Positions 1-64,000 of a DNA stretch of 64,000 nt are shown here, in pieces. How positions within the stretch are numbered: the stretch's first letter is position 1; every line of letters begins with the position of its first letter. The DNA comes from Flavobacteriales bacterium. Its GTDB lineage: Bacteria; Bacteroidota; Bacteroidia; UBA10329. Below the pieces are notes generated by a model that saw only the letters and a list, made by a program, of their open reading frames with translations, searched no databases and was not told the DNA's origin. The position numbers and the translations under genes were made by a program. The stretch spans positions 1 through 64,000 of the forward strand of contig WGMW01000049.1 in the NCBI GenBank assembly GCA_016124845.1, given 5' to 3'.

Positions 1-4
1 CATG

Positions 5-42
5 TCAATTACCCCAACCCTTTCCGCTAAAGATAATGCGTT
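5..42 (+). repeat. 38-bp direct repeat, left copy
   Basis: Exact 38-bp sequence found again, same orientation, at 770-807. The two copies bracket the lipoprotein gene at 232-768. On the plus strand both copies read as an open codon run (ITPTLSAKDNA), which could be a piece of a gene lying left of the window; I cannot identify it. Confidence 0.9.
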
Positions 43-141
43 GGTGCGTCAATGCTCCGTTGGCGTGGGTCGGCCTCCGCACGGTCCTCGATACATCCGC
101 CACAGGCGGACACTCGGACTGACCCGCGCACGGACAGCGCA

Positions 142-186
142 CGGACAGCGCAGAACCGGTAGAGACGCGATGCATCGCGTCTTTAT
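142..186 (+). repeat. Palindromic intergenic repeat, copy 1
   Basis: Contains a perfect 20-bp palindrome at 163-182 (AGACGCGATG and its complement). A diverged copy without the perfect dyad lies at 928-971, preceded in both cases by the same flanking bases. Just before it, 126-150 holds 2.3 tandem copies of an 11-bp unit (gcgcacggaca). The region 43-231 shows no convincing gene; the ORFs across it are repeat read-through. This looks like a dispersed intergenic palindromic element. Confidence 0.7.
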
Positions 187-231
187 TGGTAACGGTATAG
201 GCATTGGGCTTGGGGGGTGGTTGTTTGTTTT

Positions 232-768
232 TCACGGAATGAACTGTTCGTCAATTCGCGTGATTGTTCCGTTTGATACATGAAGAAACAAAAGGGTTTC
301 TGCATGGATATAACTTTCAATTCGGTTCACGTCAAGCGGCTTTGATTCAGGTAATCTTTGTGTGCCATTGTCGTCTATTATGTACTCAACGGATAAGTTT
401 GACCCTAATATGAACGTCCTGAGTTTTGGATTCACATTTGATATGTAGTAACCATCAGTAATATTCGTTATCGTGTCATTGCCGTCTATAAAATAGGCTT
501 GGTCTCGCCTTTCAGCCTCCATAGCTTCTTGACCAGATAAATAGTCAACATAATCGGCTTGGATATAAATATCCGAACCTACCAGTTCAAAGCTTTTTAT
601 ATACGCGTATCTATTTTCGGTAATCGTGTCGATTGGCAATGGTTCATTCTGCTGTTTTAAAACTTCATCTTCACTATCGAGTTTTCCGGAATTGGATTCC
701 GATTCTCGGCAAGCCATCAAGAAAACAATGGTAACCGTCATGTAATAAATTGCCAGTAAATGTCTCAT
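232..768 (-). CDS. Predicted lipoprotein, unknown function
   Basis: A 178-residue protein with a short hydrophobic N-terminus ending in a lipobox (LMAC, Cys20), so it should be lipidated and held on the cell envelope. The mature part is acidic, about 155 residues, with no domain I recognise. The gene stands alone in repeat-rich DNA: its start codon lies only a few bases from the right copy of an exact 38-bp direct repeat, and the other copy lies beyond its 3' end. Its base composition is more AT-rich than the flippase gene on its right. The bracketing repeats suggest it was gained or moved as a unit. That it is a lipoprotein is seen in the sequence; any function would be a guess. Confidence 0.65.
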   Translation of the reverse strand: MRHLLAIYYMTVTIVFLMACRESESNSGKLDSEDEVLKQQNEPLPIDTITENRYAYIKSFELVGSDIYIQADYVDYLSGQEAMEAERRDQAYFIDGNDTITNITDGYYISNVNPKLRTFILGSNLSVEYIIDDNGTQRLPESKPLDVNRIESYIHAETLLFLHVSNGTITRIDEQFIP

Positions 769-769
769 T

Positions 770-807
770 TCAATTACCCCAACCCTTTCCGCTAAAGATA
801 ATGCGTT
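770..807 (+). repeat. 38-bp direct repeat, right copy
   Basis: Exact copy of 5-42, same orientation. It abuts the start codon of the lipoprotein gene, so promoter and ribosome-binding signals of that gene must lie in or just beyond the repeat. After the repeat the plus frame stays protein-like for a few codons (NAFEAADRYK) and then decays. Confidence 0.9.
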
Positions 808-865
808 TGAAGCTGCCGACCGTTACAAACTCTCCCCGTCACTTCTCCCTTCGCTCGAAGCGCCA

Positions 866-889
866 CCCCTCTCTTCGCGAAGAGAGGGG
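866..889. repeat. Perfect 24-bp palindrome
   Basis: CCCCTCTCTTCG followed directly by its reverse complement, with no loop. It lies in a gene-free stretch (808-1235) that otherwise holds only the second palindromic repeat and an insertion-sequence remnant. No T-tract follows on either strand, so it is not a standard terminator; it is more likely a dispersed palindromic repeat. Confidence 0.75.
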
Positions 890-927
890 AAAGACTCCGA
901 TCAGGAGTCAGGGGTGAGTTGCAAGCA

Positions 928-971
928 CCGACAGCATAGAACCTGTAGAGACGCGATTCATCGCGACTTTA
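928..971 (+). repeat. Palindromic intergenic repeat, copy 2
   Basis: Diverged copy of 142-186: shared blocks GACAGC, AGAACC and GTAGAGACGCGAT, with a few substitutions that break the perfect dyad. With the 38-bp repeats it gives the same order of elements (38-mer, spacer, palindrome) on each side of the lipoprotein gene. Confidence 0.65.
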
Positions 972-1057
972 TGGTGGATGGTGGGCGGGTAGCCATGCAT
1001 GGTGGCTGCAGAAACCGCTTGAGCATCGGGGCAAGGACGAAGTGCTTGCCGCCCAGT

Positions 1058-1202
1058 TCCGTTCTTCAATTTCTCTATCGCCTCCTTCTCATAGGTGGTG
1101 TAATTGAATCTGTCTTTCTCTATTTCTTCCATTTTTCTGTGTCTATCTGGTTATCAAGTCTATCTATCTGAGAACTGACACAGTTTATTGAACAGACTCT
1201 GG
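1058..1202 (-). mobile_element. Decayed end of an IS256-type insertion sequence
   Basis: Read on the minus strand, 1171-1202 resembles the terminal sequence of Bacteroidota IS256-family elements (GAGTCTGTTCAATAAACTG, followed by TGTCAG). A start codon at 1132 then opens about 25 codons (MEEIEKDRFNYTTYEKEAI) that resemble the N-terminus of IS256 transposases. After about residue 25 the frame runs into unrelated repeat DNA, so the transposase is cut off. The element cannot move by itself. The family call rests on memory of family patterns, not a search. Confidence 0.5.
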
Positions 1203-1235
1203 TTCCGAACCTTCCTCAAATAAAGCAGGGTGCTG

Positions 1236-2660
1236 TCAGGAAACCGATTCCCGAATGGTCTTCAGTTCGGTGGCGGTGGAGGCCAAGGTGAGGATGCCCC
1301 CCACCACAAGGGTAAGGATGGCGGCCACTTGCCACGACTGCGAACGCAGGAAGTAGGCGCTGACGGCCACCAACAGGGAGGCGCCCGCCAGCATGGCAAA
1401 GCTGCCCGTCAGTTTCATGCGGAAGGTGCGGATGCCCACGGCCAACTGCAATAGGAATCCGATGGTCTGGGTGGTAAGGCAGGTGATGGCCGCCCCGTAA
1501 GCCCCATATTTCGGAATGAAGATGAGGTTGAACACCACACTTACAACCACCGTTACCAACGCAATGGTGTTGAGGTGTCTGAGGCTGCCATTGGCCGTAA
1601 GGAGCGTGCCCACCACATATACCCCCGCCATGGGAATGAGCGAGAACATGAGCGTGGCCAGCACGGTGGCAGCCTCCTCGGCATGTTCGTGGTACATCAG
1701 CCCCATCAGTTCGCGCCCATGGAACAGGCAGATGATGCCCAAGGTGAACGCGGGAATGAGGATGAGTTTCATGGAAACGCGTACCAGCGGCACCACGTCC
1801 TCTTTCAGCTTGATCATGCGCGAGAACATGGGCAGCAGCAGCCCCGCAAACAGGTAGGCCATCATGTTGCTGGCATCCAGCAGGCGGAAGGCCTGCGCGT
1901 AGATTCCCGACTGCGTTTTGCCATCGGGCAACAGGCGTTCTATCAGCACCGAATCGATGCGACCGTAAATGCTCATCAGCAGAATGAGCAATGCGAACGG
2001 CAGACTCTGCTTGAGGATGACCCGCAGGATGGAAAGGTTCCACCCGAAGGAAAAACCGTTTCCGTATTTGAGAATGACACCAAGCGCAGCCAGCGCGGTA
2101 ATGGCGTACGAGGCGGTTTGCAGGTACACGAACCACTCTATCTGAAAGGGCTGCGTGCGGTTGCCGGCCCACAGTATCCATCCGCAGGAGACGATCATCA
2201 GCAGGCGGTCGAGGATGGAGATGGTGCTATCGATCTTGAACAGGTGCAAGCCCGAAATATTGGACCGCAGGAACAGGATGAACGAGAGCAGGAACTGGTT
2301 GAAGCAGAGCAGCCCCAGCATTTGCAGTTGCGCTTCGGAGTAGTGGAGAAACCAGGCAGCCAGCAGGCAGATGATGAAGTATGCGATGGCCAACAGCAGT
2401 CGCAGCGCCACAATGCGTGGGAAGTATTTGCCCAGCAAATGCTGATGCTGCGAAATGTTGCGGTTGTTGAAGTTGCTGATGCCCAGATCGAGCAGAATAT
2501 TGAGGATGAGGGCGAAATTGAACAGCGCGAAGTACGAACCGTAGGCTTCGGCACCCACTTCGTTCTGCACCACACGGTCAATGCCGAAGATCCAGAACGG
2601 TTTCACCAGCAGGTTGAGAAACAGTAGGAACGCGAGGTTGGATAGGAATTTCCGCTGCAT
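1236..2660 (-). CDS. Polysaccharide flippase (MOP/Wzx-type membrane protein)
   Basis: A 474-residue integral membrane protein with about 12-14 hydrophobic segments and the N-terminal pattern of the oligosaccharide flippase (Wzx/RfbX) branch of the MOP exporter superfamily, including an early GxxxYGxYFALFNF-type helix. Known members flip lipid-linked sugar repeat units across the inner membrane for surface polysaccharide assembly. I chose the ATG at 2660; an upstream TTG would add only four residues. A divergent glycosyltransferase gene starts 270 bp away, which fits a role in surface glycan synthesis. The glycan itself cannot be deduced, because the usual large cluster is not present here. 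Confidence 0.85.
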   Translation of the reverse strand: MQRKFLSNLAFLLFLNLLVKPFWIFGIDRVVQNEVGAEAYGSYFALFNFALILNILLDLGISNFNNRNISQHQHLLGKYFPRIVALRLLLAIAYFIICLLAAWFLHYSEAQLQMLGLLCFNQFLLSFILFLRSNISGLHLFKIDSTISILDRLLMIVSCGWILWAGNRTQPFQIEWFVYLQTASYAITALAALGVILKYGNGFSFGWNLSILRVILKQSLPFALLILLMSIYGRIDSVLIERLLPDGKTQSGIYAQAFRLLDASNMMAYLFAGLLLPMFSRMIKLKEDVVPLVRVSMKLILIPAFTLGIICLFHGRELMGLMYHEHAEEAATVLATLMFSLIPMAGVYVVGTLLTANGSLRHLNTIALVTVVVSVVFNLIFIPKYGAYGAAITCLTTQTIGFLLQLAVGIRTFRMKLTGSFAMLAGASLLVAVSAYFLRSQSWQVAAILTLVVGGILTLASTATELKTIRESVS

Positions 2661-2930
2661 GGCCGTTGGCAAATGTAATACACCAAGACGGTGAAAGCCG
2701 ATGTCTATTGTTTCCTGCCGGATGTAATCATCTGGAAAGCCGAGACGCTTCGTTCCTCAGCGAAACAGATAGAGGTTGCGACATTTTCCGCTTGTTTCCC
2801 TGACGAAGGAAGAGCCTTTTTGTCCTGCCCTGTTCGGTCAAGGTTTCTTGGGAGTGCACACATATTGCCAAGCAGGGGGTGAGTTGAAAGTGACAGACCA
2901 CGGCAGTAGAGCTTTTATTACATTGCTGCC

Positions 2931-4058
2931 GTGCGAATTGCGGTCAATACACGGCTATTGCTGAAGGGAAAACTGGAGGGTCTGGGACGGTTTACGGCCG
3001 AAACCCTCCGCCACATGACCGCAGCGCATCCCGAGCACGAGTTCTTCTTCATATTCGATAGGGCGTATGACGAGGAGTTCGTATTCTCCAAGAACGTGAC
3101 ACCCGTGGTGGTGGCGCCACCCGCGCGCCATCCCGTTCTCTGGCACGTGTGGTTCGAGCTCTCCCTGCCCAAGGTGCTCAAAAGATTAAAACCCGACCTG
3201 TTCCTTTCGCCCGATGGGTTTCTCTCCCTGCGGTCGGATGTGGTGAGCCTGCCCGTCATCCACGACCTCAATTTCGTGCACAACCCGCAGGACCTTGCCC
3301 GATCGCATGCGTGGTTCTACAACCGTTATTTCTGGCAGTATGCGCAGAAGGCCAAGCGCATCGCCACGGTTTCGGAGTTCTCCAAGCACGATATTGCCAA
3401 GCAGTACAATATTCCGTTGGAGAAGATAGATGTGGTTTACAACGGGGTTTCGGAACGGTTCAGTCCCATCAACGAGGAACAGAAACGTGCCGTGAGGAAC
3501 ACGTGGACAGCAGGAACGCCTTATTTCATCTACGTGGGTTCCATCCACCAGCGCAAGAACATCGAGCGCATGTTGGCCGCCTACGACCAATTCAGAAAGG
3601 AGCAGGAAACACCGTTCAAGTTCGTATTGGTGGGCAACCGCAAGTGGTGGACCGATTCCATGCAGCATGCGCTGGACGCGATGGAGCATAAGGACGAGGT
3701 GATATTCGCGGGCCGCGTGTCCGATGAAGACCTCAACGGATTGCTGTCGGCAGCCGTGGCCAATGTGTATGTGAGCACCTTCGAAGGGTTCGGCATTCCG
3801 ATCATCGAGGCGTTTCAGGCCGAAGTACCCGTGATCACTGCCAACACCACCAGCATGCCCGAGATAGCGGGCGATGCCGCCTTGGTGGTCGATCCGTATG
3901 ATGTGGCGGCCATCACCAATGCCATGCTGGAAGTTTCCAATTCAGAAGCGTTGCGAAAACAGCTGATAGCAAGCGGGAAGGAACGCGCCAAGCTCTTCAC
4001 GTGGCAGCGCACGGCCAATTTGCTTTGGGAAAGTATTGAGGCGACCGTGGCCAGCTGA
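2931..4058 (+). CDS. Glycosyltransferase, GT4-like
   Basis: A 375-residue GT-B fold glycosyltransferase. The C-terminal half carries the family's nucleotide-sugar signature: YVGSIHQRKN (start of the second Rossmann domain), a GRVSDEDL segment, and the E-x7-E motif EGFGIPIIE at residues 285-293. The start is a GTG, supported by the conserved MRIAVNTRLL opening. It probably adds a sugar to a lipid-linked or surface glycan at the inner face of the cytoplasmic membrane, working with the divergent flippase. Acceptor and donor sugars are unknown. The 2673-2930 spacer upstream shows no gene and must hold both divergent promoters, though I see no clear consensus box. Confidence 0.9.
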   Translation: MRIAVNTRLLLKGKLEGLGRFTAETLRHMTAAHPEHEFFFIFDRAYDEEFVFSKNVTPVVVAPPARHPVLWHVWFELSLPKVLKRLKPDLFLSPDGFLSLRSDVVSLPVIHDLNFVHNPQDLARSHAWFYNRYFWQYAQKAKRIATVSEFSKHDIAKQYNIPLEKIDVVYNGVSERFSPINEEQKRAVRNTWTAGTPYFIYVGSIHQRKNIERMLAAYDQFRKEQETPFKFVLVGNRKWWTDSMQHALDAMEHKDEVIFAGRVSDEDLNGLLSAAVANVYVSTFEGFGIPIIEAFQAEVPVITANTTSMPEIAGDAALVVDPYDVAAITNAMLEVSNSEALRKQLIASGKERAKLFTWQRTANLLWESIEATVAS

Positions 4059-4101
4059 TCTGTCATGCTGTCCGCTTGAGGTGGATCAGCATTTGAACCC
4101 A

Positions 4102-4133
4102 AATAGACCCTGAAACAAGTTCAGGGTGACGGT
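4102..4133 (+). repeat. Dispersed hairpin repeat, copy 1
   Basis: Contains the stem ACCCTGAA / TTCAGGGT around a 5-nt loop. An exact 32-bp copy in inverted orientation lies at 45926-45957, more than 41 kb away. It sits between the convergent glycosyltransferase and ybaB genes, a typical position for REP-like elements; it lacks a good T-tract. Confidence 0.8.
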
Positions 4134-4149
4134 GATAAAGACGCGAGCA

Positions 4150-4449
4150 TCAGAACAGGCCGAGCCCACCCATCATACCTCCGGCCATGCCGCGCATCTC
4201 GCTTTCGAAAACACCTTCGGCATTCGCCAGCGCCTGATTGGTGGCCATCAGTACAAGTTCCGCAATTTCCTCGTTGTCGGCATTCTCGTAGATCTCCTTC
4301 GGAATGATCACTTCCTTGATCTTGCGGTTACCGCTCGAGATCACGGTCACGCCTTGGCATTCGCCTTTCACCGAAATGTTGTCCATGCGCTCTTTGGCAG
4401 CATCCATCTGCTCCTTCATCTGCTGGAGCTGTTTCATTTTATCAAACAT
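4150..4449 (-). CDS. ybaB: YbaB/EbfC nucleoid-associated protein
   Basis: A 99-residue protein of the YbaB/EbfC family, small dimeric DNA-binding proteins that associate with the nucleoid. Visible family features are the N-terminal coiled helix (FDKMKQLQQMKEQM), the central strand region around VISSGNRKIKEVIIP, the helix NEEIAELVLMATNQALA, and the glycine/methionine-rich C-terminal tail (GMAGGMMGGLG). Length matches the family. It lies 6 bp downstream of a small unknown gene and probably shares its transcript. In many genomes ybaB sits next to recR or dnaX; here it does not. Confidence 0.93.
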   Translation of the reverse strand: MFDKMKQLQQMKEQMDAAKERMDNISVKGECQGVTVISSGNRKIKEVIIPKEIYENADNEEIAELVLMATNQALANAEGVFESEMRGMAGGMMGGLGLF

Positions 4450-4455
4450 GGGAAA

Positions 4456-4662
4456 CTATTCCTTGTCGGGGTCGGATTTGACCTTCGAGTTCTTGGTTAA
4501 GAGTTTGATCCTGTGGTCAATGAGGCGGCTCATATCATCTTCCTGATCGGCAATGGAAGGGTAGATGCTGGTAGAGATGATCTCTGGACAGAGTTCCTTG
4601 ATGGAACGGTTGAGGTCTTCAACCTCTTCCATGATCTCTTTGAGAAGGCTTTCCTTTTCCAC
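4456..4662 (-). CDS. Small acidic hypothetical protein upstream of ybaB
   Basis: A short, charged, helical protein of about 68 residues if the GTG at 4662 is used. The frame stays open to a TTG at 4698, and an ATG at 4632 would shorten it. It ends 6 bp before ybaB, so the two are probably co-transcribed. The sequence (KEIMEEVEDLNRSIKEL, then a lysine-rich tail) suggests a coiled coil. I do not recognise the family and the start is uncertain, but the tight spacing with ybaB and lack of a better frame support a real gene. Confidence 0.5.
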   Translation of the reverse strand: MEKESLLKEIMEEVEDLNRSIKELCPEIISTSIYPSIADQEDDMSRLIDHRIKLLTKNSKVKSDPDKE

Positions 4663-4740
4663 GGACCCAAAAGTATCTGTGCCACAGGTGGATGCCAAGG
4701 AAAAACGGGAAAAGATCTCAACGATCGATCAACCGATTCT

Positions 4741-5475
4741 TCACTCATCTGCCCATGGCATGCCACGCATAAAGCGGTCTTTCCATGGGTAGAGTGGTTG
4801 GCCGTTGTCATCGGTCAGGTCGCGCACGTCCGCTATCCATTTGGCTGGGCTGCCGAACAATTGCGAGGAGTCGTCAAAACTCTCCAGCACCAGCGAATGC
4901 GCCCCGATGAGGCAGTTCTCACCGATGGTCACATTTCCCACAATGGATGATTGAATACCCACTTGCGTGTAGCTGTGGATGGTCGGTCCTTTCACCATTT
5001 CGGTTGGTGGATGGGTGTCGTTGGCAAGCACCACGTTCGGGTAGATGAACACGAAATCGCGCAGCGTGGAATACTGGCACAGATGAACATTGCTGTGCAG
5101 GTGGCAATGGTTGCCCATTTCCAAGAAGCCCTGAAGGTCAGAACCCGTTCCAATACGGCAATGGTTGCCGATCACCGATGCTTCGCGAATGGTGACGCGA
5201 TGGCCCGTTTCGAAATCTGAGCCGATGCTCACACCTGCGTAAATGATGCTGTGGCTGCGGATCAACGAATCGGGGCCGATCTCGGTGGTCGGGTTCTCGT
5301 ATTCCTCCGTTCGGTAGTAGTCCGATGTCGGTTCTCCTATTACGCAGTTGTTGGCAATGGTGGTGTTGTCGCCTATCACCACATGGTCGTAAATGACGGT
5401 ATCATCTCCGATGCGGACATTCTTGCCCAATTTCGCCAGCGGACTTATCCGCACGTTGATGCCGTTGAACTTCAA
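4741..5475 (-). CDS. Hexapeptide-repeat acyl/acetyltransferase (left-handed beta-helix)
   Basis: A 244-residue protein built from hexapeptide repeats of the [IV]Gxxxx type from about residue 10 to 205 (for example KNVRIGDDTVIYDHVVIGDN), the hallmark of LpxA/LpxD and sugar N-acetyltransferases. A histidine-rich turn (MGNHCHLHSN) in mid-protein is a candidate active site. After the helix comes the GSPAKWI segment usual near the end of sugar acetyltransferases. It probably N- or O-acylates a nucleotide sugar for surface glycan synthesis. It lies 9 bp downstream of a membrane zinc-ribbon gene, suggesting co-transcription. The exact substrate cannot be assigned. Confidence 0.85.
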   Translation of the reverse strand: MKFNGINVRISPLAKLGKNVRIGDDTVIYDHVVIGDNTTIANNCVIGEPTSDYYRTEEYENPTTEIGPDSLIRSHSIIYAGVSIGSDFETGHRVTIREASVIGNHCRIGTGSDLQGFLEMGNHCHLHSNVHLCQYSTLRDFVFIYPNVVLANDTHPPTEMVKGPTIHSYTQVGIQSSIVGNVTIGENCLIGAHSLVLESFDDSSQLFGSPAKWIADVRDLTDDNGQPLYPWKDRFMRGMPWADE

Positions 5476-5484
5476 TGGATGCGT

Positions 5485-5808
5485 TTATAGGTCTTCTTCA
5501 GTCTCGTCCTTAAAGGCACTCGACCTCTTTCTGTCCTTGATCTCAAACGCCTGTCCTTCCCAATAGCAGGTGTAGCAGCGGTACCGCTTCACAGGCAGAA
5601 TACCGAATGTGAGGGTTTTCAACAGGCGGTCGCCAGCTGTGCGCTGCGCCCGTTTCAGTTCACCCGAACAGTTCGGGCATTTCTTGATCTTGTAATAGTT
5701 GGAAAATCGCAGAAGGAAAATGAAGATGATGTAGATGACGAAAATGATGGCAAACCAACGCAGCAGAAGCAGGGCAAAGGCCACATAATCTATCTCATCG
5801 GGTCTCAT
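5485..5808 (-). CDS. Small membrane protein with zinc-ribbon cysteines
   Basis: A 107-residue protein with one strong transmembrane segment (residues 9-33), followed by a cytoplasmic part with two CxxC pairs: CPNC near residue 39 and CYTC near residue 79. The four cysteines are spaced as in a zinc ribbon. The tail is highly charged. It is placed directly upstream of the hexapeptide acyltransferase. I do not know the family beyond membrane-anchored zinc ribbon; it may be structural or regulatory. Confidence 0.7.
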   Translation of the reverse strand: MRPDEIDYVAFALLLLRWFAIIFVIYIIFIFLLRFSNYYKIKKCPNCSGELKRAQRTAGDRLLKTLTFGILPVKRYRCYTCYWEGQAFEIKDRKRSSAFKDETEEDL

Positions 5809-5902
5809 AATGGCTGGCTAAGTTAGAATCTCTGAGGGTTTCAACTTCATCCGATTCCAATGCTTCCTGTAAATCCTCATATTTGACGTGAAATCTACCG
5901 CA

Positions 5903-7537
5903 ATGAAGAAGCTATCCTATCTCATTCTTAGCGCAGCACTTGTTGCTGGATGCAAGCAAGCGCCAAAGCAGGAACAACCGCAGGAAGAGAAACCCACCAC
6001 TCCAGACTATTCGAACGTGTACACCGAATTCACACTTACCACCGATGTTTCGCAGCTTACCGAAGATGAGAAGGCGGTGATCCCGATCCTGATCGAGGCT
6101 GCCAAGATCATGGACGGCCTTTTCTGGCAGGAAGCCTACGGAGACAAGGATGCACTGCTTTCGAGTATTGCCGATGCGCAACTTCGTAGCTATGCCGAGA
6201 TCAACTACGGTCCGTGGGACCGATTGGATGGCGACAAACCTTTCATTGACGGGGTGGGCGAGAAGCCGCTCGGTTCGGGATTCTACCCGACCGATATGAC
6301 CAAAGAGGAGTTTGAGTCGTGGGACAACGCTGACAAGACCTCGCTTTACACCTTCGTGAAGCGCGATGCGGAAGGAAAACTCCAGACCGAATGGTACCAT
6401 GAGCGTTTTGCCGAGCAGGTGAACCGCGCAGCCGATCTGCTCGATAGCGCAGCCACCATCACCAAAGAGAAAGAATTCAGGAAATATCTGACCGAGCGTG
6501 CCAAGGCGTTGCGTTCGGATGAATACTACACCAGCGACATTGCATGGATGGATATGACGCAGAACGGATTGGATTGCATCATCGGACCCATTGAAAATTA
6601 CGAGGACAAGCTTTACAACTACAAGGCTGCGCACGAGGCGTATGTGCTTGTAAAGGACAAGGAATGGACGAAGCGATTGGCGAAATACGCTGCATTGCTG
6701 CCCAAATTGCAGGAAGGGCTTCCCGTGCCATTGGAATACAAGACCGAGAAACCAGGCCGCGATTCGCAGCTGGGTGCGTATGACGTGGTCTATTATGCGG
6801 GCGATTGCAACGCAGGGAGTAAGACCATAGCCGTGAATCTTCCGAACGATGAGAACGTGCAATTGGAGAAGGGAACGCGCAGGTTGCAACTGAAGAATGC
6901 CATGCGCGCCAAGTACGATAAGATCCTGGTGGACATTGCCAAGGAGTTGATCGTGGAAGACCAGTTGAAGCACATCACGTTCGAAGCGTTCTTCGGAAAT
7001 ACCATGTTCCACGAAGTGGCGCACGGACTGGGCATCAAGAACACGCTCAGCGGTAAGGGAACGGTTCGGGAAGCACTACAGGAAGAGTTCTCAGCCTTGG
7101 AAGAAGGCAAGGCCGATATTCTGGGGCTCTACATGGTAACGGAGCTTTACGAGATGGGCGAGATCACCGAAGGAACCGTGATGGACAATTACGTGACCTT
7201 CCTCGCAGGCATTTTCCGAAGCGTGCGTTTCGGGGCCAGCAGCGCGCATGGACGGGCAAATATGGTCCGGTTCAACTACTTTAAGGAGCATGGTGCGTTT
7301 ACGAAGGAACACGGTAAGTACCGCGTCAATTTCGAACGCATGCAGGAGGCCATGAACTCGCTGAGCGAACTCATCCTGAAGCTTCAGGGAGATGGCGACA
7401 AGGAAGGTGTCATCAATCTGATGGATGTGATGGGCAACGTTCCGCAAGACCTGCAGGCCGACCTCGACCGACTGAAGGAAGCGAACATCCCGGTAGATGT
7501 GGTGTTCAATCAGGGAACACAGGTCCTCGGACTTTAG
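5903..7537 (+). CDS. M49-like (dipeptidyl-peptidase III-type) zinc peptidase lipoprotein
   Basis: A protein of about 544 residues with a signal peptide and lipobox (LVAGC), so probably anchored in the envelope. The zinc site is visible: HEVAH at residues 370-374, and about 25 residues later EEGKAD (400-405), matching the second motif EExxxD of dipeptidyl-peptidase III proteins. The classical M49 motif is HExxGH, so this belongs to the variant branch with plain HExxH. Expected activity is removal of dipeptides from peptide N-termini, for nutrition or peptide turnover. I chose the ATG at 5903 because it gives a clean lipoprotein signal; a GTG at 5888 is in frame upstream. Confidence 0.85.
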   Translation: MKKLSYLILSAALVAGCKQAPKQEQPQEEKPTTPDYSNVYTEFTLTTDVSQLTEDEKAVIPILIEAAKIMDGLFWQEAYGDKDALLSSIADAQLRSYAEINYGPWDRLDGDKPFIDGVGEKPLGSGFYPTDMTKEEFESWDNADKTSLYTFVKRDAEGKLQTEWYHERFAEQVNRAADLLDSAATITKEKEFRKYLTERAKALRSDEYYTSDIAWMDMTQNGLDCIIGPIENYEDKLYNYKAAHEAYVLVKDKEWTKRLAKYAALLPKLQEGLPVPLEYKTEKPGRDSQLGAYDVVYYAGDCNAGSKTIAVNLPNDENVQLEKGTRRLQLKNAMRAKYDKILVDIAKELIVEDQLKHITFEAFFGNTMFHEVAHGLGIKNTLSGKGTVREALQEEFSALEEGKADILGLYMVTELYEMGEITEGTVMDNYVTFLAGIFRSVRFGASSAHGRANMVRFNYFKEHGAFTKEHGKYRVNFERMQEAMNSLSELILKLQGDGDKEGVINLMDVMGNVPQDLQADLDRLKEANIPVDVVFNQGTQVLGL

Positions 7538-7576
7538 TCCATCATTTCTAATTCATAATTCATCATTACTAATTGA

Positions 7577-8341
7577 ATGATCACCGTTATATCACCCGCC
7601 AAAAAACTCGACTACGCATCTGAAACCTGTACCGAAGAATTCACCATTCCCGAAGGATTGGACCGCTCGGCACAGCTTATCAATAAGCTCCAAAAGACAT
7701 CGAAGAAGCAGATAGGGGAGTTGATGGACCTGAGTACCAATCTGGTGAATCTGAACGCGGAACGCTATGCCAATTGGACGCCCGATTTCACGGAAGGGGA
7801 GACGCGTCAGGCCATCCTTGCTTTCAAAGGCGATGTGTATCAGGGAATGAAGAATGAAGAACTCACGCCTACCGATCTGAAATACGCGCAGGACCATCTG
7901 CGTATTCTCAGCGGGCTACACGGGCTGCTGCGCCCGTTGGATCTGATAAAACCTTACCGTTTGGAGATGGGAACGAAGCTTTCCGTTCGTGGCAAGAAAG
8001 ACCTCTATGGGTTTTGGGGAGATGAGATCACAAACCGCTTGAACGCGGCCTTGGAAGCCTCAGGGAACGACACGCTTTGCAACCTCGCCAGTGGCGAATA
8101 TTTCAAGGCAGTGAATACCAAGAAGCTGAAAGGCAAGGTCATTACACCTGTGTTCAAAGACCTGAAGAACGGGCAATTGAAGGTGATCTTCCTCTACGCC
8201 AAGCAGGCGCGCGGCATGATGACGGGCTACATTCTCCGCAACCGCATCAACAAGGCTGAAGACCTGAAGAACTTCTCAGATGGTGGTTACTGTTTTGACG
8301 AGAACCTTTCGGACGGAGAGACGTGGGTGTTTACGAGGTAA
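7577..8341 (+). CDS. yaaA: Peroxide stress protein YaaA (DUF328/UPF0246)
   Basis: A 254-residue cytoplasmic protein matching YaaA along its full length: MITVISPAKKLDY at the N-terminus, the LxxFxGDVYxG segment (AFKGDVYQGM), HLRILSGLHGLLRPLDLI, YRLEMGTKL, and a C-terminal FSDGGYCFDENLSD. In E. coli YaaA lowers free iron and protects DNA during hydrogen peroxide stress. It follows the peptidase gene by 39 bp and ends at a strong hairpin, so the two may form one transcript. Confidence 0.95.
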   Translation: MITVISPAKKLDYASETCTEEFTIPEGLDRSAQLINKLQKTSKKQIGELMDLSTNLVNLNAERYANWTPDFTEGETRQAILAFKGDVYQGMKNEELTPTDLKYAQDHLRILSGLHGLLRPLDLIKPYRLEMGTKLSVRGKKDLYGFWGDEITNRLNAALEASGNDTLCNLASGEYFKAVNTKKLKGKVITPVFKDLKNGQLKVIFLYAKQARGMMTGYILRNRINKAEDLKNFSDGGYCFDENLSDGETWVFTR

Positions 8342-8382
8342 TTAGGGGCGAAGTAAGTTCATTGGTAATTTTCAGTTAAAAA

Positions 8383-8412
8383 AAGACCGTCAAACCAAAG
8401 TTTGACGGTCTT
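8383..8412 (-). terminator. Rho-independent terminator (convergent genes)
   Basis: A perfect 13-bp stem (AAGACCGTCAAAC) with a 4-nt loop. On the minus strand it is followed by a run of T residues, so it should end the transcript from the surface-protein/protease pair. On the plus strand it could also weakly end yaaA. Confidence 0.9.
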
Positions 8413-8429
8413 CAAATTCGAAACAAGGG

Positions 8430-9470
8430 TTACTTCGAGTGGGCACTTAGGAATTGGTCCACGGCTTCGCTCCACCTGTTCAGGTATTTCGCACGTTTTT
8501 CATTTAATGCCTGATTGTCCTCATTGTACGACTTTATGGCTGCATTGAACTCTTCCGCAGCTTTGTTGTACTTATCAATATCGGCTTTTGTACGTTCCGA
8601 CTCACGCATCCCTTCAATAGCGGCTCGCAGCTTATCAAACTCATCACGTTTCAAATGAAAGTCTGCCACTTTTGGAAAGTCTTTCTCAGCCTCGGTCTGA
8701 TAAAAATCCAGAATATGTTTGACGGCCACCTTTAAAGACGCATCGCCCTTGTAGATGTCCAGTCCATCAATTTTCGCCAGACCTTCTTCCGCATCTACCT
8801 TTAAACCATTGACGGTTTGTTGAAAACTACCCATGTCTTCCCGCTGCTGCGCATCCAGCACATAGGCCTCTTGCTTGTAGGGTTTGAAAAAGATGAGATA
8901 AACTGCATTGTAGTATTTCAATGCTTCGCTTGCGCTTTTTATCTTTTTGGTCAGTTCATCATCTTCAGATTCCAAAAGGGTGATGTTGTGGGCTCCGGCA
9001 AAAACGTTTTGCGCAGCGTTCAACTTGTCCGAGGCTTCATCTAACTTGTCGTTAGCAAGTTCTTTGGCCATCATGTAAGCTTCCATTGCGTCATATGATT
9101 GTTCTGCAATGGCTTCCATGTCAACAATTTTGGCGTAATCTTCTTTCAGGACAGTTGTGGTCAGCTGCATATAGTCGCTTGCGGCATCTTTGAGTGATGC
9201 ATCTCCCTCAAAGGCAGATATCTTTTTTAGGTCTTTGCTCACAGTTTCAAGTTGTTCTATCAGCTTTTTACGGGTCTTTTCAACTTTCCGTGCGCTTTTT
9301 CCTTGGGTTACAGATTTCAAGTATTGCCACAATTCCTTCTTGAAAGAGCCGAATGGTGTGGTTATTTGGGTCATATGTTCTACGGCTGAGCCTGAAGATT
9401 GGGCAACCGCAACCTCGGTTGAAACCAAGGATAAGACAAGCATGATGCTCAGTAGTCGAGATGTTTTCAT
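8430..9470 (-). CDS. Secreted helical protein, LIC11966-like surface protein
   Basis: A 346-residue protein with a signal peptide (cleavage near AVAQ-SS) and an almost wholly alpha-helical, charged mature part. Two similar segments, FEGDASLKDAASDYMQL near residue 85 and YKGDASLKVAVKHILDF near residue 250, indicate an internal duplication. This resembles the LIC11966 family of predicted surface proteins, known by name only. It lies 6 bp downstream of a tail-specific protease gene, so the two are probably co-transcribed; the protease could process or act with it. Function unknown. Confidence 0.75.
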   Translation of the reverse strand: MKTSRLLSIMLVLSLVSTEVAVAQSSGSAVEHMTQITTPFGSFKKELWQYLKSVTQGKSARKVEKTRKKLIEQLETVSKDLKKISAFEGDASLKDAASDYMQLTTTVLKEDYAKIVDMEAIAEQSYDAMEAYMMAKELANDKLDEASDKLNAAQNVFAGAHNITLLESEDDELTKKIKSASEALKYYNAVYLIFFKPYKQEAYVLDAQQREDMGSFQQTVNGLKVDAEEGLAKIDGLDIYKGDASLKVAVKHILDFYQTEAEKDFPKVADFHLKRDEFDKLRAAIEGMRESERTKADIDKYNKAAEEFNAAIKSYNEDNQALNEKRAKYLNRWSEAVDQFLSAHSK

Positions 9471-9476
9471 TTACAA

Positions 9477-11564
9477 TTATTTAGTTGATGATAGATTAAT
9501 GATGTCTGTAATGATGTTGTAAGCTTCGGATATGTAAATATCTTCTGATATCCACTGACGAATCTCTTCGTCCATCTTTTGGGAAAGGCTTTCGGTTTCC
9601 AGTTTTAGGTCTCGATATGATGGAATGACCACATCGTACCTATCACTCGCTTTGAATTCTGTGTCTGCAGTTGCCTGACCACGCTTCTTCAATTTTTCAA
9701 AATAGTATCGAAAACCATCTACATCCAAAGGAATTGTGTTGAGGGAATCTTTCTTCTGTTCCGAATTCACGATGGCGATGAACGCTGAATCGGTTGATAC
9801 ACGTTCGTCACTGAGTTTTTGGAGTTCTACAACGGAAGCGGAGGTTTTCCATGGTGTGTAATACGTTTTTTTGTCTACTGTACCTGCTGGAAGACATGAA
9901 GGGTAGAAGCGTTCTCCTATCTCTTTGTCGCTGTATGCGCTCGGTAGGGCTATATCGGGAATAACCCCAACTTGCTGAATACTTTCGCCTGTTATGCGAT
10001 AAAACTGCCCAATGGTGAGTTTTACGAATTCCCCTCCTTTTTCGGTCGCCTTAAGTGGAACCACCTGCTGAATGGTCGATTTGCCAAATGTTTTGGACCC
10101 AACTATTACCCCACGCTTATGATCCTGAATACAGGCAGAGAAAAGTTCAGAGGCAGATGCGCTAAATTCATTTACCAGTACCAGGAGCGGACCGGTATAG
10201 GCCATTCCCCTGCTCATATCCTTCATGGTCTCTGGCTCCAAATTCTTGTATTTGGCAACGGACAGGGCACCGAAATCAATGAAAATTCCAGCTAAGCGCA
10301 GAGCTTCAAGCATTGACCCGCCTCCATTGTCTCGCAGATCCAAGATGAGGCCATCGATTTTCTCCTTTTCCAATCGTATGAGTTCCTTTCCGATATCGTT
10401 GGCACAGCCGTTTGGCAGCCAACCTGCGCCATCTTTGCCTTCGTAGAACGTAGGTAGGTACATATACCCGATTCTTCGTTTCCCGCTGAGAATATGACTT
10501 TGAATGGAATTCTTGAAAAGGGTTACCAATTCCTTTTTAAGTGTAACGGTCCGGTATTCTCCCCCTACTTTTTTAATTCTGAAAGTTGCGCTTGTCAGAT
10601 CTGCTTGGAGCAAGTAGCCGGTAGCTTCCTCTAAGCTGATGCAATTGAGGTCCAGTGGTTTTCTTCCATTACCTTGAACGCTAAGAATGATGTCTCCTTC
10701 ATTCAGTTCGTTCGAATTCCATGCAGGGCCACCCGGCAAAATCGTTATGATCTCTATCTCACCATCCTTATTTTTTTCAGCCTCAAATCCGAAAGAAGGA
10801 GCTTCTTTGGAAATGAGTGTTTGGAACTTGGCCTCATCGTTGGAATTGAAATAATTGGTGTGCGGGTCAAAGGCACTTGAAATGGATTGCAAATAAGAGT
10901 CAAATACGTAATCCTCCATGCTGGCACCAGCCTCATGAATTGTTTTAAAATGACATTGCTCCCGTTGAATAATCTGTTGTGCTACATGCTCCAATGAGTC
11001 TGTTGATAACGCATCAAGACCTCTTTCTGCCCCGTTCATGTAAGCAACTTCCCACAGTATTTGCAGTTTTATCCATTGTATCCATTTTCGTTTGCGTTCA
11101 TTTTCTGTAACGGGTCTGTGTTTATCGGATAGTTGTAAGGAGTCTTTCTCAATCAAATTGATGGGAGTTGACTCAAGACCTGCAATCAAGGTCTCCGTTT
11201 CATTGAGTTTATTAACATAAAGCGCTTGAAGCTGCTCAATGAAAACGGTTGAATGTCCATCGAGGTCATCATCGATCTTATTTCGGAAGGCTTGAAGTTT
11301 CTCCACATCCTCTTTACTGAATATGAGCGACTGTGGGTCAAGAGTTTCCATCAGGTCATCGAAAACAAGTGCTGAAAATGCATCATTGACCGGCCGAGGC
11401 GAGAAATGGAATTCAGAAATGGTGTTGAGCAATCGGTCAGTACGTTCAACCTGAGACTGGCCCTTGCTTTTTGAAATGGTGGTTACAACTATGAGAAGCA
11501 GAGCTGGAGGGAAAAACAGTAAACGGTTGCTACAGTGCCGTCTACAAAACCCAAAAGATACCAT
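9477..11564 (-). CDS. prc: Tail-specific protease, Prc/S41 family
   Basis: A protein of about 695 residues with an N-terminal signal or anchor segment (LLFFPPALLLIVV), an N-terminal helical domain, a PDZ-like domain (about residues 270-350, including GGPAWNSNELNEGD) and the S41 catalytic core. The Ser/Lys dyad is visible: serine in FSASASE (around 468-470) and Lys495 in TFGKST. A C-terminal domain follows, as in Prc. Such enzymes degrade or trim envelope proteins from their C-termini in the periplasm. I chose the ATG at 11564 over a TTG 33 bp upstream. The downstream gene (6-bp gap) encodes a secreted helical protein that may be a partner or substrate. Confidence 0.93.
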   Translation of the reverse strand: MVSFGFCRRHCSNRLLFFPPALLLIVVTTISKSKGQSQVERTDRLLNTISEFHFSPRPVNDAFSALVFDDLMETLDPQSLIFSKEDVEKLQAFRNKIDDDLDGHSTVFIEQLQALYVNKLNETETLIAGLESTPINLIEKDSLQLSDKHRPVTENERKRKWIQWIKLQILWEVAYMNGAERGLDALSTDSLEHVAQQIIQREQCHFKTIHEAGASMEDYVFDSYLQSISSAFDPHTNYFNSNDEAKFQTLISKEAPSFGFEAEKNKDGEIEIITILPGGPAWNSNELNEGDIILSVQGNGRKPLDLNCISLEEATGYLLQADLTSATFRIKKVGGEYRTVTLKKELVTLFKNSIQSHILSGKRRIGYMYLPTFYEGKDGAGWLPNGCANDIGKELIRLEKEKIDGLILDLRDNGGGSMLEALRLAGIFIDFGALSVAKYKNLEPETMKDMSRGMAYTGPLLVLVNEFSASASELFSACIQDHKRGVIVGSKTFGKSTIQQVVPLKATEKGGEFVKLTIGQFYRITGESIQQVGVIPDIALPSAYSDKEIGERFYPSCLPAGTVDKKTYYTPWKTSASVVELQKLSDERVSTDSAFIAIVNSEQKKDSLNTIPLDVDGFRYYFEKLKKRGQATADTEFKASDRYDVVIPSYRDLKLETESLSQKMDEEIRQWISEDIYISEAYNIITDIINLSSTK

Positions 11565-11663
11565 ACAGCTCCAAAAGCGAGTGGAAGATTCTCTCAAAAC
11601 AGCTTTTAAATAAAGGCGATTGAATGATCGCCCGAAAGGTACTGTTATATTTTGTACCTCAAA

Positions 11664-12536
11664 TCAAACATTGCGCTCAATGTATCGGATAATGCTACCA
11701 GCGATGTTCTTTCCGGTGGCGTTCTCTATGCCTTCGAGGCCAGGTGAAGAGTTCACTTCCATGATCATCGGTCCTGATTTCGATTGAAGCATGTCCACGC
11801 CTGCCACGCCAAGCCCCATCACGCGGGCGGCTTTCAGCGCAGTATTCTCCTCATCATCTGTCAGTTCGTAGACGGAGGCGGTTCCACCACGGTGCAGGTT
11901 CGAACGGAATTCGCCTTCCTTGCCCTGTCGTTTCATGGCACCTACGACCACACCATCAACCACGAATGCACGGATATCAGCGCCTCCGGCCTCCTTCACA
12001 AACTGTTGCACGATAACGCGCGCCTGCAGTCCATTGAATGCTTCCAGGACCGATTCGGCCGCACTCTGCGTTTCGGCCAATACCACACCAACGCCTTGCG
12101 TGCCTTCCAGCAATTTGATGACGCAGGGCGCACCACCTACTTGGTTGATCACCTCAGAAACGTTCTTGGAGTAATTGGTAAAGGCTGTTTTGGGAAGACC
12201 CAATCCGGCACGCGAAAGGATCTGTAGACTGCGCAACTTATCGCGCGAGCGAACCAAAGCCTGCGATTCAACAGCTGAGAACACCTTCATCATCTCAAAC
12301 TGTCGCACCACGGCTGTTCCGTAAAATGTGATGGACGCACCGATACGAGGAATGACAGCGTCAATTCCGGTCAATTCTTCGCCCTGATATATGATGTGCG
12401 GGCGTTTCTTCTCGATGATGATGTCGCACTTGGCGTGATCCACCACCAGCATTTCATGTCCGCGTTTTCCACCTGCTTCCACCAATCGTTTGGTAGAGTA
12501 GAGCTTTGGGTTTCGCGACAGGACAGCAATTTTCAT
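11664..12536 (-). CDS. rimK: Alpha-L-glutamate ligase, RimK type
   Basis: A 290-residue ATP-grasp enzyme matching Rim[19 protein letters not shown] at the start, [16 protein letters not shown], the ATP-grasp loop [27 protein letters not shown], and the metal-binding C-terminal [13 protein letters not shown]. RimK adds glutamates to the C-terminus of ribosomal protein S6; relatives act on coenzymes such as F420, so the acceptor is inferred. It is separated from the protease gene by about 100 bp. The 12537-12755 spacer on the other side serves a divergent T9SS cargo gene. Confidence 0.92.
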
Positions 12537-12755
12537 CTAAATGGATTTCAAGGGGGCAACGTTAATTAAAATATGTTTCGATTCGATATTTCATAACTTG
12601 TTGATTCACAATAATTAAGCGAAAGATAACATTCTTGGTACAGAGTGTGTGGTCACGTAGCAGACCAACGGACCAAGTGGTATGTCAACGGATGGTCATC
12701 ACACTACTGATCGATCATTACATTTGATCATCCAACTGTAACCCCATTCATTGCA

Positions 12756-15011
12756 ATGAAAAAGAACATTTACCTTCTCTTCATCCTTTTTACCGGATTC
12801 CAGTCGCTGGCACAGAATCTGGTGGTGAACCCGAGTTTTGAGAACACTTCAAGCAACTGTGCAAACACAGGAGGAGAAGGATTCTTCACAGATCTGGTAG
12901 GAACGTGGGACAATGCGAGCAACAACCCCCAAGGCGATAGTTGCTCCTCTCCGGACCTTTTTTCTGCGTGCAATGTTCTTTTTGGCAACCCAACTGTTAC
13001 CAATATGCCGCATTCCATGCTCGGATATCAGTATTCGCATACGGGCACTCACCACGCTGGTATCATTACTCACGAATCGCTGGATGAATACCGCGAGTAC
13101 ATTCAGGGACACACCTCTTCGCCACTTGTGGCCGGGCAGAGTTACTGCGTGAGCATGTACGTGAGTTTGGCAAACAGCGTCATGTATGCCTCTGATAACT
13201 TGGGGATCTATTTCGGAAATACGCCCTACATGCGGAATCCTTGTCCGGGACAAAGCAATTCGGCCATTTATGTTACTCCGCAATTGAATTACGACTGTGG
13301 CGCTATCACAGATACGGCAAATTGGGTGCGTTTGCAGTGGAACTACGTAGCCACCGGTGGTGAACAATACTTCATGATCGGGAACTTCTTCAATAATGCC
13401 AATACCACGATTGTCAACAATCCGGGTGGTACGTTCATCAATCCGTATGCCTACTACTACATAGACGATGTAAGCATTGAGGCTACCAGCAGCTGCTGCC
13501 ATGCAGATATCAGTCCTGTAGAAGTGTTGTGTGCAGCAGATGCACCTATTACATTGGAAGCAGTTGGAGGGGTAGGTTCCAGTTGTTCCAGCGCCACAAC
13601 AGGTACATGGTCTGGTACCGGAATTACGGATGCCAACGCAGGAACCTTTGATCCGTCTGTAGCAGGAGCCGGAACGCATACTGTCACATACACTCTAAGC
13701 TGTGGCTATAGTGCAACGGTAGATGTGGATGTGAATGCTTGCGCCACACTTTCTGTCTGTGCAGAGGCAAATGGAGATTTCACCGTATCAGGCGGAACGG
13801 GACCATATACATGGAGTGAACAGGATTCCGTACAGGATTGCAGCGCTTGTCAGGATATTTTTCCGATCCCTCCATGTTCTTTCCCGCCAGGATGTTCGGT
13901 GATGGTACTTGGGTGGACTGATTTTGCAACAGGCACAACAGTGACTCCTTCAGGTAACTGGCCTATTCGAGTGGTGGACAGTGAAGGAGGTGTGATTGAA
14001 ATTGCAAGTGCCAATGATGTGCAACTCTGTTCACAGGCCACATGTCAATTGGAATTGAGTCTTGTCACAATGCAGGGAGATTGTGCAGGCGTTTCGGGTG
14101 GTTCCATCACCGTGGCTGCAACAGGCAACATAGGCACCGTTTCTTACGAATGGGATACGAATCCTGTTCAGACAGGAGCGACAGTAAGTGGACTTACTCC
14201 CGGAAGCTACACGGTAACGGCTACCGATCAGCAGAATTGCCAGGCCACATTGACGCAGGTGATAGAGAACGGCTCAGCTGCCGCAGATGCAGGTCCGGAT
14301 CAGGATGTCTGTAAGGGAAATCAAGTGACACTCAGCGCAACAGGAGGTACTTCTTATGTTTGGGACAACGGTTTAGGATCTACTGCTACCGGACAGACCA
14401 TCACATTCACCGCAGGTTCCACTACTACTTACACAGTTACAGTTACAGACGCGAGTGGCTGCACAGGTACAGATGATGTTACCGTAACCGTACACGAATC
14501 ACCAGTTGCAGTTCTCACCTCACCCGTAACTCAATTATGCGATGATGACAGTCCGATTCAATTGACCGGAAATCCATCTGGAGGAACCTTCAGCGGTCCG
14601 GGTATGAACGGTGATATGTTCGACCCCGCTGCGGCAGGGGTTGGAGCCCAGACGATCACGTACACGTATTATGATGTGCCTGAATGTCCGGGTACGGATG
14701 AGGTGACAATTACCGTAGAATCGTGCACCACCAGCACAGGAATTGTTGATGCCAAGGCATTGGAAGGGCTTCTGGTACACCCGAACCCTACCAGCGGTAC
14801 AATTGTACTTGAGAATGTGGGGCCATTGAGTGGTAAGGCAACAGTTTCCGTAGCAGATCTTTTAGGACGCACCGTTGTGGAACCAATGCAGGTAAACCTG
14901 AAAGGAATGCGTCTGCCTATCGAACTTTCTTCAGTTGCTTCTGGTCAGTACCTGATTCAGTTACTACAGGGAAAAGACCGGATCGCGACCATCCGCATCA
15001 CCAAGAAGTGA
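12756..15011 (+). CDS. T9SS-secreted multidomain surface protein
   Basis: A 751-residue secreted protein: signal peptide (cleavage near SLAQ-NL), then an N-terminal NPSFE module of about 230 residues with paired cysteines, of the kind that precedes gliding/OmpA-like proteins, then immunoglobulin-like and SprB-type repeats rich in Thr/Gly (GGTSYVWDNGLGS and similar), and a type A T9SS sorting domain at the end (HPNPTSGTIVLEN ... GQYLIQLL). The sorting domain directs export through the type IX system and attachment to the cell surface. No catalytic site is seen; it is probably an adhesin or binding protein. A strong terminator follows. Confidence 0.85.
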   Translation: MKKNIYLLFILFTGFQSLAQNLVVNPSFENTSSNCANTGGEGFFTDLVGTWDNASNNPQGDSCSSPDLFSACNVLFGNPTVTNMPHSMLGYQYSHTGTHHAGIITHESLDEYREYIQGHTSSPLVAGQSYCVSMYVSLANSVMYASDNLGIYFGNTPYMRNPCPGQSNSAIYVTPQLNYDCGAITDTANWVRLQWNYVATGGEQYFMIGNFFNNANTTIVNNPGGTFINPYAYYYIDDVSIEATSSCCHADISPVEVLCAADAPITLEAVGGVGSSCSSATTGTWSGTGITDANAGTFDPSVAGAGTHTVTYTLSCGYSATVDVDVNACATLSVCAEANGDFTVSGGTGPYTWSEQDSVQDCSACQDIFPIPPCSFPPGCSVMVLGWTDFATGTTVTPSGNWPIRVVDSEGGVIEIASANDVQLCSQATCQLELSLVTMQGDCAGVSGGSITVAATGNIGTVSYEWDTNPVQTGATVSGLTPGSYTVTATDQQNCQATLTQVIENGSAAADAGPDQDVCKGNQVTLSATGGTSYVWDNGLGSTATGQTITFTAGSTTTYTVTVTDASGCTGTDDVTVTVHESPVAVLTSPVTQLCDDDSPIQLTGNPSGGTFSGPGMNGDMFDPAAAGVGAQTITYTYYDVPECPGTDEVTITVESCTTSTGIVDAKALEGLLVHPNPTSGTIVLENVGPLSGKATVSVADLLGRTVVEPMQVNLKGMRLPIELSSVASGQYLIQLLQGKDRIATIRITKK

Positions 15012-15029
15012 TTTGAAAGTAGCTTTTTA

Positions 15030-15065
15030 AAGAGGGCGATACGCTGTGTATCGCCCTTTTCTTTT
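15030..15065 (+). terminator. Rho-independent terminator
   Basis: Stem AGGGCGATA / TATCGCCCT with a 7-nt loop, extended by A-T pairs and followed by TTTTCTTTT. Ends the T9SS protein transcript. Confidence 0.92.
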
Positions 15066-15136
15066 GTCCGCATGTAGATGACTGCGTGAATTAATGCTAT
15101 TCAATTAGATTTGGACTCCATTTCAAATTTCAGAAG

Positions 15137-16300
15137 ATGACCGAATTCATAGAAAGACCGATGTTCAATGAGGAACACAATATGTTCCGCCAATCCGTGC
15201 GTGATTTTGTAGCCCAGGAGATCGTACCGTACAATGCCGAATGGGAAAAGAAGAAAATGGTAACCCGCGAAAGCTGGGAGAAACTGGGTGCCAACGGATT
15301 TCTGTGCATGCAGGTGCCAGAGCAATATGGCGGCCTTGGAATTGAAGACTTCCGCTACAACATGATCTTTGCCGAGGAACTTAGCCGCGCAGGTGTTGCC
15401 GGTCCTGCGGTGGGGTATCCGTTGCACAGCGATATCGTGCTGCCATATATCCTCGATTTCGGTTCGGAGGAAATGAAAAAGAAGTGGGCTCCGAAGATGA
15501 TCAGCGGAGAGGCCATCGGTGCCATTGCCATGACCGAACCAGCCGCAGGAAGCGACCTTCAGGGCATGAAGTGCACCGCAGAGGACAAGGGCGATCACTA
15601 CCTGGTGAACGGTTCCAAGACCTTCATTACCAACGGATACTTGTGTGATATTGCCGTAACTGCCGTGAAAACCGACCCTGCGTTGGGTGCCAAAGGAATC
15701 AGTATGCTATTGATGGAGGCAGATATGGAAGGCTTTACCAAAGGTGAACCGTTCCACAAGATAGGATTGCATGCACAGGACACCTGCGAACTCTTCTTCG
15801 ATAACGTGAAAGTACCGAAGGAAAATCTGATCGGTAAGGAAGGCGAGGGGTTCAAGTATTTGATGACCGAGCTTGCGCAGGAACGTTTGGTTGTAGGAAT
15901 CGGTGCCATCGCTGCTGCCGAAGGAATTTTCTGGAAGACCGTACAGTACGTGAATGAGCGTAATGCGTTCGGTCAGGCGGTATCCCGTTTTCAGAACACG
16001 CGTTTCAAAATGGCAGAAATGGCCACGGAGATCACCAAGGCACGCGCCTTCCTTGATCAATGTGTGGTGCTGCATAACGAAGGAAAACTCGATGCAGCCA
16101 TGGCCAGCATGGTGAAGTTGACCTGCACCGAAGTTCAATGCCAAGTGGCAGATGAGTGTCTGCAATTGCATGGCGGCTACGGCTACATTTGGGAATATGA
16201 TGTGGCACGTGCTTGGGCCGATGCCCGTGTGCAGCGCATCTATGCAGGTACCAACGAGATCATGAAAGAACTCATTGCCCGTAAAGTGCTGGGCAAGTAA
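15137..16300 (+). CDS. Acyl-CoA dehydrogenase, long-chain/isovaleryl-type active site
   Basis: A 387-residue flavoprotein with the three acyl-CoA dehydrogenase domains: N-terminal helices, the middle strand domain with AMTEPAAGSDLQGM and NGSKTFITNG, and the C-terminal helical domain ending in RIYAGTNEIMKELIAR. The first step of fatty acid or branched-acid beta-oxidation is expected. Short/medium-chain enzymes keep their catalytic Glu in YEGT; here it is YAGT, and Glu262 (GAIAAAEG) occupies the position used by long-chain and isovaleryl enzymes. Its last 204 bp (16097-16300) recur downstream at 19481-19684, so the 3' end may be a recombined segment. Confidence 0.95.
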   Translation: MTEFIERPMFNEEHNMFRQSVRDFVAQEIVPYNAEWEKKKMVTRESWEKLGANGFLCMQVPEQYGGLGIEDFRYNMIFAEELSRAGVAGPAVGYPLHSDIVLPYILDFGSEEMKKKWAPKMISGEAIGAIAMTEPAAGSDLQGMKCTAEDKGDHYLVNGSKTFITNGYLCDIAVTAVKTDPALGAKGISMLLMEADMEGFTKGEPFHKIGLHAQDTCELFFDNVKVPKENLIGKEGEGFKYLMTELAQERLVVGIGAIAAAEGIFWKTVQYVNERNAFGQAVSRFQNTRFKMAEMATEITKARAFLDQCVVLHNEGKLDAAMASMVKLTCTEVQCQVADECLQLHGGYGYIWEYDVARAWADARVQRIYAGTNEIMKELIARKVLGK

Positions 16301-16320
16301 ACCCACGGAAAACATGTAAG

Positions 16321-16360
16321 CAGAATCTCCGCAGGAACGACCGTTCCTGCGGAGATTCTG
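16321..16360. terminator. Long perfect hairpin between convergent genes
   Basis: An 18-bp perfect stem (CAGAATCTCCGCAGGAAC) with a 4-nt loop, 20 bp after the dehydrogenase stop codon and 20 bp before the end of the convergent gene. A weak T-rich tail (TTATTCTC) follows on the plus strand. It probably ends transcription from both sides. Confidence 0.7.
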
Positions 16361-16380
16361 TTATTCTCATTGGCACGAGG

Positions 16381-18063
16381 CTATAACTTCGGTTCCAGCT
16401 TTGCAATGGTGTATTTGTCATCGGTCAGAAAGCAACTCAGTAGCTGTCCTGACCTCAAGCTATAGGTGGTTGCCACATCCAGCGGATTGTCTCCCAACTG
16501 CTTACTGGTCATCAGTTGCTGTCGTTTCCCGTTTTTAAACGAGGTGGCATCCTTGTACATGGGAACCAGACTTATAGGGTTCGGTGCCGTAAAGAACGGG
16601 TGTACCTCTTCGCGCGGATCGAACTTGCTGCTAAGATTCCGTCTATTGTCATTGAATACATAATAGATGGCATCATGGGTTGCGAGCGATTCGATGCCCA
16701 GATACGCGTAGTTGTTGAGATGTTCTCCCTGCGCATAGGCAAATCCACCCAGATAGGAGAGGTTCTCATCTTCGCTGAGATAGTAGGAGAGAAGGGCGGG
16801 ATATCCTCCTCCTGAAAAGGCCCCTGCGGAAAAGTTGTAACGGCCGTGGATGGCCTGATAGACATTGATGTACACCTCATCGGTACCCGGAACATGTCGG
16901 ATGCCACAATCGAACGGTTGTACCATGATGCTTTTGCCTTCGCGTTCCTTGGCCTTTATCTTATTGTACTGCGATCTGCTGGCGGCCACCACCACCTCAT
17001 CAATGGAGAACAGGTGCTCATAGAAGTTCTCTGGCCGATACTGTTCTGACCATTGGGCATAGTGAAAGCCATCTGCCGCATCTTGGGTGGAGGCCACCAT
17101 GAAGGCAAAGCCGCCACGGCCCTCATCGGCAAAGTACTCTACCAATGTGGCTTTCCGGTTGCTGATGTGCATTACAGGGTCGAAACTTCGGGTGGCCTGG
17201 GTACCGCTTCCACGATCCATGTGTATGTGGTCGGTGGTTGTGCCGTTCACCTTGCTCCAAAAGGTCTGAAAACGGTGATATTTCCCTTGGTCACGTCCAA
17301 AATCGACACGGCTCCAGAAGAATACGTTTCCGAAATTGTCCAGCCCAATGGCGGTATGGTTGGCTCCCTGACCACTCACCACGGCCACGCCATAGTGTGC
17401 ATCAGCCATGAACCAGTCGGCATCTCCGATACGGAGAATACCTTCCTCGATCTTAGTGGGCACATCCTTGCGCCAAAGCTGGTTCAATTGGTCATCATAC
17501 ACGGAGAAACGGAAAAGTTTGCCACCTTCTTCAGGCTCTGGTAGTTTGTAGTAGACCAGCAGCTTCCGTCCATCGGGCGATACTTTGGTAGCTGCAAAGC
17601 TGTTGTCGAAATTCTGGTAGAAATCCTTGCCTTCCAGGCAGTCAACGGCCAATGGGTCGTTTATTGGCTGCATGGTCTGCACGTCCAGTTCCTGTATGTA
17701 GAGGCAGTTGGTCTTGTCTTCCTTTGATGAGACGAAATACGGAAGCAGTAGGCGGTCGCCTACCATTATGAAATGATGTTGGTCTTTACTCTGCTTCATT
17801 TCCAAGGTGCCCAACTTCTTGGCCGTCATGCTGGCAAGGTCCAGTTCGAAGGAGCGATAGAGGTCCTTGCCCTTATGGAAGATGGCAATGCAGCGTTGAT
17901 CGGGTGTTTCTATGAACTGTGAGAATTTGTAACCATCTCCCACTTTTATGGCCTGACTGTAACTCACGTTGAGGTCTGTAGGAGGGGCGTTGCGCTGCGC
18001 CATACCTACGGATGGGCCAAAGCAAAGAACACTTACAAACAGGGAATACAGGTATCTTATCAT
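16381..18063 (-). CDS. Secreted protein of unknown function, propeller-like
   Basis: A 560-residue protein with a signal peptide (cleavage near GMAQ-RN). The mature part alternates short strands with charged turns and repeated patterns such as VSPDGRKLLVYYKLPE and RIGDADWFMADAHYG, suggesting a beta-propeller. I do not recognise a named family. It converges on the acyl-CoA dehydrogenase gene and is the first gene in the accessory interval bounded by the two copies of that gene's 3' end, so it may have arrived with the interval. No sorting domain is evident at the C-terminus. Confidence 0.7.
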   Translation of the reverse strand: MIRYLYSLFVSVLCFGPSVGMAQRNAPPTDLNVSYSQAIKVGDGYKFSQFIETPDQRCIAIFHKGKDLYRSFELDLASMTAKKLGTLEMKQSKDQHHFIMVGDRLLLPYFVSSKEDKTNCLYIQELDVQTMQPINDPLAVDCLEGKDFYQNFDNSFAATKVSPDGRKLLVYYKLPEPEEGGKLFRFSVYDDQLNQLWRKDVPTKIEEGILRIGDADWFMADAHYGVAVVSGQGANHTAIGLDNFGNVFFWSRVDFGRDQGKYHRFQTFWSKVNGTTTDHIHMDRGSGTQATRSFDPVMHISNRKATLVEYFADEGRGGFAFMVASTQDAADGFHYAQWSEQYRPENFYEHLFSIDEVVVAASRSQYNKIKAKEREGKSIMVQPFDCGIRHVPGTDEVYINVYQAIHGRYNFSAGAFSGGGYPALLSYYLSEDENLSYLGGFAYAQGEHLNNYAYLGIESLATHDAIYYVFNDNRRNLSSKFDPREEVHPFFTAPNPISLVPMYKDATSFKNGKRQQLMTSKQLGDNPLDVATTYSLRSGQLLSCFLTDDKYTIAKLEPKL

Positions 18064-18202
18064 AAGAACGGTAAATGAATGCGATTACAATAATACATCT
18101 ACTTTGTGAGTATAAACCAAAAGAGACGCTGAATGTGTTCATGTGCTACCATGTTGGAATTTCTCTATCAGGTGTGGTATAGCACAAACCACAATATTGT
18201 TA

Positions 18203-18250
18203 ACTTGAACACTTGAACACTTGAACACTTGAACACTTGAACACTTGAAC
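18203..18250 (+). repeat. Six tandem copies of an 8-bp unit
   Basis: The unit acttgaac repeats six times without error, ending 10 bp before the start codon at 18261. Because it covers the -58 to -11 region, changes in copy number by slippage would shift promoter or leader spacing of the downstream gene by 8 bp each. Confidence 0.97.
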
Positions 18251-18260
18251 ACATCAGCTG

Positions 18261-18860
18261 ATGATCTCTGATAACGACCTGCGAATTGATTTCTCTTTCG
18301 ATTGCAAGGAAGGGAAGCGGTCATTCATCCATATTGGGAAGGATGATTACTGTAAGCGTTGTGCCTGTATGGTGCGGGATGTGCGCAATATGTCGCGGCA
18401 AGAGATTCAACAACTGTTGGATGCCAACCACGGAGAGCTCTGCGCACAGTTCTATCTCGATCAAGTGGACACCACCTCAGGCCACCGTCCAACAGTAAGC
18501 CTCTCCATGGTGGCGGCAGGGCTTACCACGCTGCTCACCTTGGCATCCTCGCAACAGGCCATGGCGCAGGCCGCCCCGCCCGGTATGGAGCGACATTATG
18601 AGGCAGAAAAGCCCCGAACCAACCCAACTGAGAGGCCACAGACAGCGGAACAGTCCCAGAAGCCATCGGAACCTAAAAGAGAGTCGAAAAAGCCAAAAAC
18701 ATGTACCGCAGCGGTGGAGACCAAAGAGGAGAAGGAGGTGTATAGAAGTCGGAGGCTGTTCAAACTGGGTCGTCTGCATGTGTTCAGTACCGAGAAATTT
18801 CCATTCATCAGACCTCGTATCCGTAGTAGAAGAAGAGGAAAGGTGCTTTATGTCAGATAG
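18261..18860 (+). CDS. Cysteine-motif protein with one membrane segment and a basic Pro-rich tail
   Basis: A 199-residue protein. The N-terminal part (residues 14-65) carries a pattern common in Bacteroidota: an early cysteine, then CKRCACMVRDVRNM, helix EIQQLL, and a second cysteine before a Q-F pair, resembling the CxxCxxxVxDFxxM ... CGRF module. A hydrophobic segment (about 80-100) follows, then a linker rich in Glu, Lys, Pro and Gln, and a basic C-terminus (RPRIRSRRRGK). Usually the Cys module precedes a regulatory carboxypeptidase-like domain, absent here. It lies in the accessory interval after the dehydrogenase and directly behind an 8-bp repeat array. Function unknown. Confidence 0.65.
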   Translation: MISDNDLRIDFSFDCKEGKRSFIHIGKDDYCKRCACMVRDVRNMSRQEIQQLLDANHGELCAQFYLDQVDTTSGHRPTVSLSMVAAGLTTLLTLASSQQAMAQAAPPGMERHYEAEKPRTNPTERPQTAEQSQKPSEPKRESKKPKTCTAAVETKEEKEVYRSRRLFKLGRLHVFSTEKFPFIRPRIRSRRRGKVLYVR

Positions 18861-18941
18861 TTACGATGCTGATGTGGTTTGCTTTATGGTGGGTGAGAAC
18901 GTGAGGTTAAAATTCAAAAAGCCTGAATCGAGGTAGATGGA

Positions 18942-19472
18942 ATGAATGTCCTGTTTTTCATATCCAAACTGATGGTCAATGCTTACTTGTTGGCAAGCAT
19001 TCTCAATGCGGTGCTGACCAAGAGGTTCCTGAACTATGAACGCCTACAGAATTCGATCGGTATTATTTTCGTCCTTGGGAATGTGCTGTTTTCGGCCACA
19101 ATTCTATTCACCCTGTTCAAAACGTGGTATTCTGGCGTTGCAAATGAGGAATTCGTATATGAGGGGATCTCTCCCGGACAGGCTCTTTCCAGACGCGGTC
19201 TGCTGGCGGTCTGGTGGGTCATTGCCACCGCACTCAATGCATTCAGATCTCTGAGAACAAAGCGGTTGACAGTGTTTCTCACTTTTCTCTGTTTCTTGCC
19301 CTATTTCATTGAGTTTTTCGTGGTTTACACTGTGTCTGACGTAACGCTGAAGACAATCAATCGAGTATATCTCGTACCATTGGCGGAAATGTTCGTGGCC
19401 GGTCCAATTCTATATGGTTCTCTCGTTTGTTGGGAAACAGGAATTTTGTTTCGAAAGAGTAAAGACCGGTGA
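18942..19472 (+). CDS. Membrane protein of unknown function (4-5 TM)
   Basis: A 176-residue protein with about four or five hydrophobic segments (near residues 3-25, 38-60, 85-105, 112-130 and 145-165) and basic loops (FRSLRTKRLT). No family is recognised. Its stop codon overlaps a GTG that opens the frame of the truncated dehydrogenase copy (GTGA overlap), so translation could continue into that fragment. It is the last gene of the accessory interval and lies about 80 bp after the Cys-motif gene. Confidence 0.65.
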   Translation: MNVLFFISKLMVNAYLLASILNAVLTKRFLNYERLQNSIGIIFVLGNVLFSATILFTLFKTWYSGVANEEFVYEGISPGQALSRRGLLAVWWVIATALNAFRSLRTKRLTVFLTFLCFLPYFIEFFVVYTVSDVTLKTINRVYLVPLAEMFVAGPILYGSLVCWETGILFRKSKDR

Positions 19473-19480
19473 GTATAAAG

Positions 19481-19684
19481 GCTATGGCCAGCATGGTGAA
19501 GTTGACCTGCACCGAAGTGCAATGCCAAGTGGCAGATGAGTGTCTGCAACTGCATGGTGGCTACGGCTACATTTGGGAATATGATGTGGCACGTGCTTGG
19601 GCCGATGCCCGTGTGCAGCGCATCTATGCTGGTACCAACGAGATCATGAAAGAACTCATTGCCCGTAAGGTGCTGGGCAAATAA
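19481..19684 (+). pseudogene. Truncated duplicate of the acyl-CoA dehydrogenase 3' end
   Basis: 204 bp matching 16097-16300 without gaps, from Ala in AMASMVK to the stop codon. I count seven differences and all are synonymous (for example GTT/GTG, TTG/CTG, GGC/GGT, GCA/GCT), so the encoded 67 residues are identical. It covers only the last helices and lacks the flavin and active-site parts. A GTG at 19469 could still start a 71-residue peptide coupled to the preceding gene. The all-synonymous pattern means both copies evolved as working genes, so one copy derives from a different lineage or from a former full-length paralogue. Confidence 0.95.
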
Positions 19685-19691
19685 TTCTGAA

Positions 19692-21461
19692 TTATTGAGA
19701 AACGGTGCGGAAGGTCTCTATGCGATTTTCCGCTCCGATAACCTGTATCAGGTAAACAGATCGGCTGGTAAGATCTGGAATCTGAGTTCGGGTTGCGTTC
19801 ACCTTTTCGGAAGAAATCAGTCTGCCATCAATCGCATACACATTCACCAAAGCGGGTAGAAGTGTGGCATCTATTTGCAGTTGATTCCCAAATAGTTTGA
19901 CCAGTTTTTCTTGCACCGTTTCTACAGGAACATCTGTGATGACCTCTTCGCAGGTTACGGGTTCGTTATTGTTGAAACGGGTTTCTGCCGGAATCAATTT
20001 CTGATTGATTGCCAACGGGTAACCGACCATCGGAAGCGTTTCTGAACTCAGGAAATCGGGCAGGCCGTTCTCATCCAAATACAACGAATTGAATGTCATG
20101 TTGGATGTATTGGATGGTGTGACGGTTTCATTGACGTTGTTCCCAAACTGATAGTGGCCGTTGCCGTTCACCAGAAACAGCCCGAACGGAAACCCAGAAT
20201 TGGTGATCTCGTTGCCAACCACATTCATTGAATCGGTCGGGGTGTTTCCATCCGAGAAGAAGCCGTACAGTTCAGCCCTGTTTCTGAAAAAGGTGTTGAA
20301 CGGCCCATTGCTTTCATGCGAAGCATCTACAACGATGTTCTGTATCGTGTTTCCTTCAAACAGGTTCAGGTAGGTGTAATTCCCGTGCAGCACCGCATCG
20401 CCAGCAGAGTTGGAAGGCAATGTGGATTCTTCCCAGAAAGGGTCGTGCGAATAGTTGTAGCCGAAAACATTGCCATTGGCACCTGCCTGCAAAAGCATGG
20501 AGTGACGCAAATGGTTGAAAACATTGTTCTGCGCTTTGCAGAAACTGCTGGCAAACTGGAAATTGACGCCATAACCCTGCCCACCGCCACCGTAGGCGAA
20601 CGCATGATGGAAATAGCAACCCTCCACTTGAATGTGAGCCGAACCATTGGTCTCAAGATGGGCGAAGTTGCAGTTCTCGCTTTCCACGTTTCGGATCACG
20701 CAATTAAAAGCATTGTTGACGTAGATGTTGCTCGTTTGTCCGCTTGAAGCATCTATTCTTTCAATTTTCAGGCATTCAATTCCAACTGCTCTGCGTGGTG
20801 TCAATTGCTTGATGTAAGGAGTGCGGGAAAGTGGATAGTGATGATTCAGCGGATCGGCCAACGCAAGCGTATTTCCATTGATGGCTTCAATTTCCACAAC
20901 CTGACCTAACGCACCATACGCCCATGACGAGAACATGTAATCCTCATCGAACTGATAGAGTCGGATGATGTCGCCAACGTTCAACGAACTCGCATCAGAC
21001 AGTTCGATCTCATAAGAACCTTTTACACCATCGGAAGAAAGTGAAAGCTGAGTTGAACTGATACTGCCATTGATGACAATGGCGTTTCCCGTTCCACCAA
21101 GGTCGAATTTCAAGGTTGTTCCGCTTGATTCTCCTTTCAGGAAAACGCTGTCAGGCAATGAAATGCCCGAAGTGAACAAATAATCCCCTTGCGGGAAATA
21201 GACGGTTCCGGCCGCTCCGCTCAGGCTTGCCAGCGCTGCGCTGAAAGCGGAGTTGCAACTGTTGCTTCCAGTATTGTCCGCTCCAAAATCCAAAACCGAA
21301 ACTTGGTTGCTGGGAGCTTGTATTGTCGTGGTGTTGCCTGCGTTTTCCCACGTGGTGACGCGTTCCGGTTCAAAAACCTGCGCGACCGAATCTGCAAAAG
21401 AGAACAAGACCAGACCGAGTGCAAGAAAAATTCTAAAGTTGGCGAGTATGCCTTTTTTCAT
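19692..21461 (-). CDS. T9SS-secreted right-handed beta-helix protein (pectate-lyase-like)
   Basis: A 589-residue secreted protein: signal peptide (cleavage near SVAQ-VF), then VSVLDFGADNTGSN and AAGTVYFPQGDYLF, the standard opening of pectate-lyase superfamily/GH28-like proteins, then long beta-helix rungs with many Asn (CVIRNVESENCNF). The C-terminal 75 residues (VYAIDGRLISSEKV ... RSVYLIQVIG) form a type A sorting domain for the type IX system. It probably binds or cleaves a polysaccharide outside the cell; no catalytic residues can be named. Its stop codon is 8 bp from the dehydrogenase fragment, convergent. Confidence 0.85.
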   Translation of the reverse strand: MKKGILANFRIFLALGLVLFSFADSVAQVFEPERVTTWENAGNTTTIQAPSNQVSVLDFGADNTGSNSCNSAFSAALASLSGAAGTVYFPQGDYLFTSGISLPDSVFLKGESSGTTLKFDLGGTGNAIVINGSISSTQLSLSSDGVKGSYEIELSDASSLNVGDIIRLYQFDEDYMFSSWAYGALGQVVEIEAINGNTLALADPLNHHYPLSRTPYIKQLTPRRAVGIECLKIERIDASSGQTSNIYVNNAFNCVIRNVESENCNFAHLETNGSAHIQVEGCYFHHAFAYGGGGQGYGVNFQFASSFCKAQNNVFNHLRHSMLLQAGANGNVFGYNYSHDPFWEESTLPSNSAGDAVLHGNYTYLNLFEGNTIQNIVVDASHESNGPFNTFFRNRAELYGFFSDGNTPTDSMNVVGNEITNSGFPFGLFLVNGNGHYQFGNNVNETVTPSNTSNMTFNSLYLDENGLPDFLSSETLPMVGYPLAINQKLIPAETRFNNNEPVTCEEVITDVPVETVQEKLVKLFGNQLQIDATLLPALVNVYAIDGRLISSEKVNATRTQIPDLTSRSVYLIQVIGAENRIETFRTVSQ

Positions 21462-21462
21462 G

Positions 21463-21975
21463 TTAAAACCATTGGCTGAACAAACCTGTCATCGCATCTC
21501 CTGCGCGGATGGAGAACATGACCAGTACGGCAATGCAGTAAATAAGTTTTATGGAAGTTCCCACAATGAACCCGATAAGCGAGCCGAGTCCGCTGTTGAG
21601 CGCTTTGGTGAAGGTGCCACCAGCGATCAGGTCGCCAACAATGGTTCCGACCAATGGGCCGAGAATGATGCCGATGGGAGGGAAGAAGAACAATCCGACC
21701 ACAATGCCGATCATGCCTCCCCAAACGCCTTCTTTGGACGAACCGAATTTTTTGGCACCCATCACAGGAACGATGTAATCCAATGCTGTGACCAAAGCCA
21801 TTACCAAACCCGAAACGAGTAGCGTGGTAGTGGAAAATTCTTTTTCAGGTAGAAGGAAGAACAAAAGCAGCGATAGCCAACTGATGAATGGCCCTGGCAA
21901 TGCAGGGACAACGCAACCGAGAATACCCAACCCATTCAGCAACAGCCCAATGACGAGTATCGCAAATTCGGTCAT
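21463..21975 (-). CDS. DUF456 membrane protein
   Basis: A 170-residue protein with about five hydrophobic segments and the DUF456 pattern: LGILGCVVPALPGPFISW near the N-terminus, DYIVPVMGAKKFGSSKEGVWGG in the middle, and GPLVGTIVGDLI with glycine-zipper helices. Inner-membrane location is expected; the function of the family is unknown. It overlaps nothing but lies 1 bp after the PspC gene and 1 bp before the beta-helix gene, so these minus-strand genes are probably read together. Confidence 0.88.
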   Translation of the reverse strand: MTEFAILVIGLLLNGLGILGCVVPALPGPFISWLSLLLFFLLPEKEFSTTTLLVSGLVMALVTALDYIVPVMGAKKFGSSKEGVWGGMIGIVVGLFFFPPIGIILGPLVGTIVGDLIAGGTFTKALNSGLGSLIGFIVGTSIKLIYCIAVLVMFSIRAGDAMTGLFSQWF

Positions 21976-21976
21976 T

Positions 21977-22159
21977 TCAGTATGCTTTCGGCATCACCAA
22001 AGCCAAGATCAGATAGAGCAGAACACCTCCGCCCATAAAGAATACCATTAGCACAAACGCCAATCGAATAACGGTAGGATCCAGATCCATGTAATCTCCT
22101 ATTCCGGCACATACGCCAAGGAGTTTACCAGGCTTCCGTTCAAGTTTTTTTGGGTTCAT
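21977..22159 (-). CDS. PspC-domain small membrane protein
   Basis: A 60-residue protein that is a single PspC domain: KLLGVCAGIGDYMDLDPTVIRLAFVLMVF followed by a second hydrophobic segment. In enterobacteria PspC senses envelope stress together with PspB; single-domain versions in Bacteroidota are common but their partners are unclear. It lies 1 bp upstream of the DUF456 gene and 9 bp after a DUF3127 gene, in one tight unit. Confidence 0.92.
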   Translation of the reverse strand: MNPKKLERKPGKLLGVCAGIGDYMDLDPTVIRLAFVLMVFFMGGGVLLYLILALVMPKAY

Positions 22160-22168
22160 AACGCTTTA

Positions 22169-22552
22169 TCAAAATGGAAGATCGTCCTCGCCAATATCAT
22201 CAATACTCGTGGCCGGAGCAGTAGCGGAGGCCGAGGGCATTTCTGCCATTGGGTCGAGTGGCGGAGGGATTGGTGCACCGGCATTCTGGTCGGCCTCTAC
22301 GCGCCAAGCTTGCAGGTTTACATAGTATTTACCATTGTATTCGTTGCCCCGAACATTGAAACTGACCTTCAACGTATCGCCTTCCTTGTAGCTGTCTATA
22401 ACCGAAGTTTTTTCCTTGATGAGTTCGAACTTGATATCCTGAGGATATTGCTCATCGGTGGTCACTACAAATTCTCTCTTCGTAAAACCGCTGCTGAACG
22501 TTTGCGTTTCCATCACGGTTTTCAATTTTCCTGTCAGTTCAAATGATGCCAT
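22169..22552 (-). CDS. DUF3127 protein (OB-fold, ssDNA-binding-like)
   Basis: A 127-residue protein matching DUF3127: ELTGKLKTVMETQTFSSGF, KREFVVTTDEQYPQ, FELIKEKT, and FNVRGNEYNGKYYVNLQAW, which form an OB-fold-like core of about 90 residues. The tail is acidic and proline-rich and ends in DDLPF, very like the C-terminal tip of single-stranded DNA-binding protein that recruits repair enzymes. This suggests binding of single-stranded nucleic acid; the role is inferred. It heads the DUF3127-PspC-DUF456 unit, behind a terminator that separates it from mscS. Confidence 0.9.
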   Translation of the reverse strand: MASFELTGKLKTVMETQTFSSGFTKREFVVTTDEQYPQDIKFELIKEKTSVIDSYKEGDTLKVSFNVRGNEYNGKYYVNLQAWRVEADQNAGAPIPPPLDPMAEMPSASATAPATSIDDIGEDDLPF

Positions 22553-22569
22553 CTTTTAATTGTTTGGAA

Positions 22570-22595
22570 CAAAAATAACCCCGCTGTTGCGGGGT
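22570..22595 (-). terminator. Rho-independent terminator after mscS
   Basis: On the minus strand: stem ACCCCGC / GCGGGGT with a 4-nt loop followed by a TATTTTT tract, 28 bp after the channel gene's stop codon. Confidence 0.88.
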
Positions 22596-22622
22596 CAAAA
22601 ATTCTAAGGGATAAGTTGTTCA

Positions 22623-23693
22623 CTATTTCTCCACCGTAGCGTGGATGGTCTGCGTTGGGAAAGCAAAGTCAAGTCCCGCTGCGTTGAAACGTTCCAGAAT
22701 TTCCAAGTTGATGGAAGAGTTGGTCTGGAAAACGTCCTCGCCCTTTTTGATGTAATAGACGAATTTCACATTGAGCGAGAAATCTCCGAACGAATCGAAC
22801 AGCTCGAGGTGTTTTTCTTCCAATTGAGAAGCAAATTTGGTGTGAATATCGCCCAATATCTTCAACGCTTCTTTAATGCGGTTGTGATCGGTATCGTAGG
22901 TCAACCCCAGCATCAGAATAACTCTTCGGCTTGGTTCCACCGAAACATTCTCAATGGCCGATTCTGCAAAAACCTTGTTCGGAATGGTGATCAGTCGGCC
23001 AGGAAACGTGCGGATGCGCGTACTGCGAATGCCCACTTCCTCCACAATTCCTTCGTGGCCGTTGATGATGATCCAATCGTTGACCGTAAAAGGTTTATCC
23101 ACAAAAATGGTGATGCCACCAAAGAAGTTGGCCACCGTATCCTGTGCAGCCAACGCAAATGCCAATCCACCGATGCCGAGACCAGCGATCAGCGCGCCTA
23201 CATCGTAACCCGCATTGTTCAAACCGACAATGGTGGCCATGATCCAAACGGCTGCATGCAATCCCTTTCTTAGTATAGGCAACAATTGGTCATCCAGGTC
23301 GCTTTCCGATTTTTCAATGATCGGAACGAGATATTCCTGAATAATGGCATCAAGCACGCGGTTTATCAGCCACGCGACATTGAAAATGATGAGCAGATAG
23401 TAGATGCGGTTGATCCACACATGCGCCACATCGGGAAGATGCAGCATGTCCAGTCCGTACCAGATGCCGAGAATGGCCGCAGCGAACGAGATCGGCTCCT
23501 CCACCATATCGATGATGATGTCATCGAGGTTGGTCTCGGTCTTTGCGGTGAGTTTCTTTACAACATTGGAGAAGACCCAGAACAACAGACGGCCAAAGGC
23601 AACGCTGGCAATAATGATCGCCAACGATAGAAACCATTCACCAACCGTGTTCCAATAGAATTCTTTGTGAAGAAACTCGCTGATCGTGTCCAT
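22623..23693 (-). CDS. Mechanosensitive ion channel, MscS family
   Basis: A 356-residue channel: three or four N-terminal membrane helices, then the glycine/alanine-rich pore helix region (IAGLGIGGLAFALAAQDTVANFFGG, about residues 165-190) and the soluble MscS beta domain (DWIIINGHEGIVEEVGIRSTRIRTF, then TIPNKVFAESAIENVS). Such channels open under membrane tension to release solutes during osmotic downshock. It is followed by a terminator and preceded 1 bp by the thiol peroxidase gene, so the two are co-transcribed, perhaps as a general stress pair. Confidence 0.95.
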   Translation of the reverse strand: MDTISEFLHKEFYWNTVGEWFLSLAIIIASVAFGRLLFWVFSNVVKKLTAKTETNLDDIIIDMVEEPISFAAAILGIWYGLDMLHLPDVAHVWINRIYYLLIIFNVAWLINRVLDAIIQEYLVPIIEKSESDLDDQLLPILRKGLHAAVWIMATIVGLNNAGYDVGALIAGLGIGGLAFALAAQDTVANFFGGITIFVDKPFTVNDWIIINGHEGIVEEVGIRSTRIRTFPGRLITIPNKVFAESAIENVSVEPSRRVILMLGLTYDTDHNRIKEALKILGDIHTKFASQLEEKHLELFDSFGDFSLNVKFVYYIKKGEDVFQTNSSINLEILERFNAAGLDFAFPTQTIHATVEK

Positions 23694-23694
23694 A

Positions 23695-24216
23695 TCAGTT
23701 CAGTTTGGAAAGGGCTTCCAAAGCTCTGTCGTATTCAGGTTCGTACGTAATATCTTCTACGAGTTCGATGTACTTGATGCGATTTTCCTTGTCAAGCACA
23801 AAAACGGCACGCGCCAACAGCATTTTCAGCGGGCTGTTCACCATTTCCAGATTGTATTCATTTCCAAAATCACCGTAGCGGAAATCCGAAACAGCCTTCA
23901 CGTTCTCGATTCCTTCGGCACCGCAGAAACGCTTCAAGGCAAATGGAAGGTCTTTCGTAACGGCCAAGCAGACCACATTGTCCAATTTGGAAATGGCCTC
24001 ATTGAATTTCTTGGTTTCCATGGCGCAGATGCCTGTATCTATGCTCGGCATAGACAGAATGACCTTGTTCAGTCCCTCAAAATCGTACAGACTTTTTTCG
24101 TTCATATCCGACATCACAAAAGTGAAATCGGGCGCGATCTCTCCCACTTCAGGTATGTAGCCTTTCAACAATACAGGACTTCCTTTCAGCTTTACGTTTT
24201 CTTTTCCTTCTGACAT
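23695..24216 (-). CDS. tpx: Thiol peroxidase Tpx
   Basis: A 173-residue atypical 2-Cys peroxiredoxin. Counting from MSEGKEN, the peroxidatic Cys64 sits in SIDTGIC and the resolving Cys98 in FCGAEGIENV, both at the family positions. Tpx reduces hydrogen peroxide and organic peroxides with electrons from thioredoxin in the cytoplasm. The frame extends 48 bp upstream, but the start at 24216 matches the family N-terminus (VKLKGSPV). It is the first gene of a two-gene unit with the MscS channel. Confidence 0.95.
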   Translation of the reverse strand: MSEGKENVKLKGSPVLLKGYIPEVGEIAPDFTFVMSDMNEKSLYDFEGLNKVILSMPSIDTGICAMETKKFNEAISKLDNVVCLAVTKDLPFALKRFCGAEGIENVKAVSDFRYGDFGNEYNLEMVNSPLKMLLARAVFVLDKENRIKYIELVEDITYEPEYDRALEALSKLN

Positions 24217-24353
24217 GATATTGATTTGGTGAGGCGCGAATTTAGAAAATTGGGTTGAAGCCATTCAAAATTCCCTTTTGGAGATTTACTTGACGCTTTC
24301 ATTGATCCTCAACAGACCGTTAGCCGTATATTCGTGCAACCAACCAGGAAACC

Positions 24354-24866
24354 ATGAAATTTTTTAAAAGTCTTTTGATCGTCCTTTTGCTGATGGTCTG
24401 CGGCCTCGTGCTTATCGGGGTGTTTGTGCCCGAAGTGGACGATCAATTCGAAACGCATATCGACAAACCCATCGTTCAGGTGTTTGCGGGTTTTCTTGAT
24501 GTTCAATCCTCACCGAAATGGGTAGGTGGTTTGGACCACGTGGAACGCAAAAGTGGTTTTCTGGCCATGCCCGGTAGCGAATTCACGCTGCATTACTCAG
24601 GAACGGAGACAGATGTTGTCTACACACTTGAGGTTGTGGAGGTCGTTCCGATGGAGTCTGTCCGATTCAATCTGTATAATGATAAGATCGAATTTGATGT
24701 GAACGTCAAGTTCAAAGCAGATGGACTTTCAACGGATGTCGACACGTACGTTCAGATAAAGGGACGCGATTTCCTTTCGAGGGCATTCATTCCGTTGATG
24801 AAAAGTTCCATTATGGATGTGGGTAAAGACAATCTGAATTCGTTCAAACAATACGAGGAAGAGTAA
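24354..24866 (+). CDS. SRPBCC-like membrane-anchored protein
   Basis: A 170-residue protein with an N-terminal membrane anchor (LLIVLLLMVCGLVLIGVFV) and a soluble part that looks like the SRPBCC/polyketide-cyclase fold: IDKPIVQVFAGFLDVQSSPKWV at the start and SFKQYEEE at the end of a long C-terminal helix. Such domains bind hydrophobic ligands. Its stop codon is directly followed by the GTG of the PanE-like reductase, so the two are translated from one message. Ligand unknown. Confidence 0.75.
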   Translation: MKFFKSLLIVLLLMVCGLVLIGVFVPEVDDQFETHIDKPIVQVFAGFLDVQSSPKWVGGLDHVERKSGFLAMPGSEFTLHYSGTETDVVYTLEVVEVVPMESVRFNLYNDKIEFDVNVKFKADGLSTDVDTYVQIKGRDFLSRAFIPLMKSSIMDVGKDNLNSFKQYEEE

Positions 24867-25874
24867 GTGAACGTTCTCTACATCGGTTCAGGTGCGGTCA
24901 ATCTCAGTTTGGCAGGATGGATGCATTCGGGGACAACGCAAACCTCCTTTTTGGTTCGGACCTCAGACAATGAATTGATCCGCACGCAGGCGTTTCAATG
25001 CCGTTTGCCAGGCGATAAGAACATGCGCGTGTACAAGTGCAAGGCATTCTCATCTTTGGATGGTGTGGAACGGCCCGATCTTGTCGTGTTCGGGGTGAAA
25101 AGTTATTCGCTTGATGAAGCGGTAGATAAAGTTCTGGATGCTTTCGGAGCCGATGTTCCTGTAATGTCGGTGCTTAATGGAGTACGGCACGTGGAGGTGC
25201 TTCAGTCCAAGTTCAAGACGACCATGTTCGCAACCATTGCATTCAATGCACACAGAACATCTCAGATAGCTGCGGTGGCAGAAGGCGGGACTGTTGCACT
25301 TTCTTCAACTGACCTCAAGAATCCCACGGTCCAATCGGTGCATTACATACTTAAGCGCAAAATAAGTGTAACGCTTGTGGATAGGCCATTGGACGCAGCC
25401 CGCTGCAAGCTCGTCATCAACCTCGGAAACGCGCTTCTGACAATTGTGGCGCATCATAAGAACCGTGGCCGCCAATTGGATGTGCTTCAGGAAATTTCCT
25501 CCCATTTGTTGTGGGAAGGCGTTCAGACCATTAAAAAAGCAGGAACCAAAGAGGTGAGAATTCCAGGCATGCCGCCATGGATGCTTCTTCGCTTGAGTTT
25601 GATGCTGCCCAAGTTCGTCATTCTACCCATTTTTGAGAAGAAGATCAGATCCACCAACATTAACAGCATGGCGCAGGATATGGAAGCTGGAAACGATTCT
25701 ACCGAACTGGAAGACATCAATGGGTATCTTATAGATCTTGCTGAGAAAGTGGGCGTGCAGGTTCCATACAATCGCGCACTTTATCACATCTTCAAAGAGT
25801 GGGCTGCAGCTGGCGGTCAGCCAATTACGCCTTCGGAACTGCTTTCGCGCATCAACTCATTCTCCAAGCGGTAG
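24867..25874 (+). CDS. Ketopantoate reductase-like (PanE/ApbA) oxidoreductase
   Basis: A 335-residue protein with the two PanE domains: an N-terminal Rossmann fold (VLYIGSGAVNLSLAGWM, then VFGVKSYSLDEA and VMSVLNGVRHVE) and the C-terminal helical domain (NLGNAL ... NINSMAQDMEAGNDSTELEDINGYLIDLAEKVG). PanE proteins reduce ketopantoate with NADPH for pantothenate/CoA synthesis, but many homologues have other substrates; the glycine motif GSGAVN differs from the usual GxGAxG. The start is GTG, directly after the previous stop. The last 58 bp overlap the convergent uridine kinase gene. Confidence 0.8.
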   Translation: MNVLYIGSGAVNLSLAGWMHSGTTQTSFLVRTSDNELIRTQAFQCRLPGDKNMRVYKCKAFSSLDGVERPDLVVFGVKSYSLDEAVDKVLDAFGADVPVMSVLNGVRHVEVLQSKFKTTMFATIAFNAHRTSQIAAVAEGGTVALSSTDLKNPTVQSVHYILKRKISVTLVDRPLDAARCKLVINLGNALLTIVAHHKNRGRQLDVLQEISSHLLWEGVQTIKKAGTKEVRIPGMPPWMLLRLSLMLPKFVILPIFEKKIRSTNINSMAQDMEAGNDSTELEDINGYLIDLAEKVGVQVPYNRALYHIFKEWAAAGGQPITPSELLSRINSFSKR

Positions 25875-26476
25875 CGCAGGTGGTCGGTCAGCACGGCCAA
25901 TCCTTTGGTGTATGAAATATTATTGGTGATGATGATGTGCGAATCATCACGGTACGGTTTGAGAAATTTCTTGAAAGAAGGCATCACATGGTTTTCCCAC
26001 TGGTAACGGACAACCGCTTCTGGATAGCCGCGCTCGTCCCGGTCGCGTTTTATTCTTCGCTGCAGTTTGATCTCTTCACGCACATCCAAATAAACACGCA
26101 GGTCGAGGAGCTCACTGATCTCTGTGTAATGGAATACGAAAAGTCCTTCAACTACCAGGATCAGAGCAGGTTCTATCACATGTGTTTCAGGTTCGCGTCC
26201 CAGATTGTTGAACGTGTATTCTTTGAACTGGACCGGCTTCCCGTCAAGCAGTACATTAATGTCGCGGAAGAAGGCATGCCTGTCAATGGATGAAGGCAGG
26301 TCGTAGTTCACCTCACCATTCTCATCGCGCTGCTGTTCTTCTTTCGGTCGGTAGTAATTGTCCTGCGAAATGATACTGACGGTACCTTCTGGAAGACTTT
26401 CTTTCAACTGCCGCAAGAAGGACGTTTTGCCAGAGGCGCTGCCGCCTGCAATTCCAACAACATAATGGTTTGCCAT
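25817..26476 (-). CDS. udk: Uridine kinase
   Basis: A 219-residue kinase with the Walker A loop GGSASGKT at residues 11-18, the uridine-binding SQDNYYRP segment, the DLPSSID region and the lid RRIKRDRDERG. It phosphorylates uridine and cytidine in pyrimidine salvage. A -7-like box (TATATTTG on the minus strand, 26480-26487) ends only 3 bp before the start codon, so the transcript would be nearly leaderless. Its last 58 bp overlap the 3' end of the PanE-like gene on the other strand. Salvage genes lie just across the divergent spacer. Confidence 0.93.
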   Translation of the reverse strand: MANHYVVGIAGGSASGKTSFLRQLKESLPEGTVSIISQDNYYRPKEEQQRDENGEVNYDLPSSIDRHAFFRDINVLLDGKPVQFKEYTFNNLGREPETHVIEPALILVVEGLFVFHYTEISELLDLRVYLDVREEIKLQRRIKRDRDERGYPEAVVRYQWENHVMPSFKKFLKPYRDDSHIIITNNISYTKGLAVLTDHLRYRLENELMRESSSEGVIG

Positions 26477-26555
26477 GTCGCAAATATATTCTTTGGCTAC
26501 CGTGGTTACACAGCATTGGGTTCCTCACCGTATCTTGCCAAACCACTAACTCGTT

Positions 26556-27572
26556 ATGGCAAGTTATTTCAAGGCCGATTTTCTGTTGGAAGTGAACGAT
26601 ATTTCCGGACTCGGAACCTATCTTTCTGAGCGCGGTCGCTTGGCAGAAGGCGAGAAGCTCACACACATTGGTCTGGCCGGAGAAGGGAACATGAATGTCG
26701 TGTTGCGGGTCTTTACGGATCAACGGTCATTCATTCTAAAGCAATCGCGGCCTTGGGTCAATAAATATCCGTCCGTGGCTGCGCCTTCCGATCGTATTCT
26801 TACCGAGTATCATTTCTACGAGGTTGTGCGCAAAAATGAGGTGATCCGTGAATACACACCCGAAATATTTTGGTTCGATGAGAAGAATTTCATTCTCTGT
26901 ATGGAGGATTTCGGACCGTCCAACGATTTCACTTCCATTTACAGAAAAGACACGGATCTTCAGAAAAGTGAGATGGCAGACATTGCCCGTGTGGTTTCCG
27001 AGCTTCATTTCAATTTTAAGGACCTTCAGGAAAGCGAGCGCATCACCAATCGGAAGTTACGGGTACTCAATCATCAGCACATTTTTGAACTTCCGTTGCA
27101 GGCAAAAAATGGATTTGACCTTGATGGTGTTGTGCTGGGGCTGCAGTCGGCCACCGCCAAATTCAGGAATGACGAGAAATTGAAGAAATATGCTGCTGAG
27201 CTTGGTGGTATTTATTTGGCAGATGACGGAACACGACTGCTGCATGGTGACTATTATCCTGGCAGTTGGTTAAAAACGGACAATGGATTCAGAATGATCG
27301 ATCCGGAGTTCTGTTTTACAGGTCCTGCCGAGTTTGAATTGGGCGTATGCGTGGCACATCTCAAAATGGCGCAGCAGTCAGATAGCCTCATCAAAGACCT
27401 ATTTGTCTATTACCATTTCGATAGTCGTTTTGATGGTTCGCTTTTCTCGAAATTCAGCGGCATGGAGATCATGCGCAGGTTGATCGGGTTGGCGCAGTTG
27501 CCACTCGAACTGAATCTGAAAGAACGACTTTCGTTGCTGGACGAAGCCTACGAACTGGTAGTGAACGGATGA
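26556..27572 (+). CDS. Sugar phosphotransferase, methylthioribose-kinase-like
   Basis: A 338-residue aminoglycoside-phosphotransferase-fold kinase. The N-terminal GEGNMNVVLRV loop, Lys in FILKQSRPWV, catalytic HGDYYPGSW (His230-Asp232) and metal-binding IDPEFCFTGPAEFELG (from Asp249) match 5-methylthioribose kinase more closely than antibiotic kinases. MtnK phosphorylates methylthioribose in methionine salvage. The gene overlaps the following secreted nucleoside hydrolase by 4 bp (ATGA), so sugar freed by a hydrolase may be the real substrate. Substrate identity is inferred, not shown. Confidence 0.8.
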   Translation: MASYFKADFLLEVNDISGLGTYLSERGRLAEGEKLTHIGLAGEGNMNVVLRVFTDQRSFILKQSRPWVNKYPSVAAPSDRILTEYHFYEVVRKNEVIREYTPEIFWFDEKNFILCMEDFGPSNDFTSIYRKDTDLQKSEMADIARVVSELHFNFKDLQESERITNRKLRVLNHQHIFELPLQAKNGFDLDGVVLGLQSATAKFRNDEKLKKYAAELGGIYLADDGTRLLHGDYYPGSWLKTDNGFRMIDPEFCFTGPAEFELGVCVAHLKMAQQSDSLIKDLFVYYHFDSRFDGSLFSKFSGMEIMRRLIGLAQLPLELNLKERLSLLDEAYELVVNG

Positions 27573-28528
27573 GAGGGCTGAGCATTTTTCTTTTCATGCT
27601 TCTTCCTTTTTCGCTCGTTGCCCAGCAGCGGGTTTGGATCGATACCGACATCATGATCGGAAAGTTCAAACATGACGTGGATGATGGTCTGGCGCTGATC
27701 ATGATGCTGGGCGATACAACTCTCCAAATAGAGGGGATCAGCTTTGTGCATGGCGTGGATTATGCCGATAAAGTGACTTCCAAATTGCTGGGCTGGTACG
27801 CGGCAGACCGACAGATTCCCACCTACAAAGGTTCGGATGATAGCACGGGTTTCGGGAAGCAGACGGATGCAGTGAATGCAATGATCGCAGCGTTGGAAAA
27901 AGGACCGATGGCGATCATGGCGCTCGGACCAATGACAAATGTCGGAACGGTGCTGAAACTCCGTCCAGATCTGCATCGAAACATCACCGCAATAACCTAT
28001 TGCGCAGGCAGGCGACCAGGCATGCTTTTCAACCCAGGTTCGGGAAAAGTAAAGTTTGCAGATTATAATTTCGATCTCGACCCGAGATCATCTTCCGTTC
28101 TGCTGGAAACCGAAATTCCTGTGCTGCTCTCTGGCTACGATTGCTCTGACAGTCTTTTTCTGAGCTTGGACGACTTCAAACATCTTAAAAAGAGCGCGAA
28201 CAAGGGCGACCACTGGTTGTACAGGCAACTGAAAAGTTGGCATAGCCTGTGGCGTACATTCATCGGTTCCAAAAAAGGCTTCATCCCATTCGACTGTTCC
28301 ACGGTAGGTGCGCTACTTTATCCGCAGGAATTCGAGATCATCCCCAAAATTCCGTCTTACATCGAGATTGGCCCAAATGACACCAAGAACACGGTTTCAT
28401 CGGCCGAAAAGCCGTATTTGCTCGTAGATGAAAATGGAAAAGGAACCGTTGTTTCGTATTGCGAGTACACGAAGGCTGTGTTCAAAAATCGGCTACTTCG
28501 AACATTGAATCATCCAGATTTTCAATAG
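27569..28528 (+). CDS. Exported nucleoside hydrolase (IUNH family)
   Basis: A 319-residue protein with a signal peptide (cleavage near LVAQ-QR) followed by the nucleoside-hydrolase calcium motif, here Asp25, Asp27, Asp36, Asp38 and Asp39 (DTDIM ... HDVDDG). Further family marks are ALGPMTNVG and DYNFDLDP. These enzymes split ribonucleosides into base and ribose; export puts the reaction in the periplasm. The loop between the two Asp groups is longer than usual (MIGKFKH inserted). It is translationally coupled to the methylthioribose-kinase-like gene, suggesting nucleoside salvage. Confidence 0.88.
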   Translation: MRGLSIFLFMLLPFSLVAQQRVWIDTDIMIGKFKHDVDDGLALIMMLGDTTLQIEGISFVHGVDYADKVTSKLLGWYAADRQIPTYKGSDDSTGFGKQTDAVNAMIAALEKGPMAIMALGPMTNVGTVLKLRPDLHRNITAITYCAGRRPGMLFNPGSGKVKFADYNFDLDPRSSSVLLETEIPVLLSGYDCSDSLFLSLDDFKHLKKSANKGDHWLYRQLKSWHSLWRTFIGSKKGFIPFDCSTVGALLYPQEFEIIPKIPSYIEIGPNDTKNTVSSAEKPYLLVDENGKGTVVSYCEYTKAVFKNRLLRTLNHPDFQ

Positions 28529-28549
28529 TCAAGATTATCTTTAGCGGAC

Positions 28550-31147
28550 TTGAACCTATCCAAATTCATATTCGCTCTTGTCGTTTGCTGGATCTCGGCA
28601 TTCAGTGCCGTGGCTGGTTCTGTGGATGGAAAAGTGGTGGATGAGGACGGCAATCCCGTTCCGTTCGTTTCGGTTTACATAGAAGGAACAACTAACGGAA
28701 CAACCACCAATTCTGAGGGTAATTATCACCTCGAATTGAAAGACGGTTACTACACGGTGGTTTTCCGCTATGTGGGTTACAAAACGGAGGTTCGACCCGT
28801 AACGGTTTCGGGCAAAACCCAAGTGGATGTGGTTATTAAACACGTGGTTTTTCAGTTGGGGGAGGCAACTGTTGACGGCAACGAGGATCCTGCATATCGA
28901 ATTATGCGCTTGGCGCGATCGCGGAGAAAATTCTATCAGGATCAGGTGCGCGAATATTCATGCAAGGTGTATGTGAAGGGACTGAACTACGTGGAAAATC
29001 TTCCCAAACGCATCTTGGGACAATCGTTGGATGTGAGTGGATTGGACGAGAACCGCAGCGGCATCATTTATCTGTCAGAAAGTCTGAGCGAGTTCCATTT
29101 CAAAGCGCCAGATAAGACCAAGGAACGTGTCATTGCGTCCAAGGTCAGTGGTAATTCGCAGGGCTTTACATGGAACAACGCAACCAGTCTCAACTTCAAT
29201 TTCTATGACCGAACCTACAATTTGGAAGGGTTGAGCGACCGCGATCTGGTTTCGCCACTTTCACCTTCGGCAAACCTTTATTATAGATACATCTATCGCG
29301 GTTTTTACATTGAAGATTCGATCATTGTCAATCGCATTGAGCTGATTCCGCGCGTAACAGGCGTGCCGCTTTTTCAAGGGCATATTTTCATTCAGGAGAA
29401 CACGTGGCGCATCCATGGGGCGGATCTGTTCATGACCTCCGAAGCAGGCATCGATTTCGTAGATACGGTCCGTATGAAAGTGGATTTCATTCCGCTCACA
29501 CCCGACCTGTGGATGAAGAGCAACCTCAGCTTCGATTTTGCTTTCAACGTCAAACTCTTCAAGGTAAAAGGTTGGGGAACTTTCTCGTCCGTATTCAGCG
29601 ATTACAGCGTACGTCAGTATGTACGAGACACCACACTCATAGATCGTTACGCAGAAGTGGAAGAACCGACCGATGAAGAAGAAAGCGACAAGAAAGTGGA
29701 AAAGGTGGATGACGCACTGGTTTCGAGTGTGGGAGATACATCCACCGTGTTCGATTTTAAGAGTTGGGACAAAGGCCCTGTGCTGAAAGTGGAGTCGGAG
29801 GCCAACGAGAAAGGAGAGGAGTTCTGGCAGCAGATACGCACGGTGCCGCTCACCGAAATGGAACGCAAGGATTATCAGCGCAAAGACAGCATTGAGGTGG
29901 TGAAGGAATCGAAGGTTTACAAGGATTCCATTGACAGGAAGAACAACAAGTTTGCGCTGCGAAACCTGCTTTACGGGTACAAATACCAGAACAGCACCAA
30001 GGAATATTCGCTGGATTTTCAGTCACCGCTCACGGCCGTGCAGTACAATACGGTCGAAGGTTATCTCATCGATTACAAATTGGAATTCGCCAAGCGAAAC
30101 ACAGATAAAGGTTCTTACTGGAATCTGTCGTGGAACAACCGCTACGGATTCTATTCGAACAAGTATTACAGCAAGGCGCGGTTCTTCTATCGGTTCAATC
30201 GTAAAAACCGCATGTCGCTGCGCTTGGAAGGCGGGCATTACGTTTCGCAGTTCAATGAGAATGCCATCGGTCAGGTCTTGAATTCGCTTTACAGCATTCT
30301 GCTGGAAGAGAACTACATGAAATTGCAGCAGCATTCGTATGGCGAAGCGGGTTGGGGCGCAGAGCTTTTCAACGGTTTCCGACTCAACACATCCGTCTAT
30401 TTCGGTCAGCGCAAAACGTTGCAGAATGCGAACAACCTTGCTGGCACATACGTGGATTACAAGACCAAGTATTTCTCGTTGAACGAGCCTGGGAATGAGT
30501 CGCTGAGATACAACGCACCTGAATATGGAAACGTGTTGGCGTTGGTATGGAAGCTCGGAATCAACTTCCGGCCGGGATTGAAGTACATGGAACGCCCGAA
30601 CGGTAAGATCAACCTTGGCAGCAAGTGGCCCACTTTCAATTTCACGTATACAAAAGGCATTGGAGGTTTCGGGCAGCTGAACTCCGATTTCGACCAGTTG
30701 GAACTACAGGTTTCAGACGATCATTCCTTCGGGTTGGTGGGAAGGTTCGAATGGGTGACGAGCGCTGGTTGGTTTCCGAACAACAACTTTGTTCCATTCA
30801 TGGATTGGAAGAATTTCAACACTTCGCGTGTTCATGTGATGTCGAGCAGTTCCAACAGTTTTATGGCGTTGCCATATTACGCGGCAAGTTCAAATAGTTA
30901 CTATGTGCAAGCGCACGTTGAGCACCATTTCAATGGATTCATTCTGAACAAGATCCCGCTCATCAAAAAACTGAAATGGCAGGTAGTGGGAGGAATGCAT
31001 TACCTCTACGAACCGACCTATGGCAATTATTGGGAAGTAACAGCTGGCATCGAGAATATCTTCAAGATCATCCGTGTCGATTTCGTTGCTCCGTTCCGAG
31101 AAAGGAACGTTCAGAACTTCACATTCCGTTTCCAACTCGGATTTTAG
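28550..31147 (+). CDS. DUF5686 outer-membrane protein with carboxypeptidase-like domain
   Basis: An 865-residue protein. After a signal peptide comes a carboxypeptidase-regulatory-like domain (residues 25-105: GKVVDEDGNPVPFVSVYIEGTT), then the DUF5686 region (AYRIMRLARSRRKFY) and a long C-terminal beta-barrel ending in Phe (FRFQLGF), the standard outer-membrane signal. Members are found in the outer membrane of many Bacteroidota with unknown function. The start is TTG at 28550, 21 bp after the hydrolase gene, so it may share that transcript. Confidence 0.88.
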   Translation: MNLSKFIFALVVCWISAFSAVAGSVDGKVVDEDGNPVPFVSVYIEGTTNGTTTNSEGNYHLELKDGYYTVVFRYVGYKTEVRPVTVSGKTQVDVVIKHVVFQLGEATVDGNEDPAYRIMRLARSRRKFYQDQVREYSCKVYVKGLNYVENLPKRILGQSLDVSGLDENRSGIIYLSESLSEFHFKAPDKTKERVIASKVSGNSQGFTWNNATSLNFNFYDRTYNLEGLSDRDLVSPLSPSANLYYRYIYRGFYIEDSIIVNRIELIPRVTGVPLFQGHIFIQENTWRIHGADLFMTSEAGIDFVDTVRMKVDFIPLTPDLWMKSNLSFDFAFNVKLFKVKGWGTFSSVFSDYSVRQYVRDTTLIDRYAEVEEPTDEEESDKKVEKVDDALVSSVGDTSTVFDFKSWDKGPVLKVESEANEKGEEFWQQIRTVPLTEMERKDYQRKDSIEVVKESKVYKDSIDRKNNKFALRNLLYGYKYQNSTKEYSLDFQSPLTAVQYNTVEGYLIDYKLEFAKRNTDKGSYWNLSWNNRYGFYSNKYYSKARFFYRFNRKNRMSLRLEGGHYVSQFNENAIGQVLNSLYSILLEENYMKLQQHSYGEAGWGAELFNGFRLNTSVYFGQRKTLQNANNLAGTYVDYKTKYFSLNEPGNESLRYNAPEYGNVLALVWKLGINFRPGLKYMERPNGKINLGSKWPTFNFTYTKGIGGFGQLNSDFDQLELQVSDDHSFGLVGRFEWVTSAGWFPNNNFVPFMDWKNFNTSRVHVMSSSSNSFMALPYYAASSNSYYVQAHVEHHFNGFILNKIPLIKKLKWQVVGGMHYLYEPTYGNYWEVTAGIENIFKIIRVDFVAPFRERNVQNFTFRFQLGF

Positions 31148-31175
31148 CATCTGAAAGACAACGCGCAAGGTTTGG

Positions 31176-31195
31176 TCAGGTCATGTTTGACCTGA
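31176..31195 (+). terminator. Hairpin between DUF5686 and the anchor-L gene
   Basis: Perfect 8-bp dyad TCAGGTCA / TGACCTGA with a 4-nt loop, 28 bp after the stop codon. There is no strong T-tract, so it may be a weak terminator or an RNA-stabilising hairpin. Confidence 0.45.
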
Positions 31196-31241
31196 GAATT
31201 GATTAAAACCTATCTTAGCAAGCTGCATTGAAAACAACGAT

Positions 31242-33962
31242 ATGAAGAGATTATTAGGATTGGTTCTGGCCATTTTGGCTTTTGGAGGATTGAAAACGGG
31301 ATATGCTCAATTGGTAGTTGACAATACCATGACACCGCAGCAGTTGGTGCAGGATGTATTGCTCGGACAGGGAGTTGTTGTGTCGAACATTACCTACACA
31401 GGAGCGGCCGTACAGAGCGGATATTTCGATGGTTCCAATTCAAATGTAGGTATTTCCGAAGGGGTCATTCTTTCCAGCGGAGACGTTGCTGATGCCATTG
31501 GCCCAAACAACAGCGGAAGTTCTGGAACCGGTGTCGGCAATAATTCGGATGCTGACCTTGAAACGCTTAGTGGTGTGCAATCGTTTGATGCGGTTGTACT
31601 CGAATTCGACTTTGTTCCAACGGGTGATTCGATCAAATTCAATTATGTTTTCGGGAGCGAGGAGTACAACGAGTATGTGTGTGCTGGTGTAAATGACGTG
31701 TTCGGGTTCTTTTTAAGTGGCCCAGGGTTCAATGGTCCGTTTACAAACAACGCGGTAAACATTGCATTGATACCAGGTACAAGCACGCCAGTATCCATCA
31801 ATACGGTGAACAACGGAACATCAGGCATAAACGGAACTGCCGCCAACTGTGCTGCCTTGGACCCCAACTGGGCGAGCTATAACATTTACTATACTGATAA
31901 TGCCGGTGGTGCTTCTGTTCAATACGATGGTCTGACCGTTCCGTTGCGCGCTGAGGCTCAAGTTCAGTGCGGTGAGACCTATCATATCAAAATGGCGCTT
32001 TCAGATGGTGGCGATGGCGTATTCGATTCAGGTGTTTTCATCGAGGCCCGCAGTTTTCAATCCAATGCTATCAATGTGAACATTCAAACGGCTTCAGGCT
32101 CCGTAGAAGATGGCGGTGGTTGGATCGTGGAGGGATGCACACCTGCCGACATCACGTTTGAGCGACCCATTGCAGATGTTGACTCGTTCCTTTCTGTACC
32201 TGTGTATGTTTCTGGCTCAGCCATCAATGGTGTTGATTATACAGGCGTTCCAGATACTGTTCATTTCGTTCCTGGAGATACGTCATTGACATTCACCATT
32301 GAAGCAATTGATGACCTACTGACCGAACCGAATGACAGTATCGTTATTACGGTGTATTCGCTCAATCTGTGCGGAGATACGACCGTATCTACAGGAACCA
32401 TTCACATCTACGACATCGGCTTTTACAATTATGTGGCCGGGGCAAGTGCTCCATCCAACGTTCAATGTGCTGGCGATTCGGTGCTCGTAACCGCTACCGC
32501 AAGCATGGGCAATCCGGAATACACCTTCAGTTGGAGCAATGGTTTGGTGGGCGACAGCATTTGGATTCACCCAACGGGCGACACGCTCATTTATGTGAAC
32601 ACCACCGATGCCTGCGGCACACAGGCCAACCAAGATTCTGTCTTCATTGAATATCTGGTGAACCCCGATCCGATGGTACACATCACAGGGCCCGCCACAT
32701 TCAATTGTGTGCCTCAACCGGCAACACTCAACGCTTCCGGTAGTTTGGGAAATTCACCGTACGTCTATCTATGGAGTACCGGAGCAGGCGGAAGTTCCAT
32801 TAATGTTTCGCTAATTTCTGACACGCTTTTCTATGTGACCGCATTCGATCAATGTGGTGTGGCCTCAGAGCCAGATACGCTTGTCATTACGCAGAACCCG
32901 GTTGCCATACCGAACCTTCAGACAAGTGCAGATGTGGTGCTTGACTGTCCGGGCGAAACCGCCACGCTCACAGCCATTGCTTCTGGAGGAGTTCAACCTT
33001 ACACATACACTTGGAGCAGTAACCAGAGTACAAGTACCATAACGGTTCAACCTACGCAGACCACCGATTACATCATTACAATAACGGATGATTGTTACGT
33101 TGGCGAAGTAAAAGATACGATAACGGTAACTGTAGAACCTTACACCGAACCAACGGTTTCCATTTCTGACACTACGGTTCAATGCCCCGGTGATCTGGTT
33201 GTGTATTTGGCCAATGTTCAGGGTGGCAACGATCCGTTCCAGTATTCTTGGTCAACGGGTTCAACAGATGATAATACGAGCCTTAATCCGACTGAGACGG
33301 TTGATGTTACCGTGACAGTGGTTGATGATTGCCAGATGAGTACTTCAAGCACGGCTACCGTAACAGTTCCTGTTTTTGATACCTTGAAGGTGAGTATCCT
33401 GAATGCCGATCTGTTGAATGGCGATACGGTTGTGGTTTGCGAACTGTGGTCCGATACGCTCGCATCAAGCGTTTCCGGAGGTTTGGCTCCTTACGCATAT
33501 TCTTGGAATGGTACGCTTATTGAAGGAGCGTGGATCACTAACGATTCAGCCAAGGTGACCGTCCCATTCGAACTTCCTCCAGATTCTTCCGTAGTCGGCC
33601 TCTACAGTCTAACAGTTACAGATGAGTGCATGGATCAGGCAACGGCCGAAGTGGTGGTTGCTGCCATAAGCTGTGATGTTGTTGCCCCGAACGTCATCAA
33701 CCCGAATTCGCAGTTCATGGGCGGTACCGACATCTGTGGGCATACGCCACAGAATAACGTTTTCAACCTCCCATGTTTGGAATTGTATCCTGGAAATACC
33801 TTGACCATTTGGGACCGTTGGGGAAGAAAGGTCTATAAGACCGATGATTATCAGTTGCATCCTTGGGATGGAGGCAATCATTCTACCGGAACTTTCTATT
33901 ACGTTTGCGAACTGCCCAATGGCAAAGACCCGGTAAAGGGATATTTTCAAGTGGTCAGATAA
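31242..33962 (+). CDS. Choice-of-anchor L surface protein with gliding-type C-terminus
   Basis: A 906-residue secreted protein: signal peptide (cleavage near GYAQ-LV), the choice-of-anchor L domain (about 25-270, with SGDVADAIGPNN and FNYVFGSEEYNEYV), a Calx-beta-like segment (about 290-380), then four or more SprB/PKD-like repeats (YTYTWSSNQSTSTITVQP) each holding cysteine pairs, and a gliding-motility-type C-terminus (LTIWDRWGRKVYKTDDY ... GTFYYVCEL), the type B T9SS signal. It is probably exported by T9SS and attached to the surface as an adhesin. Repeats are diverged in sequence, so slippage is unlikely. Confidence 0.9.
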   Translation: MKRLLGLVLAILAFGGLKTGYAQLVVDNTMTPQQLVQDVLLGQGVVVSNITYTGAAVQSGYFDGSNSNVGISEGVILSSGDVADAIGPNNSGSSGTGVGNNSDADLETLSGVQSFDAVVLEFDFVPTGDSIKFNYVFGSEEYNEYVCAGVNDVFGFFLSGPGFNGPFTNNAVNIALIPGTSTPVSINTVNNGTSGINGTAANCAALDPNWASYNIYYTDNAGGASVQYDGLTVPLRAEAQVQCGETYHIKMALSDGGDGVFDSGVFIEARSFQSNAINVNIQTASGSVEDGGGWIVEGCTPADITFERPIADVDSFLSVPVYVSGSAINGVDYTGVPDTVHFVPGDTSLTFTIEAIDDLLTEPNDSIVITVYSLNLCGDTTVSTGTIHIYDIGFYNYVAGASAPSNVQCAGDSVLVTATASMGNPEYTFSWSNGLVGDSIWIHPTGDTLIYVNTTDACGTQANQDSVFIEYLVNPDPMVHITGPATFNCVPQPATLNASGSLGNSPYVYLWSTGAGGSSINVSLISDTLFYVTAFDQCGVASEPDTLVITQNPVAIPNLQTSADVVLDCPGETATLTAIASGGVQPYTYTWSSNQSTSTITVQPTQTTDYIITITDDCYVGEVKDTITVTVEPYTEPTVSISDTTVQCPGDLVVYLANVQGGNDPFQYSWSTGSTDDNTSLNPTETVDVTVTVVDDCQMSTSSTATVTVPVFDTLKVSILNADLLNGDTVVVCELWSDTLASSVSGGLAPYAYSWNGTLIEGAWITNDSAKVTVPFELPPDSSVVGLYSLTVTDECMDQATAEVVVAAISCDVVAPNVINPNSQFMGGTDICGHTPQNNVFNLPCLELYPGNTLTIWDRWGRKVYKTDDYQLHPWDGGNHSTGTFYYVCELPNGKDPVKGYFQVVR

Positions 33963-33967
33963 TTTGA

Positions 33968-34693
33968 ATGAAGATGAAAAAGGCGTTTGTTCCATTTGCA
34001 TTGATCCTCTCGCTCGTTGGGCTCAGTACATTGCCATCATGCGATACAGTTTCGGGTATCGTAGACAGCCTTCTTTCTGATGGAGATGCCACCGAAGCAC
34101 TGAAAGAGGCGTTGCGTGTAGGTTCTGACACAGCTGTTTCTAATGGAAGTGCGGTGGATGGTTACTTCGGCAATGAGGCCATTAAGATTCTGTTGCCGCC
34201 AGAGGCCAATGTTATTGTGGACAATATCTCTTCCATCCCTGGAGTTGGACAGCCACTTGTCGATCAGGTGGTGCTGAAATTGAACCGAGCAGCGGAAAAT
34301 GCGGCTCCGCAGGCCAAGGATATTCTGATCAATGCGATATTGAACATGACCATTACAGATGCCATCAATATTGTAAACGGTGCAGACGATGCAGCCACGC
34401 AGTATTTGCGTACGAACACGCAGGACAGCATCAAGGTGCTTTTTCTGCCGCATATCGAAAATTCATTGCAGACAGTCGGTGCGCAGACAGCTTGGGGAAC
34501 CTTGACATCAAACTACAATACCGTTGCACCATTCTTGGGACAACCTACCGTAAATACCGACCTGGCAGATTACACAACAAACAAAGCTTTGGATGGACTG
34601 TTTCATCTGGTAGCAGAAGAGGAGGGCAAGATTCGCCAAGATCCTGTTCACCAAGTAAGCGAAATCCTCCAGCAGGTATTCGGAGGTAATTAA
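33968..34693 (+). CDS. DUF4197 lipoprotein
   Basis: A 241-residue protein with a lipoprotein signal (LSTLPSC) and the DUF4197 pattern: ATEALKEALRVGSDTAVS, DGYFGNEAIKILLPPEA, LNRAAENAAPQAKDIL, and GADDAATQYLRTNTQDSI. The fold is all helical; the function of the family is unknown. It starts 5 bp after the large surface protein and is followed after 27 bp by another exported protein, so the three probably form an operon ended by the terminator at 35408. Confidence 0.92.
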   Translation: MKMKKAFVPFALILSLVGLSTLPSCDTVSGIVDSLLSDGDATEALKEALRVGSDTAVSNGSAVDGYFGNEAIKILLPPEANVIVDNISSIPGVGQPLVDQVVLKLNRAAENAAPQAKDILINAILNMTITDAINIVNGADDAATQYLRTNTQDSIKVLFLPHIENSLQTVGAQTAWGTLTSNYNTVAPFLGQPTVNTDLADYTTNKALDGLFHLVAEEEGKIRQDPVHQVSEILQQVFGGN

Positions 34694-34720
34694 TCAGTAA
34701 TAAATCAAGCAAAAACAATA

Positions 34721-35383
34721 ATGAAAAACCTAATTGCAGTTTGTATGGCCGTGGCCATTGCGCTACCAACATTTGCGCAGAAAAAATTTGAAGGAACCGT
34801 AGTTTACGGTCTTGAATATCAGGATCTTCCACCCGAAATGGCAGCAATGTCGGCCATGCTTCCAGATGAAATGACCACCATGATCAAAGGAGAGAAGAGC
34901 CGAGTTGAGCAGTCTTTGGGAATGGGCATGAGCCAAGTGACCATCACAGATTCTAAGAAAGAGAACGGAACACTTCTGATGGATATGATGGGCAAGAAGA
35001 TGGCCGTTGAGATGTCGAAGAAGGAATTGGAGGATCTGAACAAAAAAGGCGGAAAGGACAAAAAGCCAGAGTTCAAGTATTTGGATGAGACCAAGGAAAT
35101 TGCCGGTTACAAGTGCAAGAAGGCCATTGCCGTTATCGAAGGTGCTGGCGAAATGGTGGTGTACTACACAGAGGAACTTCCTGCAGGAGTGAGCAAGCAC
35201 TACGAAGGTCTGAACGGTTTCCCATTGGAATACACCATTGATGCAGGACAGTTCAAAATGAAAGTGACTGCCAAGTCGGTGAAAAAGGAATCTTTGGGTG
35301 CAGATCTTTTCGTGATTCCTGATGGATACGAGAAAATGACGCTTGCTGATTTCCAGAAGATGATGGGAGGAATGGGCGGATAG
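34721..35383 (+). CDS. Exported DUF4412-like protein
   Basis: A 220-residue protein with a signal peptide (cleavage near TFAQ-KK), rich in methionine and lysine. The pattern FEGTVVYGLEY at the mature start, MMGKKMAVEM in the middle, ETKEIAGYKCKKA and VYYTEELP fits the DUF4412/GLPGLI-like group of periplasmic lipid- or metal-handling proteins seen in Bacteroidota. Function unknown. Last gene of the operon beginning with the anchor-L protein. Confidence 0.75.
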   Translation: MKNLIAVCMAVAIALPTFAQKKFEGTVVYGLEYQDLPPEMAAMSAMLPDEMTTMIKGEKSRVEQSLGMGMSQVTITDSKKENGTLLMDMMGKKMAVEMSKKELEDLNKKGGKDKKPEFKYLDETKEIAGYKCKKAIAVIEGAGEMVVYYTEELPAGVSKHYEGLNGFPLEYTIDAGQFKMKVTAKSVKKESLGADLFVIPDGYEKMTLADFQKMMGGMGG

Positions 35384-35407
35384 TCCTCGGTCATTCGAAA
35401 TGAACAG

Positions 35408-35434
35408 AAAAGCACTCTTCGGGGTGCTTTTTTG
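35408..35434 (+). terminator. Rho-independent terminator
   Basis: Stem AAAAGCAC / GTGCTTTT with an 8-nt loop and a T-tract, 25 bp after the DUF4412-like gene. Confidence 0.9.
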
Positions 35435-35489
35435 TTTCCTTAAGATCAAGTTTACAATGCGTACGAATTAAACTGCACCTTTGTATCCA

Positions 35490-36812
35490 ATGAAATTCTC
35501 AGAACTGAATCTGCATCCAAGCCTAATGGAAGGGTTGGATGCCATGGGGTTCGAACAGACAACCCCCATTCAAGCACAATCCATTCCCGAACTCATTAAA
35601 GGCCGCGACCTTATAGGCTGCGCGCAGACAGGAACCGGTAAGACAGCTGCCTTTCTCATTCCAGTTATTCAACGCGTGGTTGAAAGCACCAATGACGGTG
35701 TAAAGGCGTTGGTCATAGCACCAACACGCGAACTGGCCATTCAGATCGATCAGCAGTTGCAGGGACTGGGCTATTTCGCGGGCGTTTCGTCCATTGCCAT
35801 TTATGGCGGAAAAGATGGCACTTCGTGGGATTTTGAGAAGCAATCGCTGATGGGCGGTGCTGATGTCATCATCTGTACGCCTGGTCGCGTGATTGCCCAC
35901 ATGGGATTTGAGTATGTGAATTTCGACAAACTCGAATGCCTGATATTGGACGAGGCAGACCGCATGCTGGACATGGGTTTCCATGACGACATTATGAAGA
36001 TCGTGGAACTCACGCCCAAAAGTCGGCAGACCATGTTGTTCTCTGCCACGATGCCGCCCAAGATCCGCAAGCTGGCGCAAAGCCTGCTCAAAGATCCTTT
36101 AAGTGTTGAAATTGCCATTTCCAAGCCCTCTGAGAATATTAGCCAAGTAGCATACATGGTTCATGATGGCAGTAAGGAACGTTTACTTGAGCTGCTGATG
36201 GCAGAACGCGAGGTGAACAGCTGCATTATTTTTTGCTCCACCAAGGACAGCGTAAAGTCGGTGAACAAACGTCTTCAACGCAAAGGCTGGAAAGCTGCCG
36301 CCATCTCAAGTGATCTGGAGCAGGCCGAACGGGAAGAAGTGCTGAACGCCTTCCGTAATCGTAAGTTAAATTTTCTGGTCGCCACGGATGTGCTTTCACG
36401 TGGAATCGATATTGACAACATCGAAATTGTGGTGAACTATGAAGTGCCGCGCGATGCGGAAGATTACGTGCACCGCATCGGTAGAACGGCCCGTGCAGGT
36501 GCCAGCGGACAGGCCATCACGTTCATTAATGAGGATGATGTTTACCGCTTTGCTGACATCGAACGGTTGATCGAACGCACCATCGAAAAACCGAAACTTC
36601 CAGATGAGTTAGGCGAAGGCCCCGAGTACAATCCTTCGGAACGAAGAAATGGAGGTGGTCGCAATCGTAACCGCAATAGAAAAGGCGGTTCGCACAAACC
36701 TTCGGGTCATTCGGGTGGTGATGGCAAAAAGAAACGTTTCAATCCGAAATGGAAGAAACGTAAGAAGAAAGGTGGAGGCAATTCCGATAATTCGCAGAGC
36801 CAAAGCTCTTGA
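35490..36812 (+). CDS. DEAD-box RNA helicase (RhlE-like)
   Basis: A 440-residue helicase with all motifs: Q motif (FEQTTPIQAQSIP), Walker A AQTGTGKT (45-52), PTRELA, LDEADRMLDMGF, SAT, and HRIGRTARAG. The C-terminal tail of about 60 residues is basic and low-complexity (GGGRNRNRNRKGG), typical of RNA-binding tails. It unwinds RNA in ribosome assembly or decay. The true start is the ATG at 35490 (KFSELNLHP), not the in-frame TTG upstream. Confidence 0.95.
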   Translation: MKFSELNLHPSLMEGLDAMGFEQTTPIQAQSIPELIKGRDLIGCAQTGTGKTAAFLIPVIQRVVESTNDGVKALVIAPTRELAIQIDQQLQGLGYFAGVSSIAIYGGKDGTSWDFEKQSLMGGADVIICTPGRVIAHMGFEYVNFDKLECLILDEADRMLDMGFHDDIMKIVELTPKSRQTMLFSATMPPKIRKLAQSLLKDPLSVEIAISKPSENISQVAYMVHDGSKERLLELLMAEREVNSCIIFCSTKDSVKSVNKRLQRKGWKAAAISSDLEQAEREEVLNAFRNRKLNFLVATDVLSRGIDIDNIEIVVNYEVPRDAEDYVHRIGRTARAGASGQAITFINEDDVYRFADIERLIERTIEKPKLPDELGEGPEYNPSERRNGGGRNRNRNRKGGSHKPSGHSGGDGKKKRFNPKWKKRKKKGGGNSDNSQSQSS

Positions 36813-36821
36813 CGTGTAAAA

Positions 36822-36866
36822 TATAATTGTCATTAATGCCTTAATTGGTTAATTTTGACAATTATA
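36822..36866 (+). promoter_or_regulatory. Operator-like inverted repeat upstream of hipBA
   Basis: Inverted 11-bp arms TATAATTGTCA at 36822-36832 and 36856-36866, 23 bp apart, in AT-rich DNA 7 bp before the hipB start. Arms of this kind are expected for autorepression by the HipB helix-turn-helix protein. Confidence 0.65.
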
Positions 36867-36873
36867 ATTTACA

Positions 36874-37161
36874 ATGGGCTGGCAATTTCAATTGGAAGAT
36901 GATCTGCTTGCAGAACTTGGCAAACGCATAAGTCAGTTTCGCAAGAACGCGGGAATGAGTCAGCAGGACCTTGCCGACCGCGTTGGGGTAAGTCGTGTGA
37001 ACATCAGCGAGATCGAACGCGGAGCAAATACAACGGTCAGCACGCTTCTGCGCATTCTCAAGGTTTTTAACCGTTTGGATGCTTTGGAAGAAGTGTTACG
37101 GGTTCCGACCATTTCTCCCAAACAACTTTTTGAGCAAGAGAACAAAAAGCGTGGCAAGTGA
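36874..37161 (+). CDS. hipB: HipB-type antitoxin (XRE helix-turn-helix)
   Basis: A 95-residue DNA-binding protein with an XRE helix-turn-helix: LGKRISQFRKNAGMSQQDLADRVGVSRVNISEIERG (about residues 15-50). As the antitoxin of a HipBA pair it binds the toxin and represses the operon. It overlaps the hipA start by 4 bp (GTGA), and an inverted repeat that can serve as its operator lies directly upstream. The long C-terminal tail, rich in Lys and Gln, could contact HipA. Confidence 0.92.
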   Translation: MGWQFQLEDDLLAELGKRISQFRKNAGMSQQDLADRVGVSRVNISEIERGANTTVSTLLRILKVFNRLDALEEVLRVPTISPKQLFEQENKKRGK

Positions 37162-38432
37162 GCAACGTGAAGGTGAAAATATGGTCGGATACGGTAGGTT
37201 ATCTCACGTGGGATGCAAACAGCAACACCTCCATCTTCGAACTTGATAATGCTTATCGCGAGGCAGATTACAACCTATCGCCTCTGTTGCTTGACAAGCG
37301 GCAGCGTTTGCACTATGGAGGTGCTTACAATGAACTTTTCGTGGGGTTGCCCCCGATGATCGCAGACAGCCTTCCGGATGCTTTCGGGAATCGAGTGTTC
37401 CAAGAATGGCTGATACAGAACAATTATCATCTACAGGATCTGAATCCGGTTGACCGATTGATGTATGTGGCCAATCGAGGAGTTGGAGCCTTGGAATATG
37501 AACCGGGAAAGGAGGTGATGGGTGCTGTCAGTGAAGTGGATTTCACTGAGCTTGCCAACGTATCGAAGAAGATCATTGAGAATAAATATGCGTTTTCGGA
37601 TTTTGTGAGTGAACGTGAAGCGTTGCAGCACATTCTCAGCATTGGCTCGTCTGTTGGCGGTGCACAGGCCAAGGTGCTTGTAGCTGTCAATTCTGCTACA
37701 GGCGAGATTCGCGCAGGCGATGTTTGCCATGCAGATACCGCGTTCACATACCATATCGTCAAACTTGCTTACGATACGGACACACCTTGGGGCAAGGAAA
37801 AGACGTCCGTGGAATATGTTTATTGGCAGATGGCCCAACAGGCCGGACTTGGTATGATGCCAAGCGAACTGCTTGAAGTGGACGGTTCTTTTCATTTCAA
37901 AACGCAGCGATATGATCGGGTGAACGGAAAGAAGGTCCATACGCAGACGTTGGCCGGTCTGACGGGATATTCTGACCGAACAGTTCCTTTCAGTTACGAA
38001 CAGCTTTTCGGGATCATGGAGCGGTTGCAGGTTTCGCACCGCGATAAGGAACGTTTGTTCAAGCAGATGGTGTTCAACGTGGCTGCTTGCAATATGGATG
38101 ACCACTTGAAGAACTTCAGTTTTGTGATGGAATCCAATGGCGGTTGGCGGCTTTCACCAGCTTACGATATCACCTATCCCTTCGATCCTTACAAACCAAG
38201 CATGAAGTTTCATAAGCTGACCATCAACGGAAAATCCAAAGAGATCGGTAGGGGAGATGTGCTGGCTGTTGCCAAGAAGGTCGGGATTCGGAATGCAAAG
38301 AATGTGGTGGATGGAATCTGTGTCGCGGTGAGCGGTTTTGCTCAATTCGCCAAGGAAACTGCCATTGGCCCAAAGACCATCCACCTGATAGAGAAGGATA
38401 TCGAACAGCGCATCGCGTTGCTTCAAAACTGA
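37158..38432 (+). CDS. hipA: HipA-type serine/threonine kinase toxin
   Basis: A 424-residue kinase. The HipA N-domain is at residues 1-110 (LPDAFGNRVFQEWL), followed by SVGGAQAKVLVAV (the phosphate loop region), the catalytic NMDDHLKN (Asn312-Asn319) and the metal-binding SPAYDITY (Asp337). E. coli HipA phosphorylates glutamyl-tRNA synthetase and causes growth arrest and persistence; the target here is unproven. The start is GTG and overlaps hipB. The gene ends only 3 bp from a convergent gene. Confidence 0.93.
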   Translation: MSNVKVKIWSDTVGYLTWDANSNTSIFELDNAYREADYNLSPLLLDKRQRLHYGGAYNELFVGLPPMIADSLPDAFGNRVFQEWLIQNNYHLQDLNPVDRLMYVANRGVGALEYEPGKEVMGAVSEVDFTELANVSKKIIENKYAFSDFVSEREALQHILSIGSSVGGAQAKVLVAVNSATGEIRAGDVCHADTAFTYHIVKLAYDTDTPWGKEKTSVEYVYWQMAQQAGLGMMPSELLEVDGSFHFKTQRYDRVNGKKVHTQTLAGLTGYSDRTVPFSYEQLFGIMERLQVSHRDKERLFKQMVFNVAACNMDDHLKNFSFVMESNGGWRLSPAYDITYPFDPYKPSMKFHKLTINGKSKEIGRGDVLAVAKKVGIRNAKNVVDGICVAVSGFAQFAKETAIGPKTIHLIEKDIEQRIALLQN

Positions 38433-38435
38433 GCG

Positions 38436-38963
38436 TCACTTCAACCGCAAGCGCATTGAACTGATGGTTTTTCCATCAAACTGAACGATGGAAACCTTGA
38501 TTTGCCGACCACCCAGATTGGCGTTGGGCGAACCCGTGTAAACGAATGAGGAACCTGTCTTCCCAAGGTCTTTTTTGTTGTATGTAACTGACTTGAGGTC
38601 TTCAATGTGCTGCTTCACCATTTTGTGATCCATGCCGAGTGTAAAACCGAATGGCCACGCTTGTTTATAGCCGCCTTTGTCTGTGAACGCGGTCAGTTCC
38701 ACCATCATCACTTCATATTTCGGTAGTGCAAACTTGTCTGAAGCGCGGTTGATGAATGTGATCTCGATTCCTTTCTCCTCGTTGCGCCACTTCTTGTCTG
38801 TGCCATCCTCAGAAATGGTTTCTTCAAACGGCCCGCAGTTCTCTCTGAAATCTGTGAGTGTTCTGTAGATGTCGCGCTGTCCGATAAGCGCCAAAAGGTC
38901 TTGGCATCCATTCTGTGCCAACAGGGATGACGTTGTAAGAAGAAATGGGATCAGGAGTTTCAT
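38436..38963 (-). CDS. Exported protein of unknown function
   Basis: A 175-residue protein with a signal peptide (cleavage near LLAQ-NG). It contains two cysteines (NGCQDL and RENCGPF) that could form a disulphide, and a pattern of strand segments (EITFINRAS, KYEVMMVELTAF, IKVSIVQFDG). No family is recognised. It lies 4 bp downstream of the glutamate-synthase-like gene and so is probably in its operon. Confidence 0.7.
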   Translation of the reverse strand: MKLLIPFLLTTSSLLAQNGCQDLLALIGQRDIYRTLTDFRENCGPFEETISEDGTDKKWRNEEKGIEITFINRASDKFALPKYEVMMVELTAFTDKGGYKQAWPFGFTLGMDHKMVKQHIEDLKSVTYNKKDLGKTGSSFVYTGSPNANLGGRQIKVSIVQFDGKTISSMRLRLK

Positions 38964-38967
38964 TTCT

Positions 38968-40509
38968 CTACTCCGCCATGGTGTTCAGCATACATCCGTT
39001 GGCCACGGTCGGATAGATCTCATCATACCTCAGTACTCTGTTCATGCTTACTCTTCGCTTCACATGTGTGCGATTCAGTTGGCTGTAATGCGTACTTCCT
39101 GTTGCTGCCACCAGCTCTAAAAAGCTCTGAACCGTCTTTTTGTGATACGAGGCTACGCGCTTGGCCTTGTCTTCCACCACCAGCCCGCGCATCAGGCTTT
39201 TGTTCTGCGTTGCCACACCCGTTGGGCAGGTGTTCACATGGCATTCCAACGACTGAATACAACCAATGGCCAACATCATCGCACGGGCACTATTGCACAT
39301 ATCGGCACCCAAAGCAACCGCGCGCGCCATATGAAAACCACTGATGATCTTGCCCGATGCGATGACCCGGATGTCCTTCTTGAGGTTGAAGCCAGTGAGC
39401 GTATCGACCACAAAGGCCAACCCATCCCGTAGCGGCATTCCCAACGAATTGGAGAATTCCACCGGGGCGGCACCCGTTCCGCCTTCGCCTCCATCTACGG
39501 TAATGAAATCGGGGAGAATACCTGTGGAGAGCATGGCCTTGCAGATGTCCACAAATTCTTCAGTTCTGCCTACGCACAGCTTAAAACCGGTAGGCTTTCC
39601 GCTTGAGAGTTCGCGGAGCTGTTTCACGAATTCCATCAGACTTTCTGCATCCGAAAAGGCCGTGTGATGCGGTGGCGAGAAAACCGTGGTGTGCGGCTCC
39701 ACGTGGCGGATGGCTGCAATTTCCTCGGTGTTTTTGATGGCGGGAAGAATACCGCCATGTCCGGGTTTGGCGCCCTGAGAGATCTTGATCTCTATCATCT
39801 TCACACTTTCATGCGCAGCTTTCTCTTGAAACAGTTCCGGGGAAAACTTCCCATCCTTTGTTCTACAGCCGAAATATCCTGTTCCGATCTGCCAGATGAT
39901 GTCACCGCCAGGCTGCAAATGGTGAGGACTCAGGCCGCCTTCGCCCGTGTTGTGCGCAAAGTTGCCGAGTTTGGCACCCGTGTTCAACGCCAGTATCGCG
40001 TTCTTGCTCAGCGAACCGAAGCTCATGGCCGAGATATTAAGCACACTGGCAGAGTAAGGTCTGCTGCATTGCTGACCTCCAACCGTTACGCGGGGCACAT
40101 CATCCATTTCATCTGGGTTTTTAGCGTAGATGGAATGCTCCATCCACTCGTAGCCTTCGCTGTAAACATCCTCTTGGGTTCCGAACGGAGCGGTATCGTT
40201 CACGCCTTTTGCACGTTCGTAAACCAACGAGCGTTCAATACGGTCTATCGGCCTTCCCTGCGTATCCGTTTCCACAAAATACTGCATGATCTCTGGACGG
40301 AAATCTTCAAGCAGATACCGCAAATGCCCTACCACAGGGTAGTTGCGCAGAATGCTGTGCTGCGTCTGAAAAATATCATAGACACCAAGAACCACGAGCG
40401 GTAAAACAACGATAAGGAACCAGACCACAGGAGGCCAGATGGTATAGATCGCTGCAATGGCAGCAAGGCTTGCAACAGATAGAAAAATAAACAGCTCACG
40501 TACTTTCAT
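38968..40509 (-). CDS. FMN-binding glutamate-synthase-like protein
   Basis: A 513-residue protein: two N-terminal membrane helices (about residues 5-45), then the FMN-binding TIM-barrel domain of glutamate synthase (SFGSLSKNAILALNTGAKLG, HNTGEGGLSPHHLQPGGDI, KISQGAKPGHGG, ITVDGGEGGTGAAP). An iron-sulphur cysteine set is visible in CIQSLECHVNTCPTG. The amidotransferase domain of true GltB is missing, so it is the stand-alone GltS-like type with unknown reaction, membrane bound. It follows the APC permease gene by 41 bp. Confidence 0.9.
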   Translation of the reverse strand: MKVRELFIFLSVASLAAIAAIYTIWPPVVWFLIVVLPLVVLGVYDIFQTQHSILRNYPVVGHLRYLLEDFRPEIMQYFVETDTQGRPIDRIERSLVYERAKGVNDTAPFGTQEDVYSEGYEWMEHSIYAKNPDEMDDVPRVTVGGQQCSRPYSASVLNISAMSFGSLSKNAILALNTGAKLGNFAHNTGEGGLSPHHLQPGGDIIWQIGTGYFGCRTKDGKFSPELFQEKAAHESVKMIEIKISQGAKPGHGGILPAIKNTEEIAAIRHVEPHTTVFSPPHHTAFSDAESLMEFVKQLRELSSGKPTGFKLCVGRTEEFVDICKAMLSTGILPDFITVDGGEGGTGAAPVEFSNSLGMPLRDGLAFVVDTLTGFNLKKDIRVIASGKIISGFHMARAVALGADMCNSARAMMLAIGCIQSLECHVNTCPTGVATQNKSLMRGLVVEDKAKRVASYHKKTVQSFLELVAATGSTHYSQLNRTHVKRRVSMNRVLRYDEIYPTVANGCMLNTMAE

Positions 40510-40550
40510 TACCAATATGTTTGAGTTCCGTGACGCACCATTGCATCACG

Positions 40551-42293
40551 TTATATGATCAATCTTACACCGCCCAACTGTTCTACTTTGAACGGGAAAT
40601 GGTCGCCTGGCGAACCGATGAACATGAAGTTGACGGGGATGTTCCATTGCTTCGAAAGCTTCTCGATCAGCTTCGGACCGAAGGCTTCTTCCAATACAAT
40701 GAAATCGATTTTGATGTGCGGATATTCGCGGTCCAGCACATCAATGTCGTTGAGGAACTGGGCTGAGGGTGTCTGTCCTTTCTTCACAGCAGTTACAACC
40801 TTCAGTTTCTTGGTATGCTCGTTCCGTTGAATGTACTGCATCACCTTGTTCAGCGTGGCCACGTCATCATCCTTGGTAAAATACACGAACTCCTGCGAGT
40901 TGATCTCATCGATAAGATTGGTGAGGTTGGTGTTGGAGCGGATAAAGAAGTTCTGAACGGGCGTGAACATGTATTTGAGAATACTGAGAAGCAAACGCAA
41001 CAGCAGCGTTCGGTTCAGCATAATGGTCACCAACAGCAATGTGGGAATGAAATATTGGAAGAACACGATGAGGTATGGTGGGTTGAGAACCGCATTTCCG
41101 ATAATGGCCGTTAACACCGCAATTATGGCTATCATCAGGGAGATCCAACCAGAGCGTTCTGGGCGCGGGAGGTTTCTGCGTCTGACTTTCAGAAGCACAT
41201 TTCCCAGACCGAAAAGTACCATCACCGATAGGAAGGCAATGGTGTAAACACCAGCCAAGGCTCCGAGTTTTCCGCCAGTAATGAGCAGGATGGAAACGCA
41301 GAGAAAGAAGAACAACAACGAAATACGGTAGGCACTTCCGCGACTGTTCCGCTTGAGTAGGAAAGGAGGGAGGATGCGGTCCAAGGTGATGCGCTCCACC
41401 AGTCCGCTTACTCCCACATACGAAGTAAGCACTGCACCGCTCAGCACCAGCGCAGCATCTACCGAAATAAGCACCGATAGCCATTTGCCGCCCGTTACAT
41501 CTCCCATGTAAGAGAGTAACGCTTCCTGATTGCCTTCTACCGCTTCGATCGGGATGATGGCCAAGGCAAGGAATGCCATCAATGGGTTGAATACCGTGAC
41601 CACGATCCACATGTTGCGCAGCGTTTTGCGGAACACTCCTTCCTGCTGTTCTTCCACAAAATTGGCCGAACTCTCGAACCCGCTGATGCCCAACATGGCT
41701 GCGGCAAATCCGAAGAAGAGTGCTCGCAGAATTCCACCTTCCACAGGCAGATGGAAGTTGGCAAGGAACACATCGAATCCGTTGACAATAATGTGCCATC
41801 CGCAGAAACCCGAAAGCAGTACCAACGATGTAAGATGGAAAATGAAGATGCCGATGGCCACTTTGGACGATTCCCCAATGCCGATGATGTTCAGTCCCAT
41901 GAACATGGCCAGCAGTACAATGGTGGCAATGATGATGGGCAACTGGTGGAACAGGCTGTGCAGATAATGTATGGCCTCGTTGGCCGAGATGACGGCCGTG
42001 GCCATGTACGATAGCAGCGTAAGCGTGGCCGCCAACGATGCCATCGACTTGCTGGTGGTGTTGAGCAGGGCGTTGTACGCGCCTCCGTTAAGCGGCAGCG
42101 CACCCACCACTTCGCCATAGATCTTGCGGAAGAGGAAGAGCACCGCACCCACCATTAGCAGCGAGATCCAGGCATATTGGCCTGCATACATAATGGCCAA
42201 TGCCGAAACATAAAGACAGGACGAACTGATGTCGTTACCCGAAATGGCCGTGGCGGCCAGCTCATTCAACTTCTTTGGAACTACCTTTTTCAT
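40551..42293 (-). CDS. APC-family amino acid permease with C-terminal soluble domain
   Basis: A protein of about 580 residues with 12 hydrophobic segments in the first 440 residues, including the APC-family opening (TAISGNDISSSCLYVSALA) and the GFESSANFVEE motif after helix 6. The last 120 residues form a soluble domain (FVYFTKDDDVATLNKV ... NFMFIGSPGDHFPF) that looks like a nucleotide-binding regulatory fold. It probably imports an amino acid and feeds the glutamate-synthase-like enzyme encoded next. I chose the ATG at 42293; upstream in-frame codons are weak. Confidence 0.85.
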   Translation of the reverse strand: MKKVVPKKLNELAATAISGNDISSSCLYVSALAIMYAGQYAWISLLMVGAVLFLFRKIYGEVVGALPLNGGAYNALLNTTSKSMASLAATLTLLSYMATAVISANEAIHYLHSLFHQLPIIIATIVLLAMFMGLNIIGIGESSKVAIGIFIFHLTSLVLLSGFCGWHIIVNGFDVFLANFHLPVEGGILRALFFGFAAAMLGISGFESSANFVEEQQEGVFRKTLRNMWIVVTVFNPLMAFLALAIIPIEAVEGNQEALLSYMGDVTGGKWLSVLISVDAALVLSGAVLTSYVGVSGLVERITLDRILPPFLLKRNSRGSAYRISLLFFFLCVSILLITGGKLGALAGVYTIAFLSVMVLFGLGNVLLKVRRRNLPRPERSGWISLMIAIIAVLTAIIGNAVLNPPYLIVFFQYFIPTLLLVTIMLNRTLLLRLLLSILKYMFTPVQNFFIRSNTNLTNLIDEINSQEFVYFTKDDDVATLNKVMQYIQRNEHTKKLKVVTAVKKGQTPSAQFLNDIDVLDREYPHIKIDFIVLEEAFGPKLIEKLSKQWNIPVNFMFIGSPGDHFPFKVEQLGGVRLII

Positions 42294-42431
42294 TGCGATT
42301 CGTTCGTTTGCATAAAGCAAGCGTTAAAATAGCAGGTACGCTTGAATGTGTGGCAAGCTAACCAAAAGGTTGTGCACGAAGTGTTAAAAAGCGTTATTGC
42401 TGAGTTCGATCTGTTCTCGAACAAACGTGTT

Positions 42432-42809
42432 TCAATTGTTCATGTTGCTGTCCGATTCGCTGGCCGAACCCTGTGGGTCAAGGATCTCACCATTCTCATC
42501 AAGGTAAACATCCGTAAACTCGTTGCCTTTTCCTGTCTGGTATCGGATCATGTAGTGATGGGCGCTACCTGGCGTGCGCTTCCCAACCTTGTAGACCTTA
42601 TCCACTTTCCAGCTCGAATACTTGTCGGTTTCCACAGCTTTCATCACGGCCATTGGAAGGTCTTTGTACTGCATTTCAGCGGCTTCTACCGCAGGCGAAA
42701 GCGTAGACGATTTTGCGTTCTTCGTAGACGCGCTCTGACCAAAGAGATCCATGGAAAAAGTCAGCAAAATACTGATCGTTAGAATGGAGATAAATGCTTG
42801 AGCTTTCAT
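42432..42809 (-). CDS. Small exported protein, PepSY-like fold
   Basis: A 125-residue protein with a signal peptide (cleavage near LFGQ-SA). The mature part (LPMAVMKAVETDKYSSWKVDKVYKV ... YMIRYQTGKGNEFTDVYLDENGEIL) has the helix-then-sheet pattern of PepSY-like small periplasmic proteins common in Bacteroidota. Function unknown. It stands alone between the permease and the OmpA-like gene. Confidence 0.7.
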   Translation of the reverse strand: MKAQAFISILTISILLTFSMDLFGQSASTKNAKSSTLSPAVEAAEMQYKDLPMAVMKAVETDKYSSWKVDKVYKVGKRTPGSAHHYMIRYQTGKGNEFTDVYLDENGEILDPQGSASESDSNMNN

Positions 42810-42986
42810 GATGTATGGTGTTTTTGATGAAAAGATTCAACTTCGAAACCCAAACGCCTGTAGTTCTACAAACAGTTGGTAAAAACTACCAAACGTTCAA
42901 CAAACCAACGGTGGACGGTTTGGAATTGTTCACTGCGTGATGATATAAGTTGTGATGGTTTTAATACGCAGTTTATCTTCGTGCTG

Positions 42987-43772
42987 ATGAAGCTTCTTTT
43001 TCCGTTTGTGGTTTTAGCGGTTTCTGCTTTTGGGCAGGAGAGGTTTGAAGCGGATACGGTCGTTAAAGGTTATGTATGTGACTTTAAGACTAAGAAATTG
43101 GTCAACGGGGAAATTACTGGGGTTGGAGTTGATGGTACCACGTTTGAGATTTTATTTGAGGATGGGGTCTTCTGGCTTGCGAACAATCTGATTATGCCAG
43201 ATATGTCGTACGTTCTGACTATTTCTGACCCGAAAGAGAAATCAAAGAGGCGGTTTCTAAACAGAACCTTCAAAGTTTCGACAGTTGGAATTAAGGAAGA
43301 TGACCTGCCCCTGATCAACGATAAGGAGGTGGACTATCCTACTGGTTGTGGCAGAACACCTAATGTGTTTTTCGCCAAGAACTCTTCGCAGCTTGACATT
43401 CTGGCCATTGAGACCTTAACTGAATTAGCATCGACATTGAAGGAGAATCCAACAGTTGTGATGGAGATTATCGGAAGAGCTGGATTTTATGAAGATGGGG
43501 TTGCCCAACTTTCGCTCAGGCGATCTGAAATCATTGTTGATTTTTTAATGGGAAAGGGTATAGTTGCTGATAGACTAATTACTTCGATTCAATCAGCCGA
43601 TTCAGCTCCTTATATCATGGATTTGTATGTTCCGCCAATACAAAGAGGAACCGTGTTAGATAAGAATTATGTTGACAGTTTAGTAGGTTTTGAGCTGAAA
43701 GAGTTAGCACGAAAGTATAATTCTGCTGCCCAATTCAAAGTGATACGAAACGATTACGTGCCGAAGAAGTAA
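42987..43772 (+). CDS. OmpA-family C-terminal domain protein
   Basis: A protein of about 261 residues with a signal peptide (cleavage near AFGQ-ER). The C-terminal half is an OmpA-like peptidoglycan-binding domain (VFFAKNSSQLDILAIETL ... VMEIIGRAG, then LSLRRSEIIVDFLMGKGI), though the usual Asn/Asp peptidoglycan contacts are less clear. The start was set to the ATG at 42987 where the signal peptide begins. Its stop codon abuts the fragment of the ABC-F gene end (TAA directly followed by the fragment's stop on the other strand), which suggests this was the native neighbour of the ABC-F gene. Base composition is more AT-rich than its neighbours. Confidence 0.75.
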   Translation: MKLLFPFVVLAVSAFGQERFEADTVVKGYVCDFKTKKLVNGEITGVGVDGTTFEILFEDGVFWLANNLIMPDMSYVLTISDPKEKSKRRFLNRTFKVSTVGIKEDDLPLINDKEVDYPTGCGRTPNVFFAKNSSQLDILAIETLTELASTLKENPTVVMEIIGRAGFYEDGVAQLSLRRSEIIVDFLMGKGIVADRLITSIQSADSAPYIMDLYVPPIQRGTVLDKNYVDSLVGFELKELARKYNSAAQFKVIRNDYVPKK

Positions 43773-43811
43773 TCACTCCAACTCACTCAATTCCAACCAG
43801 CGCATTTCCTT
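43773..43811 (-). pseudogene. Truncated duplicate of the ABC-F gene 3' end
   Basis: 39 bp on the minus strand encoding KEMRWLELSELE and a stop, matching the C-terminus of the ABC-F protein (EMRWLELSELEG), except that the last Gly codon is missing and there are two base differences. It lies directly against the OmpA-like gene's stop codon. The intact copy ends at 43922, 110 bp further. Confidence 0.8.
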
Positions 43812-43841
43812 TCTATCAATTTATTGACCAGTACCGATTTC

Positions 43842-43862
43842 CAATTCGCGATTCGCGAATTG
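43842..43862. repeat. Perfect 21-bp palindrome in the spacer between ABC-F and its fragment
   Basis: CAATTCGCGA, one central base, then its complement. The rest of the spacer holds a CGCG-rich tract (repeats of ATCCGCGT) resembling dispersed intergenic repeats. No gene fits here. Confidence 0.75.
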
Positions 43863-43921
43863 AAACTTATATCAGCAAGAAATCCGTGAGAATCAGCGCG
43901 ATCCGCGTCATCCGCGTTCCA

Positions 43922-45793
43922 TCAACCCTCCAACTCACTCAACTCCAACCACCGCATTTCCTTTTCTTCCAGTTCGTCTGAAACACGTTGAAATTCCTCT
44001 GATACTTTCACGAGCTTTTCGTGGTCATCGACAATGCTTTCGAGTTCAGCAGTTAAGGCAGCTTTCTTCTTTTCCAGTTTGGGGATCTCTACTTCCAGCA
44101 GACCGAACTCACGTTTTTCGTTGAAGCCCATTTTGCCTTTCGAAGCTTGCGTCTCCGTTTGCTTTTCTGCCTTTTTGATGGAAGCAGCCTTGCGTTTCTC
44201 GGCCTCTTTCTCTTCTTCACGGGCGAAACGATACTGGTCATAATTGCCCACAAAGCCGCGCACATTTCCGTTTCCTTCAAAGATGAAAAGCTGGTCCACG
44301 AGCTTATTCATGAAGTGGCGGTCGTGTGTCACGATAAGGATGCAACCTTCGAAATCCATCAGGAAATCCTCCAACACGTTCAGCGTTAGCAGGTCGAGGT
44401 CGTTGGTCGGCTCATCCAGAATAAGGAAGTTCGGGTTCGACATCAGCACCGTGAGGAGGTAAAGGCGTTTCTTCTCGCCACCGCTCAGTTTCTCCACCAC
44501 TTGGTAGTGCATGTGGCGCGGAAACAGGAAGCGTTCCAACAGTTGCGCGGCCGAAATGGACTTGCCCTTTTTGAGCGGAATGTGGTCGGCAATGTCGGTT
44601 ATCACCTCGATCATTCGTTTGCCTTCCTTCAGTTCCAATCCATCCTGACCGTAGTATCCGATCTTCACCGTTTCTCCGATCACAATCTTGCCGCCATCGG
44701 GCTCTATCTGGCCCAATATCATCTTCAGCAGCGTGGATTTCCCGCTACCGTTGGCGCCTACAATCCCGATGCGTTCACCTCGCCTGAACTTATAATCGAA
44801 CCCATCGAGCAACACGTTATCGCCATAAGCTTTACGGATGCGATGCAGCTCCAGGATCTTGCTGCCCATACGCTGCATGTTCACGTCCACCTTCAGTTCG
44901 TCCTGCTTCAGGTTCGTCTTGGCCACCTTTTCGGTCTCGTAAAACGCATCCTCACGCGATTTCGATTTGGTGGTGCGCGCCTTCGGCTGCCTACGCATCC
45001 ATTCCAACTCTTTTCGGTAGAGGTTCTGCGCCTTGTCCACATTCGCGGCTTCCACTTCCTGCCGCAGCGCGCGGTTGTTCAGGTAGGTCGAATAGTTGCC
45101 GCGATGCTTATACAGTTGGCCGTTTTCCAGTTCAATGATCGTGTCGCACACTTGGTCCAAGAACACGCGGTCGTGCGTCACCATCAGGATGGTCTTTTCG
45201 GGCTTCGAGAGGAAACCTTCCAGCCATTCGATCATCTCAATGTCGAGGTGGTTGGTGGGCTCGTCCAATATCATCAGGTCGGGCTGCTCGATGAGCATTT
45301 TGGCCATCGCCACGCGCTTCACCTGTCCGCCCGAAAGCGTTCCAACTTTCTGCTCAAACTCCGTGATGTTGAGCGAAGTGAGAATTTCCTTTGCCTGTGC
45401 TTCAATGTCCCACGCGTTGAGGCGTTCCATCTCATCAAAACTTCGCTGAAGAACTTCTGGGTTGGCATGATGCGCCACCGCCTCCTCGTACCTGCGCACG
45501 GCTTGCATCAGTTCGTTCGTAGGGTCGAACACCGCATCCATCACGGTGTGCTCAGGGTTCAGTTCGGGTTCCTGTTTCAGATAACCCACGGTGATGCCGT
45601 TTCTGTACACCACTTTTCCATCGCCTTCTGATGGTTCCAGCCCTGCCAGAATACGCAGGAGCGAGGTTTTGCCAGTACCATTCTTGGCCACCAGCGCCAT
45701 CTTCTGCCCACGGTCAATGCCGAAGGTTACTTCATCAAACAGCACGCGCTCACCATACGAGCGACTGAGATTTTCAGCTGATAGGTAGTTCAA
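43922..45793 (-). CDS. ABC-F family ATPase (Uup-like)
   Basis: A 623-residue protein with two ATP-binding cassettes and no membrane segments: Walker A AKNGTGKTSLL and GANGSGKSTLL, signatures LSGGQVKR and LSGGEKKR, both with LDEPTNHLD-type Walker B (second: DEPTNDLD). The linker is lysine-rich and a C-terminal coiled coil follows (KREFGLLEVEIPKLEKKKAALTAEL), as in Uup. ABC-F proteins act on stalled ribosomes; Uup-type members affect DNA or ribosome handling. Its 3' end recurs as a 39-bp fragment at 43773. Confidence 0.95.
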   Translation of the reverse strand: MNYLSAENLSRSYGERVLFDEVTFGIDRGQKMALVAKNGTGKTSLLRILAGLEPSEGDGKVVYRNGITVGYLKQEPELNPEHTVMDAVFDPTNELMQAVRRYEEAVAHHANPEVLQRSFDEMERLNAWDIEAQAKEILTSLNITEFEQKVGTLSGGQVKRVAMAKMLIEQPDLMILDEPTNHLDIEMIEWLEGFLSKPEKTILMVTHDRVFLDQVCDTIIELENGQLYKHRGNYSTYLNNRALRQEVEAANVDKAQNLYRKELEWMRRQPKARTTKSKSREDAFYETEKVAKTNLKQDELKVDVNMQRMGSKILELHRIRKAYGDNVLLDGFDYKFRRGERIGIVGANGSGKSTLLKMILGQIEPDGGKIVIGETVKIGYYGQDGLELKEGKRMIEVITDIADHIPLKKGKSISAAQLLERFLFPRHMHYQVVEKLSGGEKKRLYLLTVLMSNPNFLILDEPTNDLDLLTLNVLEDFLMDFEGCILIVTHDRHFMNKLVDQLFIFEGNGNVRGFVGNYDQYRFAREEEKEAEKRKAASIKKAEKQTETQASKGKMGFNEKREFGLLEVEIPKLEKKKAALTAELESIVDDHEKLVKVSEEFQRVSDELEEKEMRWLELSELEG

Positions 45794-45873
45794 GGGTTAA
45801 TGTTCAAGATTTAATGTAGGGATGTATCGTGATACGCCCTTACGGGCCGCGAAGGTCGGGAAATGATGATTAG

Positions 45874-45894
45874 ATGCTGAAATAAATTCAGCAT
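45874..45894 (+). repeat. Dispersed hairpin repeat ATGCTGAA
   Basis: ATGCTGAA and TTCAGCAT with a 5-nt loop, followed by GACGG. The form resembles the hairpin repeats at 45926 and 4102 but with other stem bases. It lies in the gene-free stretch 45794-45990 between the ABC-F start and the uvrA fragment. Confidence 0.7.
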
Positions 45895-45925
45895 GACGGC
45901 AGAGGTTTGAGGCCAACTTTCGGAA

Positions 45926-45957
45926 ACCGTCACCCTGAACTTGTTTCAGGGTCTATT
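45926..45957 (-). repeat. Dispersed hairpin repeat, copy 2 (inverted)
   Basis: Exact 32-bp reverse complement of 4102-4133. Lies with another hairpin in the intergenic stretch just left of the uvrA fragment. Confidence 0.85.
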
Positions 45958-45990
45958 CATAAATCGACAATCGTCTATTGTCAATCGCAA

Positions 45991-46186
45991 ATCAAGCTTT
46001 AGCCGTCTTCAAAACCTTCTCCGCAATACTCTTACCCGTATAAGATTGATCGCATTTGGCGAGGTCTTCGGGCGTGTCTTCAAAAACAATGGTTCCTCCA
46101 TTCTTGCCGCCTTCAGAGCCAAGGTCGATTACGTGGTCGGCACATTTGATCACATCAGGGTGGTGCTCCACCAGAATGATGGAATG
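45991..46186 (-). pseudogene. Truncated duplicate of the uvrA 3' end
   Basis: 196 bp aligned without gaps to 47411-47606, the end of the intact uvrA gene. I count 18 differences, giving about 91 percent identity; six of 64 codons change the residue (for example Pro to Ser in DLGSEGG, Gly to Asp in FEDTPED). It starts at [12 protein letters not shown] and keeps the stop codon. The frame upstream of 46186 is unrelated, so the product would lack every ATP-binding motif except the final part. The Fic gene lies between this copy and uvrA. Confidence 0.95.
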
Positions 46187-46211
46187 TTCAAGCATACATA
46201 TCAGATGAACA

Positions 46212-46299
46212 AGAGTAAGCAATACGCTCATTACTTAAACGAGAGTAATTATTGGTTAATTTTACCCCTCGTAAATAGAACGAGTGTCATCATTACTCT
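46212..46299 (+). promoter_or_regulatory. Operator-like heptamers upstream of the fic gene
   Basis: AGAGTAA at 46212-46218 and 46242-46248, and its inverse TTACTCT at 46293-46299, 6 bp before the start codon. AT-rich DNA lies between. They could bind a regulator; the gene's own control is unknown. Confidence 0.4.
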
Positions 46300-46305
46300 T
46301 ATGTC

Positions 46306-47391
46306 ATGGCTGAATTCGATAGAAAGACACCTTACAACGACCTGCCTTTACTTCCGCCCAACTGCGCGCTGGAAACAACCAAAGTGTTACGCAAGACAAT
46401 TACCGCAAGTCGTGCCTTGGCACAACTCAACGGAGCCATTGTCAATCTGCCCAATCCACAATTGTTTCTGGATACGGTTCACTTGCAAGAAGCGAAAAGC
46501 AGTTCGGAAATTGAGAACATCATTACCACGAACGATGACCTTTACAAGGCGTTGGTCGCTGACAGGAAATTTGCAGACCCGGCATCCAAGGAAGTGCTCA
46601 ATTACAAGGAAGCACTTTGGGTCGGTCTGGAACGCATGGAAACTCGCCCGTTCATCACAACCAATCTTTGTATTGAATTGATGCAATGCATCAAACAGAA
46701 TTCATCGGAAATCCGTGCAGTATCGGGTACTGCATTGGTCGATGCCAAGGGCGAGACCGTATATACTCCGCCATCCGGCAAAGATGTGATCAGTTCCAAA
46801 ATGAGCAATCTGGAAAAATTCATAAATGAAGACGAAACCTTCGACCCGTTAGTGAAAATGGCATTGATGCATTATCAGTTCGAGGCCATTCACCCATTTG
46901 CAGATGGAAACGGAAGAACAGGTAGAATTCTACTTCTGCTGTATCTTAAACTGAGCGGACTGCTTAGCGTTCCGGCCATTTATCTGAGCGAGTACATTAT
47001 TCAGAACAAGGCTGCGTATTATATAAACCTACGTGGAGTAACCGAAAAGCAGGATTGGGAGAACTGGATACTCTATATCTTGGACATGGTGGAGGTTACT
47101 TCATTCAAAGGCTTGAAGAGATTGGAAAAGATAAACCAAATGATGACGGCCATGACCGAAGAAGTAAAGGCTACTTTACCTGTGGTCTATAGCAAGGAAT
47201 TGATCGAGGTACTTTTCCGCCTACCTTATACCAAGCGACAGCACCTCATTGACGCTGGTTTGGGAACACCAAAAACAGTTGGCAACTACCTGATCCAATT
47301 GGAAAAAACGGGCTTTCTCCGGTCGGAAAAAGTGGGCAAGGAAAAACTATATCTGAACTTCAGGTTAATGGATGTTCTGACCAATGATTGA
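46306..47391 (+). CDS. Fic-family AMP-transferase
   Basis: A 361-residue protein with the Fic core HPFADGNGRTGR (196-207), the catalytic His at 196. The N-terminal inhibitory helix carries SSSEIEN (Ser66, Glu70, Asn71), the [S/T]xxxE[G/N] motif of class II Fic proteins, so it is autoinhibited in cis. A winged-helix segment follows at the C-terminus (PKTVGNYLIQLEKTGFLRSEKVG). Fic proteins attach AMP to target proteins; the target here is unknown. It converges on uvrA, 20 bp between stop codons, and lies between uvrA and the uvrA fragment, so it was probably acquired. Confidence 0.95.
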   Translation: MAEFDRKTPYNDLPLLPPNCALETTKVLRKTITASRALAQLNGAIVNLPNPQLFLDTVHLQEAKSSSEIENIITTNDDLYKALVADRKFADPASKEVLNYKEALWVGLERMETRPFITTNLCIELMQCIKQNSSEIRAVSGTALVDAKGETVYTPPSGKDVISSKMSNLEKFINEDETFDPLVKMALMHYQFEAIHPFADGNGRTGRILLLLYLKLSGLLSVPAIYLSEYIIQNKAAYYINLRGVTEKQDWENWILYILDMVEVTSFKGLKRLEKINQMMTAMTEEVKATLPVVYSKELIEVLFRLPYTKRQHLIDAGLGTPKTVGNYLIQLEKTGFLRSEKVGKEKLYLNFRLMDVLTND

Positions 47392-47411
47392 GCGGAAAAG
47401 GAAGGTTCAGA

Positions 47412-50222
47412 TCAAGCCTTTTCCCTCTTCAAAACCTTCTCCGCAATACTCTTGGCCGTGTAAGACTGTTCGCATTTGGCGAGGTCTTCGGGAGTGCCTT
47501 CAAACACAATGGTTCCGCCATTCTTGCCGCCTTCGGGGCCAAGGTCAATTACGTGGTCGGCACATTTGATCACATCGGGGTGGTGTTCCACCAGAATGAT
47601 GGAATGGCCGTTGTCCAATAGCGCGTTGAAGGCTTTCAGCAGTTTGTGAATGTCGTGGAAGTGCAGCCCTGTGGTCGGCTCATCGAAGATGAAAAGTGTG
47701 TTGCCTGCGTTCTTTCCTTTGGTAAGGAACGAGGCCAGTTTGATGCGTTGGGCTTCACCGCCCGAAAGCGTGCTGCTACTCTGTCCAAGTTGCACATAAC
47801 CCAATCCGACTTCCTGCAATGGAGCAATTTTGCGCGCCACTTTCGGGTCGTGCTCGCTGAAGAATTCCATGGCCTCATCTACGGTCATGCTCAGCACATC
47901 GTGGATGGTCTTGTCCTTGAATTTGATCTCCAGCACCTCCTGCTTGAACCGCTGTCCTTGGCAGCTTTCGCACTTCATCACAATATCGGCCATGAACTGC
48001 ATCTCGATCTTAACCGTGCCTTCACCTTCGCACACTTCGCAGCGGCCACCTGCCACGTTAAAGGAGAAATGCTTGGGCTTGTAACCGCGCAATTGCGCTG
48101 CTTTTTGGTCGGAGAACAGCGAGCGGATTTCGTCATACGCCTTGATGTATGTGACAGGGTTGGAACGTGACGAACGTCCGATCGGGTCTTGATCCACGAA
48201 CTCCACATCCGCAATCTTATCGATGTTGCCATCCAAGCGTTCGAACTGACCCGTTTTGCCCGCGAACCCACCGAAACGCTTTTTCAAAGAAGGGTAAAGG
48301 ATGCTTTTCATCAGCGTACTCTTTCCCGAACCGCTCACGCCCGTAATGACGGTAAGGCATCCTAACGGGAACGAAACACTGACGTTCTTTAGATTGTGTT
48401 GCCGCGCTCCAACGATATGTAGTTTGCCTTTTGCCTTTCTACGCTTTTCAGGAACAGGAATTTCCAGCTTGCCGCTGAGATAACCTGTGGTCAGCGTGTC
48501 GGCACCTTTCATCATGTCATCCAACGTGCCTTGAAAAACCACTTCGCCACCGTGCGTTCCCGCTTCGGGTCCGATGTCCACGATCATATCCGCAGCGAGC
48601 ATAATGTCTTCATCGTGTTCAACTACAATTACCGTATTGCCGATGTCGCGCAAGCGTTGCAGAATGGAAATGAGCCTTTCGGTGTCTTTCGGATGCAATC
48701 CAATACTCGGCTCATCCAGAATGTACATGGAACCGACCAGCGAACTTCCCAACGAACTCGCCAGACTGATTCGCTGACTTTCACCACCCGAAAGGGTATT
48801 CGATTGGCGGTTGAGCGTGAGATAACCCAATCCGACATCCTTCATAAAACCCAACCGTGTGGTGACTTCCTTCAGAATGCGTTTGGAAATTTCATGTTCG
48901 GTATCGGTAAGCTCCACTTTATCGAAGAAATCTGCCAACTCTGAAATTGGAAGCAAGACAAGGTCCGACAAACTCTTTCCACCGATCTTGACGTAGTTCG
49001 CATCCTTGCGGAGTTTGGTTCCGCGGCATTCGGGGCAATCGGTCTTTCCGCGATAGCGCGAAAGCATAACGCGGTATTGAATTTTATAACTGTTCTCTTC
49101 CAGCATTCGGAAGAACGCGTGTAGTCCTTCAAAGTATTGGTTGCCGTCCCAAAGCAGTTGAATTTGCTCTTCGGTGAGTTCGTAAATCGGTCGATGTATC
49201 GGGAAATCGAATTTATTGGCCGAGCGGATGAGCTGGTCTTTGAACTTGCTCATGCTTTCACCACGCCAGCAGACCACACCATCTTCGTAAATGCTCAGAC
49301 TGCGGTCGGGCATCACCAGGTCTTCGTCAATCCCGATGATGTTACCAAAACCTTCGCAACGCTTACACGCTCCGTACGGATTATTGAAGCTGAAAAAGTG
49401 AACCGATGGTTCTTCGAAACGCATGCCATCCGCTTCAAACTCAGCGCTGAAATGCGTTTCATCCGACTTTCCATCCAATTCAGAAATGACGAAACAGCGG
49501 TTGTTGCCTTCAGCTAAGGCCGTACGAACGGCTTCCGCTACACGCGTATTTTCCTTTGAACCATCCGCCACAAATCGGTCGATGAGAACGGAAAGTTCAT
49601 TGTCTTCCTTTTTGACGATTCCGTCAGGAATCTTATCCAAACGAACCACCTCGCCATTCAACTGAACTCGTGTGTAACCTTGATGCTGTAGAATGTCGAT
49701 GCGCTTTTCCAATGCCTTTTCGGGCATTGTCCCAAACGGGGCGAAGACCATCACCTTGGTTCCTTCCTTCAATTTCAGGATGGCTTCGGTAATAGAGTCA
49801 ATCGTATGTCGCTTCACTTCCTTTCCTGAAACAGGGGAGAAGGTGCGGCCAATGCGAGCGTAAAGCAGTTTGAGGTAATCGTAGATTTCCGTGTTGGTAC
49901 CAACCGTTGAGCGCGGGTTGCTTGATTTCACCTGCTGATTGATGGCAATCGCTGGAGAAACGCCCAGAATGCTATCTACTTCGGGTTTATCGATCTTACC
50001 TAAGAACTGACGCGCGTAAGCAGAAAGGCTTTCAATGTAGCGTCTCTGTCCTTCAGCATAAAGTGTGTCGAATGCTAACGTAGATTTTCCCGAACCTGAA
50101 AGTCCTGTGATGACGATCAATTTCTTGTGCGGCAACACAAGATCGATGTTCTTCAAGTTGTGCAGCCGCGCCCCTTTTATAATGATGTTGTGCTTGGGAT
50201 TCGGGGCTTCAGTTCGGGACAT
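47412..50222 (-). CDS. uvrA: Excinuclease ABC subunit UvrA
   Basis: A 936-residue protein with two ABC ATPase modules (Walker [13 protein letters not shown] and [11 protein letters not shown]), two signature motifs (LSGGESQRI and LSGGEAQRI) and zinc-finger cysteines ([31 protein letters not shown]). It finds DNA lesions with UvrB in nucleotide excision repair. The frame stays open to 50315, but the start at 50222 matches the family and follows a -7-like box. The last 196 bp recur as a fragment beyond the Fic gene, so this 3' end may be recombined. Confidence 0.97.
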
Positions 50223-50248
50223 CGTTGCAAAAAGTGTTAAAAGGGTTG

Positions 50249-50256
50249 CAAATTTA
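50249..50256 (-). promoter_or_regulatory. Bacteroidota -7 promoter box for uvrA
   Basis: TAAATTTG on the minus strand, 26 bp upstream of the uvrA start codon, matching the phylum's TAnnTTTG pattern. No clear TTTG at the -33 position was found. Confidence 0.45.
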
Positions 50257-50459
50257 TCATACCTCAATCCGTGTTCGGATGAAAGTTTTAATATTTGTTT
50301 AGCGCAACAGCACAAAAAAAATTTTGTTGTTGCACAATAAATAGAAAATGGCGCGTTAACGTACTAACGCCCAGCAGGCATTAACCAATAATTATAAGCG
50401 CATAGGAATCACTTTACTCTAATAAGATTTAACCTAAGTCTAACCTAAAGAGTGAAGCT

Positions 50460-51044
50460 ATGCGATTATCTGCCCTAAGTGATCAGGAGTTGATCCGCCT
50501 GTATGTTCAAGGAGAAGAGATCTGTTTTGAGGAGTTGGTGAACCGTCACAAAGACAGGTTGTTCACGTACTTGGTTCTATTGTTAAAAGACCGCAATCTT
50601 GCTGAAGATTTCTTCCAGGATACTTTGGTGAAGGTGATCCACACCTTGAAGTCAGGAAGATATTTGGAAGAAGGCAAGTTCCGCCCATGGGTTTTGCGTA
50701 TTGCGCACAACTTGGTGATAGACCACTTCCGCAAACTGAAGAAGATGCGCATGCAGCACTCAACCGATGAGTTCGATGTGTTTGAGGTGATCAGTTGCGA
50801 AGACCTTAACCGTGAGGAGGTTTTTGTTCAAGATCAGATTCACTCGGATCTACGGAAATTGGTGACCATGCTGCCCGAAGACCAGAAAGAAGTGCTGCTG
50901 ATGCGCGTTTACGCTAAGATGCCTTTCAAGGAAATTGCTTGGGTAACGGAAGTAAGCATCAACACGGCTTTGGGAAGAATGCGCTATGCACTGATCAACC
51001 TTCGCCAGTTGATGGAAGACCATAATGTAAGGCTGGTAGCCTGA
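50460..51044 (+). CDS. RNA polymerase ECF sigma factor
   Basis: A 194-residue sigma factor with region 2 (residues 25-90: LLKDRNLAEDFFQDTLVKVI, then RPWVLRIAHNLVIDHFR) and region 4 (about 125-185: LPEDQKEVLLMRVYAKMPFKEIAWVTEVSINTALGRMRYALINL). There is no anti-sigma gene next to it, unlike many outer-membrane uptake systems. A 237-bp upstream stretch holds a dyad (GCGTTA ... TAACGC, 50352-50369) that could bind a regulator. A terminator follows at once. Confidence 0.93.
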   Translation: MRLSALSDQELIRLYVQGEEICFEELVNRHKDRLFTYLVLLLKDRNLAEDFFQDTLVKVIHTLKSGRYLEEGKFRPWVLRIAHNLVIDHFRKLKKMRMQHSTDEFDVFEVISCEDLNREEVFVQDQIHSDLRKLVTMLPEDQKEVLLMRVYAKMPFKEIAWVTEVSINTALGRMRYALINLRQLMEDHNVRLVA

Positions 51045-51070
51045 CCATTTTGAAATGAATACAGCGATGG

Positions 51071-51099
51071 AGCGTCCCGAGAGATCGGGGCGCTTTTTT
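51071..51099 (+). terminator. Rho-independent terminator
   Basis: Stem AGCGTCCCGA / TCGGGGCGCT (one G-T pair) with a 4-nt loop and six T residues, 27 bp after the sigma-factor gene. It insulates the vapBC operon. Confidence 0.92.
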
Positions 51100-51111
51100 A
51101 ATCCGAAAATT

Positions 51112-51131
51112 TGTAATACATTTGTATTACA
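51112..51131 (+). promoter_or_regulatory. Operator palindrome upstream of vapBC
   Basis: TGTAATAC, 4 bp, GTATTACA: a perfect interrupted palindrome 13 bp before the antitoxin start. Ribbon-helix-helix antitoxins bind such sites and repress their own operon. Confidence 0.75.
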
Positions 51132-51143
51132 TGAATTTTTAAG

Positions 51144-51392
51144 ATGCTAAATGTCCGTTTGAATAAAGAAATTGAGAAAAAGTTGGAGAGTTACAGCCAA
51201 CGGATGAATCTTTCCAAATCCTCGGTGGTCAAAGAAGCCTTGATTGCTTATTTGAGTCAATCAGATATTGATCATACACCATTTGAATTAGGCGAAGATC
51301 TTTTTGGAGCCGATGCAAGCGGCAATACAGATTCGTCTACTACTTACAGATCCAAACTGAAAGACAAGCTTCGTGAAAAGCATTCTCATTGA
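51144..51392 (+). CDS. VapB-like antitoxin (ribbon-helix-helix)
   Basis: An 82-residue protein with an N-terminal ribbon-helix-helix DNA-binding fold (LNVRLNKEIEKKLESYSQRMNLSKSSVVKEALIAYL) and a C-terminal tail rich in polar and charged residues (RSKLKDKLREK) that would neutralise the toxin. It overlaps the PIN toxin gene by 20 bp, as is usual for coupled pairs, and an operator palindrome lies upstream. Confidence 0.92.
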   Translation: MLNVRLNKEIEKKLESYSQRMNLSKSSVVKEALIAYLSQSDIDHTPFELGEDLFGADASGNTDSSTTYRSKLKDKLREKHSH

Positions 51393-51786
51393 TGCAGGTC
51401 CGTTGATTGCCCTTTTTGACAGGAGCGATAAGTACCATTTGAAAGCTCTTCAGTTCATAAAGGATTTTGAAGGAGAACTTTGGACAACCTGGCCTGTGAT
51501 CACGGAAGCAAGTTACATGCTTGATTTCAGCACTAAGGCTCAACTGAGTTTGCTTTCTTGGATTGAGCGGGGTGGATTGCATCTTGTGGATCTTAATGAA
51601 TCGCAGGTTTTTCGATTTACAGAATTGATGGACAAGTTTGATGATGTGCCAATGGATCTGGCAGATGCCTCATTGATCGTTGCTTCCGAATTGAAGAATT
51701 ATAAGGAGGTGGCGAGCATTGATTCGGATTTCTACATTTATCGAGATGTACGGAATCAATACCTAACAAATGTCTTTGAGGTCTGA
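51373..51786 (+). CDS. VapC-like toxin (PIN domain)
   Basis: A 137-residue PIN-domain ribonuclease with the acidic metal site Asp7 (LIDAGPLIAL), Glu45 (ITEAS), Asp98 (LADASLIVA) and Asp117/Asp119 (SIDSDF). VapC toxins cut specific RNAs, often tRNA, and stop growth until antitoxin returns. The start is GTG inside the antitoxin gene. The 3' end overlaps the next gene by 17 bp, so the phosphatase gene may be read from the same message. Confidence 0.93.
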   Translation: MKSILIDAGPLIALFDRSDKYHLKALQFIKDFEGELWTTWPVITEASYMLDFSTKAQLSLLSWIERGGLHLVDLNESQVFRFTELMDKFDDVPMDLADASLIVASELKNYKEVASIDSDFYIYRDVRNQYLTNVFEV

Positions 51787-52414
51787 GAATTTGGAAACGG
51801 TTTTCAATCGTCCCGACAGGGAAATTATCATAGTCTTCTGGAAGTGGGTGACGATTGTACTTTCCATATTTCTCGTCACATATCTCACGGCAAACTCCTT
51901 GGCTTCCCAAAATCCGCATCGGTACGAGATGTATTCGACCTGGGAATTGAATGTTCCTTTGGTTCCTTGGATGATCGTGGTTTACCTTTCGTATGTTGGT
52001 GTGTTCCTGCTTCTGCCTATGCTGATGAAAACGGGCAGGTCCATTCAAAGCTTGGCCTACGCATTTCTGACCTCGATCGGAGTTTCAACTGTAATATTCG
52101 TTCTATTTCCAGGAGAGTTGGGCTATCATCGTCCCGAACATGTGGCGGGGTTCAATTATCTGTTTCAGGCGCTGTACGATGTGGATAAACCACATAATCT
52201 GTTCCCATCATTGCATGTCACTTTTTCCAGTATGACCGCATTGGCCATTGCGCACCAGTCAGATGTTCGCTGGTTCCGTTGGGTCATTGCAGGTTGGGCA
52301 TTGCTTATTGCACTATCGGTTGTTCTTGTACATCAGCATCATGTGTTCGACATAGTTACTGGGTTGATGTTGGGTTTTTGCTGCTTCCGATTTGTATATC
52401 TCCGCTACGTTTAA
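51770..52414 (+). CDS. PAP2-family membrane phosphatase
   Basis: A 214-residue protein with five or six membrane helices and the PAP2 motifs: GYHRPEH, PSLHVTFS (residues about 147-154) and HQHHVFDIVTG. Such enzymes remove phosphate from lipid phosphates or undecaprenyl pyrophosphate, on the outer face of the inner membrane. The start overlaps vapC by 17 bp, an unusual coupling of a lipid phosphatase to a toxin-antitoxin pair; a later in-frame ATG cannot be excluded as the true start. Confidence 0.85.
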   Translation: MSLRSENLETVFNRPDREIIIVFWKWVTIVLSIFLVTYLTANSLASQNPHRYEMYSTWELNVPLVPWMIVVYLSYVGVFLLLPMLMKTGRSIQSLAYAFLTSIGVSTVIFVLFPGELGYHRPEHVAGFNYLFQALYDVDKPHNLFPSLHVTFSSMTALAIAHQSDVRWFRWVIAGWALLIALSVVLVHQHHVFDIVTGLMLGFCCFRFVYLRYV

Positions 52415-52494
52415 AGCGTCTTTCAAAAAAACTTTCAAGCGGCTGCAATAAATCTGTTTCAGTTGCGTAATAGCAGAGAATCAAACAAGCAGAT

Positions 52495-52734
52495 ATGTCA
52501 AAAACATTTACTCTACCGAAAAATCTTGAATCTGAAATGGCCGCTCTCACAGAGCACGAGCCAAGCGAACTGCTGTATCAGTCTCAACTAATGAACTTTC
52601 TGACCGAAGAGTTGGAAGGAGTTTCATTCTCTCCAAGTCAAACCGCGATTGACAAGATCCTTGCCTACAGCAAAGCTGTTGAGGTGAAAAAATCAGAGAC
52701 CGTGATGGAGAATCATGTGATCATGATGAACTGA
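52495..52734 (+). CDS. Small cytoplasmic protein, unknown
   Basis: A 79-residue acidic protein (MSKTFTLPKNLESEMAAL ... FSPSQTAIDKILAYSKAVEV) without signal peptide, starting 80 bp after the phosphatase and ended by a strong terminator. The composition and the neat terminator support a real gene. The pattern SPSQTAIDKILAYSK is common in short conserved Bacteroidota proteins that follow the sigma-factor region; I cannot name it. Confidence 0.65.
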   Translation: MSKTFTLPKNLESEMAALTEHEPSELLYQSQLMNFLTEELEGVSFSPSQTAIDKILAYSKAVEVKKSETVMENHVIMMN

Positions 52735-52763
52735 CCTCAAGCACGAAATCCTAAAACATCAAG

Positions 52764-52799
52764 TCCGAAACTTCAGCAACTGAGGTTTCGGATTTTTTT
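52764..52799 (+). terminator. Rho-independent terminator
   Basis: 13-bp stem TCCGAAACTTCAG / CTGAGGTTTCGGA (one G-T pair) with a 3-nt loop and seven T residues. Confidence 0.95.
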
Positions 52800-52823
52800 G
52801 ATTTCGAGTTTCGAATTTGACGA

Positions 52824-54083
52824 TCAATTGTCCGTATACACGCGGCCTTGCCGCCACATGTCAACTGCGTTGTACCAGTTGCTTTTGTAAAGAGGCGATC
52901 GGTCCAATCGGAAATCATTGTCGCTGAACGGGGTTTCTGTTTTGAAGAAGGTCATTCCAAGTGACGAAGGATTGTCTTCCTCGCCATAGATCCAATGTTC
53001 GGAATTGGTGTTTTTGTAAATGATATTGGGCGGCCCGAAGATCAGGTAGATCAATCCGCGGTCGGATTTCCAACCTTCCACGTATGAAGTAAAGAACGTG
53101 TTCGAATCTTCAACACGCGAATAGTATTTCTGAATAAGCAGCTTGGCGCGATCGGGATTTCCCGCAAGATTGAGCCAAAAGTGATCCACTTCCACTTTCT
53201 GGTTGTCCGATTCTGTGATCTTCTTGAATTCCGAATTGCTGTTCAAGAAACGTAGCGGGGCAACAAGATCGGCCACGTCTTTCACCTCGGGGAACGTTTC
53301 CTTGAAGCGCAAAACCGTGAAACCATCTTTCGTACTATCCGAAACCTGAACATGGTACATGCCTTTCTTAGGAAAGGAGACGGCCGTTCCCAACTGAATC
53401 TCGAAAATGCTATCGGCCTGAAAGTCGAAAACCTTCGGTGTTTCCACCGAGAAAGGTGGTTTGGGCAGCGGAATGTCGCGTTCGTAATACCGCACCTTCG
53501 CGTTGGTTTTTCCACTTACGTGATGAATGACCACTTGCTCATCTTTTCGGATGTAATTGCGTGATAGCGGATAATTTTCACCCAGCAGATTCATGGTGAA
53601 GAACTGACGGCAGTTCGGGTTGCTTCGATCTATTTGGAAATAGCGAAGCACGTGCGAGTTCCTGCGCAGGTCGGTAAGATCCACTTTCAGCAGTGCCTGT
53701 TTCACCTTGCTTGGTTTCAATTGCAGAATGCCGCTGATGGTCTTTCCGTTCATGACGAGTGAACTATCAGCAAACACCACCACCGAACTGTCGATGAGCA
53801 GTTTGCTTTCCAGTTGCGTGTAAACCTCGTAGCGGATGCGGAAGTATGATGAATAGAAGCCGCTGGCCGAATTGTAGAGATACAGCAGTTCGTTGGAGTT
53901 GATGCGGAAGTGGAGTTCGGTTACGCTGTCGTTCCTGTGCAGTACGTTGAATTCAGGATGAAGGAACGAAGCATCCTTGTCGTACAGGTACGATAGGTTC
54001 TGATTGGAAATGCGCTCGGTGTAGCAGCCCGAGGCGAAAACAACCGCTCCGACAAGAAGAAATAGCAGCTTACTGATCTTCAT
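52824..54083 (-). CDS. GWxTD-domain lipoprotein
   Basis: A 419-residue protein with a lipobox (VVFASGC). The C-terminal half carries the GWxTD-domain pattern: YVEGWKSDRGLIYLIFGPPNIIYKN, then EHWIYGEED and FRLDRSPLYKSNWYNAVDMWRQGRVY. In this copy the motif is GWKSD. The family is widespread in Bacteroidota and of unknown function, found at the envelope. It overlaps rmuC by 14 bp, so both are read together. Confidence 0.9.
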   Translation of the reverse strand: MKISKLLFLLVGAVVFASGCYTERISNQNLSYLYDKDASFLHPEFNVLHRNDSVTELHFRINSNELLYLYNSASGFYSSYFRIRYEVYTQLESKLLIDSSVVVFADSSLVMNGKTISGILQLKPSKVKQALLKVDLTDLRRNSHVLRYFQIDRSNPNCRQFFTMNLLGENYPLSRNYIRKDEQVVIHHVSGKTNAKVRYYERDIPLPKPPFSVETPKVFDFQADSIFEIQLGTAVSFPKKGMYHVQVSDSTKDGFTVLRFKETFPEVKDVADLVAPLRFLNSNSEFKKITESDNQKVEVDHFWLNLAGNPDRAKLLIQKYYSRVEDSNTFFTSYVEGWKSDRGLIYLIFGPPNIIYKNTNSEHWIYGEEDNPSSLGMTFFKTETPFSDNDFRLDRSPLYKSNWYNAVDMWRQGRVYTDN

Positions 54084-55392
54084 CCTCCAAACCTAAGATT
54101 TCGTTGGGAAGTTGCTTGTTCGCTCTTGCACCCATTTTTTTCAATTCTTCCGCTCTACGCACAAGATTGCCAGAACCCTCTGACAACTTTTTCATGCCTT
54201 CGTCATACACTTTTTGGGTTGATTGCAAGCGATCCCCGATCTTCTGCATGTCTTCAATAAACCCGACAAACTTATCGTACAACCTACCGCTTTTCTCGGC
54301 AATGTCAAGCGCATTCTTGGTCTGTCGGTCCTGTTTCCAAATGGATGCAACCGTGCGCAGCGTGGCGAGCAGAGTAGAAGGACTCACGATCACAATGCGT
54401 TTGTCCCAAGCAAAATTGAACAGCTCATCATCCGCCCTGATAGACGCGCTGAAACTGCTTTCAATGGGCATGAACATCAGCACGAATTCAGGGCTGTTCA
54501 ATCCCTTTCCCGTGTGGTAGTTCTTCTCGAAAAGTTCGTTGATGTGCCGTTTTACCGATGTGACGTGTTCCTTCAAATGCCGCTCCTGATCTTCGGGTTC
54601 ATCCGCATTCACAAACCGCTCATATGCAACAAGTGAAACCTTGCTGTCAATGATGATCTGTTTGTCGTCTGGCAATTGAATGATGACATCAGGTTGAATG
54701 CGGCTTCCCACATCATTCAGTGTGGATTGCTGTGTGAAGTATTCCTCGCCTTTGATCAGTCCAGAATTTTCAAGGATTCGTTCCAAGATCAATTCGCCCC
54801 AGTTTCCTTGCTTTTTGCTGTCGCCTTTCAGTGCGGTGGTAAGGTTGTGCGCTTCTTCGCTGATCTTCTTGTTCAGTTCGTGAAGCACTTTTATCTCACC
54901 TTTTAGCGAAGCACGTTCCTTCTGTTCGTTATCGTATTTCTCTTCAACTTTCTTCTCAAACTTCTCAATGTTCTCGCGAAGCGGTTTCAGAATGGTTTCG
55001 AGATTTTCCTTGTTCTGATCGGTGAATTTCTTCGATTTCTCATCCAAGATCTTGTTGGCCAGATTCTCGAATTCCGTGTTGAAGCGTTTGTTCAGTTCCT
55101 CAAACTCTTTCCGTTGCTCGGCCTGTCGTTGTTCCTGATCTTTGAAATGTGTGCGGGCGGAAGCAAGGTTCTTCTCGGCATCAAATAACCGCTCGCGTGT
55201 TTCATTCAGGTCGGCTTTCAGAACATCCCTTTCTTCCGATATGCGCCTTTCCGCTTCGGCCAATGCCGCCTTTTCAAGCTTCACTTTCTCCAACTCACCG
55301 TTGTCTGCAACAGCCGTTGTTCCCCGCTTTCCAAGCAAAAAACCAATGGCGGCACCGACCAACAATCCAACTATTAAAAAAGCAAATTCCAT
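54070..55392 (-). CDS. rmuC: DNA recombination protein RmuC
   Basis: A 440-residue protein with an N-terminal membrane segment (FAFLIVGLLVGAAIGFLLG), a long coiled coil (about residues 35-190) and the RmuC core: KKQGNWGELILERILENSGL, PDVIIQLPDDKQIIIDSKVSLVAYERF, FMPIESSF and VSPSTLLATLRTVASIW. RmuC limits rearrangements at short inverted repeats. That role is of interest because this window is rich in palindromic repeats. It overlaps the GWxTD gene by 14 bp. Confidence 0.95.
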   Translation of the reverse strand: MEFAFLIVGLLVGAAIGFLLGKRGTTAVADNGELEKVKLEKAALAEAERRISEERDVLKADLNETRERLFDAEKNLASARTHFKDQEQRQAEQRKEFEELNKRFNTEFENLANKILDEKSKKFTDQNKENLETILKPLRENIEKFEKKVEEKYDNEQKERASLKGEIKVLHELNKKISEEAHNLTTALKGDSKKQGNWGELILERILENSGLIKGEEYFTQQSTLNDVGSRIQPDVIIQLPDDKQIIIDSKVSLVAYERFVNADEPEDQERHLKEHVTSVKRHINELFEKNYHTGKGLNSPEFVLMFMPIESSFSASIRADDELFNFAWDKRIVIVSPSTLLATLRTVASIWKQDRQTKNALDIAEKSGRLYDKFVGFIEDMQKIGDRLQSTQKVYDEGMKKLSEGSGNLVRRAEELKKMGARANKQLPNEILGLEDEDQ

Positions 55393-55436
55393 CGGGCGAT
55401 GAAGTTAGGGAATCGCGATGGAGCAGAGAAAGTAGA

Positions 55437-55491
55437 TCAGAAATAACTCACAATTCCGAAGTGGATTTTCCAGCGTGGAAATCGACTCGGG
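55437..55491 (-). pseudogene. Truncated duplicate of the BamA-like gene 3' end
   Basis: 55 bp matching 56075-56129 (the end of the intact gene) apart from one substitution, one missing base and one extra base. The last 10 codons and stop (KIHFGIVSYF) are unchanged; the two indels put the part before it out of frame (SRFPRW instead of PIDFRAG). It lies 45 bp from the rmuC start and just before the antitoxin gene. Confidence 0.92.
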
Positions 55492-55529
55492 ATCGGTTAC
55501 CTTTGATACTTACCTGAAGATTTTTAGAA

Positions 55530-55778
55530 ATGAGTTTAGAAACGATCAAAATCAATCTTACCAAGCAGTTGCTCGCTGTTGAGGAGGAGTCGGTACTGAT
55601 GGAGATCAAGTCAATTCTGGATCGTGAGGTGATCGCTGCTTATACGATTGATGGGAAACCGATGAGTGTTGAAGAATACAACAGTTCGTTGAAAAGTGCG
55701 GAAGAAGACCTTTCTGAAGGTCGTGTTACCGATTCGTCTGACCTCAAGGAAGAAATGAAGTCATGGCGCAGGTCCTAA
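55530..55778 (+). CDS. Antitoxin paired with ParE/RelE toxin
   Basis: An 82-residue acidic protein with the pattern of Bacteroidota addiction-module antitoxins: a helical N-terminus (LTKQLLAVEEESVLMEIKSILDREV), then AYTIDGKPMSVEEYNSSLKSAEEDLSEGRVT and EEMKSWRR. It overlaps the toxin gene by 16 bp. Together with the toxin it fills the interval between the BamA-like gene and a fragment of that gene's 3' end, so it was probably acquired. It has no obvious DNA-binding domain of its own beyond the N-terminal helices. Confidence 0.85.
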   Translation: MSLETIKINLTKQLLAVEEESVLMEIKSILDREVIAAYTIDGKPMSVEEYNSSLKSAEEDLSEGRVTDSSDLKEEMKSWRRS

Positions 55779-56059
55779 GGGTCGAGTGGACCGATACTGC
55801 CAAACATGCCCTTCGAAATATCTATGAATTTCATGCCGAACACGCTGAGGAATCGGCTTTCAGGATCGTGACGGAGATCGTTGAAAAGGCTGATTCCATC
55901 ATTTACATGAAGCAGTTTCAAGTGGATGATATCAACCCAGATTATCGAAGGATAGTGGTCGGATATTACAAGGTGCTTTACAGGGTGCAAGATTCGGTAG
56001 TAAAGGTGATGAATGTGTTTCCCACAAGATCGGATTCTCGAAAGCTGGAACGGCTATGA
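55763..56059 (+). CDS. ParE/RelE-family toxin
   Basis: A 98-residue protein with the ParE/RelE fold: VEWTDTAKHALRNIYEFHAEHAEESAF (helices), NPDYRRIVVGYYKVLYRVQDSVVKVMNVFPTRSD (strands with the RelE-type RR and F-x-R elements). Members either cleave mRNA on ribosomes or block gyrase; sequence alone does not say which. Its stop codon lies 15 bp from the convergent BamA-like gene. Confidence 0.9.
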   Translation: MAQVLRVEWTDTAKHALRNIYEFHAEHAEESAFRIVTEIVEKADSIIYMKQFQVDDINPDYRRIVVGYYKVLYRVQDSVVKVMNVFPTRSDSRKLERL

Positions 56060-56074
56060 CTTTCTGCGATCACC

Positions 56075-57832
56075 TCAGAAATAACTCACAATTCCGAAGT
56101 GGATCTTTCCAGCGCGGAAATCGATCGGGTTTTTGAACTGTTTCCCTAAAGCATAATTGAGCGAGAACACACCGATCTTGGTAAAGAACGAGATGCCCAA
56201 ACCGAAACCGAACGGGCGGTCCGTAATACGTTTGTTGGTCGCGCGGTTCTCATAATACGCGCCATCAAAAAAGGCAAACAGGTAGCTGTTCTGATCCAGA
56301 AGAAAACGGTATTCGATGGTTCCGATGCTGAACATGGTGGCGTAGATTGCTTCCTCATCAAAACCACGTAGCGTTTTAAGACCACCAATTCGGAACGCCT
56401 CACTTTCAAACAGATTCTGGCTTCGCATGTAACCACCGTTCACCTTTATCATGATTGTGCTCCGATTGGGAATGGGAACAAAATAAGACGCTTGCAGAAC
56501 CGCGCTCAGCTGGAATGAACTCAGCTTCAATCCATCGTACCGACTGATCTCTACCGTAGCATCAGGAATGATCTTCTTCGCGCCCGCGCTGGCCTCGGCA
56601 TATAGGTCGAAACCTTTCCGCGGATTGAGTCGGTAATCCAATCGCTGCATCTTGTAACCGAAACCGTAGAGTTGGGTTTTCGAATCCACGTTATCTGGGT
56701 TCAGCGTGGTGGTGGAGGTAAGCGTGGAAGGAGCCAACACGTTTGTGGAACGGATGTCGGCAAACACCTTAATGTAATCGTTGCCGATGAGATGGTATTG
56801 CAATCCTGCAACACCTTGCAGGTTGAGGTAAAGCGAATCACGTTTGTAGAGCTGAAACGTGCCATCCACACCAAAACCCGTGTTGAACAGGAACGGGTAA
56901 GCAAGATGGATATTCAAGTTCTGGGTCCGTGGTTGTGTTTTCTTCCACGAGAGGTCGATGAGTTCGCCACGTTTAAAAGCGCTTAGCAGTTTGATGGTGA
57001 GTTGCCCTGTAATAAGCACGCTTCCAGGCTTTTCGCTGCTGGGAAGCACACCCAGAATCCCATCAAATTGGCTCGCGCGTTTCTTGTCGAGGTACATATA
57101 GATGTCCGCTTTCCCATTCTTAAAAACCACTTCGGGCGATTTGGTCTCGTTCACGAAAGCGATCTCTTTTACACGGGTGGAGATTGGTCTGATTCTACTT
57201 TCATTGTAAACCGATTTGGGTCTGATTCCCAGATAGTTCTGCAGATATTTGGGAACAACGCGTGCCGTACCTTTAATAATGATGCTATCAATAATGAATT
57301 GCTGATGCTTGTCCATGTTCAGCTTGGCCGAGAGCTGATTTCCTTGCAACGTAATGCTGTCCAGTTCTACATGCGTGAACGGATAACCACGGTTTTCATA
57401 AAAGCGAATGATACGTTTCTTGAGGCCGTTCAATCGCTTACCGCTCATGCTCGCGTCCTCAAATTGGTTGTCTCTGAATCCGACCTTTCGCAGCACATCT
57501 TCAGGTACATTTCCGTGGTCGATAGTGCCGAAACTGTATGGTTTTCCAATGTGCAGTTTGGCGATCACCGTGTCTTTTTTCCACGTCTGTTCATCCACGC
57601 CAGCTTCCGAATATCCATTCTCGTGCAGCGCGGTCATCAAACCTTGAAGCGCTGTCAGCGCGGTCATCGAATCGGCATAGAATTCCTTCAGCCCACCCAA
57701 GCGGTTCAGTTTGCTTGGTTTGATGGACTCTTCCTTTTGTTCGATGATGAGACGAACGCGACTCTGAGCTACGGCACTGGCCGTGTTCAGAAAGAACAGC
57801 GCAAGAAGCATTATGCGGTAAAGTCGCTTCAC
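56075..57832 (-). CDS. BamA/TamA-family outer-membrane protein
   Basis: A 585-residue protein: signal peptide (cleavage near AVAQ-SR), two or three POTRA-like domains (about residues 25-240; GTIDHGNVPEDVLRKV and IDSIIIKGTARVVPKYL) and a 16-strand Omp85 barrel with the conserved substrate loop GLKTLRGFDEEAI and a C-terminal Phe (SYF). It is shorter than BamA, like TamA-type proteins in Bacteroidota, and probably helps insert proteins or lipids into the outer membrane. Its 3' end recurs as a 55-bp fragment beyond the toxin-antitoxin genes. Confidence 0.9.
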   Translation of the reverse strand: MKRLYRIMLLALFFLNTASAVAQSRVRLIIEQKEESIKPSKLNRLGGLKEFYADSMTALTALQGLMTALHENGYSEAGVDEQTWKKDTVIAKLHIGKPYSFGTIDHGNVPEDVLRKVGFRDNQFEDASMSGKRLNGLKKRIIRFYENRGYPFTHVELDSITLQGNQLSAKLNMDKHQQFIIDSIIIKGTARVVPKYLQNYLGIRPKSVYNESRIRPISTRVKEIAFVNETKSPEVVFKNGKADIYMYLDKKRASQFDGILGVLPSSEKPGSVLITGQLTIKLLSAFKRGELIDLSWKKTQPRTQNLNIHLAYPFLFNTGFGVDGTFQLYKRDSLYLNLQGVAGLQYHLIGNDYIKVFADIRSTNVLAPSTLTSTTTLNPDNVDSKTQLYGFGYKMQRLDYRLNPRKGFDLYAEASAGAKKIIPDATVEISRYDGLKLSSFQLSAVLQASYFVPIPNRSTIMIKVNGGYMRSQNLFESEAFRIGGLKTLRGFDEEAIYATMFSIGTIEYRFLLDQNSYLFAFFDGAYYENRATNKRITDRPFGFGLGISFFTKIGVFSLNYALGKQFKNPIDFRAGKIHFGIVSYF

Positions 57833-57857
57833 GATGGCTAAACGCGGAACGCGCGGA

Positions 57858-58538
57858 TCATTGTGTGTTCAAGTTCCAATCGATGGGCGAGATGCCTTTC
57901 GATTCAAGAAACTGGTTGGTTTTTGAGAAATGTCTGCACCCGAAAAAACCACCATGTGCAGAAAGGGGAGAAGGATGTACGGATTTCAGAATAAGGTGGC
58001 CGTTCTCCATATTGATGAGCGATTCCTTGTTCTGGGCATAACGTCCCCAAAGCAGAAAAACCAGATTCTCTCGTTTGTCAGATAGCTTTTTGATGGCGGC
58101 ATCCGTGAACTGCTCCCAACCTCGCTTTTGGTGCGAGCCTGCCTGACCCGCGCGCACCGTCAGTGTTGCGTTAAGCAACAACACTCCTTGGTCTGCCCAT
58201 TTGGTCAGATTACCAGAGCGAGGCGTTTCCATTCCAACATCTGTTTTCAACTCCTTGAAAATGTTCTGTAGTGAAGGTGGAAACTGCACGCCATCGTTCA
58301 CCGAAAAGCAAAGTCCGTGTGCCTGATTTGGACCATGATAAGGATCTTGCCCCAAAATGACAGCTTTCACCTTATCAACTGGTGTGTGATCGAAAGCGTT
58401 GAAAATGAGTGAACCTGGCGGAAAGACCGTTTGCGTTTGTTTTTCCTTCACCAGAAAATCGCGCAACTGCGAAAAATACTCCGCGTTGAATTCATCCTGT
58501 AACAACTTCAACCAGCTTGGTTCTATCTTGGGTTTCAT
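57858..58538 (-). CDS. ung: Uracil-DNA glycosylase
   Basis: A 226-residue enzyme with the catalytic water-activating loop GQDPYHG (63-69, Asp65) and the HPSPLS loop (His188). It removes uracil from DNA. The start at 58538 (KPKIEPSW) fits the family; the frame continues 57 bp upstream without need. It stands between the BamA-like gene and an AT-rich spacer. Confidence 0.95.
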   Translation of the reverse strand: MKPKIEPSWLKLLQDEFNAEYFSQLRDFLVKEKQTQTVFPPGSLIFNAFDHTPVDKVKAVILGQDPYHGPNQAHGLCFSVNDGVQFPPSLQNIFKELKTDVGMETPRSGNLTKWADQGVLLLNATLTVRAGQAGSHQKRGWEQFTDAAIKKLSDKRENLVFLLWGRYAQNKESLINMENGHLILKSVHPSPLSAHGGFFGCRHFSKTNQFLESKGISPIDWNLNTQ

Positions 58539-58715
58539 CTTTTTCTTAACAATTATGTCCGCTTTTCCATCATTTGTGTTGAAAACTAATCGCAAACCTT
58601 TTCAGGCAATCTGCGTAATCGGTTTTCAAAGAATAAATTTGCAACTCATTCGAGCAACAAAACGATTCATAGTCGCGTTTTAAGTTCACGTTCAACAAAT
58701 AAACCAATAGAAATT

Positions 58716-58847
58716 TTGAAAAAGTCAGCCATCTTCTTTGCAGTTGTTGCGGTTACTGTGATGATCTTTTCTTCATGCAGAACAACGGAGCACTGCCCAG
58801 CTTACGGTAAGGCAGACGTCCCTGTTGAAAAGGGCGTGAACAGCTGA
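58716..58847 (+). CDS. Very small lipoprotein with CPAYG motif
   Basis: A 43-residue open frame starting at TTG: a lipoprotein signal (MIFSSC, Cys21) followed by a short mature tail with CPAYG and KADVPVEKG. Small CPAYG lipoproteins are a known pattern in Bacteroidota. It fills an otherwise empty spacer; a -7-like TAAATTTG box lies at 58634-58641, about 75 bp upstream. Its stop is 8 bp from the convergent OsmC gene. Function unknown. Confidence 0.7.
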   Translation: MKKSAIFFAVVAVTVMIFSSCRTTEHCPAYGKADVPVEKGVNS

Positions 58848-58855
58848 TCGGACTT

Positions 58856-59266
58856 TCAAACGCTGTATGTGAATGAAACGGTCTGTTTGAGCGCTTCGCT
58901 CAGACTCAAGGCCACAGGACAAGTGGAAGCCGCTTTTTCGAGCACGGTCTTCTGAGCAGCGGTCAGGCCGCGGTCCTTGATCTCAATTACAACTTGAATT
59001 TCTGAAACCCTGCGTGGGTTCGAGGCCATTATTTTGGTCACGGTTGCGTTGGTGCCCTCAATATTCATTTTTCCTTCGTTCGCCCTTATTCCCATGATGG
59101 TGAGCATGCAGCTTGCCAATGATGTTGCCAATAAATCAGTTGGCGAGAACGTTCTGCCCAAACCGTTGTTGTCTGTTGGAGCATCGGTTGTGATCTTGGT
59201 GGAACTTTTCAGATGCGTTGCCTCGGTACTCAGTTCGCCAAGATAGATAACGTGTGATGTGGCCAT
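58856..59266 (-). CDS. OsmC-family peroxiredoxin
   Basis: A 136-residue protein with the two catalytic cysteines of the OsmC family, Cys53 (ATSLASCML) and Cys116 (AASTCPVALSLSEAL), and Thr/Arg-rich N-terminal strands. OsmC proteins reduce organic hydroperoxides in the cytoplasm. Single gene, convergent with the CPAYG lipoprotein and divergent from the exported barrel-like gene. Confidence 0.93.
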   Translation of the reverse strand: MATSHVIYLGELSTEATHLKSSTKITTDAPTDNNGLGRTFSPTDLLATSLASCMLTIMGIRANEGKMNIEGTNATVTKIMASNPRRVSEIQVVIEIKDRGLTAAQKTVLEKAASTCPVALSLSEALKQTVSFTYSV

Positions 59267-59307
59267 GATGCAAGTGGTAGCGTTGACTTAATTGTAACTT
59301 TGCACGA

Positions 59308-60129
59308 ATGTACAGGAAGCTTGTTTATGCTGTATTCTGCGTTGGCCTGATGGTGTGCTCCATCAGACCTGCTCAGGCACAGGATGATGATGAATTGAAG
59401 CTTCCCACCGTTCCAAAAGGATCGGTTGCAGACAAGATAAAAGACCGCAGTTTTGATGACACGGAAGTGTTGATGAAGCAGGAATTCACAGGCGGTGCCA
59501 TGATTCATACCCAAGGTTGGGGTCTGCTGCTAAGGCGCGCCAAGAACAAGACCTTTCTACACAAACGTTTGTTCGAGTTGGAAGCTGTGAGCATGGAGCA
59601 TCCGAAGGAAATAAAGACCGTGAACCAAGGAGTGAACAATGCAAGCGGCTACGTGTATGGTGAACTGAACCAATTGGCGGTAACCCGTTTGGGCTACGGA
59701 AGGCATAATGTGTTGTATGCCAAGTTTGACAAGGGCGTGGAAATCCGTTATCTCTACATCGGTGGTTTTTCCATGGCGTGGGCAAAGCCTATCTATTTGG
59801 ATATCGCCCATTGGTCCAACGGAACGTTGCAATATGTCAGCACCGAACGGTACGACCCGAAGAATCCGGATCACAATCAGAACAATATCCTCGGAAGATC
59901 GTCTCCATTCAGGGGAATTGATAAGATGCAGTTTTACCCTGGGATCTATGGAAAGGCTGGGTTCAGTTTTGAATATGGAAGAAGACAAAAAGCGGTCAGA
60001 AGTTTGGAAGCAGGCGTGATCATCGACTATTACATCAGAGATGTGCCAATGATGGCAAACATCCAAAACGCCCCCTATTTTCTGACGTTCTATTTAGGTT
60101 TCAATTTTGGTGCGAAGTGGTATAGATAA
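59308..60129 (+). CDS. Exported protein of unknown function, probable outer-membrane barrel
   Basis: A 273-residue protein with a signal peptide (cleavage near AQAQ-DD) and amphipathic strands throughout ([51 protein letters not shown]), ending in [13 protein letters not shown], which fits a small outer-membrane barrel. I do not recognise the family. Its stop codon overlaps the lipA start by one base, so lipA is probably translated from the same message. Confidence 0.7.
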
Positions 60130-61004
60130 TGAGTGAGGTTCAGACAGAGCAACAAGAAGAAAAGAGAACTCCCAAGCCGAAATGGTTGCGGGTAAAATTG
60201 CCAACAGGCAAAGAATACCAGAAGGTGCGCGGATTGGTGGAGGAGCATCAACTCCACACCATCTGCCAAAGTGGTAATTGCCCCAATATGGGTGAATGTT
60301 GGGGAGCGGGAACAGCCACGTTCATGATCCTGGGAAACGTGTGCACGCGTTCGTGCGGGTTCTGTTCGGTGAGCACGGGTCGCCCCGAGGATGTGGACAT
60401 TACCGAACCATACAAAGTTGCACAGAGCATCAAACTGATGGAGGTGAAACATGCGGTCATCACCTCTGTTGACCGCGATGATCTTGCAGATGGTGGTTCT
60501 GAGATCTGGGCTGCAACGGTTCGTGCAGTTCGCAAGCACAGCCCAGGAACGACCATGGAGACACTGATTCCCGATTTCCGTGGGGAATGGCAGAATCTCC
60601 AACGCATTATTGATGTGGCACCAGAAATCGTTTCGCACAATCTTGAAACGGTGAGAAGACTCACCAAGCAAGTTCGTATTCAAGCAAAATATGATCGAAG
60701 TTTGGAAGTATTGAAACGCTTAAAAGACGCAGGGCTGAAAACCAAATCGGGCGTCATGCTCGGATTGGGTGAGTCGCGCGATGAGGTGATCGAGACCATG
60801 GAAGACCTCCGTAGCGTGGGAGTGGACATACTAACGCTTGGGCAATATCTTCAACCAACCAAAAAGCATCTGCCTGTTGTGGAATTCATAACTCCAGAAC
60901 AGTTCAAAGAGTACGAAACCGTTGGTTTGGAGATGGGATTCCGCTTTGTGGAAAGTGGTCCGTTGGTACGTTCCTCGTATCACGCGGAAAAGCACATTTT
61001 TTGA
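60129..61004 (+). CDS. lipA: Lipoyl synthase
   Basis: A 291-residue radical SAM enzyme. The auxiliary cluster cysteines are Cys46, Cys51 and Cys57 ([12 protein letters not shown]), the radical SAM cysteines Cys72, Cys76 and Cys79 (CTRSCGFC), and the RSSY motif closes the protein (VRSSYHAE). LipA inserts two sulphur atoms into octanoyl groups on lipoate-dependent enzymes. Overlap with the upstream barrel-like gene is by one base. Confidence 0.97.
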
Positions 61005-61100
61005 ATCACTTGAATTTCAACTCGTTAGAACTGTAATTTATTGCCTCATTTTTGGCTCAATTAAGCACGGAAAAGGCACGTTCGCCCCTTGTTCTTTTTC

Positions 61101-61108
61101 TATATTTG
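61101..61108 (+). promoter_or_regulatory. Bacteroidota -7 promoter box
   Basis: TATATTTG, 52 bp upstream of the start of the M43 protease gene. Matches the TAnnTTTG consensus of the phylum; a -33 TTTG at the expected distance is not clear. Confidence 0.5.
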
Positions 61109-61160
61109 CCCACCGATGGTTTAACAAAACTTAACGTTGAGACCATTCATTCAATACATT

Positions 61161-64000
61161 ATGATGATGAAAAAATATCTACTGATCACCACACTTCTTT
61201 TTTCCGCAATCGGTGTTTTTGCACAGAGCTATGAAAAGTGTGGTTCAAATATCGTTTTGCAAAAGCAGTTGCAAGACCCTGAGGTGCGCGCTCGCTACGA
61301 GGCTTTCAATGAAGCAGTGAACAGATACGTGGCCGACCCTAATGTCCGAGTTGAAAGAAATGAGCAGGGCGTACGGATCATTCCGGTGGTGTTTCACATC
61401 CTTCACGGAGGAGGTCCTGAGAACATCAGTCTCACCAAGGTTCAACAGCAGATGGACGTGTTGAATGAGGATTACAGAAGATTGAATCCTGATACGGTGA
61501 ACACGCCAGAACGTTTTTACGGTGATACCGAGTACACGCATTTTACCTTCAATTCCGACTCCATTGCCGCGTTCGTTACCGATTCATCTTACATCAGACT
61601 ATATAATAGGTACGATGAGGATTTCGTCTTCCATTTTAATGATGGTTCTGGAGGTCTTTCAGATTCGTTGGCCCAGGATTTTGCTAACGTTATCGAGGTG
61701 AACATTTCGAGTAATGCAGATACTGCTGCTTTGGCAACAGCATTGGCAAATGCAGTGAACGCGCAGAATGGACTCAGCGCGGTTTATTCACGAGACAGCA
61801 CCTTTATCCAAGCACCTAACTTTACGGTTGATGGAAGTGAGGTTGCATCGTTGGATTATACCTCAGAGCATACTTTCACTACTTCATGGAATGGTACTGA
61901 CACAGATACTACATGGTCTGATACATTGGTTGTGGTGCTGTTTGAAAATTCTCAGGATCCGTTATTGGCCACAGATACGCTCTATGTTTTTCCAGCAAAT
62001 GTTACATACGATGTGTTTGACGGAAGCGGCAATGTGGTAAGTACGCAAGGCTTTACAGCTGAAGGGTCACTTACCCTGACTCACACGGAGATCGTGATGG
62101 TGAGCGGGCCTCACCGAGTTGATGTTTGGACAGATGGTCTTGGATATGTCACCGATGTTTTCACATCTCGTCTGCTCGAAATGAGCCCAGGAATAGACCA
62201 GCAGGGTAGTTACATTCCGGCTGATTGTAATATCGAATTCCGATTGGCCACCAAAGACCCCTTGGGAAACTGTACTGACGGGGTTGTGAGAGTGTTCACA
62301 TCAAAGACGAATGATGCCAATGACGGAACAGGTTTCAAGAGTGTAAGCTATTGGAATGCGTACAGCTACTTGAACATTTGGGTTGTAACGAATATTGATA
62401 TGGATTTGCAAGGGGGGTACGTACTCGGTTATGCTCAATTTCCGAATTCAGGTCTTCTGTCAACAGATGGTATTACTGTCATTGCATCAAACATAAATAC
62501 GCGTAATAATGGTGGTCGTACAGCTACACACGAAGCTGGGCACTGGTTCAACCTCAAGCATGTTTGGGGAGATGCAGATTGTGGTTCTGATGATGTTCTC
62601 GATACTCCGACCGCTCAGAATCCAAACTTTGGTATTTGTGGCAACAATCCTGCTTACATCGGGCAGTTCGGTGGTTCTTCAACCTATTATAGTACCCCTT
62701 ATAACGTAGGGGTTTGTGATCCCGATAATCCTGATGGAGAGATGTTCGACAATTACATGGATTATTCTGATGATGTATGCATGAATATTTTTACACTTGG
62801 GCAGAAAGCGCGAATGGATTACACACTGGAAGGTGATGCAACGAACGCAGGGTTTCGCTCATACTTGATTTCTCAGGAGAATTTGGTGAATACTGGGGTT
62901 GCAGACCCATATACACAGCCCGATTGCGCACCAATAAGCTTGTTTTACTTCCAGCAGTCAAATGATTTTACAACTCAAAAGATGATCTGTGAAGGCGAGA
63001 ACGTTCGGTTCTTTGAAGGTGCCTACAATGGAAATGTCGACAATTATGATTGGACCTTTGATGGTGGTACACCAGCCACATCTACAGATGATAACCCGAT
63101 AATCGATTATAACACACCTGGTGTTTACGATGTTTCTTTGACGGTTTCAAATGCGGTTGGTTCTGACACAAGAACGGAACAGGATATGGTCATCGTAAGT
63201 TCAGCGACTGCTCAATACCAAAACTCTTGGGGTTATGTTGATAGCTATTGGTCTGAGCAGGGATTCTTGGATAACTATGTTGTGTTCAACCAAGATGGTT
63301 CGGACAATAAATGGGAATGGTTTGAAGGGCCGAAAGGAGGATTCAATAGTGATCAATCGGTTAGAATGTTCAATGTGGATAATCTTGTGGGAGAGATAGA
63401 CGAATTGATATCGCCTTCTTATGATCTTTCTACGTTGGATAATCCAACGTTGCAGTTCCGATATTCAGGAGCGGCCATTGATAATACTCCGAATGATGAG
63501 TTGCGCATCATGGCCTCAGACAACTGTGGTGCAACTTGGTCCACAAGACAGTCGTTCTCTGGGTTTGAACTTACAAACGCGGGTCTTGTGTCTCAAAGTT
63601 ACCGTCCCAATACAGCAAGTACTTGGTCAGATGTAAGCGTTGGACTTGGTTCATTTGCCAACAAGTCAAATGTTCGTATCAAGTTCCGCTGGATCTCTGG
63701 AGGAAGAAGCAATAACTTCTACATTGATGACCTGACACTCTCAGGAAGTCCGTTGGGAATGGAAGACCTTGAACGTCAGATTGATCTGAGTTTGGCTCCA
63801 AATCCAACTACAGATATGACAACTGTTACCATGAGTTTGCCAGAGGCAGCCACGATTAACTTGGAGATCATGGACGTTCTTGGTCGTGATGCAAAGACAA
63901 TTTTCACACGTGAAATGTCGAACGGAACACACCGTTTCGATGTCAATCTTTCCGGTTATGCGGTAGGTGTTTACTACCTGCGCATCATGGTTGATAATGA
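61161..64000 (+). CDS. T9SS-secreted M43 (cytophagalysin) metalloprotease, 3' end outside window
   Basis: The frame is open to the end of the window, so the gene is partial; 946 codons are visible. It has a signal peptide (cleavage near VFAQ-SY), the M43 zinc motif HEAGHWFNLKH (457-467) and a Met-turn (NYMDYSDD), followed by a PKD-type module (YDWTFDGGTPA) and the start of a type A sorting domain (LAPNPTTDMTTVTM ... GVYYLRI). It is a secreted protease. Odd feature: about 230 residues (122-350) are inserted between NTPERF and IPADCNIEFRLA, parts that are normally almost adjacent in this family. Confidence 0.93.
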   Translation, partial: MMMKKYLLITTLLFSAIGVFAQSYEKCGSNIVLQKQLQDPEVRARYEAFNEAVNRYVADPNVRVERNEQGVRIIPVVFHILHGGGPENISLTKVQQQMDVLNEDYRRLNPDTVNTPERFYGDTEYTHFTFNSDSIAAFVTDSSYIRLYNRYDEDFVFHFNDGSGGLSDSLAQDFANVIEVNISSNADTAALATALANAVNAQNGLSAVYSRDSTFIQAPNFTVDGSEVASLDYTSEHTFTTSWNGTDTDTTWSDTLVVVLFENSQDPLLATDTLYVFPANVTYDVFDGSGNVVSTQGFTAEGSLTLTHTEIVMVSGPHRVDVWTDGLGYVTDVFTSRLLEMSPGIDQQGSYIPADCNIEFRLATKDPLGNCTDGVVRVFTSKTNDANDGTGFKSVSYWNAYSYLNIWVVTNIDMDLQGGYVLGYAQFPNSGLLSTDGITVIASNINTRNNGGRTATHEAGHWFNLKHVWGDADCGSDDVLDTPTAQNPNFGICGNNPAYIGQFGGSSTYYSTPYNVGVCDPDNPDGEMFDNYMDYSDDVCMNIFTLGQKARMDYTLEGDATNAGFRSYLISQENLVNTGVADPYTQPDCAPISLFYFQQSNDFTTQKMICEGENVRFFEGAYNGNVDNYDWTFDGGTPATSTDDNPIIDYNTPGVYDVSLTVSNAVGSDTRTEQDMVIVSSATAQYQNSWGYVDSYWSEQGFLDNYVVFNQDGSDNKWEWFEGPKGGFNSDQSVRMFNVDNLVGEIDELISPSYDLSTLDNPTLQFRYSGAAIDNTPNDELRIMASDNCGATWSTRQSFSGFELTNAGLVSQSYRPNTASTWSDVSVGLGSFANKSNVRIKFRWISGGRSNNFYIDDLTLSGSPLGMEDLERQIDLSLAPNPTTDMTTVTMSLPEAATINLEIMDVLGRDAKTIFTREMSNGTHRFDVNLSGYAVGVYYLRIMVDN

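Follow-up and report, generated by a model that had tools for sequence, protein, structure and literature searches.

How does a toxin–antitoxin pair come to stand between a bacterial gene and a second copy of that gene's own 3′ end? How toxin modules enter chromosomes is an open question, and an excess of such duplications at toxin modules compared with ordinary genes gives a handle on it. The arrangement that raises the question lies in a 64,000-nucleotide stretch of a Flavobacteriales genome (contig WGMW01000049.1; the whole stretch is referred to as the window, and the genome as G000), and consists of the following parts:

54070–55392, minus strand: rmuC, the ancestral downstream neighbour of the BamA-like gene (RmuC, PF02646, 1e-107)
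55437–55491, minus strand: distal copy of the 3′ end of the BamA-like gene, 55 bp including the stop codon, non-coding
55530–55778, plus strand: putative antitoxin of 82 aa (open reading frame; 16-bp overlap with the start of the toxin gene)
55763–56059, plus strand: ParE-type toxin of 98 aa, convergent with the BamA-like gene (ParE_toxin, PF05016, 1e-7)
56075–57832, minus strand: intact BamA-like gene of the Omp85 superfamily (Omp85/POTRA protein; PF01103, 4e-11; PF07244, 1e-9; orthologs in the genus)
56075–56129, minus strand: proximal repeat copy, the last 55 bp of the BamA-like gene (repeat alignment)

A first-pass annotation of this DNA held that the end of the BamA-like gene recurs, as a 55-bp piece with indels, on the far side of a ParE-type pair, and alignment bears this out. 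The segments at 55437–55491 and 56075–56129 have the same orientation and differ by one substitution and two single-base gaps in a gapped alignment. Both begin at the stop codon, and the flanks beyond the repeat are unrelated. Because the single-base indels disrupt its frame, the distal copy is non-coding. Of the 16 ParE loci in the genome, no other comes close to this one in the strength of its flanking direct repeat, which scores 45 against 19 for the second best and 10–14 for the rest; the inverted comparison made at the BamA locus as a control scores 12. The PF05016 match spans residues 7–90 of the toxin, and the small partner gene, located upstream and overlapping, gives the layout of a ParDE/RelBE-type type II pair, whose toxin domain is of the ParE/RelE superfamily. 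The annotation's identification of the pair is thus supported by a family match for the toxin and by position only for the antitoxin: the 82-aa product has no family match in Pfam or NCBIfam, and its neutralisation of toxicity is inferred. A search of 85k genomes for close relatives of the toxin gave no confirmed match. The two small genes are the sole content between the repeats, with no recombinase gene among them.

Genomes in which the site is empty reveal how the locus was built. In G004, from the same genus, the BamA gene is followed by a spacer of ~45–50 bp and then by rmuC, with no cargo, and in G003, also of the genus, the site is empty and the contig shows the same spacer as far as the rmuC start codon. 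The empty-site relatives have no second copy of the BamA end. The first-pass annotation had proposed looking for BamA beside rmuC without the toxin pair, and comparing the junctions, and both comparisons went its way: the sequence that follows the fragment in the window aligns with the BamA–rmuC spacers of G003 and G004, and the ancestral spacer has therefore been kept by the fragment and not by the intact gene. Two further genomes have a filled site. G005 carries an orthologous pair (toxin 63% and partner 73% identical to those of the window), which is intact, and a strongly decayed BamA tail copy with the same spacer behind it. In G053, which belongs to another family, a different toxin pair in the opposite orientation lies between BamA and rmuC, and is followed by a 37-bp copy of G053's own BamA end, on the downstream side of BamA.

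These filled sites bear on the possibility that the fragment is a functional site of the toxin pair, such as a promoter, operator or terminator, that came to resemble a gene end by selection or chance. The fragment's position, 38 bp upstream of the antitoxin start, would suit that role, but the pair in G053 is reversed and has the tail copy at its other end, the fragment in G005 has decayed while the pair is intact, and unrelated gene ends take the same role at other loci. We consider a functional site scarcely credible, and rejected a regulatory reading of the BamA fragment on the orientation in G053 and the decay in G005. The first-pass annotation had accepted that a conserved regulatory site would refute it; the reversed orientation in G053 and the lack of a second copy in empty-site relatives mean that this did not come about.

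That the ParE pair is an inserted cassette accompanied by a gene-end duplication is, in our judgement, close to certain, and the insertion is recent. The fragment in G000 has bases specific to the BamA gene of its own species; barring gene conversion, the insertion is therefore younger than the split from G005. Sequence identity places G004 and G005 nearer to each other than either is to G000. The presence of the pair therefore does not fit the species relations in the simplest way, and calls for either repeated gain or precise loss.

Two other genes in the window, uvrA and an acyl-CoA dehydrogenase gene, also have duplicated 3′ ends:

45988–46186, minus strand: distal copy of the uvrA 3′ end (repeat alignment)
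46306–47391, plus strand: Fic protein, the cargo at uvrA (Fic_N, Fic and SoFic-like domains; PF13784, PF02661, PF21248)
47408–47606, minus strand: proximal copy of the uvrA 3′ end (199 bp, 90% identical to 45988–46186)
16097–16300, plus strand: proximal copy of the acyl-CoA dehydrogenase 3′ end (204 bp, 97% identical to 19481–19684)
19481–19684, plus strand: distal copy of the acyl-CoA dehydrogenase 3′ end (repeat alignment)

The first-pass annotation had assigned both genes the layout of the BamA locus, with an intact gene, convergent cargo and a 3′ fragment in the orientation of the gene. Both repeats are real, but the likeness is incomplete at the dehydrogenase, where only the first gene of the 3.2-kb cargo is convergent and there is no toxin module. 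Empty uvrA sites occur in three genomes (G002, G004 and G007) and empty dehydrogenase sites in two (G004 and G007); in these two, the dehydrogenase is directly followed by the gene that comes after the distal copy in the window (19692–21461). A DUF2283/DUF4258 pair and, after it, a copy of the uvrA tail stand behind uvrA in G003 and G005, and directly beyond that copy G003 has one more pair, of the ParE family. No recombinase was found between the uvrA repeats in the window, and a class-wide scan for the uvrA tail revealed, among the matches listed, further tail copies in the genus only. At the locus L085 (G003:C210, 2720–4435), where two toxin pairs are stacked behind uvrA (DUF2283/DUF4258, a uvrA tail copy and then a ParE-family toxin), the stop codon of this toxin's gene touches that of the tail.

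Further instances come from a survey in which 1.23 Mb (28%) of the genome was read as stretches and direct repeats were listed at 250–6000 bp spacing. Two tail insertions have addiction-type cargo: that at gatC carries a restriction-modification system (a cytosine methyltransferase and an Eco47II-type endonuclease) and that at dnaG an HTH–PIN pair. A reductase gene with a duplicated end has an AraC gene and small ORFs as cargo, and in a weaker case, at a hydrolase gene, the cargo includes a gene with a polyvalent-protein-kinase domain. A HipA-type gene inserted upstream of a recQ-like gene mirrors the tail cases: here it is the recQ 5′ end that is duplicated, over 83 bp (G000:C33, 84277–84359 and 85980–86062).

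Several other features of this genome are recorded in their own right. An 85-bp direct repeat (G000:C38, 5436–5521 and 6971–7055) closely flanks an SLC13-type transporter gene, which is the same form with a non-toxin cargo. Two neighbouring, otherwise different long genes (G000:C33, 39737–41807 and 53668–55005) have common 3′ ends of 209–278 bp with ~92% identity; these ends are likely secretion-signal domains, and could have arisen by gene conversion or by the insertion route discussed here. The several overlapping short repeats at G000:C54 (22775–23686), where a gene assigned by eye as REP-associated-transposase-like stands beside a formiminotransferase gene, are a different repeat system. 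In the window, a small toxin pair at 51144–51786 (a weak DUF6290 match and a PIN toxin, PF01850) lies between sigma-factor-like and PAP2-like membrane genes, with no flanking direct repeat of at least 22 bp in a window-wide scan. Direct repeats of 42–48 bp at the window edge (1–42 and 766–807, spacing 765 bp; 139–186 and 925–972, spacing 786 bp), one of which holds the palindrome-like GAGACGCGATGCATCGCGTC, are possibly a tandem or REP-like array.

The extent of the pattern beyond this genome was gauged from loci of defined families in 59 relatives from the class, with Fic loci taken from a wider class sample. For each gene, 1.5 kb on either side was aligned, and a direct repeat score of at least 20 was counted as positive. 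Flanking direct repeats were detected at 24 of 77 ParE loci, 7 of 30 PIN loci, 4 of 18 Fic loci and 5 of 29 C5 methyltransferase loci, with 1 of 48 and 0 of 28 for the control acetyltransferase and glyoxalase families. Pooled, toxin and restriction-modification loci give 40/154 versus 1/76 for the controls (Fisher p = 3e-7), and inverted repeats reach the threshold at none of the 154. Loci that share a genome are not entirely independent, the genome of the window contributes its own ParE loci to the sample, and the control families are of a housekeeping-like kind, not accessory genes matched to the modules. Among the relatives sampled, duplications of this kind are a general feature of the surroundings of toxin and restriction-modification modules, and they are not confined to gene 3′ ends. 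About two thirds of the repeats around toxin modules fail the strict gene-tail test, and many look intergenic; at the Fic loci L162, L168 and L169 the repeats are at intergenic sites. Targeting of 3′ ends alone was dropped as an explanation, given these Fic cases and the recQ 5′-end case with HipA. Two toxin loci amid small ORFs, L296 (G002:C123) and L335 (G019:C69), have direct repeats of 51 and ~370 bp, respectively, which could be integron-like cassettes.

At 33 loci compared in detail of sequence (ParE, Fic and methyltransferase), the repeats range from 23 to 220 bp and have no sequence in common, and therefore derive from the target and not from the element. This result also bears on site-specific recombination of the integrase or cassette type (tyrosine recombinase att sites, Xer-exploiting elements or integron attC cassettes), with the gene tail serving as the attachment site. 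At integrase attachment sites, it is typical for the element to restore the 3′ end of the gene, and a few of the repeats are hairpin-like (L189). However, the 33 loci have no common core in their repeats, on which ground element-encoded ends or a shared att core were rejected, and the BamA and uvrA cases have no recombinase between the repeats. Site-specific recombination is consequently most improbable to us.

A stronger alternative is transposition-like insertion with long target duplication, in which an unknown nuclease or recombinase acting in trans would, through widely spaced nicks or copying of the target, duplicate 20–220 bp of host sequence without needing homology in the donor. Repeats of variable length that differ at each locus agree with this explanation, as do those at intergenic sites, which general target-duplicating insertion explains as well as a route anchored by homology does. 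The known restriction-modification cases are also described in this way (PMC3874152, PMC1643837). The gene-end repeats speak against it: they cluster at the stop codon, the differences between their copies are enriched in synonymous changes, and different lineages have orthologous cassettes at one and the same gene. Among 13 strict gene-tail cases, the repeat ends at most 12 bp from the stop codon in 11, with the two exceptions stopping 28 bp before it and 47 bp beyond it; this is where homology between the genes of two species would end. Gene and tail copies in 12 cases differ by 84 synonymous and 49 nonsynonymous changes, a synonymous share of 63% compared with ~40–46% expected for a duplicate made in place. 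The expectation is our own estimate, for a duplicate that decays freely beside a gene that changes only silently, with a quarter to 30% of random changes being silent. Together, the repeat ends near the stop codon and the mainly synonymous differences point to incoming DNA that recombined through its conserved gene end. Insertion with target duplication is a live possibility that falls well short of probable; for repeats away from gene ends in particular, a recombinase that duplicates its target could still be at work.

Individual cases give a closer view of the two copies. Those of the dehydrogenase differ at 7 positions, with 7 synonymous and 0 nonsynonymous changes, and at several variant sites one copy matches G004 and the other G005. 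The uvrA tail in G003 is a mosaic with 1 difference in its first half and 21 in its second, the pattern to be expected when both copies have a resident upstream part and one of them has a donor-derived downstream part. Judged from the sequences alone, and with no conspecific empty site for comparison, these two cases suggest two alleles rather than copies that were identical at birth, as duplication of the target in place would make them. Loci L265 and L267 have a gradient of differences in the same direction as uvrA in G003, and over all cases the direction is balanced (6 versus 7); with this mixed result, a universal 5′-to-3′ divergence gradient is not claimed as proof of one-sided recombination. 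Gene conversion between the copies could mimic several of these signs.

We lean, cautiously, towards a homology-anchored route rather than a target-duplicating recombinase. The occurrence of different cassettes at one site, with an orthologous ParE pair in G000 and G005 and a different, opposite pair in G053, favours this route, but the mechanism is inferred and not shown, because the donor arrangement (the cassette behind the gene, without a tail copy) was not found in any genome examined and there are no conspecific genomes. In this process, DNA from a related bacterium, with the toxin pair already just behind the donor's own BamA gene, would recombine within the conserved 3′ end of the resident BamA gene. 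The opposite end of the imported DNA would be joined slightly upstream in the resident gene, in a one-sided event that is homology-anchored and illegitimate. The resident gene would thereby gain an equivalent new end and stay intact, with its old end left as a fragment. Equally, a circle of cassette and gene tail, excised by recombination between the copies, could integrate by one crossover and give the same product. Because the copies are directly repeated, a later recombination event between them could excise the cassette exactly and leave the gene restored. We propose that toxin and restriction-modification modules are over-represented because cells that lose them die, so that their insertions persist.

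Extending the homology-anchored route, we put forward tentatively, as an idea not yet probable, that chromosomal toxin–antitoxin modules of these bacteria spread as minimal cassettes that have no recombinase and find their address by homology. Such cassettes would carry, or be linked to, the 3′ end of a conserved host gene, enter the same gene in other species through host recombination, leave that gene intact and be able to exit precisely. If true, this would explain in general how solitary toxin modules become part of chromosomes. About a third of the sampled ParE loci in the whole class bear a visible insertion scar, and the scars link toxin modules with restriction-modification systems through a common route of insertion. 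From the scars one can also read the boundaries of the elements, the alleles of the empty sites and how old each insertion is relative to others, which makes the mechanism testable by genome comparison and by simple marker experiments.

The closest known system comes from restriction-modification genes, for which insertion with long target duplication has been described (Nobusato et al, 2000; Furuta et al, 2010, as cited in PMC3031569, PMC3874152 and PMC1643837). As far as those citing texts describe it, an addiction-type cargo there likewise lies between direct duplications of host sequence of variable length, on the order of 100 bp, and the target is single-copy in genomes without the insertion. 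The present loci satisfy two of its criteria, with single-copy empty sites in close relatives and a long, variable host duplication on both sides (55, 199 and 204 bp in the window), and the gatC case in this same genome is itself a restriction-modification system. Set against the same second-hand descriptions, the loci here differ in that the cargo is mostly type II toxin–antitoxin pairs, and in that the 3′ ends of core genes make up many of the duplications, which terminate close to the stop codon and differ from the gene mainly by synonymous changes. A review that covers both toxin–antitoxin and restriction-modification systems mentions long target duplication, in the portions available, for the latter only (PMC3874152). 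We found no report in the open literature of such insertion for toxin–antitoxin modules, although subscription papers were outside the search and this absence is no proof.

Homology-facilitated illegitimate recombination is known experimentally in other phyla (PMC3240628), and transformation can make duplications or merodiploids (PMC3784515). As in the route favoured here, incoming DNA is anchored by homology at one end and joined illegitimately at the other, and partial duplications are possible; unlike here, however, the process has not been shown in these bacteria or for toxin modules. It has been discussed for the toxin/immunity arrays of Type VI effectors, in which modules are likewise added downstream of a conserved anchor and older remnants are shifted downstream (PMC5361080). 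In those arrays, the anchor and remnants are the toxin cluster's own genes, whereas at the loci described here they are unrelated core genes.
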